Below are positions 1 through 64,000 of a stretch of DNA of 64,000 nt, in pieces (the first letter of the stretch is position 1; every line of letters starts with the position of its first letter). The notes beneath the pieces were generated by a model that ran no database searches, had not been told where the DNA came from, and saw only the letters and a program-made list of their open reading frames with translations. A program made the translations under genes and the position numbers. The stretch comes from Lentzea tibetensis (lineage in GTDB: Bacteria > Actinomycetota > Actinomycetes > Mycobacteriales > Pseudonocardiaceae): the NCBI RefSeq assembly GCF_007845675.1, contig NZ_VOBR01000033.1:1-64000 (forward strand), given 5' to 3'.

Positions 1-132
1 CACTCAGAAACCGAACGACGAGCAGCCCTGCCCAGCTGGCTGCACTTCTACAATCACCACCGAGCCCACTCAGCCATCGGAGGCAAGCCACCCATCACCC
101 GGCTGACCAACCTCCCTGGACATCACACCTAG
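1..132 (+). mobile_element. C-terminal end of an IS481-type transposase (cut by window edge)
   Basis: The plus frame from base 1 is open for 43 codons and ends in TAG at 130-132. It reads WLHFYNHHRAHSAIGGKPP followed by an ITRL tail. This is the usual C-terminus of the DDE (rve) catalytic domain of IS481/IS3-like transposases; the motif YNxxRxHxAxGGxxP is characteristic. Only the tail is visible, so I cannot tell whether the copy is intact. Its stop codon overlaps the stop of the convergent sigma-factor gene by a few bases, and no terminal inverted repeat is recognisable between them. Confidence 0.8.
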
Positions 133-971
133 TCGAGGAACGTCAGGTCGAGCTGGGCGAGGCGGTCCGGGTCGGCCAGGATGTCGATCTCGACGATCCG
201 GCCGTCCACGATCGTCAGGCCCATCACCGAGATCGGCTTTCCGTCCGGTGCCGTTAGCAGGCCCGCGGTGCCGTTGACCAGCACCGGCTGGGCGATGGCC
301 GCCAGCTGCCGGAACATGAGCGCGTTCTCCGCCACGGCCACCGCGCCGGTGACCTCGCGGACGGTGCCCGTGTCGGCGCGCAGTACGACGTCCGGGTGCA
401 GCACGGCCACGAGCGCGTCGAAGTCGCCGCCGCGTGAGGCCGCGAGGAACGCGTCGACGACCTCGCGCTGCCTGCCGAGATCCGGCTCGGGCACCGCGGT
501 GCCCTGGATGCGGCGGCGCGCGCGGCTCGCCAGCTGACGGGCGGCGGTCGGCGTGCGGCCGACCATCGGGGCGATCTCGTCGAACGGCACCGCGAACATG
601 TCGTGCAGCACGAACGCCAGCCGCTCGGCCGGCGCCAGCGTGTCGAGCACGACGAGCAACGCGAGGCCGACGGAGTCCGCCAGCTCCGCCTCGTGCTCGG
701 GACCCTGCGTGATGATCGGGTCCGGCACGCGCAGGTCGAGCGGCTCTTCCCGGCGCGAGCGCAGCATGTTCAGGCACACCCGCGCGACGACCGTGGTCAG
801 CCAGCCGCCCAGGTTGTCGATCTCGTCGCTGTCCGAACGGGACAGCCGCAGCCACGCCTCCTGCACCGCGTCGTCGGCCTCCGCCAGCGAGCCGAGCATC
901 CGGTACGCCACCGCTTTGAGGTGGTTCCGGTGCGACTCGAACTGAAGGGCCAGAAGATTCTTCTCGTCCAC
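129..971 (-). CDS. ECF41-type RNA polymerase sigma factor with SnoaL-like C-terminal domain
   Basis: Alternative sigma factor of about 280 aa. Region 2 lies at the N-terminus (AYRMLGSLAEADDAVQEAWLR, with the DAVQEAW helix typical of ECF sigma). Region 4 follows (LAPAERLAFVLHDMF, then VGRTPTAARQLASRARRR). A C-terminal domain of about 110 aa (VVDAFLAASRGGDFDALVAVLHPDVVL...) has the SnoaL/NTF2-like fold that tunes ECF41 activity. An in-frame ATG lies at 986, but GGAGG sits inside that region with 8 bases before a GTG at 971, so I place the start at 971. It is divergent from a carboxymuconolactone-decarboxylase gene, the standard ECF41 partner. No anti-sigma gene is adjacent, as expected for ECF41. 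The stop overlaps the transposase stop. Confidence 0.88.
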   Translation of the reverse strand: MDEKNLLALQFESHRNHLKAVAYRMLGSLAEADDAVQEAWLRLSRSDSDEIDNLGGWLTTVVARVCLNMLRSRREEPLDLRVPDPIITQGPEHEAELADSVGLALLVVLDTLAPAERLAFVLHDMFAVPFDEIAPMVGRTPTAARQLASRARRRIQGTAVPEPDLGRQREVVDAFLAASRGGDFDALVAVLHPDVVLRADTGTVREVTGAVAVAENALMFRQLAAIAQPVLVNGTAGLLTAPDGKPISVMGLTIVDGRIVEIDILADPDRLAQLDLTFLD

Positions 972-998
972 GGTCACATCCTCCATCGCTGCTGGGTC
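972..998 (+). promoter_or_regulatory. possible ECF41 promoter for the decarboxylase-like gene
   Basis: GGTCACA at 972-978 and GGTC at 995-998 are spaced by 16 bases. The published ECF41 consensus is TGTCACA with CGTC, so each half has one mismatch. It would overlap the start of the divergent sigma gene. The placement fits, but the match is imperfect. Confidence 0.3.
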
Positions 999-1027
999 AT
1001 AGCTCTGACCAACGAGGAAGCAGAGAT

Positions 1028-1498
1028 GTGACGGAGGACAACGTGGAAGCACGGATGGGCAACCCGGCGATGGTCGTTCCCGGTGCGATGAAGGCGCTCA
1101 TCGCCCTGTCTAAGGCGGCCGAGGACGCGGGCGTCCCGAAGGCGGTGCTCGAGCTGGTGCACCTGCGTGCCAGCCAGATCAACGGATGCAGCGTCTGCGT
1201 CGACATGCACGCCCGCTCACTGCACAAGGAGGGCGAGTCGACCGAACGCGTCTTCACCGTCGCCGCCTGGCGGGAGGCGCCCTACTTCACGGACGCCGAG
1301 CGGGCCGCTCTCGCGCTCGCCGAGTCCGTGACGAGGCTGGCCGACAAGGCGGACCCGGTGCCGGACGACGTCTGGAACGAGGCCGCGAAGCACTACAGCG
1401 AGCTGGAGCTCGGCGCGCTGGTCGTGTCGATCTCGGCGGTGAACGTCTGGAACCGGCTCAACGCCGCGACCAGGCAGGTGGCCGGAACGGCCTGGTGA
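1028..1498 (+). CDS. carboxymuconolactone decarboxylase / AhpD-like protein
   Basis: Protein of about 156 aa in the AhpD-like/CMD alkylhydroperoxidase family. The redox motif CSVCVDMH (a CxxC followed by a conserved His three residues later) lies around residues 56-63, after the helix LELVHLRASQINGCS. Members act as peroxidases or decarboxylases; the substrate cannot be read from sequence. The gene diverges from an ECF41 sigma factor and is its expected target. The family usually begins ...EARMxNPAxxVPG, which matches a second GTG at 1043 with GGAGGA five bases upstream. The start may therefore be 1043 rather than 1028. Confidence 0.88.
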   Translation: MTEDNVEARMGNPAMVVPGAMKALIALSKAAEDAGVPKAVLELVHLRASQINGCSVCVDMHARSLHKEGESTERVFTVAAWREAPYFTDAERAALALAESVTRLADKADPVPDDVWNEAAKHYSELELGALVVSISAVNVWNRLNAATRQVAGTAW

Positions 1499-1562
1499 GA
1501 ACGACCGGGCTCACCGGTACCTCGTAGGCGGCCGAGCGGAGCGGAGGCCGAAGCGGGGTCCG

Positions 1563-1697
1563 GGGCGCAGCGCCCGGCTGGGGTCTGGGGGCTTGGCCCC
1601 CAGAAAGCACTTCGCGGCGCTTCGGTCTGCGCTTTCCGCAGACAGGGGCGTACCAGGACCGCGAACACCCGCGCGCAGAAGCTTCCTCTCTTCTGCG
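1563..1697. terminator. cluster of hairpins between convergent genes
   Basis: The 269-base gap between the decarboxylase gene and the next minus-strand gene holds no convincing ORF. It has four strong dyads: GGGCGCAGCGCCC at 1563-1575; CTGGGGGC/GCCCCCAG arms at 1585-1603; GTCTGCG/CGCAGAC at 1625-1643; and CGCAGAAG/CTTCTGCG at 1674-1697. A position between convergent transcription units and the lack of coding potential fit bidirectional termination. The first two resemble GC-rich intergenic repeats common in Pseudonocardiales. Confidence 0.5.
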
Positions 1698-1767
1698 TGC
1701 GGGTGATCGCGCGCACAGCATAACCCATGTCGAACGTCTGTTCGATCAACCGGGTGTGCGCGTGTCG

Positions 1768-2004
1768 TCAGCTGGCCGCGAGCGCGGCCCTGCCGTCGTC
1801 GGTGAGCTCGGCTCCGACGCGCTGTCCGAGCCGTGCCGGTCGCGCCGGGCGCAGCAGTCCCGCGTGGACGAGGTCGTGCGTCGCCATCTGATCGCAACAG
1901 GGCAATCCGTCGACGTACATGTCCGGCTCGATACCGCCGGTGACCTCGGCGCGGCCTGCCGCGACAGCCCGCAGCATCGCCCTCGCTCTTCCGCTGAGTT
2001 CCAT
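1768..2004 (-). CDS. small conserved actinobacterial protein of unknown function
   Basis: 78 aa, from ATG at 2004 preceded by a G-rich Shine-Dalgarno (GGGGGG). The pattern GIEPDMYVDGLPCCDQ then HDLVHAGLL resembles a small conserved family in Streptomyces and Pseudonocardiales, with a paired Cys-Cys and a C-terminal helix (ELTDDGRAAL) like a winged-helix end. No function is known to me. It is transcribed alone and convergently to the upstream plus-strand gene. Confidence 0.6.
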   Translation of the reverse strand: MELSGRARAMLRAVAAGRAEVTGGIEPDMYVDGLPCCDQMATHDLVHAGLLRPARPARLGQRVGAELTDDGRAALAAS

Positions 2005-2139
2005 CTCGACCCCCCAGGTGGTGTTCGTTTCCTAACCCCTTTGTCGAAAAAGAGGCCGGAATCGTTCCACAAGTACGTGGTCTCTTGAGTTCTTCACACC
2101 TGCGAACGCTGCCCAGCATGGACTACTACGCCGTTCGGG

Positions 2140-2931
2140 TCATGGCGCCACGCCGGATGAACGCAAAGCGGGCCTTCTGACCCACATGGTCCAGACCGGT
2201 TGGTAACCCTGCGAGTACCAGAACGGGGTCGACCGCGGGTTCGGGTACGCGTGGTGCAGCAGCGTCGTCTGCACGCCCGCCTCGTCCAGCACCTTGTGCG
2301 CGTGCGCGACCAGCGACGCGCCCACCCCGCGCCCGCGCAGCCCGTCGCGCACGCCCAGCATCCCGATGTACGCGAAGGGCGCGACCGCCATGTACTGCGC
2401 CATCCAGTCGGAGTGCGGCGGCATGTCCACGTACAACATGCCGACCGGGATGTCGTCGAGCGTCGCGAACCAGACGCACTCGTGGTCGCGGTCGAGCATC
2501 GCCGCGATGGACGCGCGCAGCAGCTCCGCCGAGTTCTCCCGCTCGGTCACCACGCCGAACTGGGCGTCGTAGCGCACCGTCTCCATGTTCAGCTCGACCG
2601 CCACGTCCAGATCCGCGTGCGTCACCGGCCTGATCGCGACGTCCGGTGCGCCGGTCGGCCCGCTCCGCCAGGCCGGGCGGGACGCGATGACGATGAGCGG
2701 CGCGAAGTGGTGCCTGATCAAGGCGGGGATCGACGGCGTCTCCAGGCTCGGCAGCGTCACGATCGCCGCCGTGTCCGGGTCGTCGACGCCGGTGAGTCTT
2801 CGCTCCCACTCGACGAGCAGGGTGCTGAGGTTCCAGCCCGCGCGCCAGCGCAGGAAGTGCACCCTGCGCGCGTTCCACGTGGGTGCGATCGAGTCCGCGT
2901 CGTACTCCGTGTAGCCGAACACGTCGTCCAT
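2140..2931 (-). CDS. GNAT-family N-acetyltransferase
   Basis: About 263 aa from the ATG at 2931; an upstream in-frame start exists at 2961 but would run into the divergent promoter. The C-terminal half carries the acetyl-CoA site of GNAT enzymes: a beta-strand YIGMLGVRDGLRGRGVGASLVAHAHK (Q/RxxGxG/A equivalent RGRGVG), then a late strand FWYSQGYQPV. The N-terminal half (DADSIAPTWNARRVHFLRW...) is not recognised and may be a degenerate second GNAT lobe. Substrate unknown. It diverges from the PhzF-like gene with only 32 bases between starts. Confidence 0.75.
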   Translation of the reverse strand: MDDVFGYTEYDADSIAPTWNARRVHFLRWRAGWNLSTLLVEWERRLTGVDDPDTAAIVTLPSLETPSIPALIRHHFAPLIVIASRPAWRSGPTGAPDVAIRPVTHADLDVAVELNMETVRYDAQFGVVTERENSAELLRASIAAMLDRDHECVWFATLDDIPVGMLYVDMPPHSDWMAQYMAVAPFAYIGMLGVRDGLRGRGVGASLVAHAHKVLDEAGVQTTLLHHAYPNPRSTPFWYSQGYQPVWTMWVRRPALRSSGVAP

Positions 2932-2963
2932 GGATCTATGCCTACACCCAAGGTCTGACAAAA

Positions 2964-3734
2964 ATGGGGCGTGTGGAGATCTTCGTCGTCGACGCGTTCA
3001 CCGACCGGCCCTTCGCGGGCAACCCCGCAGGTGTCGTCCTGCTGACAGAACCGCGCGACGACGCGTGGATGCAGGCCGTCGCCGCCGAGATGAAGCACGC
3101 GGAGACCGCGTTCGTGGCGCCGGACGAGGATCCCGCGCCGCTGCGCTGGTTCACGCCCGTCGCCGAGGTCGACCTGTGCGGGCACGCCACCCTGGCCACC
3201 GCGCACGTGCTCGGCGGTGACATCAGGTTCACCACGCGTAGCGGCATCCTCACGTGCACCCCGAAGGACGGCTGGATCGAGATGGACTTCCCCGCCGATC
3301 CGCCCGAACCTGTCGACGTGCCGCCAGGAATGGCGAAAGCCTTGCCGGGCATCACGATCAAGGCCGTCGCGCGGGGCGTCAGCGACTACCTCGTCGAGGC
3401 CGCGAACGCCGAGGAAGTCCGCTCACTGCGACCGGACGTCCAAGGGGTGACACAATTTTCGTCACGTGGAGTAATTGTTACGGCCCCAAATGATGGACCA
3501 GAGGACATCGTCAGCCGGTGCTTCTACCCGAACTACGGGATCCCCGAGGATCCGGTGACAGGTTCGGCCCACTGCACGCTCGCGTCCTATTGGGCTCCTC
3601 GGCTGGGCACCGCTGACCTGCTGGCCGAGCAAGCCTCCGCTCGGGGCGGCCGAGTGCGCATGACGCTCGAAGATGATCGTGTGCGGCTCGCCGGTACGGC
3701 GGTCACCGTGTTGCGCGGTCAGCTCAGCGTGTAG
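2964..3734 (+). CDS. PhzF-family isomerase/epimerase-like protein
   Basis: 256 aa, normal length for the PhzF/YddE family (diaminopimelate-epimerase fold). The diagnostic motifs are present: VVDAFTDRPFAGNPAGVVL at the N-terminus; the catalytic Glu in MKHAETAFV (about residue 46); the DLCGHATLATAHVL loop; and PEDPVTGSAHCTLA near residue 200. PhzF enzymes isomerise small aromatic or amino-acid-derived acids. No other phenazine genes are nearby, so a phenazine role is not implied. The ATG at 2964 has no upstream Shine-Dalgarno, so the mRNA could be leaderless. Confidence 0.85.
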   Translation: MGRVEIFVVDAFTDRPFAGNPAGVVLLTEPRDDAWMQAVAAEMKHAETAFVAPDEDPAPLRWFTPVAEVDLCGHATLATAHVLGGDIRFTTRSGILTCTPKDGWIEMDFPADPPEPVDVPPGMAKALPGITIKAVARGVSDYLVEAANAEEVRSLRPDVQGVTQFSSRGVIVTAPNDGPEDIVSRCFYPNYGIPEDPVTGSAHCTLASYWAPRLGTADLLAEQASARGGRVRMTLEDDRVRLAGTAVTVLRGQLSV

Positions 3735-3826
3735 CCACGAGTGGGTGAATCGACGTCACGGGAAGTGGTATCTGACTCTTCGACCTGCCATTTTGTCCCC
3801 CGAGCGGGGTACCCTAGTGCCCCTGG

Positions 3827-3856
3827 AGGGGTCCTGGTCAGAAGTTCGGGACCCCT
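3827..3856 (+). promoter_or_regulatory. hairpin in the leader of the cyclic-di-GMP gene
   Basis: AGGGGTCC (3827-3834) and GGACCCCT (3849-3856) form a perfect 8-bp stem with a 14-base loop, about 40 bases before the ATG at 3894. A -10-like TACCCT lies just upstream at 3810-3815 but lacks a good -35. It could be an mRNA leader structure. Confidence 0.35.
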
Positions 3857-3893
3857 CAGTCACGCCTGAGACCCAGGCCGACGAGGAGGCTGG

Positions 3894-6503
3894 ATGACCG
3901 ACCGAGCGTCGACCCCCGTGTCGGACTCGGCCGCCAGGTCGGCCAAGTCGACCAATCGCGCGTTCAGCGCATTCGCGGTGACATTGCTGCTCGCGGGTGT
4001 GCTCAGCGCCGGAATGGTCGCCGCCTGGCTCCCCGACCGCGACGACCAGTCGCTGTTCTGGGTTGGGCCGCTCCTCGTGATCGGGTTCCTCCTCGCGGAG
4101 CAGCTCGCCATCAACGTCGACGTCCGCAGCGGCGTCGCGTGGACGATCTCGTTCACCGAGATCCCGCTGGTGCTGGGCCTGCTGATCGCGCCGTTCGAAG
4201 TGGTGCTCGCCGCGCACGTCGTAGCCGGCGTCGGCACGCTGCTCGGCAGACGCATCCTCGACCGCGCCGTCTACAACGCGGGCCTGATGTTCATGGAGAT
4301 CTCGGTGGCCTTCGCGGTCGCCGAGACGGTGAACAGGTTCGCCCGCGCGCACGGCGGACCCTTCTGGGCCGGTGCGTTCGTCGGAACCATCACGGTGCCG
4401 CTGCTGGCCAGCCTGCTCGGGCTGTGCGCGCTGCGCCTGATGGGCAAGTCCATGCGGGTCGGCAACAGCCTCCGGCTCGTGCTCCAGACGCTGGTCGTGG
4501 CGCTGCTGAACACCTCGGCAGGCCTCGTCGGCCACCAGATCGCCGCGACGACCCAGTGGGGCGGGCTGCTGATCCTGCTCGTCTTCGCCGGGATCATCGC
4601 CACCTATCTCGCCTACTCAGCCTTGCTGCGCGAACAGCGCGACCTGGAGGCGTTGAGCGAGGTCAGCCTCCGCGTCGCCCGTTCAGGTCAGCACGGCGCC
4701 GGACCGCGGCAGCCCGAGGACGACATCACGGCGGGCGCCGAGGAAGACGAGTGGCAGCTCATCGCGGAACGCATCCGCGAGCAGCTCAACGCCAACCGGG
4801 TCGTGCTGCGCCTGCGCACCGACCCGCAGGAAGCGATGATCACGCTCGTCGCGGGCGAGCCGCTGCCCGCGGAGATGCGCACCGTCGACCCGCGCGTGGT
4901 GCGCGAGGACCCGATCCTGCAGCTCCCCGGCACGCACGTCCGGTACTACCGGGTCGCCGACGCGACCGAGGACGTCAGCGAGGCGCTCATCCGCCGCGAC
5001 GCGCAGGAGGCGCTGGTCGTCCCGCTCCGCGGCGCGACCCAGCTGCTCGGCGCCGTCGAGGCGCACGACCGGCTCAGCCGCTGGCGCGGGTTCGGCAAGG
5101 CCGACATCCAGCTGCTCCGCACGCTCGCGTCGCACCTCGCGACCGCCGTCGACAACCGCCGCCTGCTCGCCAGGCTGCGCCACGACGCCTACCACGACCC
5201 GCTGACCGGCCTGCTCAACCGGCCCGGCTTCCGCGAGGCCTGCGCCGAACCGCTGCGGCACTCCGAGAAGGCCGTCGTCCTGCGGATAGACCTCGACGTG
5301 CTGTCGACCGTCTCCGACGCGCTCGGCCAGGTCTGGGGCAACCGCATGGTCGTCGCGGCGGGCCGCCGGCTCCGCGACGCGCTCGGCCCGGACGTGCCGC
5401 TCGCCCGCCTGGAAGGCGGCGCCTTCGCCGCGTTCCTCGACGACAACCGCGCCGCGCAGGCGCACGAGATGGCCGAACGGCTCCGCGCCGGCCTGTCCGT
5501 GCCGTACCCGGTCGACCGGCTCACCGTCGAGGCGCACGCCGTCGTCGGTTACGCGTCCGAGGTCGACTGCGAGGTCGAGGACCCGGACGCGGACGCGCTG
5601 CTCCAGCGCGCGGACGTCGCGGTGCGCGCGACCAGCGAGAACGACCCGGTGCGGGCGTACGCGCCGAGCATGGGCCAGATCTTCCTGCGCCGTTTCCAGC
5701 TCGTCACCCAGTTCCGCCAGGCGCTGGAGACCGGCCAGGTCTCGGTGCACTACCAGCCGAAGGTCGCGCTGCCCTCACGTCAGGTCGTGGGCGCGGAGGC
5801 GCTGGTGCGCTGGAAGCACCCCGAGTTCGGCCGCGTCGACCCGGACGAGTTCGTGCCGGCTGTCGAGGCGACCGGCCTGGTCGATGTGCTCACCGACTTC
5901 GTCATGGACCGCGCGCTGGAACGCGTGCGCCGCTGGCTCGACCGCGGGCTGCGGATGTCCATCGCGGTCAACCTGTCCGTGCGGACGCTGGCCGACGAGG
6001 ACTTCCCGAACCGCGTCGCGGACGCGCTCGCGCGCCACGACGTGCCGTCCGGGCTGCTGACGTTCGAGCTCACCGAGTCCGGCGTCATGGCGGACCCGGA
6101 GCGCGCGCTGCCGGTGCTGCGGCGCCTGCACGCGATCGGTGTCACGCTGGCCGTCGACGACTTCGGCACCGGCTACTCGTCGCTCGCGTACCTGCGCCAG
6201 CTGCCGGTCGACGAGGTCAAGATCGACAAGTCGTTCGTGCTCGGCATGGGCACGGACCTCGGCGACATGGCCGTCGTGCGGTCCATCGTCGAGCTCGGCC
6301 ACTCGCTCGGCCTCACGGTCGTCGCGGAGGGCGTCGAGGACGACGCCGCGCGCGACCAGCTGGTCGGGATGGGCTGCGACGTGGCGCAGGGCTACCTGAT
6401 CTCGCGGCCGCTGTCCGAGGACCGCTTCGAGGCGTGGCTGCGCGCGCGAACGGTGCAGGTCAGGGGAGCCCGTGATGAGACGGTCCTCACCTTGGTCCAC
6501 TAA
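3894..6503 (+). CDS. membrane GAF-GGDEF-EAL protein, probable cyclic-di-GMP phosphodiesterase
   Basis: 869 aa. About 240 N-terminal residues form seven or eight hydrophobic segments (MASE-like sensor). A GAF-like domain follows (about 275-405), then a GGDEF domain (about 410-570) and an EAL domain (about 595-845). The GGDEF signature reads EGGAF at 507-511, so diguanylate cyclase activity is probably lost. The EAL domain looks catalytically complete: EAL at 635-637, AVNLSVR, FELTES, DDFGTGYSSL, VKIDKSF, AEGVE and AQGYL. It should hydrolyse cyclic-di-GMP to pGpG, with the degenerate GGDEF perhaps acting as a GTP-binding regulator. It stands alone between PhzF and the tRNA genes. Confidence 0.93.
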   Translation: MTDRASTPVSDSAARSAKSTNRAFSAFAVTLLLAGVLSAGMVAAWLPDRDDQSLFWVGPLLVIGFLLAEQLAINVDVRSGVAWTISFTEIPLVLGLLIAPFEVVLAAHVVAGVGTLLGRRILDRAVYNAGLMFMEISVAFAVAETVNRFARAHGGPFWAGAFVGTITVPLLASLLGLCALRLMGKSMRVGNSLRLVLQTLVVALLNTSAGLVGHQIAATTQWGGLLILLVFAGIIATYLAYSALLREQRDLEALSEVSLRVARSGQHGAGPRQPEDDITAGAEEDEWQLIAERIREQLNANRVVLRLRTDPQEAMITLVAGEPLPAEMRTVDPRVVREDPILQLPGTHVRYYRVADATEDVSEALIRRDAQEALVVPLRGATQLLGAVEAHDRLSRWRGFGKADIQLLRTLASHLATAVDNRRLLARLRHDAYHDPLTGLLNRPGFREACAEPLRHSEKAVVLRIDLDVLSTVSDALGQVWGNRMVVAAGRRLRDALGPDVPLARLEGGAFAAFLDDNRAAQAHEMAERLRAGLSVPYPVDRLTVEAHAVVGYASEVDCEVEDPDADALLQRADVAVRATSENDPVRAYAPSMGQIFLRRFQLVTQFRQALETGQVSVHYQPKVALPSRQVVGAEALVRWKHPEFGRVDPDEFVPAVEATGLVDVLTDFVMDRALERVRRWLDRGLRMSIAVNLSVRTLADEDFPNRVADALARHDVPSGLLTFELTESGVMADPERALPVLRRLHAIGVTLAVDDFGTGYSSLAYLRQLPVDEVKIDKSFVLGMGTDLGDMAVVRSIVELGHSLGLTVVAEGVEDDAARDQLVGMGCDVAQGYLISRPLSEDRFEAWLRARTVQVRGARDETVLTLVH

Positions 6504-6517
6504 CAGGACCCCCGGAT

Positions 6518-6546
6518 TTCGTCTCCGGCGCGGGGTTGTGTAAAGT
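6518..6546 (+). promoter_or_regulatory. candidate promoter for tRNA-Thr/tRNA-Met
   Basis: TTCGTC at 6518-6523 and TAAAGT at 6541-6546 with a 17-base spacer lie 20 bases before the tRNA-Thr 5' end. The -35 is weak; the -10 is reasonable. Confidence 0.4.
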
Positions 6547-6566
6547 TCACATCGCTCCGAGAGCAA

Positions 6567-6642
6567 GCCCCTTTAGCTCAGTCGGCAGAGCGTCTCCATG
6601 GTAAGGAGAAGGTCTACGGTTCGATTCCGTAAAGGGGCTCCA
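6567..6642 (+). tRNA. tRNA-Thr (anticodon GGT)
   Basis: Complete cloverleaf. Acceptor GCCCCTT pairs with AAGGGGC (6632-6638); the D-stem is GCTC/GAGC. The anticodon stem TCTCC/GGAGA encloses loop ATGGTAA, giving anticodon GGT. The T-arm is TACGG/CCGTA with TTCGATT. The discriminator is T at 6639, and CCA is encoded at 6640-6642. Confidence 0.96.
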
Positions 6643-6687
6643 CGACTCGCCGCGGTGCACTAGCATCGCGGCTGTGTTGTGTAGTAA

Positions 6688-6760
6688 AGCGGTGTAGCTC
6701 AGTTGGTAGAGCAAGCGGCTCATAATCGCTGTGTCGCCGGTTCAAGTCCGGCCACCGCTA
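6688..6760 (+). tRNA. tRNA-Met (anticodon CAT)
   Basis: Acceptor AGCGGTG (6688-6694) pairs with CACCGCT (6753-6759), with discriminator A. The anticodon loop CTCATAA gives CAT. The T-arm is GCCGG/CCGGC around TTCAAGT. The first pair is A-U, with no initiator-type C-A mismatch or GGG/CCC anticodon stem, so this is elongator Met. A CAT tRNA modified to read AUA (Ile2) cannot be excluded. CCA is not encoded. Confidence 0.92.
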
Positions 6761-6836
6761 CTCAGCAGGATCCCCGCCAGACGGTAAGCCCGGACTGGGT
6801 AATCGGGGCAAACGCGCTCTCAGGAAGGCAAGGACC

Positions 6837-7001
6837 GTGGCTGCAACCGACGTACGCCCGAAGATCACCCTCGCGTGCGAGGAGTGCAAGCACCGGAACT
6901 ACATCACCAGGAAGAACCGGCGCAACGACCCGGACCGCCTGGAGATCAAGAAGTTCTGCCCGAACTGCAAGACGCACCGCGCGCACAAGGAAACCCGCTG
7001 A
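6837..7001 (+). CDS. rpmG: 50S ribosomal protein L33 (zinc-binding form)
   Basis: 54 aa from GTG at 6837 with GGAAGG about 8 bases upstream. It has the L33 zinc ribbon CEEC (residues 14-17) and CPNC near residue 40, so it is the C+ form. L33 sits near the E site of the 50S subunit. The order rpmG-hadA-hadB-tRNA-Trp-secE-nusG matches the mycobacterial arrangement, minus hadC. Confidence 0.95.
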
Positions 7002-7021
7002 GCGCGTAGCACCAGCTCTCA

Positions 7022-7057
7022 CGACGAGGCCGTCCCGGAACCGGGGCGGCCTCGTCG
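7022..7057 (+). terminator. terminator hairpin after rpmG
   Basis: CGACGAGGCCG (7022-7032) pairs perfectly with CGGCCTCGTCG (7047-7057). There is no long U tract, as is common in actinobacteria. Confidence 0.65.
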
Positions 7058-7059
7058 CG

Positions 7060-7065
7060 TAATCT
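7060..7065 (+). promoter_or_regulatory. -10-like TAATCT placing the start point on the hadA GTG
   Basis: TAATCT ends 6 bases before the GTG at 7072, and no Shine-Dalgarno lies between. If used, transcription would start at the initiation codon, giving a leaderless mRNA. There is no clear -35; the element directly follows the rpmG terminator. Confidence 0.4.
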
Positions 7066-7071
7066 GCCCCG

Positions 7072-7521
7072 GTGGCACTGGACGAAGCCTTCACCGGACG
7101 CACGTACCCGCCGTCACCCGTCTACGAGGTGAGCCGCGAGAAGATCCGCGAGTTCGCCGACGCGACCGGGGCCACGAGCCCGGCGCACCGCGACCCGGAA
7201 GCCGCGAAGGCGTTGGGGCACCGGGACGTCATCGCTCCGCCGACGTTCGCGATCGTGGTGTCGATGAAGTCCAACGAGACGATGATGTTCGACCCGGAGC
7301 TGGAGCTCGACTACAGCCGGGTCGTGCACGGCGACCAGAACTTCGTCCACCACCGCCCGATCACCGCGGGCGACCGGCTGGTCAGCATCGCCCACATCGA
7401 CTCCATCACCCAGCGCATGGGCAACGACATGGTCGTCGTGCGCACGGAGATCACCACCGAGGACGGCGAGGCCGTCACGACCGCCCGTTCGATGCTGGTT
7501 GTCAGGGGAGAAGACGCGTGA
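7072..7521 (+). CDS. hadA: HadA-like hot-dog dehydratase subunit (FAS1-like dehydratase N-terminal family)
   Basis: 149 aa, GTG start. It resembles mycobacterial HadA: N-terminal FTGRTYPPSPVYEVSREKIREFA, then the hot-dog helix region and DYSRVVHGDQNFVHHRPITAGD. The catalytic Asp/His motif is not present in this subunit (ATSPAHRDPEAA), so it should be the non-catalytic substrate-binding half of a heterodimer with the following gene. In mycobacteria HadAB dehydrates 3-hydroxyacyl-ACP in mycolate chain elongation. The stop overlaps the next ATG (ATGA), indicating co-translation. Its role in an organism probably without mycolates is open. Confidence 0.85.
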   Translation: MALDEAFTGRTYPPSPVYEVSREKIREFADATGATSPAHRDPEAAKALGHRDVIAPPTFAIVVSMKSNETMMFDPELELDYSRVVHGDQNFVHHRPITAGDRLVSIAHIDSITQRMGNDMVVVRTEITTEDGEAVTTARSMLVVRGEDA

Positions 7522-7919
7522 AGGTCGGAGACGAGCTGCCCCCGCTGTCGGTGCGGATCACGCGGGCTGATCTGGTGCGCTACGCGGGCGCCTCGCTGGA
7601 CTTCAACCCGATCCACTGGAACGAGAAGGTCGCGAAGGACGTCGGGCTCCCGGACGTCATCGCGCACGGCATGCTGACGATGGCCGTCGCCTCGCGCGTC
7701 GTCGCGGAGTGGACCGGCGACCCCGGCCGCATCGTCGAGTACGGCTCGCGGTTCGGCAGGCCGGTCGTCGTGCCGAACGACGACGAGGGCGCGCTCGTCG
7801 AGGTGACCGCGAAGGTCACCAAGGACTTCGAAGACGGCACCGTCAAGGTCAACATCAGCGCCGCCTTCGAGGGGAAGTCCGTGCTGACGGGCGCTTTCGC
7901 CCGCGTGCGGGTGTCCTAG
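7518..7919 (+). CDS. hadB: HadB-like MaoC hot-dog dehydratase, catalytic subunit
   Basis: 133 aa. It carries the R-hydratase motif YAGASLDFNPIHWNE, with the catalytic Asp/Asn and His in DFNPIH, and the MaoC strand GLPDVIAHGMLTMAVASRVV. It is expected to pair with HadA and dehydrate (3R)-hydroxyacyl thioesters. The start overlaps the hadA stop by four bases. No hadC follows; the next gene is convergent with only four bases between stops. Confidence 0.88.
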   Translation: MKVGDELPPLSVRITRADLVRYAGASLDFNPIHWNEKVAKDVGLPDVIAHGMLTMAVASRVVAEWTGDPGRIVEYGSRFGRPVVVPNDDEGALVEVTAKVTKDFEDGTVKVNISAAFEGKSVLTGAFARVRVS

Positions 7920-7923
7920 GGTC

Positions 7924-8544
7924 TTAGAAGCCGGTGCAGGTGACGATCGCGAACTGACCGGTCGCGGTCTCGGTCTTCTTCACCACGCCGTCGACGGTGA
8001 CCTTGCACGTCAGCGAGCCGCCGTCGACGCCCGTCGACGCGGACATCGAGCCGCCCTTGAGCAGCCCCTTGGTCTTGAAGTCCTTCTGCCACGGCAGAGA
8101 AGTCACGGCCTCCTGCTGCGGTGTGGTCGTGGTGTCGCCGAACGTGGTGTAAGTCACGGTGACGTCCTTGGCCTCGCCGGAGAGCTCGTAGACGATCGTC
8201 ACCTCGCGCTCGGCCTCCTCCTTGACGTCGTTCGCGGCCTTGCCGAACAGCACGACCCAGATCACGCAGACGACGAGCCCGAGCGCGGACAGCACGATGC
8301 CGGCGACCGCCATGCCCCTGTTCGTCGCCATGCCCCGGCCCGCCTTGCCGAGCGCGACGAAGCCGAGCACCAGGCCGATGATCACCATCGGCCACGCGAC
8401 GATGCCCACGACCGGGATGAAGCTGGTGAGCAGGCCCAGCAGGCCGAGCACGAACGACGCGATGCCCATCCCGTTCTGCGCGGGCGGCGGCGGAGGTGCC
8501 ATCGGGTAGCCGGTCATGGGCTGCTGAGGCGGGTAGTAGGTCAT
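7924..8544 (-). CDS. DUF4190-like membrane protein with MmpS-like extracellular domain
   Basis: 206 aa from ATG at 8544, with GAGGAG 5 bases upstream. An N-terminal Pro/Tyr/Gln-rich cytoplasmic segment (YYPPQQPM..., PPPPPAQ) precedes three hydrophobic helices. The first two match DUF4190 (GIASFVLGLLGLL... then RGMAVAGIVLSALGLVV). The exported C-terminal half (VTIVYELSGEAKDVTVTYTT...) looks like the beta-rich MmpS domain. Function unknown. Its stop lies four bases from the hadB stop. Confidence 0.7.
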   Translation of the reverse strand: MTYYPPQQPMTGYPMAPPPPPAQNGMGIASFVLGLLGLLTSFIPVVGIVAWPMVIIGLVLGFVALGKAGRGMATNRGMAVAGIVLSALGLVVCVIWVVLFGKAANDVKEEAEREVTIVYELSGEAKDVTVTYTTFGDTTTTPQQEAVTSLPWQKDFKTKGLLKGGSMSASTGVDGGSLTCKVTVDGVVKKTETATGQFAIVTCTGF

Positions 8545-8695
8545 GGTTCTCCTCGGGCGACGGTCTTTGACCCGTGGATCGGTCATCTGTTGACGGCGGT
8601 TACCGGAGTGACCTGAATGAGACCGCACACCGGGATGTGGCAAGCTGTGTTCGGGAGCGTCGAAGAGGTTGGGACAACCCCTACGACGGGCCTGA

Positions 8696-8726
8696 TTGGA
8701 GTGTGCGGGCGGGCATGCCGTAGACT
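8696..8726 (+). promoter_or_regulatory. candidate promoter for tRNA-Trp-secE-nusG
   Basis: TTGGAG at 8696-8701 and TAGACT at 8721-8726 with a 19-base spacer lie 88 bases before the tRNA. The spacer is slightly long for sigma-70 type, but both hexamers are good. Confidence 0.5.
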
Positions 8727-8814
8727 TCCGGTCTTGGGACGACGGGAACGCACCTCACGGGCCACGTGAGGGCGGCGCAGTTCGTCCAAAAGCCAGGGGA
8801 TCCAGAGATCCCAA

Positions 8815-8887
<73 letters not shown>

Positions 8888-8918
8888 CGTCGAAGCGCAT
8901 TGTTGAGCGGAGGACGGC

Positions 8919-10191
<1,273 letters not shown>

Positions 10192-10193
10192 GC

Positions 10194-10211
10194 GATCCCC
10201 TGGCGGGGATC
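10194..10211 (+). terminator. short hairpin between nusG and rplK
   Basis: GATCCCC/GGGGATC arms with a TGGC loop lie 3 bases after the nusG stop. This may be a partial terminator or processing site. Confidence 0.45.
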
Positions 10212-10273
10212 GATCGGCCACGCTGCGGCTGGCAGGGCCGCGCGCGGACACTGCAATAACAGGAAGTATTGAG

Positions 10274-10708
10274 ATGCCTCCCAAGAAGAAGAAGCTGTCA
10301 GCGATCATCAAGCTGCAGATCAAGGCCGGTGCGGCCAACCCCGCTCCGCCCGTTGGTCCTGCGCTTGGTCAGCACGGCGTCAACATCATGGAGTTCTGCA
10401 AGGCCTACAACGCCGCGACCGAGTCGCAGCGTGGCACTGTCGTGCCGGTCGAGATCTCCGTGTACGAGGACCGGTCGTTCGACTTCAAGCTCAAGACCCC
10501 GCCGGCCGCGAGGCTCATCCTCGCCGCTGCTGGTGTCGAGAAGGGCTCTGGCGAGCCGCACCGCCTCAAGGTCGCCAAGGTGACCATGGAGCAGGTCCGT
10601 CAGATCGCGCAGACCAAGATGGTCGACCTGAACGCGAACGACATCGACCAGGCCGCGAAGATCATCGCCGGCACCGCCCGTTCCATGGGCATCACGGTCG
10701 AGGGCTGA
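10274..10708 (+). CDS. rplK: 50S ribosomal protein L11
   Basis: 144 aa. The N-terminal domain carries the flexible [15 protein letters not shown] loop (about residues 20-34), whose prolines contact thiopeptide antibiotics. The C-terminal domain binds the GTPase-associated 23S rRNA. The prolines are intact, so no thiostrepton-type resistance change is visible. It is co-transcribed with rplA, 77 bases downstream. Confidence 0.97.
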
Positions 10709-10785
10709 CCGAACTCCAAGCAAGCGTGGCAGAGCCCAGCGCGGCTCGTACCACTACTGATCCATGTGTAGTTAGGACAGAAGTT

Positions 10786-11499
10786 ATGAAGCGCAGCAAG
10801 GCCTACAAGCAGGCCGCAGAGCTGGTGGACCGGGAGCGGCTGTACTCGCCGCTGGAGGCCGCCAAGCTCGCCAAGGAGACCTCCAAGGTGAAGCTGGACG
10901 CGACCGTCGAGGTTGCGATCCGCCTGGGCGTCGACCCTCGCAAGGCCGACCAGATGGTCCGCGGCACCGTGAACCTGCCGCACGGTACGGGCAAGACCGC
11001 CCGCGTGATCGTCTTCGCAACCGGTGACAAGGCCGCAGAGGCCGAGGCCGCCGGTGCGGACGCCGTTGGCTCCGAGGACCTCATCGAACGCATCCAGGGT
11101 GGCTGGCTCGACTTCGACGCCGCCATCGCGACGCCCGACCAGATGGCGAAGGTCGGCCGCATCGCCCGCATCCTCGGCCCGCGTGGCCTGATGCCGAACC
11201 CGAAGACCGGCACCGTGACCCCCGAGGTCGCCAAGGCCGTCAACGACATCAAGGGCGGAAAGATCAACTTCCGCGTCGACAAGCAGGCGAACCTCCACCT
11301 GGTCATCGGCAAGGTGTCGTTCGACCCGGAGAAGCTGGTCGAGAACTACGCCGCGGCGCTGGACGAGGTCCTCAGGGCCAAGCCGTCCGCCGCCAAGGGC
11401 CGGTACGTGAAGAAGGTCACCGTCTCCACCACCATGGGGCCTGGCATCCCGGTCGACCCGAACCGCACCCGCAACCTGCTCTCCGACGAGGCCGTCTGA
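10786..11499 (+). CDS. rplA: 50S ribosomal protein L1
   Basis: 237 aa from ATG at 10786. The L1 signature [19 protein letters not shown] is at about residues 125-143. L1 forms the L1 stalk at the E site and in many bacteria autoregulates the rplKA mRNA. An in-frame upstream start would add about 20 residues unlike L1 and is rejected. A strong terminator follows the stop. Confidence 0.97.
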
Positions 11500-11518
11500 T
11501 CTCGTTCCACTGAGCTGA

Positions 11519-11560
11519 GAACGCCCGCCTCCCACTTCCTGGGGGGCGGGCGTTTTCGTT
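11519..11560 (+). terminator. rho-independent terminator after rplA
   Basis: ACGCCCGCC (11521-11529) pairs with GGCGGGCGT (11545-11553), followed by TTTTCGTT. It probably also serves the convergent gene ending at 11576. Confidence 0.88.
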
Positions 11561-11575
11561 GCGCTGCCTGGAAAG

Positions 11576-12277
11576 TCAGCCGCAGGCGCTCGGCGCGTAG
11601 GAGCTGATCGCCCAGCCGACGCCCTGCTTCTGCAGCCCCAGCTCACCGAGCCGCGGACCGCCGCTCACCGTGAGGTCGCACGCGCTCAGCTTCGTCGAGT
11701 CCGAGGACGGCGTGACCGGTGGTGAGTCACCGGACCGCTCGTACGCGCTGATGCTGGTGACCTGCTGCTTCAACGCGCGCACGGCCGCCGGGCAGTCAGC
11801 GGCGCCGAGCACCTGTGCGAACTGCTTCTTGGCGTCGTCGGTGAACAGCTGGCACGCGCTGTCCGCGTCCCCGTGCGCGACGTGCTTGTAGAGCATGCCG
11901 ACCGTGCCCTGCAGGCCGAACGGAGTCGGTGGCCGGAGCGGGTTCTGCGTAAGGCCACCACTGTCCACGGCGACGTTGCCCTGGTCGTCGCCGCCGAAGT
12001 AGTGGTCGTACGCCCAGAACGCCAGGATCGCCGCGAACCCCATGTAGATCAGGCGGCGGAACAGCTTGCTGCCCAACAGGATCAGCCAGATCGGCTTCCT
12101 CTTGTAGGCAGGCGGCGGAGGTGGGGGCGCGGCGGGCGGTGTTCCGCCCTGGCCCTCCTGGTACCGCTGGAACTCCTGGAAGCGCTGGAACTCCTGGAAC
12201 TGCCTGAGCTGCTCAGGGTCGATCGGCGGCGGGGCATCGGCGCGGGGCGTGAGCTCCTTGCCAGGCTCGTCAGTCAC
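11576..12277 (-). CDS. membrane-anchored hypothetical protein with Gln/Phe-rich repeat
   Basis: 233 aa, GTG start. The cytoplasmic N-terminus has a short Gln/Phe/Glu repeat ([19 protein letters not shown], about residues 25-43) and a run of prolines. One transmembrane helix follows near residues 75-90 ([15 protein letters not shown]), then an extracytoplasmic domain of about 140 residues. That domain has three Cys and a helical [29 protein letters not shown] segment, like Mce-associated or DUF4878-type NTF2 lumen domains. Function unknown. It is divergent from rplJ. Confidence 0.6.
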
Positions 12278-12295
12278 AGGTCACATCATGCCGAT

Positions 12296-12325
12296 TTGGA
12301 TTGCCGGACACACGTTGCGTACGAT
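12296..12325 (+). promoter_or_regulatory. rplJL promoter
   Basis: TTGGAT (12296-12301) and TACGAT (12320-12325) are spaced by 18 bases, upstream of the L10 leader. The -35 lies in CCGATTTGG, shared with the rpsJ and infA promoters. Confidence 0.65.
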
Positions 12326-12329
12326 GAGT

Positions 12330-12466
12330 CACGGTTCTACCGAAGACCGCTGGTCGTCTCCGTCAGGAGAACGAAGGCCCCGTTGCAACACGGGCGGCCC
12401 GCGCAGGGAGGACGAGGCAAGTCCTAGTGACGCCCCGTGCTGTTTCTGCGCGAGGGCGTTTTTGTT
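12330..12466 (+). promoter_or_regulatory. ribosomal protein L10 leader with attenuator-like hairpin
   Basis: The untranslated stretch upstream of rplJ ends in ACGCCC (12430-12435) pairing with GGGCGT (12454-12459), followed by TTTTTGTTGTTT. This is a good intrinsic terminator placed before the gene. The preceding segment (GAAGACCGCTGGTC..., then GCGCAGGGAGGACGAGGCAAGTCCT) resembles the L10 leader to which the L10(L12)4 complex binds in other bacteria. I infer L10-dependent attenuation; the exact leader fold was not modelled. Confidence 0.65.
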
Positions 12467-12518
12467 GTTTCGGGACCTTCTCGCTCGGCGGTCACCCCAG
12501 CCCAGAGAGGAGGCGATC

Positions 12519-13076
12519 ATGGCGAAGCCCAGCAAGGTTACGGCGGTCGCCGAGCTCGCGGACAAGTTCCGCGGCAGCTCGGCCGCAGTCGTTACCGAGT
12601 ACCGCGGCCTCTCCATGGCGCAGCTCACCACGCTGCGTCGCGCTCTCGGCGCGGGCACCACGTACACCGTCGCGAAGAACACGCTGGTCAAGCGTGCTGC
12701 TGAGGACGCCGGCATCCAGGGCCTCGAGGCACTGCTCGCCGGCCCCACCGCCATCGCGTTCGTCGATGGCGAGCCGGTCGACGCCGCCAAGGCGCTGCGC
12801 GACTTCGCGAAGGACAACAAGGCCCTGATCATCAAGGGCGGCTACATGGATGGCCGCCCGCTCTCGGTCGAAGAGGTCTCCGCGATCGCGGACCTCGAGA
12901 CCCGTGAGGTGCTGCTCGCCAAGCTGGCGGGCGCGATGAAGGGCAACCTGGCCAAGGCCGCGGGTCTGTTCAACGCCCCGGCCTCCCAGGTCGCTCGCCT
13001 GGTTGCTGCCCTGCAGGAGAAGAAGGCCGCGGAGGCGCCTGCCGCCGCCGAGGCCGACGCTCCCGCCGAAAGCTGA
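12519..13076 (+). CDS. rplJ: 50S ribosomal protein L10
   Basis: 185 aa from ATG at 12519 with AGAGAGGAGG upstream. The N-terminal rRNA-binding domain has [18 protein letters not shown] and [10 protein letters not shown]. The C-terminal helix that binds L7/L12 dimers and an Ala/Glu tail follow. L10 is the base of the ribosomal stalk and the likely autoregulator of its own leader. An upstream in-frame extension covers the leader hairpin and is rejected. Confidence 0.97.
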
Positions 13077-13126
13077 TCACCCGCAAACATCCCCGCGTTA
13101 GCGGGTAATTAGAAAGGAACGCCATC

Positions 13127-13510
13127 ATGGCGAAGCTCAGCACCGACGAGCTGCTCGACGCTTTCAAGGAGATGACCCTCCTGGAGCTGTCCGACTTCGT
13201 GAAGCAGTTCGAGGAGACCTTCGAGGTCACCGCCGCTGCTCCGGTCGCCGTTGCCGCCGTTGCCGGCCCGGCCGCCGCCGCCGAGGTCGAGGAGCAGACC
13301 GACTTCACCGTCGTCCTCGAGTCCGCGGGCGAGAAGAAGATCCAGGTCATCAAGGTCGTCCGCGAGGTCGTCTCGGGCCTGGGCCTGAAGGAGGCCAAGG
13401 AGCTGGTCGAGGCCGCTCCGAAGCCGCTCCTGGAGAACGTGGCGAAGGACGTCGCCGACGCCGCCAAGGAGAAGCTCGAGGCTGCCGGCGCCAAGATCTC
13501 GCTCAAGTGA
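13127..13510 (+). CDS. rplL: 50S ribosomal protein L7/L12
   Basis: 127 aa. The N-terminal dimerisation helix ([21 protein letters not shown]) is followed by an Ala/Val/Pro hinge (about residues 37-60). The C-terminal factor-binding domain has [25 protein letters not shown]. It recruits EF-Tu and EF-G. The gene is followed by a strong terminator, which separates it from the Mce operon. Confidence 0.97.
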
Positions 13511-13534
13511 TCTAGCGCTTCACAGTCAGTTCGA

Positions 13535-13570
13535 AGGGCCGCGCATCCAACGGGGGTGCGCGGCCCTTTG
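13535..13570 (+). terminator. rho-independent terminator after rplL
   Basis: AAGGGCCGCGCA (13535-13546) pairs with TGCGCGGCCCTT (13557-13568), followed by TG. There is a single mismatch-free stem. Confidence 0.85.
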
Positions 13571-13600
13571 CTGTCCGGCGACAACGAGCGTCCGCCCTGT

Positions 13601-13635
13601 CCGATTTGCACTTTTACGAACCAGCCGTGTTACCC
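13601..13635 (+). promoter_or_regulatory. candidate promoter of the Mce operon
   Basis: TTGCAC (13606-13611) within CCGATTTGC and TTACCC (13630-13635) are 18 bases apart. The -10 is poor. GTTAC and GTAAC half-sites lie further downstream before the gene, but no operator is certain. Confidence 0.35.
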
Positions 13636-13747
13636 GTTCGATACCTCATTAGGCCAACTGGTGAGTAACCCGAAAAGGTCAACCTCGTTGCACCTGTATG
13701 GCGCCGGCCGCCCCGGCGTCCTCGTGGGTTGCGTGTGGAGGTAGCGG

Positions 13748-14797
13748 ATGGGTGTCGAGGTGGTCGTCGAAGGTCTGACGAAGTCCTTCGGCAAGCAGAC
13801 CATCTGGGGTGACGTGACCCTGACGCTCCCGCCAGGAGAGGTCAGCGTGATGCTCGGCCCATCGGGAACCGGCAAGTCCGTGTTCCTGAAGTGCCTGGTC
13901 GGCCTGCTGAAGCCCGAAAAGGGCAAGATCATCATCAACGGTACGGACCTCGTCCGGTGCTCGGAGCACAAGCTCTACGAGATCCGGAAGATGTTCGGGG
14001 TGCTGTTCCAGGACGGCGCGTTGTTCGGGTCGATGAACCTGTACGACAACATCGCGTTCCCGCTGCGCGAGCACACCAAGAAGACCGAGGCCGAGGTTCG
14101 CCGGATCGTCCTCGAGAAGATGGAGATGGTCGGACTCGTCGGCGCGGAGAACAAGCTCCCCGGTGAGATCTCCGGCGGCATGCGCAAGCGCGCCGGGCTG
14201 GCGCGGGCGCTGGTGCTCGACCCCGAGATCATCCTGTGCGACGAACCCGACTCCGGGCTGGACCCGGTGCGCACCGCGTACCTCAGCCAGCTGCTGATCG
14301 ACCTCAACGCGCAGATCGACGCGACGATCCTCATCGTCACGCACAACATCAACATCGCACGGACCGTGCCGGACAACCTCGGCATGCTGTTCCGGCGCGA
14401 GCTGATCATGTTCGGGCCGCGTGAGGTGCTGCTCACCAGCGACGAGCCGGTTGTCGAGCAGTTCCTGAACGGGCGTCGCCTCGGGCCGATCGGCATGTCC
14501 GAGGAGAAGGACACGGCCACGATGGCCGCCGAGCAGGCGCACGCCGACGCGGGGCACTCCGACGGGTCGCCCGACGAGGACATGCGCGGCGTCGTCCCGC
14601 AGATCGAACCCACACCCGGCCTGCCGAAACGCGACGCGGTGCGCCGTCGCAAGGACCGTGTCATGCAGATCCTGCACGACCTGCCCTACGAGGCGCAGCA
14701 GGGCATCATCGCCAGCCTCACCCCGGACGAGCAGGCGCACTACCGCGTCCACGCCGGCGCGCCCAGCCCCTGGCCGCGACAGGGCGGTGTCCTGTGA
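13748..14797 (+). CDS. mkl: Mce transporter ATP-binding protein (Mkl/MlaF family)
   Basis: 349 aa from ATG at 13748 with GGAGG 6 bases upstream. It carries Walker A GPSGTGKS (37-44), Q-loop VLFQDGALFGS, signature ISGGMRKRAGLARAL, Walker B IILCDEPDSGLDP and the H-loop VTHN. A C-terminal extension of about 90 residues is typical of actinobacterial MceG/Mkl. It powers lipid import through the YrbE/Mce complex. In M. tuberculosis mkl lies alone near rplL-rpoB; here it is the first gene of a full operon. The stop overlaps the next start (GTGA). Confidence 0.94.
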   Translation: MGVEVVVEGLTKSFGKQTIWGDVTLTLPPGEVSVMLGPSGTGKSVFLKCLVGLLKPEKGKIIINGTDLVRCSEHKLYEIRKMFGVLFQDGALFGSMNLYDNIAFPLREHTKKTEAEVRRIVLEKMEMVGLVGAENKLPGEISGGMRKRAGLARALVLDPEIILCDEPDSGLDPVRTAYLSQLLIDLNAQIDATILIVTHNINIARTVPDNLGMLFRRELIMFGPREVLLTSDEPVVEQFLNGRRLGPIGMSEEKDTATMAAEQAHADAGHSDGSPDEDMRGVVPQIEPTPGLPKRDAVRRRKDRVMQILHDLPYEAQQGIIASLTPDEQAHYRVHAGAPSPWPRQGGVL

Positions 14798-15576
14798 CGA
14801 CCCAGGCCTTCCCCGGCGCGGCCGCGCTCCGCGAGACCGGCAACCTGTGCCAGCTCGGCATCGACGTCGTGCGCACCACCTTCCGCAGGCCGTTCCAGCT
14901 CAAGGAGTTCATCCAGCAGAGCTGGTTCATCGTCAGCGTCACGGTGCTGCCGACCGCACTCGTCTCCATCCCGTTCGGCGCGGTCATCGCGCTGCAGCTG
15001 GGCAGCCTGACCCGTCAGATCGGCGCCCAGTCGTTCACCGGCGCGGCCAGCGTGCTCGCCATCATCCAGCAGGCCAGCCCGATCGTGACGGCGCTGCTCA
15101 TCGCGGGCGCGGGCGGCAGTGCGATCTGCGCGGACATCGGGTCGCGCAAGATCCGCGAGGAGATCGACGCCATGGAGGTGCTCGGCGTCTCGCCGATCCA
15201 CCGGCTCGTGGTGCCCCGCGTGCTCGCCACGATGCTGGTGGCCGTGCTGCTCAACGGCATGGTCAGCGTCGTCGGCGTGCTCGGCGGCTACTTCTTCAAC
15301 GTGGTCATGCAGGACGGCACGCCCGGCGCGTACCTCGCCAGCTTCTCGGCACTCGCGCAGCTGCCGGACCTGTGGATCTCCGAGCTCAAGGCGCTGATCT
15401 TCGGGTTCATCGCGGGCATCGTCGCCGCCTACCGCGGCCTCAACCCCGCGGGCGGCCCGAAGGGCGTCGGTGACGCGGTCAACCAGGCCGTCGTCATCAC
15501 GTTCCTGCTGCTGTTCTTCGTCAACTTCGTCCTCACCACGATCTACCTGCAGGTCGTGCCCGCGAAGGGGAGCTGA
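14794..15576 (+). CDS. yrbEA: Mce transporter permease YrbEA (MlaE family)
   Basis: 260 aa, GTG start overlapping the mkl stop by four bases. Five or six membrane segments carry the MlaE coupling motif REEIDAMEVLGVSPIHRLVVPR (about residues 125-146). It forms the inner-membrane channel with YrbEB and Mkl. Its TGA overlaps the ATG of the next gene by one base. Confidence 0.93.
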   Translation: MTTQAFPGAAALRETGNLCQLGIDVVRTTFRRPFQLKEFIQQSWFIVSVTVLPTALVSIPFGAVIALQLGSLTRQIGAQSFTGAASVLAIIQQASPIVTALLIAGAGGSAICADIGSRKIREEIDAMEVLGVSPIHRLVVPRVLATMLVAVLLNGMVSVVGVLGGYFFNVVMQDGTPGAYLASFSALAQLPDLWISELKALIFGFIAGIVAAYRGLNPAGGPKGVGDAVNQAVVITFLLLFFVNFVLTTIYLQVVPAKGS

Positions 15577-16385
15577 TGGCGAACAGGGCAACTCAGACGC
15601 TGGACGACTTCGGCGACCAGCTCGCCTTCTACATCAAGGCGCTGGCGTGGACGCCCCGCGCGATCAGGCGCTACGGCAAGGAGACGCTGCGGCTGCTCGC
15701 CGAGGTGAGCTTCGGCAGCGGCGCGCTCGCGGTCATCGGCGGCACGATCGGCGTGATGGTCGGCCTGTCGGTGTTCACCGGCACGGTCGTCGGTCTGCAG
15801 GGCTTCACCGCCCTCAACCAGATCGGCACGTCCGCGTTCGCCGGCTTCGTCAGCGCGTACTTCAACACCCGTGAGATCGCGCCGCTGGTCGCGGGCCTCG
15901 CACTGAGCGCGACGGTCGGTTCCGGCTTCACCGCGCAGCTCGGCGCGATGCGGATCTCCGAGGAGATCGACGCGCTGGAGGTCATGGGCATCCCCAGCCT
16001 GCCGTTCCTCGTCACCACGCGGATCATCGCCGGTTTCGTCGCGATCATCCCGCTGTACGTGATCGGCCTGCTCACCAGCTACCTCGCGGCGCGGCTGATC
16101 ACGGTCGAGTTCTACGGGCAGTCGGCGGGAACGTACGACCACTACTTCAACCTGTTCCTACCTCCGATCGACGTGCTCTGGTCGTTCGCCAAGGTGCTCG
16201 TCTTCGCCGTCGTGATCATCATGACCCACTGCTACTACGGCTACCGCGCCAGCGGCGGCCCCGCGGGCGTCGGTGTCGCCGTCGGCCGCGCCGTGCGGAC
16301 CGCGATCGTCACCACCGCGGTGCTCGACTTCTTCCTCAGCCTCGCGATCTGGGGCGCGACCACGACGGTGAGGATCGCCGGATGA
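15576..16385 (+). CDS. yrbEB: Mce transporter permease YrbEB (MlaE family)
   Basis: 269 aa. A second MlaE-type permease with motif SEEIDALEVMGIPSLPFLVTTR (about residues 128-149) and a hydrophobic C-terminal half. It is paired with YrbEA as in all actinobacterial mce loci. Start and stop both overlap the neighbours. Confidence 0.93.
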   Translation: MANRATQTLDDFGDQLAFYIKALAWTPRAIRRYGKETLRLLAEVSFGSGALAVIGGTIGVMVGLSVFTGTVVGLQGFTALNQIGTSAFAGFVSAYFNTREIAPLVAGLALSATVGSGFTAQLGAMRISEEIDALEVMGIPSLPFLVTTRIIAGFVAIIPLYVIGLLTSYLAARLITVEFYGQSAGTYDHYFNLFLPPIDVLWSFAKVLVFAVVIIMTHCYYGYRASGGPAGVGVAVGRAVRTAIVTTAVLDFFLSLAIWGATTTVRIAG

Positions 16386-17698
16386 GGCACCGGATTCTCG
16401 GTATCGCCTTCCTCCTGGCGATCGCCATGTTCCTGACCCTGACGGTCGCGATCTACCGCGACGCGTTCGGCGACTACGTCAAGGTCACGCTGAAGACCGA
16501 CCACATCGGCAACCAGCTGCAGACCGCGAGCGACGTCAAGGTGCGCGGGCTGATCGTCGGCACCGTCAAGGCCGTGCGCACCCGGGGCGAGGGCGCCGAG
16601 CTGGAGCTCGCGCTCGAACCGGACAAGGTCGGCCTGATCCCGCAGAACGTCTCCGCGCGCCTGCTGCCGAAGACCTTGTTCGGTGAGCGGTACGTGAACC
16701 TCGTGCTGCCGCAGGAGAAGAACGGGAAGCTCGGCGAGGGCGACGTCATCGAGCAGGACAGGTCCAGCAGCGCGATCGAGCTGGAACGCGTGCTCGACGA
16801 CCTGATGCCGGTGCTCCAGTCGATCCAGCCGGAGAAGCTCGCCACGACGCTCACCGCGCTGTCGCAGGCGCTCGACGGCCGGGGCAAGCCGCTCGGCCAG
16901 ACCCTGGTGAGCCTCGACTCCTACCTCGGTGAGCTGAACCCGCAGCTGCCGCTGCTCAAGGAGAACATCACCAAGCTCGCGGACGTCTCGAACGTCTACA
17001 GCGACGCGGCGCCGGACCTGATCCAGGCGCTCAACGACATGACCGTCACCAGCAAGACCCTGGTCGAGCAGAAGCAGAACCTGCTCGCGCTCTACGGGAC
17101 GATGACGACCACGTCGCAGGACCTCACGAGCTTCCTCGCCGTGAACAAGAACAACCTGATTCAGCTCAACGACTCCGCGCGCCCGACGCTGGAGCTGCTG
17201 GCCAAGTACGCGCCCGAGTACCCGTGCCTGCTCAAGGGGCTCGCCGACTTCGAGCCGGTGATCAGCAAGGCGTTCGGTGAGGGCACGGCCGAGCCGGGCC
17301 TGCACATCACGCTGGAGATCACCCAGAACCGCGGCAAGTACCTGCCGAACAAGGACGAACCCGAGTACGCGGACAAGCGCGGACCCCGTTGCTTCGACCT
17401 CGTGCCGAGGCCGGACCCGTTCCCGCAGTACCCGCCGGACGGTCCGGTGCAGGACGGCTCGTCCGCGCCACCGCCCGCGCGCGTCGCGAACGACGGCATT
17501 CTGCCGCCCGCGAACGGCCTGAACACGAGCACGTCGTCGTTCATGGACGCGCGGAGCCTCGCGAACTCACCGGAGGAGCAGGCGTTGATCGCCGCGCTGT
17601 TCGGCCCGCAGGTCGGCGTCGAGTACCAGCAGATGCCCAGCTGGTCGGCACTCCTGCTCGGCCCGCTCGCACGGGGGACGGAGGTGACGGTCAAGTGA
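16382..17698 (+). CDS. mceA: Mce family protein MceA
   Basis: 438 aa. One N-terminal membrane anchor (ILGIAFLLAIAMFLTLTVAIY) precedes the MlaD/Mce core domain at about residues 32-110 (VKVTLKTDHIGNQL...DVKVRGLIVGTVK). A long helical needle region and a Pro-rich tail follow. Mce subunits form a hexameric tunnel carrying lipids across the envelope. The start is coupled to yrbEB (ATGA overlap). Confidence 0.92.
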   Translation: MRHRILGIAFLLAIAMFLTLTVAIYRDAFGDYVKVTLKTDHIGNQLQTASDVKVRGLIVGTVKAVRTRGEGAELELALEPDKVGLIPQNVSARLLPKTLFGERYVNLVLPQEKNGKLGEGDVIEQDRSSSAIELERVLDDLMPVLQSIQPEKLATTLTALSQALDGRGKPLGQTLVSLDSYLGELNPQLPLLKENITKLADVSNVYSDAAPDLIQALNDMTVTSKTLVEQKQNLLALYGTMTTTSQDLTSFLAVNKNNLIQLNDSARPTLELLAKYAPEYPCLLKGLADFEPVISKAFGEGTAEPGLHITLEITQNRGKYLPNKDEPEYADKRGPRCFDLVPRPDPFPQYPPDGPVQDGSSAPPPARVANDGILPPANGLNTSTSSFMDARSLANSPEEQALIAALFGPQVGVEYQQMPSWSALLLGPLARGTEVTVK

Positions 17699-18723
17699 AG
17701 GGTGTTCTCTCCCCGCTGCTCAAGCTGATCGCGTTCGCCGTCGTCACGATCCTCGCGACCACGTTGCTCGCGGTGACCATCGCGAACGTGAACCTGAGCA
17801 GCGCCACGGACTACTCGGCCCGCTTCACCGACGTGACCGCGCTCAACGAGGGCGACGACGTCCGCATCGCCGGTGTCCGGGTCGGCCAGGTCGACGGCAT
17901 CAAGGTCGTCGACCGGCGCCTCGCCGAGGTCGCGTTCTCCATCGACGGCGACCGCAAGCTGCCCGAGTCCGTCACCGCGACGATCAAGTACCGCAACCTC
18001 GTCGGCCAGCGCTACATCGCGCTGGAGTACGGCACCGGCAAGACCGGCGTCCTGCCCGAGGGCGGGGTGATCCCGCTGGACCGCACCAAGCCCGCGCTGG
18101 ATCTCACGGTGCTGTTCAACGGCTTCAAGCCGCTGTTCCAGGCGCTGTCGCCGGAGGACGTCAACAAGCTCAGCTTCGAGATCATCCAGGTGCTCCAGGG
18201 CGAGGGCGGCACGATCGACAGCCTGCTGAAGCACACCGCGTCGCTCACCTCCACGCTCGCGGGCAAGGACAAGGTGATCGGCGAGGTCGTCACCAACCTC
18301 AACACCGTGCTGGACACGGTGAACTCGCGCGGCGACGACCTCAACAACCTGGTGATCACGTTGCAGCAGCTCGTCTCCGGGCTCGCGCAGGACAAGGACG
18401 CGATCGGCGAGGCCATCACCGGCATCGGCGACCTCACCAACGCGACCGCGGGCCTGCTGGAGCAGGGCCGCCAGCCGTTGAAGGACGACATCGCGGCGCT
18501 CGGCCTGGTCTCCAAGAACCTGGGCGACAACGAGCAGATCGTCGAAGGCGTGCTCCAGCGGTTGCCGAACAAGCTGGAGACGATCACCCGCACCGCGACC
18601 TACGGCTCGTGGTTCAACTTCTTCCTCTGCGAGGGCAGCGGAAAGATCGCCGTCCCACCGGTGATCAACGACCCGATCCCGATCACGGCTCTGCCGGTCA
18701 CCCAGCAGAGGTGCCGTCGATGA
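17695..18723 (+). CDS. mceB: Mce family protein MceB
   Basis: 342 aa from GTG at 17695, overlapping the mceA stop. Anchor LKLIAFAVVTILATTLLAVTIA, MlaD core ARFTDVTALNEGDDVRIAGVRVGQV, then coiled-coil-rich helices to residue ~300. A longer open frame upstream lies inside mceA and is rejected. Substrate of the complex unknown. Confidence 0.92.
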   Translation: MKGVLSPLLKLIAFAVVTILATTLLAVTIANVNLSSATDYSARFTDVTALNEGDDVRIAGVRVGQVDGIKVVDRRLAEVAFSIDGDRKLPESVTATIKYRNLVGQRYIALEYGTGKTGVLPEGGVIPLDRTKPALDLTVLFNGFKPLFQALSPEDVNKLSFEIIQVLQGEGGTIDSLLKHTASLTSTLAGKDKVIGEVVTNLNTVLDTVNSRGDDLNNLVITLQQLVSGLAQDKDAIGEAITGIGDLTNATAGLLEQGRQPLKDDIAALGLVSKNLGDNEQIVEGVLQRLPNKLETITRTATYGSWFNFFLCEGSGKIAVPPVINDPIPITALPVTQQRCRR

Positions 18724-19721
18724 ACAAGCGAAACCCCATCGCCGTCGGCGCGATCAGCCTCACGCTCATCGCGTTGCTGCTGCTCGCCGCCTTCTACTCG
18801 GACGACCTGCCGATCGTCGGCAGCGGCACGAGCTACGCGGCCGACTTCAGCGAGGCCGCCGGTCTGGTGCCCGGCAACGAGGTCCGCGTCGCGGGCGTCA
18901 AGGTCGGCAAGGTGACCAAGGTGGCGCTCAACGGCGACAAGGTGAAGGTGACCTTCAAGGTCAAGGACGCCTGGCTCGGCGACCGCACCACCGCGGCGAT
19001 CCGCATCAAGACGTTGCTGGGCCAGAAGTTCCTCGCGCTCGACCCGCAGGGGCTCACGCCGCTCAGCCCGAGCCAGCCGATCCCGAAGGACCGCACGCTC
19101 GCGCCGTACGACGTGAACGAGGCCTTCAACGGACTGGCCACCACGGTCGGCCAGATCGACACCAAGCAGCTCGCGGACAGCTTCACCGTGCTCGCCGAGA
19201 CGTTCAAGGACTCGCCGGAACACGTCCGCGGCGCGCTGGACGGCCTGTCCGCGCTGTCCAAGACGATCTCCTCGCGCGACGAGCAGCTGGCGAAGCTGCT
19301 GGACAACACGAGGCAGATCACCAAGACGCTGTCCGACCGCAACGAGCAGTTCGAGAAGCTGCTGAGCGACGGCAACGTCCTGCTCGGCGAGCTGCGCAAG
19401 CGCCGTGACGCGATCCACGCGCTGCTCGTCGGCACCCAGAACCTGTCCCGCGAGTTGCAAGGGCTGGTCAACGACAACTCCGAGCAGCTCAAGCCGGCAC
19501 TCCAGCAGTTGGAGCGGGTCACCACGATGTTGCAGCGCAACCAGGACAAGCTCGACCGCAGCCTCGGGCTGATGGCGCCGTTCTACCGGGTGTTCGCGAA
19601 CACCCTGGGCAACGGGCGCTGGTTCGACACCTACATCTGCGGCCTGCTCCCGCCGTCGGTGAACCTCGGCGTCGTCGGGTTCAACGAGGAAGGCTGCCTG
19701 CCGCCGGGGGTGACCCGATGA
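18720..19721 (+). CDS. mceC: Mce family protein MceC
   Basis: 333 aa from ATG at 18720 in an ATGA overlap with mceB. Anchor AVGAISLTLIALLLLAAFY and MlaD core ADFSEAAGLVPGNEVRVAGVKVGKV are followed by heptad-rich helices (SRDEQLAKLLDNTRQITKTL). It has the usual place as the third Mce subunit. Confidence 0.92.
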   Translation: MNKRNPIAVGAISLTLIALLLLAAFYSDDLPIVGSGTSYAADFSEAAGLVPGNEVRVAGVKVGKVTKVALNGDKVKVTFKVKDAWLGDRTTAAIRIKTLLGQKFLALDPQGLTPLSPSQPIPKDRTLAPYDVNEAFNGLATTVGQIDTKQLADSFTVLAETFKDSPEHVRGALDGLSALSKTISSRDEQLAKLLDNTRQITKTLSDRNEQFEKLLSDGNVLLGELRKRRDAIHALLVGTQNLSRELQGLVNDNSEQLKPALQQLERVTTMLQRNQDKLDRSLGLMAPFYRVFANTLGNGRWFDTYICGLLPPSVNLGVVGFNEEGCLPPGVTR

Positions 19722-20893
19722 CCGCGACCACCAGGGTCGGCAAGGACATCGGCCGCGCGATCGCCATCGCGTGCGTCATCGCGCTGGTCGCGTCGTTCGC
19801 GATGTGGTGGATCTTCGCTGGCGCCAACAGCCGCAAGATCACCGCGCACTTCGCCGCGGCCGTCGGCGTGTACCCCGGCTCGGACGTGCGGGTGCTCGGC
19901 GTGCGGGTCGGCACGATCGAGGACGTCGTCCCCGAGGGCAAGACGGTCAAGGTCGTGTTCAGCGTCGACCGGTCGGTGCGGATCCCGTCGCAGGCGCAGG
20001 CCGTCGTCGTCGCGCCCAGCGTCGTCAGCGACCGGTACGTGCAGCTGGCCCCGGTCTACACCGGCGGGCCGACGATCGGCGACAACGCGGTGATCCCGCG
20101 CGAGCGCACCGCGACGCCGGTCGAGCTCGACGAGCTGTACGCGTCGCTGGACAAGCTGACCACCGCGCTCGGCCCGAACGGCGCCAACGCCGACGGTGCC
20201 CTCGCAGACCTGCTGAACTCGGCCGCCAAGAACCTCGACGGCAACGGCCAGGCGCTCAACGACACCATCAAGAACCTCGGCCAGGCGACGCGGACCCTGT
20301 CCGGGTCCAAGGAAGACCTGTTCGCCACTGTCGACAACCTGCAGAAGTTCACCGCGATGCTCGCGGCGAACGACAGTCAGGTGCGCGACTTCAACAACCA
20401 GCTCGCGACCGTCGCCGGGTTCCTCGCCGACGACCGCGAGGACCTGGGTGCCGCGCTGAAGGAGCTGGCCACCGCGCTCGGCGTGGTGCAGGGGTTCATC
20501 AAGGACAACCGCGACGTGCTCAAGTCGAACGTGGACAAGCTCGCGTCGATCACGCAGGTGCTGGTCAACCAGCGCGCCGCGCTCGCCGAGACGCTCGACG
20601 TCGCGCCGCTCGCGCTGGGCAACCTGCAGAACTCCTACAACGCGTCGTCCGGCACGCTCGACACGCGCGCGGACATCAACGAGCTCAACCAGCCGCCGAT
20701 CGTGCTGATCTGCAAGCTCGTGCAGCAGGCGACGCCGAACAACGTGCCGCCGCTGCTCGCGCAGACCTGCCAGCAGCTGGAGCCGATCCTGAGCGGCAAG
20801 GACAAGCTGCCGACGCCGGCGCAGATCGTCGGTGACCTGTCCGCGGGCAAGGTTCCGCTGCCCCTTCCGCAGGCGGGGGTGCCGACCAAGTGA
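19718..20893 (+). CDS. mceD: Mce family protein MceD
   Basis: 391 aa. Anchor AIAIACVIALVASFAMWWIF, MlaD core AHFAAAVGVYPGSDVRVLGVRVGTI, a helical needle region, and a C-terminal low-complexity Pro/Leu tail. It overlaps both neighbours by four bases. Confidence 0.92.
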   Translation: MTATTRVGKDIGRAIAIACVIALVASFAMWWIFAGANSRKITAHFAAAVGVYPGSDVRVLGVRVGTIEDVVPEGKTVKVVFSVDRSVRIPSQAQAVVVAPSVVSDRYVQLAPVYTGGPTIGDNAVIPRERTATPVELDELYASLDKLTTALGPNGANADGALADLLNSAAKNLDGNGQALNDTIKNLGQATRTLSGSKEDLFATVDNLQKFTAMLAANDSQVRDFNNQLATVAGFLADDREDLGAALKELATALGVVQGFIKDNRDVLKSNVDKLASITQVLVNQRAALAETLDVAPLALGNLQNSYNASSGTLDTRADINELNQPPIVLICKLVQQATPNNVPPLLAQTCQQLEPILSGKDKLPTPAQIVGDLSAGKVPLPLPQAGVPTK

Positions 20894-22026
20894 AGCGACT
20901 GATCGTTGTGCTCGCGCTGCTGGTGGCCGGATGCGGTTCCGGCGGGTTCGACGGCGTCTACAACATGCCGCTGCCCGGCGGCGCGGACGTCGGAGACGAC
21001 CCGTACCGCGTCAAGGTGCGCTTCAAGGACGTGCTCGACCTCGTGCCGCAGGCCGGCGTGAAGGTCAACGACGTCCCCGTCGGCCGCGTCGAGCGGATCG
21101 ACCTCGCGCCCGACGGCTGGACCGCCGAGGTCACCGTCCTGGTGAACGGCGACGTCAAGCTGCCGGCAAACGCTTTCGCCAAGCTGCGCCAGTCCGCGCT
21201 GCTCGGTGAGAAGTACGTCGAGCTCGGCAAGCCAAAGGACGCCGCGGGCGCGCTCGCGAACGACGCCGTCATCCCGGTCGAGCGGACCAACCGCAACCCC
21301 GAGGTCGAAGAGGTCTTCGGCGCGTTGTCGCTGCTCCTCAACGGTGGTGGCGTGGCGCAGCTGCAGAACATCACCAAGGAGCTGAACACCGCCCTCGACG
21401 GCAACGAGCAGGAGATCCGCTCGCTGCTCAAGAACCTCGACACGTTCGTCGGCGAGCTGGACGCGCACAAGGGCGAGATCGTCCGCGCGCTCGACGGCCT
21501 CAACCGGCTCGGCGGCACGCTCGCCGCGCAGAACCAGCAGCTCGGCACGGCCATCACGGACCTCGGTCCCGGTCTCGCGGTGCTGAGCGAGCAGCGCACG
21601 CAGCTCGTGACGCTGCTCCAGTCGCTCGACAAGCTGTCCGAGGTCGCGGTCGACACGGTCAACAAGAGCCGCGACGACCTGGTCGCGAACCTCAAGGCGC
21701 TGCGGCCGACGCTGCAGAAGCTCGCCGAGTCCGGGCAGAACCTGCCCAAGGCGTTCGAGCTGCTGCTGACCTACCCGTTCCCGGACGCCGCGGTCGACGG
21801 CATCAAGGGTGACTACACGAACCTCTACGCCGACCTCGACCTCAACCTCGGCACGGTGCTGGACAACCTGAGCCGGTCGAGGCAGTCGCCGCTGGACGGG
21901 ATCCTGCCGCCCAGCACCCCGTTGCCGCTGCCGAACCTGCCCCTGCCCCTGCCCCTGCCGGGGCAGAACGGCAGCACCGGTCTCGGTGACGTGCTGGGCG
22001 GGCTGCTGGGAGGTGGCAAGAAGTGA
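20890..22026 (+). CDS. mceE: Mce family lipoprotein MceE
   Basis: 378 aa. It has a type II signal peptide with lipobox LLVAGC (Cys at residue 15), as expected for the fifth Mce subunit (LprK type). The MlaD core VRFKDVLDLVPQAGVKVNDVPVGRV and long helices follow. A Pro/Leu repeat (LPLPNLPLPLPLP, about residues 345-358) precedes a Gly-rich end. Confidence 0.93.
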   Translation: MKRLIVVLALLVAGCGSGGFDGVYNMPLPGGADVGDDPYRVKVRFKDVLDLVPQAGVKVNDVPVGRVERIDLAPDGWTAEVTVLVNGDVKLPANAFAKLRQSALLGEKYVELGKPKDAAGALANDAVIPVERTNRNPEVEEVFGALSLLLNGGGVAQLQNITKELNTALDGNEQEIRSLLKNLDTFVGELDAHKGEIVRALDGLNRLGGTLAAQNQQLGTAITDLGPGLAVLSEQRTQLVTLLQSLDKLSEVAVDTVNKSRDDLVANLKALRPTLQKLAESGQNLPKAFELLLTYPFPDAAVDGIKGDYTNLYADLDLNLGTVLDNLSRSRQSPLDGILPPSTPLPLPNLPLPLPLPGQNGSTGLGDVLGGLLGGGKK

Positions 22027-23234
22027 TCACGCGTGGGGTGAAGCTCCAGATCACCGCGTTCGTGCTGATCGCGCTGCTCGGCGTGAGCTACGTCAGCGCC
22101 AACTACGTGGGCCTGTTCCAGTCGTCGAAGTACACGGTGACGATGCAGCTCGCGGACTCCGGCGGCATCTTCTCCAACGCCGAGGTCACCTACCGCGGCG
22201 TCACCGTCGGCCGGGTCGGCCAGCTGCGGCTCACCGCCGACGGCATCGACGTCGACCTGGAGATCGACCCGGACGCGCCGCGCATCGCGAAGGACACCGA
22301 GGCCGTCGTCGCCAACCGGTCCGCGGTCGGCGAGCAGTTCGTCGATCTCAGGCCGCGCAGCGGTGACGGCCCGTACCTCGAGGCCGGGTCGGTGATCCCG
22401 CGCAGCGCGACGCGAACGCCGCCGCCCGTCGACAACCTGCTGACGAACCTGGACGCGTTCGCGAAGTCCGTGCCGACGGACTCGCTGAAGACCGTCGTCG
22501 ACGAGCTGCACAACGCGTTCAACGGCACCGGTGGCGATCTCCAGGTGCTGCTGGACAACACCCAGGCGTTCACGCAGGCCGCGCGCGACCACCTGCCGCA
22601 GACCACCGCGCTGCTGCGCGACGGCAGGGTCGTGCTCACCACGCAGGCCGCTCAAGGCGGCGCGATCAGGTCGTTCAGCGCGGACCTCAAGCTCGTCGCC
22701 GAGCAGCTCAAGATGTCCGACGGCGACCTGCGCAGGCTGATCGCCGCGGTGCCGCCGGTGTCCGAGCAGGTGTCCGGCCTGCTGCGGGAGAGCGGCCCGA
22801 ACCTGGGCGTGGTGTTCGCGAACCTGTTGACCACCTCGAACATCCTGGTCACCCGCCGCGATGGTCTGGAGCAGATCGCGGTGACGTACCCACTGGTCGT
22901 GGGTGGTGGCTTCACCGTCGCGCCCGGTGACGGCTCCGCCCACTTCGGCCTCGCGCTGAACGTGTTCGACCCGCCTCCGTGCACGGTCGGCTACGAGGGC
23001 ACCCAGGTCCGTCACGGCACCGACACGTCGCCGGTGGCGCTGAACACGCAGGCCTACTGCGCGCTCGCGCGCGGAAGTGCGACCGCGGTCCGCGGCTCGC
23101 AGAACGCCCCGTACGGTGGCACGCCGTCGACCCCGGTCGGGAACGCCACGACCCAGCCGGGGCAGGAGCCTGCGCAGGCCGCCGAGCCCCCGCTGCTGAC
23201 CACCTTCGGTCAGCTGCTGGGTCTGCCCAGCTAG
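22023..23234 (+). CDS. mceF: Mce family protein MceF
   Basis: 403 aa, last of six Mce subunits. Anchor LQITAFVLIALLGVSYVSANYV, MlaD core MQLADSGGIFSNAEVTYRGVTVGRV, a helical region, then a Cys-containing C-terminal domain (FDPPPCTVGYEGTQ...AYCALARG). It ends the run of overlapping genes; the next gene starts after 30 bases with its own AGAGGAG. Confidence 0.92.
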   Translation: MITRGVKLQITAFVLIALLGVSYVSANYVGLFQSSKYTVTMQLADSGGIFSNAEVTYRGVTVGRVGQLRLTADGIDVDLEIDPDAPRIAKDTEAVVANRSAVGEQFVDLRPRSGDGPYLEAGSVIPRSATRTPPPVDNLLTNLDAFAKSVPTDSLKTVVDELHNAFNGTGGDLQVLLDNTQAFTQAARDHLPQTTALLRDGRVVLTTQAAQGGAIRSFSADLKLVAEQLKMSDGDLRRLIAAVPPVSEQVSGLLRESGPNLGVVFANLLTTSNILVTRRDGLEQIAVTYPLVVGGGFTVAPGDGSAHFGLALNVFDPPPCTVGYEGTQVRHGTDTSPVALNTQAYCALARGSATAVRGSQNAPYGGTPSTPVGNATTQPGQEPAQAAEPPLLTTFGQLLGLPS

Positions 23235-23264
23235 TAGTTCTGCCCAGCTAGAGGAGCTTGTCTC

Positions 23265-23774
23265 GTGAACGTCCGACTCGCCACCACGATCGCCGCCGTA
23301 CTGGCGGTGGTCGCGTTCGGGTACGCCGCGTGGGCCGGGGTGTCCTGGTACGGCAACGCGCACGGCGACACCGCCGGGTACGCAGGGCAGCGCGACGAAG
23401 CGCTGATGGCGGGCCAGGTGGGCATCAACAACTTCCTCACGCTCGACTACCGCAAGGTCGACGAGGACCTGAACCGCTGGCTGAGCTCGTCGACCGGTGA
23501 ACTGCGGTCGGAGATCGACAAGGATCGCGAGTCGCGGAAGAAGCAGCTCGTCGACGCCAAGACCATCACGACTTCGAAGGTGCTCGGCGCGGCGGTGACC
23601 GAGCTGGACGACCGGTCCGGCAAGGCCAAGGTCATCGCCGTGGTGGAGAGCACCGTGACGCCGGAGGGCGGCGAGGCCGTCCGCAAGGTCAACCGGTACG
23701 TCACGGAGCTGACCCGCACCGAGGACGGCTGGAAGCTCAGCCAGCTCGGCCCGCTGCGGGCCGGCGGCGTCTGA
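23265..23774 (+). CDS. Mce-associated membrane protein (first)
   Basis: 169 aa, GTG start. One membrane helix (ATTIAAVLAVVAFGYAAWAG) is followed by a soluble domain of the VirB8/NTF2-like Mas type (INNFLTLDYRKVDEDLNRWLSSSTGELRSE..., ending ELTRTEDGWKLSQL). Such proteins follow mce operons and stabilise or assist the transporter. Confidence 0.85.
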   Translation: MNVRLATTIAAVLAVVAFGYAAWAGVSWYGNAHGDTAGYAGQRDEALMAGQVGINNFLTLDYRKVDEDLNRWLSSSTGELRSEIDKDRESRKKQLVDAKTITTSKVLGAAVTELDDRSGKAKVIAVVESTVTPEGGEAVRKVNRYVTELTRTEDGWKLSQLGPLRAGGV

Positions 23775-23808
23775 GCGAAGCTTTCTTCACCGAGGATTGG
23801 AAACGCAC

Positions 23809-24573
23809 GTGCCCCCCATCCGTCGTCGCCCCGTTCCCACGCCGCCCGCAGGCGGCCGCCCCAAGGTGGCCGGCCTGACCAAGCGTCCCGGTGGTGCGCC
23901 CGCAGAGCCCGAGGTCGCCGAGGTCGCCGAGCAGGCGCAGGTCGCCGAGCCGGTGGTCGAGGACGTCGTGGCCGAGGAGACGGAGCCGGTCGCCGTCGAG
24001 CAGGTCGAGGACGCCGCGGAGGAGACGACCGCCGACGAGTCCAGGCCGAACTGGGTGCTGCCCGCCGCGCTGGTCGTCGTCGCGCTGCTGCTCGTGGGGC
24101 TCGGCGTCTTCTTCCAGACGCGCGACAACGCGACCGTCGACATGGCGCTCGTGGACTCCGCGGCGACCGCCGAGGTCAACGGCCAGGTGCGCGAGGGGAT
24201 CGAGAAGGCCTTCTCGTACAACTTCGCGGACGTCGACGCCACCGAGAAGGCGGCGAACGAGCTGCTCACGGGTGCCGCGAAGTGCCAGTACAACGCCGTG
24301 TTCGGACCGGTGAAGACGCTCGCGCCGCAGCAGAAGCTGGTCGTGACCGTGAAGGTCGTGGCGAGCGGCGTGACCACGCTCAGGGACGACCGCGCGAACG
24401 TGCTGGTCTTCGTCGACCAGGTCACGACCCGCACGACGGACAACCAGACCGGCGGCGGCACCGCGATGCTGCAGGCCAGCGCCCTGAAGTCCGACGGCCG
24501 CTGGAAGATCGACAACCTGGTGATGTTCGGTCAGACGGCTGAGCAGACCGAGCAGATGAGGCAGTGCAAGTAG
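23809..24573 (+). CDS. Mce-associated membrane protein (second)
   Basis: 254 aa from GTG at 23809 (GGAAA 5 bases upstream); a TTG at 23797 is in frame but too close to its GAGGA. An acidic Pro/Val/Glu-rich cytoplasmic tail of about 75 residues precedes one membrane helix (VLPAALVVVALLLVGLGVFF). The Mas-type domain follows (VREGIEKAFSYNFADVDATEKAANELLTG...). Last gene of the locus, before the rpoB promoter region. Confidence 0.83.
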   Translation: MPPIRRRPVPTPPAGGRPKVAGLTKRPGGAPAEPEVAEVAEQAQVAEPVVEDVVAEETEPVAVEQVEDAAEETTADESRPNWVLPAALVVVALLLVGLGVFFQTRDNATVDMALVDSAATAEVNGQVREGIEKAFSYNFADVDATEKAANELLTGAAKCQYNAVFGPVKTLAPQQKLVVTVKVVASGVTTLRDDRANVLVFVDQVTTRTTDNQTGGGTAMLQASALKSDGRWKIDNLVMFGQTAEQTEQMRQCK

Positions 24574-24967
24574 GCGACACGCGTGACGTCGATCACACTT
24601 TCACGGCCTGAACTCGTGGCGCTCTGTACATCCGCTTGAAGAGCGCCAACCTTTCACCAAATCCGGCGCACTCGTGTTTCCGCAGGTCAAAACCCGTTAC
24701 TCCTGGTAAACGAGGCTTCGTCCACAGGGGTGATCGGCGCGTGGCATCTTGACTGCGCGCTCATAGGGGGTCACTCTGTCGGTGAACACGAGAAAGGTCC
24801 TTCCAGGTGCCTCTCGACAGTCGCCGTGCGCGTGGCTAGACTGCCCCTTTGCGCTGCCCATTTTCCGCTTGCCCTTCGCCGAGAGCGTGGATAGCTGGGC
24901 ATCGCCGCACCCTTGACAGCCGTGCTAGTTCGCTCTAGCCAGCTACCTGTCCCTGGAAGGACGCATC
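24574..24967 (+). promoter_or_regulatory. rpoB upstream region with two candidate promoters
   Basis: 394 bases without a gene. P1: TCGACA (24814-24819), 17 bases, TAGACT (24837-24842). P2: TTGACA (24913-24918), 17 bases, TAGCCA (24936-24941). P1 has the better -10 and would give a leader of about 120 bases; P2 has the perfect -35. Nothing else is recognisable upstream of 24800. Confidence 0.6.
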
Positions 24968-28450
<3,483 letters not shown>

Positions 28451-28458
28451 GTCTCGCC

Positions 28459-28493
28459 GGTCACCGGGGGTGCCTCCCGCGCCCCTGGTGACC
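28459..28493 (+). other. hairpin in the rpoB-rpoC gap
   Basis: GGTCACC (28459-28465) pairs with GGTGACC (28487-28493), extended inward by GGG/CCC. No U tract follows, so processing or pausing is more likely than full termination. Confidence 0.45.
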
Positions 28494-28542
28494 ACTCCAC
28501 CAGCTCTTTAGCCACCGATCTAAAAAGGGGAAGAGAGTAGAC

Positions 28543-32439
<3,897 letters not shown>

Positions 32440-32452
32440 TTGTTGGGTAGTT

Positions 32453-32497
32453 GAAACGGCCCCCGGAGCCTCCCGCTCCGGGGGCCGTTTCGTTTGT
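32453..32497 (+). terminator. rho-independent terminator after rpoC
   Basis: A 17-bp perfect stem (32453-32469 with 32475-32491; GAAACGGCCCCC.../...GGGGGCCGTTTC) with a 5-base loop is followed by GTTTGTG. Confidence 0.92.
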
Positions 32498-32515
32498 GCT
32501 TGGGGTTTTCGTGGT

Positions 32516-32649
32516 GGGGTGGGGAGGTCCTCGCTGATCACCTCACGGTCGCCCGATTTCTGAGTCCCCGTCAAGGCGAAAAGCGTGCCTTGACGGGGAC
32601 TCAGAAATCGGGCAAGGCTGCGCCTGATCAGCGAGGACCTCCCCACCCC
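32516..32649. repeat. nested palindromic element, copy 1
   Basis: The outer arms 32516-32540 and 32625-32649 are a perfect 25-bp inverted repeat (…GAGGTCCTCGCTGATCA / TGATCAGCGAGGACCTC…). The inner arms 32551-32577 and 32587-32613 are a perfect 27-bp inverted repeat (GCCCGATTTCTGAG… / …CTCAGAAATCGGGC) with a 9-base loop. A 10-base and an 11-base segment separate the two stems, forming an internal loop. It begins 25 bases after the rpoC terminator stem. Copy 2 is at 52608-52740, with compensated differences. Confidence 0.9.
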
Positions 32650-33286
32650 CGGCCCTTCGGATGCTTGGGATCATTTGGCTGCCGGTTTGGGCTCGGGGGC
32701 CGCGCCCGGTTGGCAGTGCGTGGGTTGGGAGTGCGGCGGGCGCTCTTTATCTTTTGGTATCTGCCGGTTTTCGCTGTGCTCTCTTGGTTCGTGCCGGTTT
32801 CGTCGGGCTCTTTGGTTCGTGCCGGTTGGTTCGTGCTCTCTTGGCGTCTGCCGGTTTCGATGTGCACGCCTTCGCTTCTGCGGGCGCGGAATTGTCGGTG
32901 CGGGCTGGGAGCATGGAATCGGGGGGTTCTCACGTGCGGGGGACGCCTGCGTGAGCGCGGCCAGCCCAGGTTCGAGTCGCGCAGTGTGGCTCGGCGAGCC
33001 CACGTCAGGCGGCCAGCCCGGCTGCTGCGCCCATGCGCTCGACTCGACGCTCCGGCCTGAATGAGCCCGCGCCTCGGCCTCGGCGAGCACACCTCGGCCA
33101 GCCATGCCTCAGCGAGCACACCTCGGCCAACTAGGCGTCGGCGAGCACCTGCGGCCAACCACGCGCAGCCCGGCGGGCTGGCGTGGGTGTGCGGGGCGCG
33201 GTGGTTTCCACCTGGGAGCAGCACCCCCTGCGGTGCGAGGCTTAGAGCGGTGGCGGTGCGGTGTCCGAGAAGCGGCGGCGGGGCCG
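32650..33286. repeat. non-coding repeat island downstream of rpoC
   Basis: No convincing gene. 32650-32815 is nearly identical to 52741-52910. It contains ~30-bp tandem repeats starting TGCCGGTT at 32762, 32792, 32820 and 32849, with GTGCTC and CTTGGTTCG inside the unit. A 66-base module at 32891-32956 (core TCGGGGGGTTCTC and GGGGACGCCTGCG) recurs twice in the second island. 33080-33150 has short repeats of CGGCGAGCACNNC and CACCTCGGCCA. Long GC-driven open frames cross this region on both strands but show no recognisable domain. Confidence 0.75.
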
Positions 33287-33730
33287 TCAGTCCGGGTAGC
33301 GGCGGCGGGCGCGGGCCAGTGCGCGGGCGCGGGCGACGAGGTCGTCGACCAGGTCGGCATCGGCCAGTGGTGGGGCGCCGAGATCGGAGCAGCACGGGGG
33401 CTTGGTGCGCTTCTCAGAGAGCTTCGGGCGCACACCGGCCATCTCGTAGAGCACGTCGTAGAGGTTGCGGCCGGGGTCGTCGTCGTGGGGGCCGACGAGA
33501 AGGACCCAGACGACGTCGGGGGAGGGGAAGGCGACCACCACGCGGTCAGGGCCGCGCAGGTGCTTCACGCAGAGGCGGGGTAGGGGTTCCGGGCCGGTCA
33601 CGCGGTAGCCGAGTGCGGCGCAGCCGGAGTGGGCCAGCTCGTCCAGGAAGCGCTCGTAGGAGACGCGGGCGCGGCCGCGGAGGCCTGCGGCCTGGGAGCT
33701 GGCGGTGTGGGTTTCTACGACTTGGATCAA
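33287..33730 (-). CDS. hypothetical protein, possible toxin of a toxin-antitoxin pair
   Basis: About 147 aa from a TTG overlapping the upstream stop (TTGA), with no Shine-Dalgarno, so translation is probably coupled. The core reads YERFLDELAHSGCAALGYRVTG, LPRLCVKHLRGPDRVVVAFPSP, VVWVLLVGPHDDDPG, NLYDVLYEMAG. The compact alpha/beta pattern, with a basic strand followed by LLVGPHD, resembles RelE/ParE-like toxins, but I do not recognise a family with certainty. It is second in a two-gene operon after a helix-turn-helix protein. A longer frame extending upstream is mostly Pro/Arg low complexity inside the partner and is rejected. Confidence 0.55.
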   Translation of the reverse strand: MIQVVETHTASSQAAGLRGRARVSYERFLDELAHSGCAALGYRVTGPEPLPRLCVKHLRGPDRVVVAFPSPDVVWVLLVGPHDDDPGRNLYDVLYEMAGVRPKLSEKRTKPPCCSDLGAPPLADADLVDDLVARARALARARRRYPD

Positions 33731-34173
33731 GCTGAGCGGACCACGCGTCCTTTGCCGCTGCGCATTTCGTCTAGCGAGGTGGCCAGGTCTGGGCGGTCCA
33801 GCAGGGACTGGTCGCTCAGGCGGCGGTGGACCTCGTCCAGCAGGCCGCGGTTCTTGCCCGCGCGGCGCAGGTCTGACACCAGGTGAAGCACCTCGTGGAG
33901 GCGCACGGTGTCGAGGAGCATTCGGGGTTCTTGGCTGTGGATCTGGAGCACGCCCTCGCGCGCCCACGCTTTCACGGTCTTCTCGGTCAGGTCTAGCAAC
34001 TCGCTCGCCACGACTGGGCGCACCGGTGGGGCTTGGCTGAGGGTGCGCTTCACGACGCCGACCAGCTTCTGGCGGCGTTCGTCGTCTGCGGCCATCGACG
34101 AAGCTACTTCCTCGATCTCCTCGATCGCGGAGAACAGATCACGGATCTGCGCGGCCTCGGTTGCAACGGACAT
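33727..34173 (-). CDS. helix-turn-helix protein, possible antitoxin/repressor of the pair
   Basis: 148 aa, ATG with GGAGGAGG 4 bases upstream. An N-terminal helical segment (IRDLFSAIEEIEEVASSM) is followed by a winged-helix-like region VVASELLDLTEKTVKAWAREGVL (about residues 54-76), then a helical C-terminal half. It overlaps the next gene by four bases. Its promoter overlaps an inverted repeat, consistent with autoregulation. The size and architecture fit an antitoxin-first operon, but the family is not certain. Confidence 0.62.
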   Translation of the reverse strand: MSVATEAAQIRDLFSAIEEIEEVASSMAADDERRQKLVGVVKRTLSQAPPVRPVVASELLDLTEKTVKAWAREGVLQIHSQEPRMLLDTVRLHEVLHLVSDLRRAGKNRGLLDEVHRRLSDQSLLDRPDLATSLDEMRSGKGRVVRSA

Positions 34174-34190
34174 GACTCCTCCTCCCGCTG

Positions 34191-34227
34191 ACTACCGATT
34201 ATCACCCTGTTTTTCGGTAGTAGTCAA
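34191..34227 (-). promoter_or_regulatory. strong promoter with overlapping operator-like inverted repeat
   Basis: Reading the minus strand, TTGACT (34227-34222), 18 bases, GATAAT (34203-34198). ACTACCGA/TCGGTAGT half-sites at 34214-34221 and 34191-34198 lie in the spacer and over the downstream edge of the -10. The -10 is unusually AT-rich for this genome. This layout is typical of self-repressed operons. Confidence 0.7.
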
Positions 34228-34264
34228 CGTGAGGTGCCCCGGAGCAGGGATCCGGGGCCAACCG

Positions 34265-34552
34265 TCACGAGGAGAAGAACAGTCCGCCGAGACCGCGGTG
34301 CTTGCGGTGGCCGTAGTGGCCGCCGTAGACCACGGGCGGCGGTGCGGCGCCCCACGCGGGCTGGGCCGGGTAGTGGGCAGCGGGCGGCGGCGCCGGCGCG
34401 GGCGGCGGGGCCTGCATCTGGGCCTCGAGGCGGGTGATGGACTCCAGCTCGCCGTAGTCGAGGAAGACCCCGCGGCAGCCGTCGCACTGCTCGATGTGAA
34501 CGCCCATGCGGTCGAACGTGCGCATGTTCGCATGACACTTAGGACACTGCAT
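34265..34552 (-). CDS. TFIIB-type zinc-ribbon protein
   Basis: 95 aa from ATG at 34552, with AGGAGG 8 bases upstream. The zinc ribbon CPKCHANM... (Cys 3 and 6) and CDGCRGVFLD (about residues 23-32) matches the zf-TFIIB family. A Pro/Ala-rich linker and a His/Gly-rich tail (GGHYGHRKHRGLGG) follow. Role unknown. It is 38 bases downstream of the phosphotransferase gene and may end that operon. Confidence 0.75.
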   Translation of the reverse strand: MQCPKCHANMRTFDRMGVHIEQCDGCRGVFLDYGELESITRLEAQMQAPPPAPAPPPAAHYPAQPAWGAAPPPVVYGGHYGHRKHRGLGGLFFSS

Positions 34553-34590
34553 CGTGTGAGCCTCCTGAAAGGGACCGGACAAAAACGATA

Positions 34591-35415
34591 TTAGCCGTGT
34601 GCCATGTGTTCGTGCGTCGAGACGATCCGGTCACACGCCTCGACCAGGGCATCTTGCGCTTCCGTCCGCATGACGATCGCCCGTGCGGCCATCTGGACGA
34701 CGAACGCACGAGCTGGGACGTCCAGGACCGCCCATGGTTCCCCCGGCAGGCCGGTTCCGCCCGCTGAGAGGTACGCGTCCAGGAACCGCGTCCACAGATC
34801 ACCCGGCAGGATGCCCGCCGCGAACAGCGCCGCGGGCCGCGCCAGGTCCCACGCGGGCGCGCCGACGCCCAGGTCGTCGACGTCGATGAGCAGCCACTCG
34901 CCCCGGTGCACCAGCTGGCCCAGGTGGTAGTCGCCGTGGATCAGCGCGCGACCGGGCAGGTCGAGCGGGGGCAGCGTGGCGAACGCGCGCAGCACCACGT
35001 CCGCGCCCGGCGCGTCGGGTGGCAGCTCGTGCACCGCACGCAGGATGCGGTCCGGGGCCGTCGACACCGGGCCGTCGCACGGCGTCGCGTGCAGCCTCGC
35101 CAGCAGCGCCGCGCTCTCCTCCCACGGCGCCGCGTCGGGGTCGGCCTGGCTCACCGGCGTGCCGTGCGGCCACACCGTCACCAGCCGGTCGCCGACGCGC
35201 ACCGGCGAGGGTGCGATCGGCGGCAGCATCACGCCGGGCAACGAACCGGCGATGCGCATGCGCTCGGTCAGCGGGCCCGCGTCCGTGCCGAGCGCGTGCG
35301 CCTTGGCCACCACGTCGCCGACCCGCACGACCACCACGTCGTCGTGGGTGCCCAGCACCTCCGGCTCGGCGTCCGAACCGGTCAGCGCGGCCATCGCGGC
35401 GACGAGGTCGCTCAT
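34591..35415 (-). CDS. phosphotransferase of the aminoglycoside-phosphotransferase (APH) fold
   Basis: 274 aa. Catalytic loop IHGDYHLGQLV (HGDxHxxQ, about residues 161-171) and metal site LIDVDDLGVG (DxD) are present, with an N-terminal nucleotide-binding lobe. These kinases act on small molecules; the Gln in place of Asn after HGDYH differs from classic antibiotic kinases, so resistance should not be assumed. The start overlaps the stop of the upstream lipoprotein gene (ATGA). Confidence 0.82.
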   Translation of the reverse strand: MSDLVAAMAALTGSDAEPEVLGTHDDVVVVRVGDVVAKAHALGTDAGPLTERMRIAGSLPGVMLPPIAPSPVRVGDRLVTVWPHGTPVSQADPDAAPWEESAALLARLHATPCDGPVSTAPDRILRAVHELPPDAPGADVVLRAFATLPPLDLPGRALIHGDYHLGQLVHRGEWLLIDVDDLGVGAPAWDLARPAALFAAGILPGDLWTRFLDAYLSAGGTGLPGEPWAVLDVPARAFVVQMAARAIVMRTEAQDALVEACDRIVSTHEHMAHG

Positions 35416-35921
35416 CTGCTGATGCAGATCGTCAGCGCGGGCCGCGAGTACTCCCGCGTGTCATCGCCCGCGCCGCACAGCTTGGCGTCGAACTGCCCGT
35501 TCACGACCTTGCTGACCCGCCTGGACGTGCCGCCGCACTGCGCGCGCACGTACGACTCGCCGACCGCGTTCAGGCACTCGCCTTCCTTGACGTTGAGCAC
35601 GAAGCACTTCCGCGTCCGGCGTTCCGTCTTGCGGTTGCGGATGGACGTGTCCTCCACGTAGTCGCCGCGCGGGCACGCCGGGCTGCGGCCGCTCACCGTG
35701 TCGACGAGCTTGTACATCGCGTCCGGGGACGAGCAGTCCACCAGCGCGATCTCGCTCCGGTTGCGCGCCATGTCGGTGTACTTGCCGCACTCGCCGATGT
35801 TGCCCGGTGTGCTGGTGCACCCGGCCAGCGCCATGCCCAAGACCGCTACCGCCGCGACGCCGCCGATCCTCACCATGCGGATGGTCTTAGCAGGCTCGGG
35901 CACCTGTTCGCTCACGGACAC
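35412..35921 (-). CDS. Cys-rich lipoprotein of unknown function
   Basis: 169 aa, GTG start with AGAGG upstream. A long basic N-region precedes the hydrophobic segment and lipobox MALAGC (Cys at residue 34). The mature part has eight further Cys (CGKYTDM, VDCSSPDAMYKL, PACPRGDY, RKCFVL, GECLNAV, AQCGG, KLCGAG, TICIS), probably disulfide-paired. It resembles DUF-type LppU-like actinobacterial lipoproteins. It lies between a type VII-like substrate and a kinase. Confidence 0.72.
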   Translation of the reverse strand: MSVSEQVPEPAKTIRMVRIGGVAAVAVLGMALAGCTSTPGNIGECGKYTDMARNRSEIALVDCSSPDAMYKLVDTVSGRSPACPRGDYVEDTSIRNRKTERRTRKCFVLNVKEGECLNAVGESYVRAQCGGTSRRVSKVVNGQFDAKLCGAGDDTREYSRPALTICISR

Positions 35922-35933
35922 GGGACCTCTCGC

Positions 35934-37004
35934 TCAGATGGACAGCTTGCGGTCGACTTCGGACGCGTCCGGCGGGTCGTCGGTCATCATGCCGATGACG
36001 TCCTTGCCGCCGCTCTTCGCGCTGTCGGCCAGGCTCGTGCCCGCGTTGCTGAGCGCGTCCTTGCCGAACTGCTTCGCCGCCGGACCCCAGCCGGGCGTCT
36101 TGTTCCACGCGGCCATGGCGTCCTTGCCGGCGAACTTCCCGGCGGTGGTGCGCCACCACTTCGGACCGGCCAGCCGCCCGCTGAGGACCTTGAACACCTT
36201 GCTGATCTTCTGCAGGATGCCGGTCACCTTCTGGACGACGGTGGCGACCCGCGACGTGGCGACGCCGACCTCGACGGTCGTCGCGCCCGCGGCCGCGACC
36301 TCGGAGGCACCGCACGTCGGGATCGCCGCCGCCTGCGCGGCCAGCCAGGTGATGATCAGCCACTCGATCAGCGACGCGATGAGGCCCATCACGAGGTCGT
36401 AGGCGGCCTTCATGAGCGCCTTGCTGCCGTTGAGCAGCGCGACGATGCTCTCCGCCTCGCCGCCGGTCTCGACGATGCCCTCGGCGAACTCGCTCAACCG
36501 CTCCCTGCTGGCACCGGACGCCTCGCCGTGCCACGACTGGAGACCGGTCTCCACCGTGCCGGCGAACTGCTCGCCCATGCCCTTGAGGTCCTTCGCGACC
36601 TGCTCGAACTTCTCGGCCGCGTTGCCCAGCTGCTCCTCGTCGCCGGTGACGAGCTTCAGCGCGTCGTCCAGCGGCTTGATCAGGTCGATGAGGAACCCGA
36701 GCCCGAACGTGAGCAGGGTGTGCAGCGGGTCGGTGATCATGCCCGCGATCGGCAGCTCCGACACGAAGCCCTGGATGTCGCCGACGGCCTCCTGCACGTC
36801 GGCCGGGTTGCCGCTGGTGAGGTTGCCGAGCGCCTTCCACGCCTTCGCGCCGTCCTCGTAGAGACCGCTCTCCTTGAGAGTGCCGACGACGCCCTCGCCC
36901 TTGAGGAAGCCGTCGCCGCCGTCCTCGCTGGTCCAGTAGTTGTCGTCCCGCGCCTCGTCGGCGTTGTTGACCTTCTTCTCGTCCTCGTCCGCCACGTCAG
37001 CCAC
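35934..37004 (-). CDS. large WXG-like/type VII secretion-associated protein
   Basis: 356 aa, GTG start, overlapping the upstream gene by 8 bases. The acidic N-terminus is followed by helices and a GLGFLIDLIKPLDDALKLVTGDEEQL segment. A WXG100-like helical hairpin comes next (FEQVAKDLKGMGEQFAGTVETGLQSWHGEASGASRERL, with the W-x-G turn SWHGE), then a hydrophobic pair of helices (LIASLIEWLIITWLAAQAAAI) and a basic C-terminus. This is the pattern of putative T7SS effectors with an internal WXG domain. The toxic or structural role of the C-terminus is unknown. Confidence 0.65.
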   Translation of the reverse strand: MADVADEDEKKVNNADEARDDNYWTSEDGGDGFLKGEGVVGTLKESGLYEDGAKAWKALGNLTSGNPADVQEAVGDIQGFVSELPIAGMITDPLHTLLTFGLGFLIDLIKPLDDALKLVTGDEEQLGNAAEKFEQVAKDLKGMGEQFAGTVETGLQSWHGEASGASRERLSEFAEGIVETGGEAESIVALLNGSKALMKAAYDLVMGLIASLIEWLIITWLAAQAAAIPTCGASEVAAAGATTVEVGVATSRVATVVQKVTGILQKISKVFKVLSGRLAGPKWWRTTAGKFAGKDAMAAWNKTPGWGPAAKQFGKDALSNAGTSLADSAKSGGKDVIGMMTDDPPDASEVDRKLSI

Positions 37005-37341
37005 TCACCCTCGGCGGCGCCGCGGCCGAGCTCAGCCGGTCGCCGATCTGGTCGAGCGCGGTCTTCATCGCGTCGTCGACGTTCAGGTAGTGCTCACCGC
37101 TGAGCGAGAGCTTGTCGCCGACCTCGCCCATCTTCTCGATCATCTTGTCCATGTGGTCCATGAAGGCGGTGGTCAGCTCCACGTAGTCGGAGTACGTGAG
37201 CGCCTGGCCCAGCAGCCCCCAGGACTGCTCGGGCACGATGGCGGACTCGGCGGCGGCCTTGATCTTCTCGGCCTGGTCCGCGAGCCCGCTCACCTCCTTG
37301 CCGCACGTCATGATCTCTTGTGCGTTCACACCGAAAGTCAT
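36997..37341 (-). CDS. EspC-like ESX/type VII secretion target protein
   Basis: 114 aa. MTFGVNAQEIMTCGKEVSGLADQAEKIKAAAES, then SWGLLGQALTYSDYV and a helix with FMDHMDKMIEKMGEVGDKL, matches the DUF2580/EspC family of small helical proteins exported by, or associated with, type VII systems. The W-G-L-G turn is present. It is translationally coupled to the large WXG-like gene, suggesting a co-secreted heterodimer. No secretion ATPase (EccC) is in the window. Confidence 0.75.
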   Translation of the reverse strand: MTFGVNAQEIMTCGKEVSGLADQAEKIKAAAESAIVPEQSWGLLGQALTYSDYVELTTAFMDHMDKMIEKMGEVGDKLSLSGEHYLNVDDAMKTALDQIGDRLSSAAAPPRVSG

Positions 37342-37356
37342 CGCAGTTCTCCCCAG

Positions 37357-37950
37357 TCAGCGCAGGATCGAGCCGAAGCCCTCGTCGTCGTCATCCACCC
37401 TCGGCGGCGGACCCGGCCGCTGCGGACGCGGTGCGGGCGGCGGAGGTGGCGGCTGCATCCGCGGCGGCGCCTGAGGCGGGTGCTGCGGGTGCTGGGACCG
37501 GGCCTGCTGGAGGAACGAGCCGTTCGCCTGCGGCGGCGGGGGAGGCGGCAACTCGGGCGCCGGGCCGAAGATCTCTTCCTGGACCTTGTTGACCCGCGCG
37601 GCGATGTCGATCTGGTCGCCGGTGAACCGCTGCACGATCTCCGCGGACTGCCGGGCCGACTGCGCGACGGCCAGCTGCAGCGTCGTCATCACCGAGCGGC
37701 CGAGCGCCTGTGGCGAAAGTCGCATCGCCTCGGGGCGGAACTCGACGTTCAGGATCGACCCGCCGGGCCCCGCGACGACCGTCACAGCTCTGTCGGGCGA
37801 CGAGGCCGCCGCTCGCAGCTGCGCCATCTCTTCTTTCATGTTCTGATAACCGGCGAGGCGCTGTTCGGCCTTGCGACCGGCCTCCTCGACGGCTTCCACG
37901 CGTGGGTCGGACAACAGGTGCACCTTTGGTCGATCTTGGTCTGGCCGCAC
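37357..37950 (-). CDS. YbaB/EbfC-family nucleoid-associated protein
   Basis: 197 aa, GTG start. The YbaB core lies in the first 110 residues (RLAGYQNMKEEMAQLRAAA, then VTVVAGPGGSILNVEFRPEAM). A Pro/Gln-rich tail ends in DDDDEGFGSILR. YbaB proteins bind DNA as dimers; in actinobacteria they are often encoded upstream of EspC/WXG genes, as here. First gene of the minus-strand group and divergent from rpsL. Confidence 0.75.
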   Translation of the reverse strand: MRPDQDRPKVHLLSDPRVEAVEEAGRKAEQRLAGYQNMKEEMAQLRAAASSPDRAVTVVAGPGGSILNVEFRPEAMRLSPQALGRSVMTTLQLAVAQSARQSAEIVQRFTGDQIDIAARVNKVQEEIFGPAPELPPPPPPQANGSFLQQARSQHPQHPPQAPPRMQPPPPPPAPRPQRPGPPPRVDDDDEGFGSILR

Positions 37951-37985
37951 CTGTGTACTGCATCCGGCGGTGTGGTACCCCCGTT

Positions 37986-38015
37986 TTGACCCAGGTAGAC
38001 GTGGACGGGTATCTT
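37986..38015 (+). promoter_or_regulatory. rpsL (str operon) promoter
   Basis: TTGACC (37986-37991), 18 bases, TATCTT (38010-38015), giving a leader of about 210 bases. Confidence 0.72.
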
Positions 38016-38130
38016 TGCTACTCGTGCCCGACCCATGTCGGGCCGCTCCGCGTGCCCGTGCGCCCGCATCAGGTGTTCACGAGACAGCGGTGTCCTCCAC
38101 TCGCAGGGACATGAAGGTGTTTCTTGCGGA

Positions 38131-38231
38131 CCTTGGGAACGGGCGACACGCCCGACCTCGGGTGCAGAGAGGGATCAGGAAACACAGGCCCGCCACCAGG
38201 CGGGTCGCCAGACGGAAGAAGCAGCCGGCGA
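38131..38231 (+). promoter_or_regulatory. structured leader of rpsL
   Basis: The untranslated leader contains CGGGCG-ACA-CGCCCG followed by ACC (38140-38157), and CCCGCC/GGCGGG near 38190-38206. The first hairpin with its ACC tail recurs upstream of rpsJ. A role in ribosomal-protein feedback is inferred only. Confidence 0.45.
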
Positions 38232-38606
38232 ATGCCAACGATCCAGCAGCTGGTCCGAAAGGGCCGCCAGGACAAGGTGGCCAAGCAGAAGACGGCGGCC
38301 CTCAAGGGGTCCCCGCAGCGGCGCGGTGTCTGCACCCGCGTCTACACCACCACGCCCAAGAAGCCGAACTCCGCACTGCGCAAGGTCGCTCGCGTGAAGC
38401 TGACCAGCGGCATCGAGGTCACGGCCTACATCCCCGGTGAGGGCCACAACCTCCAGGAGCACTCGATGGTGCTCGTGCGCGGCGGTCGTGTGAAGGACCT
38501 GCCGGGTGTTCGCTACAAGATCATCCGCGGCTCTCTCGACACCCAGGGCGTCAAGAACCGCAAGCAGGCTCGCAGCCGCTACGGCGCGAAGAAGGAGAAG
38601 AGCTGA
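38232..38606 (+). CDS. rpsL: 30S ribosomal protein S12
   Basis: 124 aa from ATG at 38232. The decoding-centre loops [11 protein letters not shown] and [11 protein letters not shown] are wild type, with both streptomycin-relevant lysines present. A longer in-frame upstream reading covers the leader and is rejected. The TGA overlaps the rpsG ATG (TGATG). Confidence 0.97.
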
Positions 38607-39076
38607 TGCCCCGCAAGGGACCGGCCCCGAAGCGGCCGCTTATCTCCGACCCGGTCTACAGCTCGCCGCTCGTGACCCAGCTCATCAACAAGGTGCTGGT
38701 CGACGGTAAGCGCTCCGTGGCGGAGAAGATCGTTTACGAAGCCCTCGAGGGTGCTCGCGAGAAGACCGGCACCGACCCGGTCGTCACGCTGAAGCGCGCG
38801 CTGGACAACGTGAAGCCGTCGCTCGAGGTCAAGAGCCGCCGCGTCGGTGGTGCGACCTACCAGGTGCCGATCGAGGTGAAGCCCGGCCGTGCCACCACGC
38901 TGGCGCTGCGCTGGCTGATCACCTTCTCCCGGCAGCGCCGTGAGAAGACCATGGTCGAGCGTCTGATGAACGAGCTGCTCGACGCGAGCAACGGCCTCGG
39001 CGCGAGCGTCAAGCGTCGCGAGGACACGCACAAGATGGCCGAGTCGAACAAGGCCTTCGCCCACTACCGCTGGTGA
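38606..39076 (+). CDS. rpsG: 30S ribosomal protein S7
   Basis: 156 aa. The S7 signature [37 protein letters not shown] binds the 16S 3' domain, and [18 protein letters not shown] is the conserved hairpin. Translationally coupled to rpsL. Confidence 0.97.
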
Positions 39077-39083
39077 TCTGACG

Positions 39084-39105
39084 CCCGGCCTGGACACAGG
39101 CCGGG
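39084..39105 (+). terminator. hairpin between rpsG and fusA
   Basis: CCCGGCCTG (39084-39092) pairs with CAGGCCGGG (39097-39105) around GACA. No U tract follows; it is probably partial. Confidence 0.5.
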
Positions 39106-39160
39106 CTCTCCCAGCCCTAGTGAGCCAGCCACCAGCTAGCTCAAGACAGGGGAAAGACCC

Positions 39161-41263
<2,103 letters not shown>

Positions 41264-41346
41264 CCCCACACCGGAGCACCGCAGTTCCACCGCGGGCTCT
41301 CCGGGGGTTCTCCCTGGGGTCCGCACTTTCCGACCCTGACGTGTAG

Positions 41347-41374
41347 TCCGGCGGGTGACCACTCGCCCGCCGGA
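41347..41374 (+). terminator. hairpin between fusA and tuf
   Basis: TCCGGCGGG (41347-41355) pairs perfectly with CCCGCCGGA (41366-41374), followed by CCAGCAAAAAG and the tuf Shine-Dalgarno. It may set relative tuf expression. Confidence 0.5.
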
Positions 41375-41405
41375 CCAGCAAAAAGAAGTCCAGGAGGACA
41401 ATCCA

Positions 41406-42599
<1,194 letters not shown>

Positions 42600-42625
42600 T
42601 CTAGCTCTAACTTTTCCACCCCGAT

Positions 42626-42655
42626 TTGGAGCGCCACACACGCGTGTGGCATCCT
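42626..42655 (+). promoter_or_regulatory. S10 operon promoter
   Basis: TTGGAG (42626-42631) in CCGATTTGG, 18 bases, CATCCT (42650-42655). It lies just after tuf and before its terminator hairpin. Confidence 0.55.
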
Positions 42656-42671
42656 TAACGGGTTGCTCGAC

Positions 42672-42708
42672 GGGGCGGCCGATTCAGTACCACCGATTCG
42701 GCCGCCCC
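42672..42708 (+). terminator. hairpin after tuf
   Basis: GGGGCGGCCGA (42672-42682) pairs perfectly with TCGGCCGCCCC (42698-42708). Because the S10 promoter is upstream of it, it may act as an attenuator in the S10 leader rather than only a tuf terminator. Confidence 0.6.
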
Positions 42709-42962
42709 GCTACGAGCGGTCCGCGCCCTGTTAGTGAACGTCCCGTTTGCGGGCGGGCATCAGGGTGCAAGGGCAATTAGAACGGCCCATCCCACCGGGG
42801 AAACCTTGAGTGGGACCGGTATGTGCATCGGGCGCGACACGCCCGACCGCGTGGACCGGGCACCGTGACACTTAAACAGGGGCGGAGCGCGCCAGAGACC
42901 GGCAGGTCTCATCCAGGCACCGCACCGCAGCGGTACGAGAAGCAGAGGAACGGCAAGCCACT
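42709..42962 (+). promoter_or_regulatory. S10 operon leader
   Basis: No gene. It contains CGGGCG-CGACA-CGCCCG-ACC at 42829-42848, matching the rpsL leader hairpin, and an ACCGG…CCGGT dyad just upstream. A ribosomal-protein binding leader is likely by position. Confidence 0.45.
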
Positions 42963-43268
42963 ATGGCGGGACAAAAGATCCGCATCCGGCTCAAGGCCTA
43001 CGACCACGAGGCGATCGACGCGTCCGCGCGCAAGATCGTTGAGACCGTGACGCGCACCGGCGCTCGGGTTGTCGGGCCTGTGCCGCTGCCCACCGAGAAA
43101 AACGTGTACTGCGTCATCCGCTCGCCGCACAAGTACAAGGACTCGCGCGAGCACTTCGAGATGCGTACGCACAAGCGGCTGATCGACATCCTCGACCCGA
43201 CGCCGAAGACGGTTGACGCGCTCATGCGCATCGACCTGCCGGCCAGCGTCGACGTCAACATCCAGTAA
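42963..43268 (+). CDS. rpsJ: 30S ribosomal protein S10
   Basis: 101 aa. [20 protein letters not shown] and the loop [30 protein letters not shown] are standard S10/NusE. It is the first gene of the S10 operon and also a transcription antitermination partner through NusB/NusG. Confidence 0.97.
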
Positions 43269-43296
43269 GCGTTGGGCGCGGAGAGTAACGAGACCT

Positions 43297-43947
43297 ATGT
43301 CTGACAGGCAGATCAAGGGCATCCTGGGCACCAAGCTCGGCATGACTCAGGTCTTCGACGAGAACAACCGGATCGTTCCGGTCACCGTCGTGAGGGCTGA
43401 GCCGAACGTCGTCACCCAGGTTCGCACCACCGAGAAGGACGGCTACGCGGCCGTGCAGCTGGCGTACGGCGCCATTGACCCTCGTAAGGTCAACAAGCCC
43501 GTCGCCGGTCACTTCACCAAGGCAGGCGTCACGCCTCGCCGTCACCTGGTGGAGCTGCGCACGCTGAACGCGAGCGAGTACACGGTCGGCCAGGAGATCA
43601 CCGCTGAGGTGTTCGAGGCCGGCGCTGTTGTCGACATCACCGGCACCAGCAAGGGCAAGGGCACCGCGGGCGTCATGAAGCGCCACGGCTTCCACGGTCT
43701 CGGCGCGAGCCACGGCACCCAGCGCAAGCACCGCTCGCCGGGTTCCATCGGCGGCTGCGCCACGCCGGGCCGGGTCTTCAAGGGCCTGCGCATGGCGGGC
43801 CGCATGGGCCACGTGCGTGTCACGACCCAGAACCTGAAGGTGCACAAGATCGACGCCGAGGCCGGCCTGCTGCTCATCAAGGGCGCTGTTCCCGGTCCCA
43901 AGGGCGGTCTGGTGTTCGTCAAGACTGCTGCGAAGGGCGGTGCCTGA
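43297..43947 (+). CDS. rplC: 50S ribosomal protein L3
   Basis: 216 aa from ATG at 43297. It begins [16 protein letters not shown], and the central finger [27 protein letters not shown] approaches the peptidyl-transferase centre. The stop overlaps the rplD start (TGATG). Confidence 0.97.
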
Positions 43948-44633
43948 TGTCGACTGTTGAGATCCGCACCCCGAACGGTGGCACCGACGGCAGCGTCGAG
44001 CTGCCCGCCTCCGTCTTCGACGCGCAGGCGAACGTCGCGCTGCTGCACCAGGTCGTCGTGGCCCAGCTGGCCGCGGCTCGCCAGGGCACGCACTCGACCA
44101 AGACCCGCGGCGAGGTGTCCGGCGGTGGCAAGAAGCCGTACCGCCAGAAGGGCACCGGCCGCGCCCGTCAGGGCTCGACCCGTGCGCCGCAGTTCGCCGG
44201 TGGTGGCGTCGTCCACGGCCCTCAGCCGCGTGACTACAGCCAGCGGACGCCCAAGAAGATGAAGGCCGCCGCCCTGCGCGGTGCCCTCTCCGACCGGGCG
44301 CGCGCCAACCAGGTGCACGTCGTGTCCGGCCTGGTGGACGGGGACACCCCGTCGACCAAGACCGCGCGCAAGGTGCTCGAGTCGGTCACCCAGGCTCGTC
44401 GCGTTCTCGTGGTGCTCAACCGCACCGACGAGGTCGCGTGGGTCAGCGTGCGGAACCTTCCGCACGTGCACGTGATCGCCCCCGACCAGCTCAACACCTA
44501 CGACGTGCTGGTCAACGACGACGTGGTGTTCACCAAGGACTCGCTCGACGTGTTCCTCGCGAGCAAGGCGCAGAACGGCGCCGGCTCCGCTGAGGCCACG
44601 GCGACCGCGGTGGACGAGGAGGCTGCGAAGTGA
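43947..44633 (+). CDS. rplD: 50S ribosomal protein L4
   Basis: 228 aa. The exit-tunnel loop [24 protein letters not shown] (about residues 52-76) is wild type at macrolide-relevant positions. The globular domain ends in an Ala/Glu tail. L4 may autoregulate the operon in some bacteria; that was not tested here. Confidence 0.97.
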
Positions 44634-44929
44634 TCCCCGACCACAGGGACATCCTGCTCGCGCCGGTGATCTCCGAGAAGTCCTACGGGCTGCTCGAGGA
44701 GAACAAGTACACCTTCATGGTGTCGCCGAGCGCGAACAAGACCCAGATCAAGATCGCTGTCGAGAAGGTCTTCGGCGTCAAGGTCGTCAGCGTGAACACC
44801 CTCAACCGCCAGGGGAAGCGCAAGCGGACCAAGAGCGGTTTCGGCAAGCGCAAGGACACGAAGCGCGCGATCGTCACGCTGTCTGCGGACAGCAAGTCGA
44901 TCGAGATCTTCGGCGGCCCGGCCGCCTGA
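44630..44929 (+). CDS. rplW: 50S ribosomal protein L23
   Basis: 99 aa, GTG start overlapping rplD by four bases. [25 protein letters not shown] and the loop [21 protein letters not shown] are standard. It lies at the tunnel exit and docks trigger factor and SRP. Confidence 0.97.
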
Positions 44930-44951
44930 TGACGACGAGGACTGCGTAGAG

Positions 44952-45785
44952 ATGGGCATTCGCAAGTACAAGCCGACGACTCCCGGTCGTCGCGGTGCGA
45001 GCGTCTCCGACTTCGCCGAGATCACTCGGTCGACGCCGGAGAAGTCGCTGATCGTCCCGCTGCACGGCCGTGGTGGCCGCAACGCGTCGGGCAAGATCAC
45101 CACGCGGCACAAGGGTGGCGGTCACAAGCGGGCTTACCGCTTGATCGACTTCCGTCGCAACGACAAGGACGGCGTGCCGGCCAAGGTCGCTCACATCGAG
45201 TACGACCCCAACCGGACCGCGCGCATCGCGCTGCTGCACTACGCGGACGGCGAGAAGCGCTACATCGTCGCACCGGAGAAGCTCCGTCAGGGTGACACGG
45301 TTGAGAACGGCCCCAAGGCCGACATCAAGCCGGGTAACAACCTGCCGCTGCGCAACATCCCGGTCGGCACCGTGATCCACGCGATCGAGCTCCGCCCCGG
45401 CGGCGGCGCGAAGATCGCCCGTTCTGCCGGTGCGAGCGTGCAGCTCGTCGCCAAGGACGGCCCGTACGCCCAGCTGCGGATGCCCTCGGGCGAGATCCGC
45501 AACGTGGACGTGCGCTGCCGCGCCACGGTCGGCGAGGTCGGCAACGCCGAGCACCAGAACATCAACTGGGGCAAGGCGGGCCGCATGCGGTGGAAGGGCA
45601 AGAAGCCCACCGTCCGCGGTGTCGCCATGAACCCCGTCGACCACCCGCATGGTGGTGGTGAGGGCAAGACCTCCGGTGGTCGCCACCCGGTCAACCCGGC
45701 TGGTAAGCCCGAGGGTCGTACCCGCCGCCGCAAGCCAAGCGACAAGCTCATCGTCCGGCGTCGTCGCACCGGTAAGAAGCGCTGA
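44952..45785 (+). CDS. rplB: 50S ribosomal protein L2
   Basis: 277 aa. It carries the L2 C-terminal signature [26 protein letters not shown] near residues 223-248, with the peptidyl-transferase-relevant His. It is essential for subunit association. Confidence 0.98.
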
Positions 45786-45803
45786 GCAGGGAGGGAGTGA
45801 AGG

Positions 45804-46085
45804 ATGCCTCGCAGCCTTAAAAAGGGCCCCTTCGTGGACGACCACCTGCTCAAGAAGGTGGACGTTCTCAACGAGTCGGGCAAGAAGACGGTCATCAAGA
45901 CGTGGTCCCGCCGGTCCACGATCATCCCGGACATGCTGGGTCACACCATCGCGGTGCACGACGGCCGCAAGCACGTCCCGGTGTTCGTGACCGAAGCGAT
46001 GGTCGGGCACAAGTTGGGCGAATTCGCCCCGACCCGGACCTTCAAGGGCCACATCAAGGACGACCGGAAGTCTCGCCGCCGCTAA
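45804..46085 (+). CDS. rpsS: 30S ribosomal protein S19
   Basis: 93 aa. [18 protein letters not shown] and [28 protein letters not shown] are invariant S19 motifs. It contacts S13 and the A-site finger. Confidence 0.97.
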
Positions 46086-46119
46086 GGCGCCGAACTAGGA
46101 AGAGCAAGGGGAAGCAGCG

Positions 46120-46518
46120 ATGAACGCCCGTAACGAAGCTGAGGCGCAGGAGTTTCCGCGCGCCGTGGCTCGGGCTCGCTACGTCCGCGACACGCCCATG
46201 AAGGTGCGCCGCGTCGTCGAGCTCATCAGGGGACGTAACGCCCGCGAGGCCCTGGCCGTGCTCCAGTTCGCGCCGCAGGCAGCAAGTGAGCCGGTCGCGA
46301 AGGTGCTCGCCAGCGCCATGGCCAACGCCGAGAACAACCTGTCCCTGGACCCCGAGACCCTCTGGGTCGCGGTGGCCTACGTGGACGAGGGTCCGACCCT
46401 CAAGCGTTTCCGCCCGCGTGCCCAGGGCCGCGCGTACCGGATCCGCAAGCGGACGAGCCACATCACCATTGAGGTGGAGTCTCGTCCGAAGAAGACCAGC
46501 GCGAAGGGAACCCGGTAG
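46120..46518 (+). CDS. rplV: 50S ribosomal protein L22
   Basis: 132 aa. The beta-hairpin [21 protein letters not shown] lines the exit tunnel, with no deletion of the macrolide-resistance type. [21 protein letters not shown] forms the globular core. Its TAG overlaps the rpsC GTG. Confidence 0.97.
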
Positions 46519-47342
46519 TGGGCCAGAAGATCAACCCGCACGGCTTCCGGCTGGGGATCACCACCGACTGGAAGTCCCGCTGGTACGCCGACAAGCAGTA
46601 CGCCGAGTACGTGGCTGAGGATGTCAAGATCCGCAAGCTGCTCGGCAAGGGCATGGAGCGTGCCGGCATTTCCAAGGTGGAGATCGAGCGGACCCGTGAC
46701 CGGGTGCGCGTCGACATCCACACCGCCCGGCCGGGCATCGTCATCGGCCGTCGCGGTGCCGAGGCGGACCGCATCCGCGGTGAGCTGGAGAAGCTCACCA
46801 AGAAGCAGGTCCAGCTGAACATCCTCGAGGTCAAGAACTCCGAGGCGGACGCGCAGCTCGTCGCGCAGGGCGTTGCCGAGCAGCTGTCCAACCGCGTTGC
46901 CTTCCGCCGCGCGATGCGCAAGGCCATTCAGTCGGCCATGCGTTCGCCGCAGGTGAAGGGCATCCGCGTGCAGTGCGGTGGCCGCCTCGGCGGTGCCGAG
47001 ATGTCCCGCTCGGAGCACTACCGCGACGGCCGCGTGCCGCTGCACACGCTGCGTGCGGACATCGACTACGGCTTCTTCGAGGCCCGCACGACGTTCGGCC
47101 GTATCGGCGTCAAGGTGTGGATCTACAAGGGCGACGTGGTCGGCGGCATCTCCGCCAAGCGTGAGCGCGACGCCGCCCCGGCGGCCGAGCGTGCACCGCG
47201 GCGCGACCGTGGCGAGCGTCCGAACCGGGCCCGTCGTTCTGGTGCCAGCGGCACCACCGCGACGAGCACCGAGGCCGGCCGTGCCGCCGCTGACGCACAG
47301 GTCAGCGAGGCCCCGGCTGCTGCAGAGAAGACGGAGAGCTGA
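46518..47342 (+). CDS. rpsC: 30S ribosomal protein S3
   Basis: 274 aa, GTG start. KH domain: [21 protein letters not shown]3 C-terminal domain: [19 protein letters not shown] charged tail of about 60 residues after residue 215 (Arg/Ala/Pro-rich) is a common actinobacterial extension. S3 sits at the mRNA entrance. Confidence 0.97.
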
Positions 47343-47345
47343 GTC

Positions 47346-47765
47346 ATGCTCATCCCGCGCAGGGTCAAGCACCGCAAGCAGCACCACCCGAAGCGTTCGG
47401 GTGCTGCCAAGGGCGGCACGAGGGTTACGTTCGGCGAGTTCGGCATCCAGGCACTGGAGCCGGCCTACGTGACCAACAGGCAGATCGAGTCCGCTCGTAT
47501 CGCCATCACTCGCCACATCCGCCGTGGCGGCAAGGTCTGGATCAACATCTTCCCGGACCGTCCGCTCACGAAGAAGCCCGCCGAGACCCGCATGGGTTCC
47601 GGTAAGGGTTCGCCGGAGTGGTGGGTGGCCAACGTCAAGCCGGGTCGCGTCATGTTCGAGATGACGTTCCCCAACGAGCAGGTCGCTCGCGAGGCGCTCC
47701 GCCGCGCGATCCACAAGCTCCCGATGAAGTGCCGCATCGTTACGCGTGAGGGTGGTGAGTTCTGA
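47346..47765 (+). CDS. rplP: 50S ribosomal protein L16
   Basis: 139 aa. It has [16 protein letters not shown], the conserved loop [20 protein letters not shown] near the A/P sites, and [24 protein letters not shown]. It overlaps the rpmC start by one base. Confidence 0.97.
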
Positions 47766-48007
47766 TGGCAGCGGGTACCACCGCTTCCGAGCTGCGTGAG
47801 CTCACCGAGGAAGAGCTCGTGCTGCGCTTGAAGGAGTCGAAGGAAGAGCTCTTCAACCTTCGTTTCCAGATGGCCACCGGGCAGCTCGACAACAACCGGC
47901 GGCTGCGCACGGTCCGGCATGACATCGCCCGGATCTACACCGTGATGCGGGAGCGGGAGCTCGGGCTCTCCGTTTCGCCGGAATCCACTGGTGAGGGTGC
48001 GGCATGA
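47765..48007 (+). CDS. rpmC: 50S ribosomal protein L29
   Basis: 80 aa. The two-helix L29 fold shows in [32 protein letters not shown] short Ser/Glu tail extends past the usual length. The stop overlaps the rpsQ ATG (ATGA). Confidence 0.95.
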
Positions 48008-48285
48008 CCGAAAGCAACGAAGTTCAGACCGAGAAGCGCAACGACCGCAAGGTCCGTGAGGGCCTCGTCGTGTCCGACAAGATGGACAAGACGATCGTGG
48101 TCGCGCTCGAGGACCGCAAGAAGCACCCGCGTTACTCCAAGGTCATGCGCTCCACCACCAAGGTGAAGGTGCACGACGAGGAGAACTCCGCTGGTGTCGG
48201 CGACCGCGTTCTGCTGATGGAGACCCGACCGCTGTCGGCGACCAAGCGCTGGCGGCTCGTCGAGATCCTCGAGAAGGCCAAGTAG
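48004..48285 (+). CDS. rpsQ: 30S ribosomal protein S17
   Basis: 93 aa. [44 protein letters not shown] is the S17 OB-fold signature. An N-terminal stretch of about 14 residues is lineage-specific. Confidence 0.96.
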
Positions 48286-48356
48286 TCCCAGTCTTTTCAA
48301 GACCGAGCCCGTCAGGTCGGCAATCTGGCGGGCCAGGAATGGTCAGGAGCAAGTAA

Positions 48357-48725
48357 GTGATTCAGCAGGAGTCGCGGCTTCGCGTCGCCGACAACACCGG
48401 TGCGAAGGAAATCCTTTGCATCCGTGTTCTCGGTGGCTCGGGCCGCCGCTATGCCGGGATCGGCGACATCATCGTCGCCACCGTCAAGGACGCGATCCCC
48501 GGCGCAGGCGTGAAGAAGGGCGACGTCGTCAAGGCGGTCATCGTCCGCACGGTGAAGGAGCGCCGTCGTCCCGACGGTTCCTACATCCGTTTCGACGAGA
48601 ACGCTGCGGTGCTCATCAAGCCCGACAACGAGCCGCGCGGAACGCGCATCTTCGGCCCGGTCGGTCGCGAGCTTCGCGACAAGAAGTTCATGAAGATCAT
48701 CTCGCTCGCACCGGAGGTGCTCTGA
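48357..48725 (+). CDS. rplN: 50S ribosomal protein L14
   Basis: 122 aa, GTG start. [27 protein letters not shown] and [29 protein letters not shown] are invariant. First gene of the spc group, 71 bases after rpsQ. Confidence 0.97.
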
Positions 48726-48727
48726 CC

Positions 48728-49042
48728 ATGAAGGTGAAGAAGGGCGACACGGTCGTCGTCATCGCCGGCAAGGACAAGGGCGCCAAGGGCAAGGTCATCA
48801 TGGCCTACCCCGACACCAACAAGGTGCTGGTCGAGGGCGTCAACCGGATCAAGAAGCACACCCGGATCACGCAGACCCAGCGTGGCGCGCAGTCCGGTGG
48901 CATCGTGACCCAGGAAGCGCCCATCCACGTCTCCAACGTGATGGTGGTCGACTCGGACGGCAAGCCGTCGCGTGTTGGTTACCGGAGCAACGACGAGGGC
49001 AAGCGGGTCCGCATTTCCCGTCGTAACGGGAAGGACATCTGA
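48728..49042 (+). CDS. rplX: 50S ribosomal protein L24
   Basis: 104 aa from ATG at 48728, two bases after the rplN stop. KOW motif: [55 protein letters not shown] is standard. It initiates 50S assembly. Confidence 0.97.
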
Positions 49043-49044
49043 TC

Positions 49045-49608
49045 ATGACCACTTCTGAGAAGATCATCCCGCGGCTGAAGACCCGCTACCGCGCCGAGAT
49101 CACCGGCCAGTTGAACGAGCAGTTCAACTACGCCAACGTGATGCAGATCCCCGGCGTGGTGAAGGTCGTCGTCAACATGGGTGTCGGCGACGCCGCCCGT
49201 GACGGCAAGCTGATCGAGGGCGCCGTCAAGGACCTCTCGATCATCACCGGTCAGCGTCCCGAGGTCCGCAAGGCCCGCAAGTCCATCGCTCAGTTCAAGC
49301 TGCGTGAGGGCATGCCGATCGGTGCGCGCGTCACGCTGCGCGGCGACCGCATGTGGGAGTTCCTCGACCGTCTGCTGACGATCGCGTTGCCCCGTATCCG
49401 CGACTTCCGCGGCCTGTCGGGCAAGCAGTTCGACGGCAACGGCAACTACACGTTCGGTCTGAACGAGCAGTCGATGTTCCACGAGATCGACCCGGACGCG
49501 ATTGACCGTCCCCGCGGCATGGACATCACCGTCGTCACCACCGCCACGAACGACGAGGAGGGCCGGGCGCTGCTGAAGCTCCTGGGCTTCCCGTTCAAGG
49601 AGAACTGA
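49045..49608 (+). CDS. rplE: 50S ribosomal protein L5
   Basis: 187 aa. [27 protein letters not shown] and [26 protein letters not shown] bind 5S rRNA and contact P-site tRNA. Two bases separate it from rplX. Confidence 0.97.
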
Positions 49609-49612
49609 GTCG

Positions 49613-49798
49613 ATGGCCAAGAAGGCGTTGATCAACAAGGCCGCGAAGAAGCCGAAGTTCAAGGTTCGCGGTTACACCCGGTGCCAGCGCTGCGGGCGTC
49701 CGCACTCGGTGTTCCGCAAGTTCGGCCTCTGCCGGATCTGCCTCCGGGAGATGGCTCACCGCGGTGAGCTCCCCGGTGTCAGCAAGTCCAGCTGGTAG
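49613..49798 (+). CDS. rpsZ: 30S ribosomal protein S14 type Z (zinc-binding)
   Basis: 61 aa, the short S14 form with zinc ligands CQRC (24, 27) and CRIC (40, 43). This is the normal C+ housekeeping version in the spc operon. Confidence 0.96.
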
Positions 49799-49898
49799 TT
49801 CCAGTTTCCAAGAGTGAACAGCTTCGCTGTAGGCCACCCCACGACCGATTCGGACCCTGGGACACGGAACCGCAGCGAGAAAGGTTGACCAGGTCACC

Positions 49899-50297
49899 AT
49901 GACGATGACCGACCCGATCGCAGACATGTTGACGCGTCTGCGGAACGCGAACTCGGCATACCACGACAAGGTCGTGATGCCGCACTCCAAGTTGAAGGCG
50001 AACATCGCCGAGATCCTCAAGCGCGAGGGCTACATCAGCTCCTACCGCGACGAGCAGGGCGATGTGGCCAAGAACCTGGTGATCGAGCTGAAGTTCGGCC
50101 CGAACCGGGAGCGCAGCATTGCAGGCCTGCGCCGGGTGTCCAAGCCCGGCCTGCGCGTGTACGCGAAGTCCACGAACCTGCCGCGAGTTCTCGGTGGGCT
50201 GGGCGTCGCGATCATTTCGACCTCTGGTGGTCTCATGACCGACCGCCAGGCCAACAAGTCAGGCGTGGGCGGAGAAGTCCTCGCCTACGTCTGGTGA
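49899..50297 (+). CDS. rpsH: 30S ribosomal protein S8
   Basis: 132 aa. [29 protein letters not shown] and the C-terminal [26 protein letters not shown] are diagnostic. S8 represses the spc operon in E. coli. The 100-base gap upstream has no gene and could hold a binding site. Confidence 0.97.
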
Positions 50298-50313
50298 GGA
50301 AGGGGGACTAGGC

Positions 50314-50853
50314 ATGTCGCGCATCGGAAAGATGGCGATCGTCGTCCCCTCAGGGGTCGACGTGAACATCGCAGGCCAGGACATCAGCATCAAGGGCCCG
50401 AAGGGCACCCTGAGCCTGGTCGTCGCTGAGCCGATCTTCGTCGAGAAGGCGGAAGACGGGACCCTCGAGGTCAAGCGTCCGAACGACGAGCGTCGCAGTC
50501 GCGCGCTCCACGGCCTGTCGCGCACCCTGGTGCACAACATGGTCGTCGGCGTGACCCAGGGTTACGAGAAGAAGTTGGAAATCCACGGCGTTGGTTACCG
50601 CGTCGCGCTCAAGGGCAACTCCCTCGAGTTCGCGCTCGGTTTCAGCCACCCGGTGAAGGTCGACGCCCCTGAGGGCATCACCTTCGCAGTGGAGACCCCG
50701 ACCCGCTTCTCCGTCGCCGGCATCGACAAGCAGCTGGTCGGTGAGGTCGCCGCCAACATCCGCAAGCTGCGGAAGCCCGACCCCTACAAGGGCAAGGGTG
50801 TGCGGTACTCGGGCGAGAAGATCCGCCGCAAGGTCGGAAAGACGGGTAAGTGA
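50314..50853 (+). CDS. rplF: 50S ribosomal protein L6
   Basis: 179 aa. Two L6 repeats are followed by the C-terminal signature [25 protein letters not shown]. It lies near the sarcin-ricin loop. Confidence 0.97.
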
Positions 50854-50854
50854 C

Positions 50855-51253
50855 ATGAGCGAGACTGCAACCAAGCGCAAGCCTGTGGGCAAGGACATCT
50901 CGACCACTCGCCGTGTCGCCAAGGCCCGTCGCCACTTCCGCCTTCGCAAGAAGGTCAACGGGACCGCCGAGCGTCCGCGCATGGTCGTGCACCGTTCGTC
51001 GAAGCACATCACCGTGCAGATCATCGACGACCTGAAGGGGCACACCCTGGCGGCTGCTTCCTCCATGGAGGCGGACGTCCGCGCGCTGGACGGCGACAAG
51101 AAGGCCCGCGCGACCAAGGTCGGTCAGCTGGCCGCGGCCCGCGCCAAGGACGCCGGTGTCTCGGCGGTCGTCTTCGACCGCGGTGGCAACGCGTACCACG
51201 GCCGGATCGCCGCTCTGGCGGACGCTGCTCGCGAGGCGGGGCTGGAGTTCTGA
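50855..51253 (+). CDS. rplR: 50S ribosomal protein L18
   Basis: 132 aa from ATG at 50855. [31 protein letters not shown] and [29 protein letters not shown] are standard. It binds 5S rRNA with L5. Confidence 0.97.
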
Positions 51254-51287
51254 CAATGCACATCACTGGAATTGAGAGGGACGCCTG

Positions 51288-51896
51288 ATGCCAGGACGCA
51301 CGCGTCGCGAAGGCGGCGGGGGCGAGCGCGGAGAGCGCCGCGACCGTCGCGATGGCGGCCGCGGCGGCGCGGCCCAGGAGAAGACCCCCCACCTCGAGCG
51401 CGTGGTTGCGATCAACCGCGTGTCCAAGGTGGTCAAGGGTGGTCGTCGCTTCAGCTTCACGGCCCTCGTGGTCGTTGGTGACGGTGACGGCATGGTGGGC
51501 GTCGGCTACGGCAAGGCCAAGGAAGTTCCCGCGGCCATCGCCAAGGGTGTCGAGGAGGCGAAGAAGAACTTCTTCCGCGTTCCTCGCATCGGCGGCACCA
51601 TCCCGCACCCCATCCAGGGTGAGAAGGCAGCCGGTGTGGTGCTGCTCCGTCCGGCCTCGGCCGGTACGGGTGTCATCGCCGGTGGCGCTGTCCGCGCCGT
51701 GCTGGAGTGCGCCGGCGTTCACGACGTTCTCTCGAAGTCGCTGGGTAGCGACAACGCGATCAACATCGTGCACGCCACCGTTGCGGCCCTGAAGGGTCTG
51801 CAGCGTCCCGAGGAGGTCGCGGCCCGCCGTGGCCTGCCCCTCGAGGACGTCGCACCCGCCGGCATGATCCGCGCTCGCGCGGGCCAGGGGGCGTGA
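51288..51896 (+). CDS. rpsE: 30S ribosomal protein S5
   Basis: 202 aa. The N-terminal Arg/Gly-rich extension ([19 protein letters not shown]) is typical of actinobacteria. The dsRNA-binding domain [28 protein letters not shown] and [24 protein letters not shown] follow. No ram-type change is obvious. Confidence 0.97.
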
Positions 51897-51897
51897 C

Positions 51898-52083
51898 ATG
51901 GCACAGCTCAAGATCACTCAGGTGAAGAGCGGCATCGGTACGAAGCGCAACCACCGCGAGTCGCTGCGGACCCTCGGGCTCCGCAAGATCCGCCAGTCGG
52001 TTGTGCGTGATGACTCTCCCCAGGTGCTCGGTCTGATTCACACCGTGCGTCACCTGGTCGAGGTCGAGGAGGTCAAGTCGTGA
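51898..52083 (+). CDS. rpmD: 50S ribosomal protein L30
   Basis: 61 aa. [32 protein letters not shown] is the L30 core. One base separates it from the rpsE stop; it overlaps the rplO GTG by four bases. Confidence 0.96.
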
Positions 52084-52523
52084 CCATCAAGATCCACGAC
52101 CTGCGTCCCGCCCCCGGAGCCAAGACCGCCAAGACCCGCGTTGGTCGTGGTGAAGGCTCCAAGGGCAAGACGGCTGGCCGCGGTACGAAGGGCACGGGCG
52201 CTCGCAAGAACGTCTCGCCGCGCTTCGAGGGTGGCCAGATGCCGCTGCACATGCGGCTCCCGAAGCTCAAGGGCTTCAAGAACCCGTTCCGCACCGAGTA
52301 CCAGGTCGTCAACGTCGGCGACATCGCGGCCACCTTCCCCGAGGGTGGTTCGGTCGACATCGCGGCCCTGGTGCTGGCCGGTCTCGTCCGCAAGGGCGAG
52401 CCCGTCAAGGTTCTCGGAGACGGTGACATCGCCGGCGTGAAGCTGGACGTCGTCGCCAACAAGTTCTCCGGCTCCGCCGTGGAGAAGATCGCCGGCGCCG
52501 GTGGCACCACCACCGTGCTCTGA
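52080..52523 (+). CDS. rplO: 50S ribosomal protein L15
   Basis: 147 aa, GTG start. [34 protein letters not shown] and [20 protein letters not shown] are standard. Here the spc operon is interrupted: a strong terminator and 1.46 kb without genes precede secY. Confidence 0.97.
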
Positions 52524-52535
52524 TCTTTTCGTCTG

Positions 52536-52572
52536 AGAAGGGCCCTGGAGCTTTGCGCTCCAGGGCCCTTCT
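52536..52572 (+). terminator. rho-independent terminator after rplO
   Basis: A perfect 16-bp stem, 52536-52551 with 52557-52572 (AGAAGGGCCC…/…GGGCCCTTCT), has a 5-base loop and is followed by GCTTGTG. Confidence 0.9.
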
Positions 52573-52607
52573 GCTTGTGCTGGGCCGTTTTGTGGGCTTT
52601 TGGTGGT

Positions 52608-52740
52608 GGGGTGGGGAGGTCCTCGCTGATCACCAGAGGTCGCCATAGTTCTGAGTCCCCGTCAAGGCGGAAAAGCTGCCTTGACGGGGACTCAGAACTA
52701 TGGCCAGGCTGCGCCTGATCAGCGAGGACCTCCCCACCCC
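52608..52740. repeat. nested palindromic element, copy 2
   Basis: Outer arms 52608-52632 and 52716-52740 are identical to those of copy 1 (25 bp, perfect). Inner arms 52642-52668 and 52678-52704 are again a perfect 27-bp inverted repeat (GCCATAGTTCTGAG… / …CTCAGAACTATGGC), with a 9-base loop. Relative to copy 1, three bases differ on each inner arm and all are complementary. It starts 36 bases after the rplO terminator. Confidence 0.9.
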
Positions 52741-53170
52741 CTGCCCTTCGGATGCTTGGGATCATTTGGCTGCCGGTTTGTGCTCGGGGGCCGCGCCCGG
52801 TTGGCGGTGCGTGGGTTGGGAGTGCGGCGGGCGCTCTTTTCTTTTGGTATCTGCCGGTTTTCGCTGTGCTCGCTTGGTTCGCGCCGGTTTGGCTGGTGCT
52901 CGCTTGGTTCGTGCCGGTTGGGGTGTGGCCCGCCCTCGCTTCTGCCGGTTGGGAGGTGGGTCCCCTGGCGCGCTGGCTTCGCTTCGCTCGCGGGAGCCAC
53001 GTTGTGCCGCAGGAGTTGCCCACTGGCGCACCCCAGTGCCGTGCTCGGCCACGCGAGCATCGCTTCGCTGCCTGAAGTAGTGGGTTGGTGCGGTTCAGGG
53101 GCGGGGAGTGTCGGTGCTGGCTGAGAGCATCGACTCGGGGGGTTCTCTTGTGCGGGGACGCCTGCGTGAG

Positions 53171-53422
53171 CATTCCGCTTCCACACCGAGTCCCATGCTG
53201 CGCCGCACCAACTGCACGTGCCCCGTGCCCGTGGCTCGCGTTCTGCCATGCGAGCATCCGCTTCCGCAGGTTTCCCCCTACCGAGCCGCGCGAGCTGCAC
53301 GCTCCCGCACCCTGAGGCTCGCGTTCCGCCGCGCCGGGCATTCCGCTTCCACGCCTTCCCCCCTGCTGCGCCGCAGGAGATGCAGGCTCCCGCACCCGAG
53401 TTGGGGTTGGTGCGGCTGTGAG
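53171..53422. repeat. 84-bp tandem repeat array
   Basis: Three units of 84 bp share CAT-CCGCTTCC, CTGCGCCGCA, CTGCACG/GATGCAGG, CTCCCGCACCC and GGCTCGCGTTC. The period is a multiple of three. Identity between units is partial, with small compensating indels; the third unit diverges after about 62 bases. Confidence 0.7.
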
Positions 53423-53883
53423 GGCCGGGGATTGTCGGTGCCGCCTGGCAGCATCGAGTCGGGGGGTTCTCAGACACAGGGGACGCCTGCGCGAGCACAC
53501 CCAGCCCCCGAGTCCGGAGCGCTGCGCCAGCTCCCCAAGCGAGGTCTCGGCGAGTCGTCAGTGCGGGCTCGGCGAGTCGTCGGGTCGGTGGCCGTGTGTC
53601 GGCTGTCTCAGTGCCCGCGTGGTGCGCGCTCAGCGCGAAGTGGGTGGCCGTTCGGGGCTGTCGAGTTGGTCATTCGACGGTCGTCGGTGGGCGGTCTGGC
53701 AGCGGGTTGCCAAGCGTTTGGCCGAAACGTTCGCGGATAGCGAAACGGCTGCGTAGTGTGGCTGTGCAAGACGGTTTCTAGCCCGTTCGGCCTAGCTGGT
53801 GGGTCAGAGATCAACGGTCTACAACCTGTGATTGACGACTGGGTGCGAACAGGTGCCCGTGGACTGTTAAAGTCGCGGGCTGA

Positions 53884-53902
53884 ACCCGGATGTCCTCCGG
53901 GT
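53884..53902 (+). promoter_or_regulatory. hairpin in the secY upstream region
   Basis: ACCCGGA (53884-53890) pairs with TCCGGGT (53896-53902). TTGACG at 53832 and TGTTAAAGT near 53856 hint at a promoter, but the spacing is wrong, so no promoter is called. Confidence 0.4.
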
Positions 53903-53986
53903 CGCTCGGTCGTGGCTACCTACCTCGATCGCCATCTACCGCATGATGTCGGCTCCCAGCGGGCCGGCAACGTTCAGGAGGTTCGC

Positions 53987-55293
<1,307 letters not shown>

Positions 55294-55294
<1 letters not shown>

Positions 55295-55851
55295 TGCGAC
55301 TCGTTCTCGTTGGCCCGCCAGGCGCGGGCAAGGGCACCCAGGCCGAAGTGCTGAGCAGCAAGCTCGGCGTGCCGCACATCTCGACGGGCGACCTCTTCCG
55401 GTCCCACATCAGCCAGCAGACCGAGCTCGGCCGAGAGGTGCAGGACATCCTCGACGCCGGTGCGCTCGTGCCGGACGCGATCACCAACGAGATGGTGCGC
55501 GAGCGGCTCGCCGAGGCGGACACCGACAACGGCTTCCTGCTCGACGGGTTCCCGCGCAACGTCGCACAGGCGAACGTGCTCGGCGAGATCCTGGCCGCAC
55601 AGGACCACGCGCTGGACGCGGTGATCGAGTTCCGCGTCGACGAGGACGTCGTCGTCGAGCGGTTGCTCGCACGTGGGCGGACGGATGACAAGGAAGAGGT
55701 CATCCGGCACCGCCAGCAGGTCTACCGCAACGAGACGGCGCCGCTGCTCGACTACTACGCGGACAAGGTGCTCACCATCGACGCCGTCGGTGAGATCGAC
55801 GAGATCAGCGAGCGCGCGCTCAAGGCGCTGCGCGAGCTGGGCGAGAAGTGA
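55294..55851 (+). CDS. adk: adenylate kinase
   Basis: 185 aa, GTG overlapping the secY TAG. P-loop [10 protein letters not shown] (8-17), AMP site STGDLFRS and LLDGFPRN, and a short LID ([17 protein letters not shown]) as in actinobacterial Adk. It converts ATP + AMP to 2 ADP. The stop overlaps the map start. Confidence 0.97.
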
Positions 55852-56681
55852 GCAGTGGTGGACTTCTCGACCGACTCCGCGCGGTTGTCCCAGGCGGCCG
55901 TGAACGCATGATCGAGATCAAGACCCGCGCCCAGCTCGAGGCGATGCGCGCCGCAGGGCTGGTCGTGGCGCGCACGCTCGCCGCGGTCGTCGACCACGTC
56001 AAGGTCGGCGTCACCACGGCGGAGCTGGACGAGCTCGCCGAGCAGACGATCCGCGACGCCGGGGCCATCCCGTCGTTCAAGGGCTACAACGGCTTCCCGG
56101 CGAGCATCTGCGCGTCCGTCAACGAGCAGATCGTCCACGGCATCCCCAGCTCCAAGCAGGTGCTCGCCGAGGGCGACCTGATCTCGATCGACTGCGGCGC
56201 CATCCTCGACGGCTGGCACGGCGACTCCGCCGTCAGCGTCGGCGTCGGCACGCTGTCGCCCGCGGACCAGAAGCTCTCCGACGCGACCCGCGAGTCGATG
56301 CTCGCCGGCATCAAGGCCGCACTGGCCGGCGGCAGGCTGACCGACATCTCGTTCGCCATCGAGACCGCGGCCGTCGAGGCGTCCGAGCGCGACGGCGTCG
56401 AGTACGGCATCGTCGCGGACTACGGCGGCCACGGCATCGGCACCAAGATGCACATGGACCCGTTCCTGCCGAACTACGGCAAGCCCGGCAAGGGGCCGCG
56501 CCTCAAGCCCGGCATGGCGATCGCCATCGAGCCGATGCTGTCACTCGGCACCGACGACTCCGTGGAGCTCGAGGACGGCTGGACGGTCGTCACGGCCGAC
56601 GGAACCCGTGCCGCCCACTGGGAGCACAGCGTCGCCATCACCGAAGAGGGTCCCTGGGTGTTGACCGCCCCCGAGGAGTAA
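55848..56681 (+). CDS. map: methionine aminopeptidase, type I
   Basis: Up to 277 aa. All five metal ligands are visible: two Asp in [17 protein letters not shown], His in [13 protein letters not shown], Glu in AIEPMLSLG and Glu in [12 protein letters not shown]; the substrate His is in NEQIVHGIP. It removes N-terminal Met. GTG at 55848 couples to adk, but ATG at 55908 ([13 protein letters not shown]) is a good alternative. Confidence 0.95.
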
Positions 56682-56695
56682 CCCACGTCACTCAC

Positions 56696-56736
56696 AAGGA
56701 GGGGAGTTCGCCGCGTGCGAGCTCCCCTCCTTGACA
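56696..56736 (+). terminator. terminator after map
   Basis: AAGGAGGGGAG (56696-56706) pairs with CTCCCCTCCTT (56722-56732), an 11-bp stem followed by GACATT. Confidence 0.8.
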
Positions 56737-56749
56737 TTGGGCCCCCGAT

Positions 56750-56778
56750 TTGGGTTGCGGAGCCCGACTGCGTACACT
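56750..56778 (+). promoter_or_regulatory. infA promoter
   Basis: TTGGGT (56750-56755) within CCGATTTGG, 17 bases, TACACT (56773-56778). Confidence 0.65.
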
Positions 56779-56877
56779 GGTCGGGTGGCGCACCTGTCGC
56801 GCCGGTTCCGTCATGTCTTCGGAGTCGGGGTCACACGCGCGCCCACGTTGATATCACCGTCACGAAACGCGGAGGAC

Positions 56878-57099
56878 ATGGGCAAGAAGGACGGGGCCAT
56901 TGAGGTCGAGGGCCGCGTAGTCGAGCCGCTCCCCAACGCGATGTTCCGAGTCGAGTTGGAGAACGGTCACAAGGTGCTCGCGCACATCAGCGGCAAGATG
57001 CGACAGCACTACATCCGCATCCTCCCTGAGGACCGGGTTGTCGTGGAGCTCTCGCCCTACGACCTGTCCCGCGGGCGCATCGTCTACCGCTACAAGTGA
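56878..57099 (+). CDS. infA: translation initiation factor IF-1
   Basis: 73 aa from ATG at 56878, with GGAGGAC upstream. [41 protein letters not shown] is the S1-type OB fold. It binds the 30S A site during initiation. First gene of the alpha operon. Confidence 0.98.
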
Positions 57100-57124
57100 C
57101 CTCCACCAGCAGGAGATCTCAGGC

Positions 57125-57238
57125 GTGAAGGTTCAGCCGAGCGTCAAGAAGATCTGCGACAAGTGCAAGGTGATCCGCCGTCACGGTCGGGTCATGGTGA
57201 TCTGCGAGAACCTGCGTCACAAGCAGCGTCAGGGCTGA
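57125..57238 (+). CDS. rpmJ: 50S ribosomal protein L36 (zinc-binding form)
   Basis: 37 aa, GTG start at 57125. [37 protein letters not shown] has Cys 11, 14 and 27 and His 32 as zinc ligands, so it is the C+ form. Confidence 0.96.
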
Positions 57239-57303
57239 TCATCCCCCTTCTGCACTCGTCGACAGGTCTCTGCCGACGCAGAACAGATACCTCCTCGCAC
57301 CTA

Positions 57304-57328
57304 CCCGGCGTGCTCTGAGCACGCCGGG
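57304..57328 (+). terminator. long palindrome between rpmJ and rpsM
   Basis: CCCGGCGTGCTC (57304-57315) and GAGCACGCCGGG (57317-57328) form a 12-bp inverted repeat around one base, in a 217-base gap. It may be a terminator or a leader structure of rpsM; no U tract follows. Confidence 0.55.
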
Positions 57329-57455
57329 GACACCCCCGGATTCCAGGCCGGGGCCGGGACACCGGTTGTGAAAGCAGCCGGAACGACACAGCGAGTCAGT
57401 CCCGGAAGTGGGCGAGGAGCAGACCTGGAAGAACATCGACAGGAGCTATTGCCGT

Positions 57456-57836
57456 ATGGCACGACTCGCTGGCGTCGATCTTCCCCGCGAAAAGCGGATG
57501 GAGATCGCGCTCACCTACATCTTCGGTATCGGTCGCACGCGCTCCAAGGAGCTGCTCACCGCCACCCAGATCTCCCCTGACCTGCGCGTCAAGGACCTGA
57601 GTGACGACGACCTCGCCAAGCTGCGGGACTACATCGAGAACAACTTCAAGGTCGAGGGTGACCTCCGTCGTGAGGTTCAGGCCGACATCCGTCGCAAGAT
57701 GGAGATCGGCTGCTACGAGGGTCTTCGCCACCGTCGCAACCTGCCCGTCCGCGGTCAGCGCACCAAGACCAATGCGCGTACCCGCAAGGGTCCGAAGAAG
57801 ACCGTGGCCGGCAAGAAGAAGGCCGGCAAGAAGTAA
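57456..57836 (+). CDS. rpsM: 30S ribosomal protein S13
   Basis: 126 aa from ATG at 57456. [25 protein letters not shown] (helix-turn-helix domain) and [24 protein letters not shown] are diagnostic. It contacts P-site tRNA and the 50S head bridge. Confidence 0.97.
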
Positions 57837-57875
57837 GACCTCGTCGCACCCATCGACTTAGGAGTTCATCAAGCA

Positions 57876-58283
57876 ATGCCACCCAAGTCCCGCACGGGCG
57901 CCGGGGTCAAGAAGGTCCGGCGCAAGGAAAAGAAGAACATCTCGCACGGCCAGGCGCACATCAAGAGCACGTTCAACAACACCATCGTGTCGATCACCGA
58001 CCCGATGGGCAACGTGATCAGCTGGGCGTCCGCAGGCCACGTGGGCTTCAAGGGCTCGCGCAAGTCCACGCCGTTCGCGGCGCAGATGGCTGCCGAGAAC
58101 GCCGCCCGCAAGGCCGCCGAGCACGGCGTGCGCAAGGTGGACGTGTTCGTCAAGGGTCCCGGCTCCGGCCGTGAGACCGCGATCCGTTCGCTGCAGGCCG
58201 CCGGTCTCGAGGTCGGCACCATCCAGGACGTGACCCCGCAGCCCCACAACGGCTGCCGCCCGCCCAAGCGGCGCCGGGTCTGA
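57876..58283 (+). CDS. rpsK: 30S ribosomal protein S11
   Basis: 135 aa. [27 protein letters not shown] and [18 protein letters not shown] are invariant. It lies at the platform, near the mRNA exit. Confidence 0.97.
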
Positions 58284-58306
58284 GGCACGGGGAGGAGTAA
58301 GCACAC

Positions 58307-58912
58307 ATGGCTCGTTACACGGGACCTGCGACGCGCATCTCGCGTCGCCTCAAGGTTGACCTCGTCGGTGGGGACCAGGCGTTCGAGCGCCGCCCCTACC
58401 CGCCCGGCCAGCACGGCCGCGGCCGGGTCAAGGAGTCCGAGTACCTGCTGCAGCTCCAGGAGAAGCAGAAGGCTCGCTACACCTACGGCGTCCTTGAGAA
58501 GCAGTTCGTCCGCTACTACAAGGAAGCGGTTCGCCGTCCGGGCAAGACCGGCGAGAACCTGCTCCAGATCCTCGAGGCTCGCCTCGACAACGTGGTGTAC
58601 CGCGCGGGCCTCGCCCGCACGCGTCGCCAGGCTCGTCAGCTGGTCGCTCACGGTCACTTCCTGGTCAACGGCCACAAGGTGAACATCCCGAGCTACCAGG
58701 TGTCGAAGTTCGACATCATCGACGTCAAGCCGAAGTCCATGCCGACGCTGCCCTTCGAGGCTGCTCGCGCGTCCTTCGGTGACCGTCCGATTCCGGCTTG
58801 GCTGCAGGTCGTTCCCTCGAACCTGCGCATCCTCGTGCACCAGCTGCCCGAGCGCGCGCAGATCGACACGCCTGTCACCGAGCAGCTCATCGTCGAGCTC
58901 TACTCGAAGTGA
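58307..58912 (+). CDS. rpsD: 30S ribosomal protein S4
   Basis: 201 aa. The S4 domain is RLDNVVYRAGLARTRRQARQLVAHGHFLVNGHKVNIPSY. The N-terminal zinc Cys cluster is absent (C- form), as in other actinobacteria. S4 nucleates 16S assembly and may regulate the operon. Confidence 0.97.
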   Translation: MARYTGPATRISRRLKVDLVGGDQAFERRPYPPGQHGRGRVKESEYLLQLQEKQKARYTYGVLEKQFVRYYKEAVRRPGKTGENLLQILEARLDNVVYRAGLARTRRQARQLVAHGHFLVNGHKVNIPSYQVSKFDIIDVKPKSMPTLPFEAARASFGDRPIPAWLQVVPSNLRILVHQLPERAQIDTPVTEQLIVELYSK

Positions 58913-58917
58913 TCCTC

Positions 58918-58952
58918 TCGGAGGGGCGGTCCCTTGTGGACTGCCCCTCCGA
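58918..58952 (+). terminator. hairpin between rpsD and rpoA
   Basis: TCGGAGGGGC (58918-58927) pairs with GCCCCTCCGA (58943-58952), extended by GTCC/GGAC around one mismatch. It is probably a partial terminator. Confidence 0.6.
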
Positions 58953-59060
58953 TCGGGTCCCGCGTCGGCACTCAGGATGTGCCGAACGCGTTTGCCGGTC
59001 TCCGCGCCGGCGTCTTGACGGCGTCAAATAGTGGGCGTCGTTTAGGAGAGGAAGAACCCA

Positions 59061-60116
59061 GTGCTGATTTCCCAGCGCCCCTCGCTCGGCGAGGAAGCGG
59101 TCTCCGACACCCGTTCCCGGTTCGTCATCGAACCGCTGGAGCCGGGTTTCGGTTACACCCTCGGCAACTCGATCCGCCGCACGCTGCTGTCGTCCATCCC
59201 CGGTGCTGCTGTCACGAGCATCCGGATCGACGGCGTGCTGCACGAGTTCACCACGGTTCCGGGTGTGAAGGAGGACGTCACCGACGTCATCCTGAACCTC
59301 AAGGAGCTCGTCGTCTCGTCCGAAGAGGACGAGCCGGTGACCATGTACCTGCGCAAGCAGGGCCCCGGCGTGGTGACCGCGGGCGACATCGTGCCTCCGG
59401 CCGGTGTCACCGTGCACAACCCGGACCTGCACATCGCCACCCTGAACGGGAAGGGCAAGCTGGAGATCGAGCTCGTCGTCGAGCGCGGTCGCGGCTACGT
59501 CCCCGCCGTCCAGAACAAGCAGGCCGGTGCCGAGATCGGCCGCATCCCCGTTGACTCGATCTACTCGCCCGTCATGAAGGTGACGTACAAGGTCGAGGCG
59601 ACTCGTGTCGAGCAGCGGACCGACTTCGACAAGCTGATCCTCGACGTGGAGACGAAGCCGTCCATCACGCCGAGGGACGCTGTTGCCTCCGCGGGCAAGA
59701 CCCTGGTTGAGCTGTTCGGCCTCGCTCGCGAGCTGAACATCGACGCCGAGGGCATCGAGATCGGCCCGTCGCCTGCCGAAGCCGACACCATCGCCGCGTT
59801 CGCGATGCCTATTGAGGATCTGGACCTCACGGTCCGTTCCTACAACTGCCTCAAGCGGGAAGGCATCCACACCGTCGGCGAGCTGGTTTCGCGCAGCGAG
59901 GCGGACCTGCTGGACATCCGCAACTTCGGTGCGAAGTCGATCGACGAGGTCAAGATGAAGCTCGTCGGCCTCGGCTTGGCGCTCAAGGACAGCCCTCCTG
60001 GGTTCGACCCCTCCGCCGCCGCTTCGGACTACCACCCGTCCGAGGCGTGGGGTGCAGACAGCGGTCTGGACCACCACGACGACGGTCAGGACTACGCGGA
60101 GACCGAGCAGCTCTGA
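59061..60116 (+). CDS. rpoA: DNA-directed RNA polymerase subunit alpha
   Basis: 351 aa, GTG start. The alpha-NTD ([31 protein letters not shown]) dimerises. The alpha-CTD starts near residue 250 ([42 protein letters not shown]) and binds UP elements and activators. An acidic/His tail of about 30 residues follows. Confidence 0.98.
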
Positions 60117-60164
60117 GGCTCTAGCCAGAGCAGAGGATCTCTTTCAGTTATCTAGGAGCACGCG

Positions 60165-60716
60165 ATGCCCACCCCTACCAAGGGTCCCCGCCTCGGCGGG
60201 TCGCCGGCTCACGAGCGGCTGCTGCTGGCCAACCTGGCCACTGCGCTGTTCGAGCACGGCAAGATCAAGACGACTGAGGCCAAGGCCAAGCGGCTGCGGC
60301 CCTACGCCGAGAAGCTGATCAGCAAGGCGAAGGTCGGTGACCTGCACAACCGTCGCGAGATCATGAAGGTGATCCGCGACAAGGACGTCGTGCACAAGCT
60401 GATCGCCGAGATCGGTCCCTTCTTCAGCGACCGCAGCGGCGGCTACACCCGCATCACGAAGACGCTGGCGCGCAAGGGCGACAACGCCCCCATGGCCATC
60501 ATCGAGCTGGTGTCGCAGAAGCTGGTCTCCACCGAGGCCGAGGCCGCGAAGAAGACCAAGTTCGCCAAGGACGAGACCAAGGCCGCTCCGGCTGCCGAGG
60601 TCGTCGAGGACAAGGTCGAGGACGCCGTCGAGGTTGACGGCGAGCCGACCGCCGAGGCCGTCGAGGCCGAGGAGAAGTCCGACGAGGCCGCCGAGGCCAA
60701 GAAGGACGAGTCCTGA
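60165..60716 (+). CDS. rplQ: 50S ribosomal protein L17
   Basis: 183 aa. The core [53 protein letters not shown] ends near residue 120. An Ala/Glu/Val-rich acidic tail of about 60 residues extends it, as in many actinobacteria. Last ribosomal gene of the operon. Confidence 0.97.
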
Positions 60717-60728
60717 CTCGTACTGCTG

Positions 60729-60765
60729 ACGAGCCCGTCGTTCCCCCTGGGGACGGCGGGCTCGT
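60729..60765 (+). terminator. hairpin between rplQ and truA
   Basis: ACGAGCCCG (60729-60737) pairs with CGGGCTCGT (60757-60765), with an inner TCCCC/GGGGA stem. It ends four bases before the truA GTG, so it may attenuate truA or restrict its ribosome access. Confidence 0.6.
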
Positions 60766-60769
60766 TCGT

Positions 60770-61552
60770 GTGCGCTTCGACCTGGCCTACGACGGCACGG
60801 ACTTCTCCGGCTGGGCCAGGCAGCCCGAACGCCGCACGGTCTGCGGTGTCCTCGAGGACACGCTGTCGATGGTGCTGCGCGAGGACGTGCAGCTGACCGT
60901 CGCCGGCCGCACCGACGCCGGAGTGCACGCCTCCGGCCAGGTCGCGCACGCCGACCTGCCGTCCACCGTGGACTTCGAGAAGTTCCCGCACCGGCTGGCC
61001 CGCGCGCTGCCCGCCGACGTCCGGGTGTTCTCCGCGCGCGTCGTGCCGCCCGAGTTCGACGCCCGCTTCTCCGCTCTGCGCAGGCACTACGAGTACCGGG
61101 TGACCGACGCCGTCCACGGCGCGCACCCGCTGCGCCGCCTGGACACCCTCTCCTGGCCCCGGAAGCTGTCGCTGGACGCGATCAACGAGGCTTCCGCGCT
61201 GCTGCTGGGGGAACACGACTTCTGCGCGTTCTGCAAACGCCGCGAGGGCGCCACGACGATCCGCGAGCTGCAGCGCCTGGAGTGGCGGCGGGACGGCGAC
61301 GTGCTGACCGCGCACGTCTCCGCGGACGCGTTCTGCCACTCGATGGTGCGCTCGCTCGTCGGCGCGCTCCTGGCGGTCGGTGAGGGCCGCAAGCCGGCCT
61401 CCTGGCCCGCCACGCTGCTGTCGCTGCACGAGCGGTCCAGCCAGGTGACCGTCGCCCCGCCGCACGGCCTGTGCCTCGTCCGGGTCGACTACCCGGCCGA
61501 CGCGGACCTCGCCGCCCGCTCCGAGCTGACCCGCCGGGTGCGCACGCTCTGA
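60770..61552 (+). CDS. truA: tRNA pseudouridine(38-40) synthase TruA
   Basis: 260 aa, GTG start with no clear Shine-Dalgarno beyond the hairpin. The catalytic Asp is in [18 protein letters not shown] (about residue 50). RRHYEYRV and [19 protein letters not shown] are TruA motifs. It modifies the anticodon arm. It follows rplQ in most actinobacteria. Confidence 0.95.
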
Positions 61553-61559
61553 CCGGGGC

Positions 61560-61590
61560 TTGAGTCTCCCGCAGGGGGAGGGTTGAGGGT
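61560..61590 (+). promoter_or_regulatory. MerR-type autoregulated promoter
   Basis: TTGAGT (61560-61565), a 19-base spacer and GAGGGT (61585-61590), with the dyad CTCCC-GCAGG-GGGAG (61566-61580) in the spacer. A long spacer with a central dyad is the hallmark of MerR-family target promoters. Confidence 0.65.
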
Positions 61591-61596
61591 GGGTGC

Positions 61597-62502
61597 ATGC
61601 ACGGCGACGCGCTCCACTCGATCGGTGACCTGGCCCGGCTGACCGGACTGCCGGTCAAGACCGTCCGGTTGTACTCGGATCGCGGGATCGTGCCGCCCGC
61701 CGACCGCAGCCCCGCCGGCTACCGCCGCTACACCGCTGACGCCGTCGCCCGCCTCGAGCTCGCCCGGACGTTGCGCGAGCTGGGACTGGACCTCGCCACG
61801 ATCAGGAAGGTCGTGGACAGGGAGATCTCGGTACCCGACGTCGCCGCGGCCCACGCCGAAGCGTTGGACGTGCAGATCCGCGTGCTGCTGCTGCGGCGCG
61901 CGGTGTTGCTGGCGACGGTCAAGCGCGGGGCCTCGACACCCGAGGAGATGGCATTCGTGCACAGGCTGGCCAGGCTTTCCGCGGACGAACGCACGCGGCT
62001 CGTCGACGAGTTCCTCGGAGTCGCGTTCGGCGGGAGGGAAGCGTTTGCGGGAATCGCCCGCACGATGACACCGGAACTGCCGGATGAACCGAGCGCTGAG
62101 CAGGTCGAGGCGTGGGTCGAGTTGGCCGAGCTCGCGCAGGACCCAGGTTTCCAGGCCCTCATGAGGCGACTGGCGGACCAGCACGACGGATCTGCGCTAC
62201 GCCGCGATCTGGGCGGTGAGATCCGGGAGAGGGTCGCTCAGGCCGTGGCCGCCGGCATCGCGCCTGCCGCACCCGAGGCCGACCCGGTCGTCGCGGCCGT
62301 CAGGGCCCGGTGCCCGCACGGGCTGCTGGAGTGGCTGGAGGATGCGAACGACCCGCGCCGGGAGCGCTACCTGCGGCTGCTGGCCGTGATCAACGGTTGG
62401 CCGGAGCCGGAGAGCGCGGCACCGGCGTTCGACTGGCTGATCCATGCGATCGCAGAAAGGCGGGAGCCCCCGTCTGGGGGAACGGGGGCTCCTCGAGGGT
62501 GA
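61597..62502 (+). CDS. MerR-family transcriptional regulator
   Basis: 301 aa. The N-terminal winged helix HSIGDLARLTGLPVKTVRLYSDRGIVPPADRSPAGYRRYTADAVARLELARTLRELG is MerR type. A long C-terminal helical region (TipAS/effector-like, about residues 90-290) suggests small-molecule sensing. It is probably autoregulated from the dyad promoter just upstream. Its last codons contain a terminator stem. No cognate target gene is adjacent. Confidence 0.88.
   Translation: MHGDALHSIGDLARLTGLPVKTVRLYSDRGIVPPADRSPAGYRRYTADAVARLELARTLRELGLDLATIRKVVDREISVPDVAAAHAEALDVQIRVLLLRRAVLLATVKRGASTPEEMAFVHRLARLSADERTRLVDEFLGVAFGGREAFAGIARTMTPELPDEPSAEQVEAWVELAELAQDPGFQALMRRLADQHDGSALRRDLGGEIRERVAQAVAAGIAPAAPEADPVVAAVRARCPHGLLEWLEDANDPRRERYLRLLAVINGWPEPESAAPAFDWLIHAIAERREPPSGGTGAPRG
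62463..62492. terminator. bidirectional terminator inside the merR 3' end
   Basis: GGAGCCCCCGT (62463-62473) pairs perfectly with ACGGGGGCTCC (62482-62492). It overlaps the last codons of the regulator and lies 26 bases from the convergent protease stop, so it can serve both transcripts. Confidence 0.7.
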
Positions 62503-62517
62503 GACTGATCTGGAGAT

Positions 62518-64000
62518 CTAGAGGTCGAGCGTCCAGGAGTCGATGAAGCCGGTGTCCTGGGCGTAGGCGTCACGGACGCGCAACTGCCAGTTGCCGTTGG
62601 CGTTCTCGGTCGAGACGTTGACGGTCCAGGTCTGGTTGACGTCGTCCGCGCTGTCGCCGCCGTTCGCGACCTTCAGCTGCTTCACCGCGCCGGACGGGGC
62701 GATCAGGTCGATCACCAGGTCACCGCGGTAGGTGTGCTTGATCGCGACGGTCACCTTCGCGGCCGCACCGGCCTTGCCGGCGCAGGTGGTCACCGCGATG
62801 GTGCTGGACACGGTGCCCGAGTCCGGGATGTTCACGTTGTTGTCGTTCGTGGCCGCCGGGCAGTCACCGGGCGGGTTGCCGCCGCCGGTGCCGGTGATGT
62901 GCAGCAGCTTGTTCGGCGAGCCCGCACCGGGGTTGGTGACGACGTCGCTGGTGGCGTTCTCGACCAGCGCGTCGCGGACCTGCTGCGGCGTGGCGGTCGG
63001 GTTCGACGACAGGTAGACGGCCGACGCGCCCACGACGTGCGGCGTGGCCATCGAGGTGCCGCTGATCGTGTTGGTGGCGTTGTCGTCGGTCAGCCAGGAC
63101 GACGTGATGTCGCGGCCGGGCGCGAAGATGTCGACGCAGGTGCCGATGTTCGAGAACGACGAACGGCCGTCCGTGCGGTCCGTGGAGCCGACGGTGATGC
63201 CCTCCGGCGTGCGCGCGGGCGAGGTGTTGCAGGCGTTGCCGCCGTTGTCGTTGCCCGCGGCGAGGCCGTAGACGACACCGGAGGCGATGGAGCGCTGCAC
63301 GGCCTGGTCGACGGTGGCGTTGGCGCCACCACCCAGCGACATGTTCGCGACGGCCGGCTTCACGGCGTTCGCGGTCACCCAGTCGATGCCCGCGATGACA
63401 CCCGCGAACGAGCCCGAGCCCGAGCAGTTCAGCACGCGCACGCCGACGAGCTTGACCTCCTTGGCGACGCCGTACTTGGTGCCACCGACGGTGCCCGAGA
63501 CGTGGGTGCCGTGGCCCTGGCAGTCGGTCGAGTCGTCGTCGTTGTCGACGGTGTCACGACCACTGGTGGCCCGGCCGCCGAACTCGCTGTGCGAGAACCG
63601 GATACCGGTGTCGATGATGTACGCGGTGACGCCCGCACCCTTGTTCGGGTAGGTGTAGGAGTTGTCGAGCGGCAGCGCGCGCTGGTCGATGCGGTCGAGG
63701 CCCCACGACGGCGTCGGCGTCTGCGTGTCGGAGATCTTCACCTCGCCGTCCTGCTCGACGTACGCGACGCCGGGCTCGGCGGCCATCTGCTTGGCCTGCT
63801 TCTCGGACATCGTCGCGGAGAACCCGCGCAGAGCGGCGGTGTAGCGGTGCTTGACCTTCGCGCCGTGCTTCGTGCTGAGGCTGTCGACACTCGCGGTGCT
63901 GACGTCCTTCATCACGACGATGTAGTTGTCCTTGATCGCATTTGACGCCCCGAGGCCGCGAATCTCCCCCTCGGGGGCAGCGGTGGCGGAGACGGTGGAG
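62518..64000 (-). CDS. secreted S8 (subtilisin-like) serine protease with C-terminal P-domain, 5' end missing
   Basis: At least 494 codons; the frame stays open to the window edge, so the start and signal peptide lie beyond 64000. The inhibitor I9 propeptide (NYIVVMKDV... to YVEQDGEVKI) is followed by the catalytic triad: Asp in AYIIDTGIRFSHSEF, His in GHGTHVSGTVGG, Ser in SGTSMATPHVVGA; the oxyanion Asn is in AAGNDNGG. A P-proprotein-convertase domain follows the catalytic unit (NIPDSGTVSSTIAV... to DTGFIDSWTLDL), with a Gly/Pro linker near GTGGGNPPGDCP. Probably an extracellular protease. Confidence 0.92.
   Translation of the reverse strand, partial: STVSATAAPEGEIRGLGASNAIKDNYIVVMKDVSTASVDSLSTKHGAKVKHRYTAALRGFSATMSEKQAKQMAAEPGVAYVEQDGEVKISDTQTPTPSWGLDRIDQRALPLDNSYTYPNKGAGVTAYIIDTGIRFSHSEFGGRATSGRDTVDNDDDSTDCQGHGTHVSGTVGGTKYGVAKEVKLVGVRVLNCSGSGSFAGVIAGIDWVTANAVKPAVANMSLGGGANATVDQAVQRSIASGVVYGLAAGNDNGGNACNTSPARTPEGITVGSTDRTDGRSSFSNIGTCVDIFAPGRDITSSWLTDDNATNTISGTSMATPHVVGASAVYLSSNPTATPQQVRDALVENATSDVVTNPGAGSPNKLLHITGTGGGNPPGDCPAATNDNNVNIPDSGTVSSTIAVTTCAGKAGAAAKVTVAIKHTYRGDLVIDLIAPSGAVKQLKVANGGDSADDVNQTWTVNVSTENANGNWQLRVRDAYAQDTGFIDSWTLDL

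Follow-up and report, generated by a model that had tools for sequence, protein, structure and literature searches.

Two copies of a long nested palindrome, lying at 32516..32649 and 52608..52740 of the window (the whole stretch of 64,000 nt of Lentzea tibetensis DNA analysed here), belong to a dispersed family in which the stems change in sequence from copy to copy and the arms remain complementary. The family is defined by its architecture (a 25-bp outer stem, two mini-hairpins, a 27-bp inner stem and a conserved tip stem) and by its high copy number; its members stand mostly at the 3' ends of genes, orthologous sites are found occupied, empty or with remnants, copies are mosaic, and relatives were found on a plasmid and in tyrosine-recombinase-bearing islands of Nocardia. 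The explanation tentatively preferred, held with slightly less than even confidence, is a non-autonomous dispersed element that would be recognised at its folded tip and whose arms would be kept complementary mainly by arm-templated copying and by conversion between copies.

All parts of both copies are given on the + strand. In copy 1 the left arm of the outer stem (25 nt, 32516..32540), in which 16 of the 25 pairs never vary among 24 copies of the same genome, is followed by a left junction mini-hairpin, CC(TCAC)GG (32541..32548, 2 pairs invariant in the 24 copies), and by the left arm of the inner stem (27 nt, 32551..32577), which consists of a fast-varying basal stretch of 19 nt and the conserved tip GTCAAGGC. 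The apical loop GAAAAGCGT (32578..32586) leads into the right arm of the inner stem (27 nt, 32587..32613), a right mini-hairpin, GGC(TGC)GCC (32616..32624, 3 pairs invariant in the 24 copies), and the right arm of the outer stem (25 nt, 32625..32649). Beyond it lie a tail common to the aligned own-genome copies (32650..32780, end approximate) and an imperfect tandem array of ~28-30-nt units containing CTGCCGGTTT (32750..32868). The same order is seen in copy 2, with the outer stem at 52608..52632 and 52716..52740, the left mini-hairpin CC(AGA)GG at 52633..52639, the inner stem at 52642..52668 and 52678..52704, the loop GGAAAAGCT at 52669..52677, the right mini-hairpin GGC(TGC)GCC at 52707..52715, and the conserved tail with the first part of the tandem array at 52741..52880 (end approximate). 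As two mini-hairpins occupy the junction, the fold is a closed four-arm structure.

A sequence-only reading of the window had described an identical, perfect outer stem and a perfect inner stem with a 9-nt loop in both copies, and every element of that description held: the outer arms are complementary at 25/25 positions and the inner arms at 27/27 in each copy, and the differences at inner positions 4, 5 and 7 (C, G and T against A, T and G) are compensated on the opposite arm in 3/3 cases. The two mini-hairpins, the conserved tail of ~130 nt, the tandem array of ~28-30-nt units and the further copies go beyond it. Folded as single-stranded DNA, both strands of both copies reach z values of -16.5 to -17.9, with 0/200 shuffles as low. 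The placement just behind terminators was likewise found as described, with 24 nt between the end of the terminator hairpin (32491) and the outer stem in copy 1 and 35 nt (hairpin end at 52572) in copy 2; the hairpin upstream of copy 1 (32453..32491, + strand) is an intrinsic terminator after rpoC and a neighbour outside the element. The upstream genes are rpoC (copy 1) and rplO (copy 2) by family scan, the rpoC match scoring below the curated cut-off because the gene piece is partial.

The own genome (G000) is a draft of 105 contigs, and its copy counts refer to scored candidates among the matches listed. A first look with a 301-nt query turned up 116 candidates; 40 of these were scored, and 78 matches were obtained, reverse-strand self-matches counted. 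The covariance search proposed in the earlier reading, run with strict filters and a model built from 24 own copies, found the element in 9/61 genomes searched (own genome counted). In the own genome 52/52 scored candidates match the model, 34 over its full length and 18 cut by contig ends; 19/52 lie at most 7 nt from a contig end (some ends being inferred from a match start at base 1 or 2), a position that agrees with an assembly broken off at the repeat or hairpin; two such pieces may together make up a single copy. GAAAAGC-type tips were counted 45 times and the backward control pattern 0 times, and the loop AAAAAGAC replaces GAAAAGC in 9/46 own copies. Among the 46 own copies listed there are 21 different basal 19-mers, nearly all still complementary. 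One further own-genome copy (L247, G000:C20:156259-156283) has the same architecture with other outer and inner stems and perhaps represents a second subfamily.

A closer look at the 24 own copies showed that 98.9% of the stem cells are paired, with 142 double-sided cells against 40.8 in shuffles (0/500 as high), and RNAalifold predicts nearly the same fold from the own copies unaided. In the inner stem 648/648 cells pair, 111 of them compensated and only 2 uncompensated on a single side, both G.T. Pairwise difference averages 0.34 and 0.33 for the basal 19 nt of the two inner arms, 0.22 for the loop, 0.11-0.14 for the tail, 0.08-0.10 for the outer arms and 0.04 for the 8-nt tip stem; the middle of the stem behaves like unconstrained sequence except for pairing. 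A second set of 35 distinct stems, taken from 61 named-record copies with a 31-nt tip, gave 96.2% paired cells and 184 double-sided cells against 58.7 in shuffles (0/500 as high), and the complementarity is well supported in both data sets. The ratio of compensated to uncompensated cells is weaker in the second set (184 vs 39 single-sided or broken) than in the own inner stems (111 vs 2); 14 of the 39 are A.C or similar cells of one column, and in two rows (L105, L173) one arm is visibly broken. The six GTCAAG pairs are unvarying in the 35 stems, but the set was chosen by that motif. Among copies found by other routes, the last tip base changes with compensation (GTCAAC...GTTGAC in L263, GTCAAA...TTTGAC in L073). 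Further pair types are not clearly above shuffles in the 24 own copies (192/500) or in the 35 stems (61/500).

Because compensated changes can arise by template switching, they are by themselves weak evidence of function. Template switching predicts the pattern of the own genome, that is, multi-base and often transversional double changes with few intermediates. Double transversions make up 66 of the 111 compensated inner-stem cells and 2 cells are single-sided, so arm-to-arm templating, which the sequence-only reading had named as its alternative, fits these details better than stepwise selection on an RNA. Of the maintained structure that it had put first, the kept complementarity stands; selection on an RNA fits less well than templating, and single-sided cells are commoner in the second set.

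The position of the copies relative to genes bears on the same choice. The context of 47 own copies was assigned with a crude GC-based gene finder, and 0/47 lie inside a predicted gene. The upstream gene is on the same strand in 33/40 copies for which one was assigned, with 27 of these 33 within ~120 nt of its stop, and the flanking genes are convergent in 15/23 copies with both neighbours assigned. Such placement, together with the constant orientation at two orthologous sites (see below), would suit an RNA element of 3' UTRs, a nested hairpin transcribed with the upstream gene (or antisense) that protects, processes or insulates transcript ends and whose pairing is kept by selection. This explanation is nevertheless unlikely. 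The scarcity of intermediates in the 24 own inner stems, where no uncompensated cell other than the two G.T cells is seen, counts against it, as do the complete terminators that precede the rpoC and rplO copies. A strand test on 147 copies (33 of 180 with short flanks being left out) gave more A.C than G.T among the non-Watson-Crick cells of the + strand, 27 vs 11 in the inner and 128 vs 17 in the outer stem, an excess dominated by a few inherited polymorphisms; the 35 stems gave A.C 20 vs G.T 6, with 14 of them in one column. In 112 named-record loci convergence is weaker than in the own genome (20/58 with both neighbours assigned), and the stop near the copy is often that of the downstream, opposite gene. 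The upstream genes scanned (10/27) comprise rpoC, rplO, rpsA, sucB and a proteasome ATPase gene, and also a P450, a nucleotide-sugar dehydrogenase, one gene with a weak match to peptidylprolyl isomerase, and two that fell into no family. The earlier proposal of a placement after essential operons is thus correct for rpoC and rplO but too narrow: with P450, nucleotide-sugar dehydrogenase and family-less genes among the ten, essential operons are not the rule.

The orthologous sites revealed the element in several states. The end of rpoC was recovered in 15/16 Lentzea genomes and the 620 nt after it were judged by eye. The element is present at this site in 5/15 (G000, G013, G007, G001 and, with the right arm cut, G015) and missing from 9/15, and in one (G004) the sequence ends too early to tell. 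At the rplO site it is present in 4/15 (G000, G013, shown as far as the start of the right arm, G007 and G001), broken or cut by a contig end in 2/15 (G004, G006) and missing from 6/15; remnants are seen in 3/15, namely an outer stem minus the inner hairpin (G002) and right-hand pieces (G008, G015). The orientation relative to the gene is identical in every readable case at both sites. Stems at the rpoC site mostly resemble those elsewhere in the same genome: the G007 copy is identical to a copy of Lentzea aerocolonigenes (L171) and has the common inner stem of that species, and the inner stem of the G001 copy is also present elsewhere in L. waywayandensis. The sister genomes G001 and G015 have the same stem at this site. 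On the rpoC tree, in which 9/13 inner branches and most forks are open, the occupied sites cluster, with 2 changes against 4.5 in shuffles (2/500 as low). The sites may reflect either an old presence with concerted stem change or repeated insertion; the clustering, the common stem of G001 and G015 and the constant orientation mean that old vertical inheritance fits as well as mobility.

Other repeats were seen around these sites. A different large inverted repeat (GATTGGGGCTTGACyTk... / ...AAGCCCCAATC) follows rplO in three genomes without the window's element there (L284, L285, L288) and also adjoins copies of G024 (L042, L056). Other Lentzea have a companion module (CCTGGGGGCkCTGCCCCCAGACCCCCGGCAATCTGATC... 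and variants) in front of the hairpin (L259, L262-L264), and a similar module is present without a hairpin in L261. A tail-like block stands as a separate repeat with no hairpin adjoining in the related Lentzea G024 (L032, L036).

Copies of the own genome are also mosaics. Among 30 complete own copies all four gametes of the two commonest types occur in 32/55 module pairs, a pattern that points to exchange between copies and to which recurrent change could add. The left and right outer dinucleotides match in 23/30 complete copies and are mismatched in 7/30, and these seven speak against strict pairing of the outer stem. Uncompensated arm changes, whose frequent occurrence the sequence-only reading had cited as an argument against a maintained structure, are rare in the own inner stems but are found in the outer arms of these seven copies.

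The same reading had also counted absence from every other genome against a maintained structure; the element is present in other Lentzea and in other genera, and neither of the two arguments applies in the form given. Nested palindromes of this design, with other stems and the common tip GTCAAn-GAAAAGC-nTTGAC, are found throughout several other Lentzea genomes and, here and there, in Nocardia islands, Haloechinothrix, a Prauserella plasmid and a few viral contigs. A narrow tip pattern matched 112 stretches in named genomes, 10 of them titled as non-Lentzea: four from Nocardia species, one from Haloechinothrix halophila, one from a Mycobacteriaceae MAG and a further four from Nocardia sp. NRRL S-836, the last four being counted as Lentzea (G008). 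A relaxed pattern was found in 7/397 genomes of the order and in 1/396 of a phylum sample, the own genome. In other genera the tip-motif loci fold into nested palindromes whose stems are different (six folded, later nine rows); all nine non-Lentzea rows (9/9) fold at -101 to -142 kcal/mol, two of them being one Prauserella sequence and three near-identical Nocardia, with the MAG copy, cut by a contig end, left out. The copy adjoins a tyrosine-recombinase gene in three Nocardia. In the one Nocardia island scanned, a homologue of DpdA (deoxypurine DNA modification; L093:5195-6526) stands beside the hairpin, with a tRNA gene upstream. Two copies with the same orientation lie on the Prauserella marina plasmid pPmarDSM45268 and point towards genes annotated as a bifunctional primase/polymerase and a single-stranded DNA-binding protein, with several genes between.

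Similarity searches of phages with one Lentzea copy and of plasmids with the window copy gave no match, and a search of plasmids with a Nocardia copy gave one, in Prauserella. Two narrower pattern scans of viral sequences were empty; relaxed patterns, in two further scans, matched 19 and 51 stretches, with some overlap between the two sets. Taken as a partial control, the 19 include a single stretch (L318) that folds below -70 kcal/mol, although viral GC is lower and the energies are not strictly comparable. Four of the 19 (L312:4029-4057, L313:272-300, L311:204-232 and L318:1989-2019, GC 45-53% in the stretches) hold nested hairpins with tips closely similar to those of Nocardia and are apparent relatives; in L312 the hairpin has a terminase large-subunit gene on one side and a DUF4326 gene on the other. 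Another viral stretch (L325) also forms a longer stem. A different recurrent viral hairpin, TTGTCAAGCGGAAAGGCTGCTTGACAA (L336:10767-10791, L343:7244-7268, L333:4408-4432, L365:316-340 and others), has similar T/C-rich runs on both sides (TTCCTTCC and variants) and is closed by an outer stem.

According to the preferred explanation, the folded single strand (or a cruciform) would be recognised at its tip by a putative trans-acting factor, which would spread or use the element. The arms would need only to pair, and it would be mainly template switching (DNA synthesis templated by the other arm), together with conversion between copies, that restores pairing, so that the middle of the stem could drift fast and yet stay complementary. 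Template switching does not predict a conserved tip stem or the same architecture in distant genera, and for this reason a tip-recognising factor and a history of spread are inferred. These same features weigh on an explanation by template switching as a mere by-product, in which a quasi-palindrome is perfected and rewritten, ectopic conversion spreads the variants, and there is neither function nor dedicated factor. The likeness of the stem middle to unconstrained sequence agrees with such a process, and template switching is reported to create and maintain hairpins and to be able to restore perfect ones in replication (PMC8794818); it is still quite improbable, as it leaves unexplained the near-invariant tip stem within the own genome, the conserved mini-hairpins and the tip-motif matches on nested palindromes in other genera.

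The broader possibility, itself rather doubtful, is that of a structure-defined element almost free in sequence, the arms of its nested hairpin being rewritten in concert by mutual templating and its conserved tip being read by a putative hairpin-recognising factor common to actinobacterial chromosomes, integrative elements, plasmids and some phages. Several observations count against the preferred explanation: the clustering of occupied rpoC sites, the common stem of G001 and G015 there, the constant orientation and the 39 uncompensated cells found in the 35-stem set, and further the outer arms mismatched in 7/30 complete own copies, the lack of a PF01797 match in the own genome, the variation of the loop (0.22), the presence of the relaxed tip in 1/396 phylum genomes and the further pair types near shuffles.

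The sequence-only reading knew of no described element with such an architecture, and searches of an open-access library found none. With Rfam 15, window positions 32300-33000 (copy 1) gave 8 matches up to E = 1, none of which reached the gathering score, and six related loci gave only a tRNA up to E = 0.1; a known structured RNA was rejected, with no match at the gathering threshold in copy 1 or the six loci. REP sequences and REPINs with TnpA-REP (RAYT) resemble the window's element as dispersed extragenic palindromes in many copies. REPs, however, are short, whereas the window's element is a nested 25+27-bp palindrome of ~134 nt with a conserved tip and no Y1_Tnp match. Folded single-stranded REP DNA is described in PMC8266576 as the substrate of a co-evolving TnpA-REP transposase, and a conserved GTAG motif next to the palindrome is a mark of REP elements. 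The Y1_Tnp transposase family (PF01797) had 0 matches in the draft own genome, with the control positive in 5/14 known genomes, and a REP/RAYT element was rejected. ERIC sequences are long palindromic non-coding intergenic repeats in many copies, and these and MITE-like repeats are alike in this to the window's family, whose stems, by contrast, have diverged through compensated changes and are different along most of their length from one species to another. No MITE-type target-site duplication was readable by eye when empty and occupied sites were compared, and the right boundary enters the tandem arrays. Long perfect complementarity with sequence change is found in the inverted repeats of PMC8794818 and in palindromes of Nematomorpha mitochondria (PMC6649704); those cases are stems of RNA genes and palindromes within coding genes, whereas the window's element is a dispersed family with a common tip motif.

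PMC11541004 describes Frpo promoters that fold on single-stranded DNA, one kind upstream of ssb, and the window's family resembles such Frpo/ssi sites in having TTGAC within a folded stem and an ssb gene nearby on the Prauserella plasmid. An initiation site of this type (promoter or priming site), borne on single-stranded DNA and scattered from plasmids and integrative elements into Lentzea chromosomes, could draw on the -35 core TTGAC in the tip stem and on the two plasmid copies directed at the primase/polymerase and SSB genes, but is very improbable: a -10 box (TAnnnT at spacing 15-19 from TTGACn) was found in 0/147 copies on either strand against ~4 expected from shuffles, many chromosomal copies stand at gene 3' ends, and many own copies face convergent genes. 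A single-stranded DNA promoter was accordingly rejected.

The copies of L. tibetensis provide a natural series of hairpins in one genome that differ in sequence and still pair (the 21 basal 19-mers among the 46 copies listed). With so many different and nearly all complementary stems side by side, how perfect palindromes change without broken intermediates, by selection or by template switching, becomes directly testable. The series is also a warning that compensatory change alone is no proof of a functional RNA. The tip conserved across genera and types of replicon, for its part, points to an undiscovered hairpin-recognising factor.
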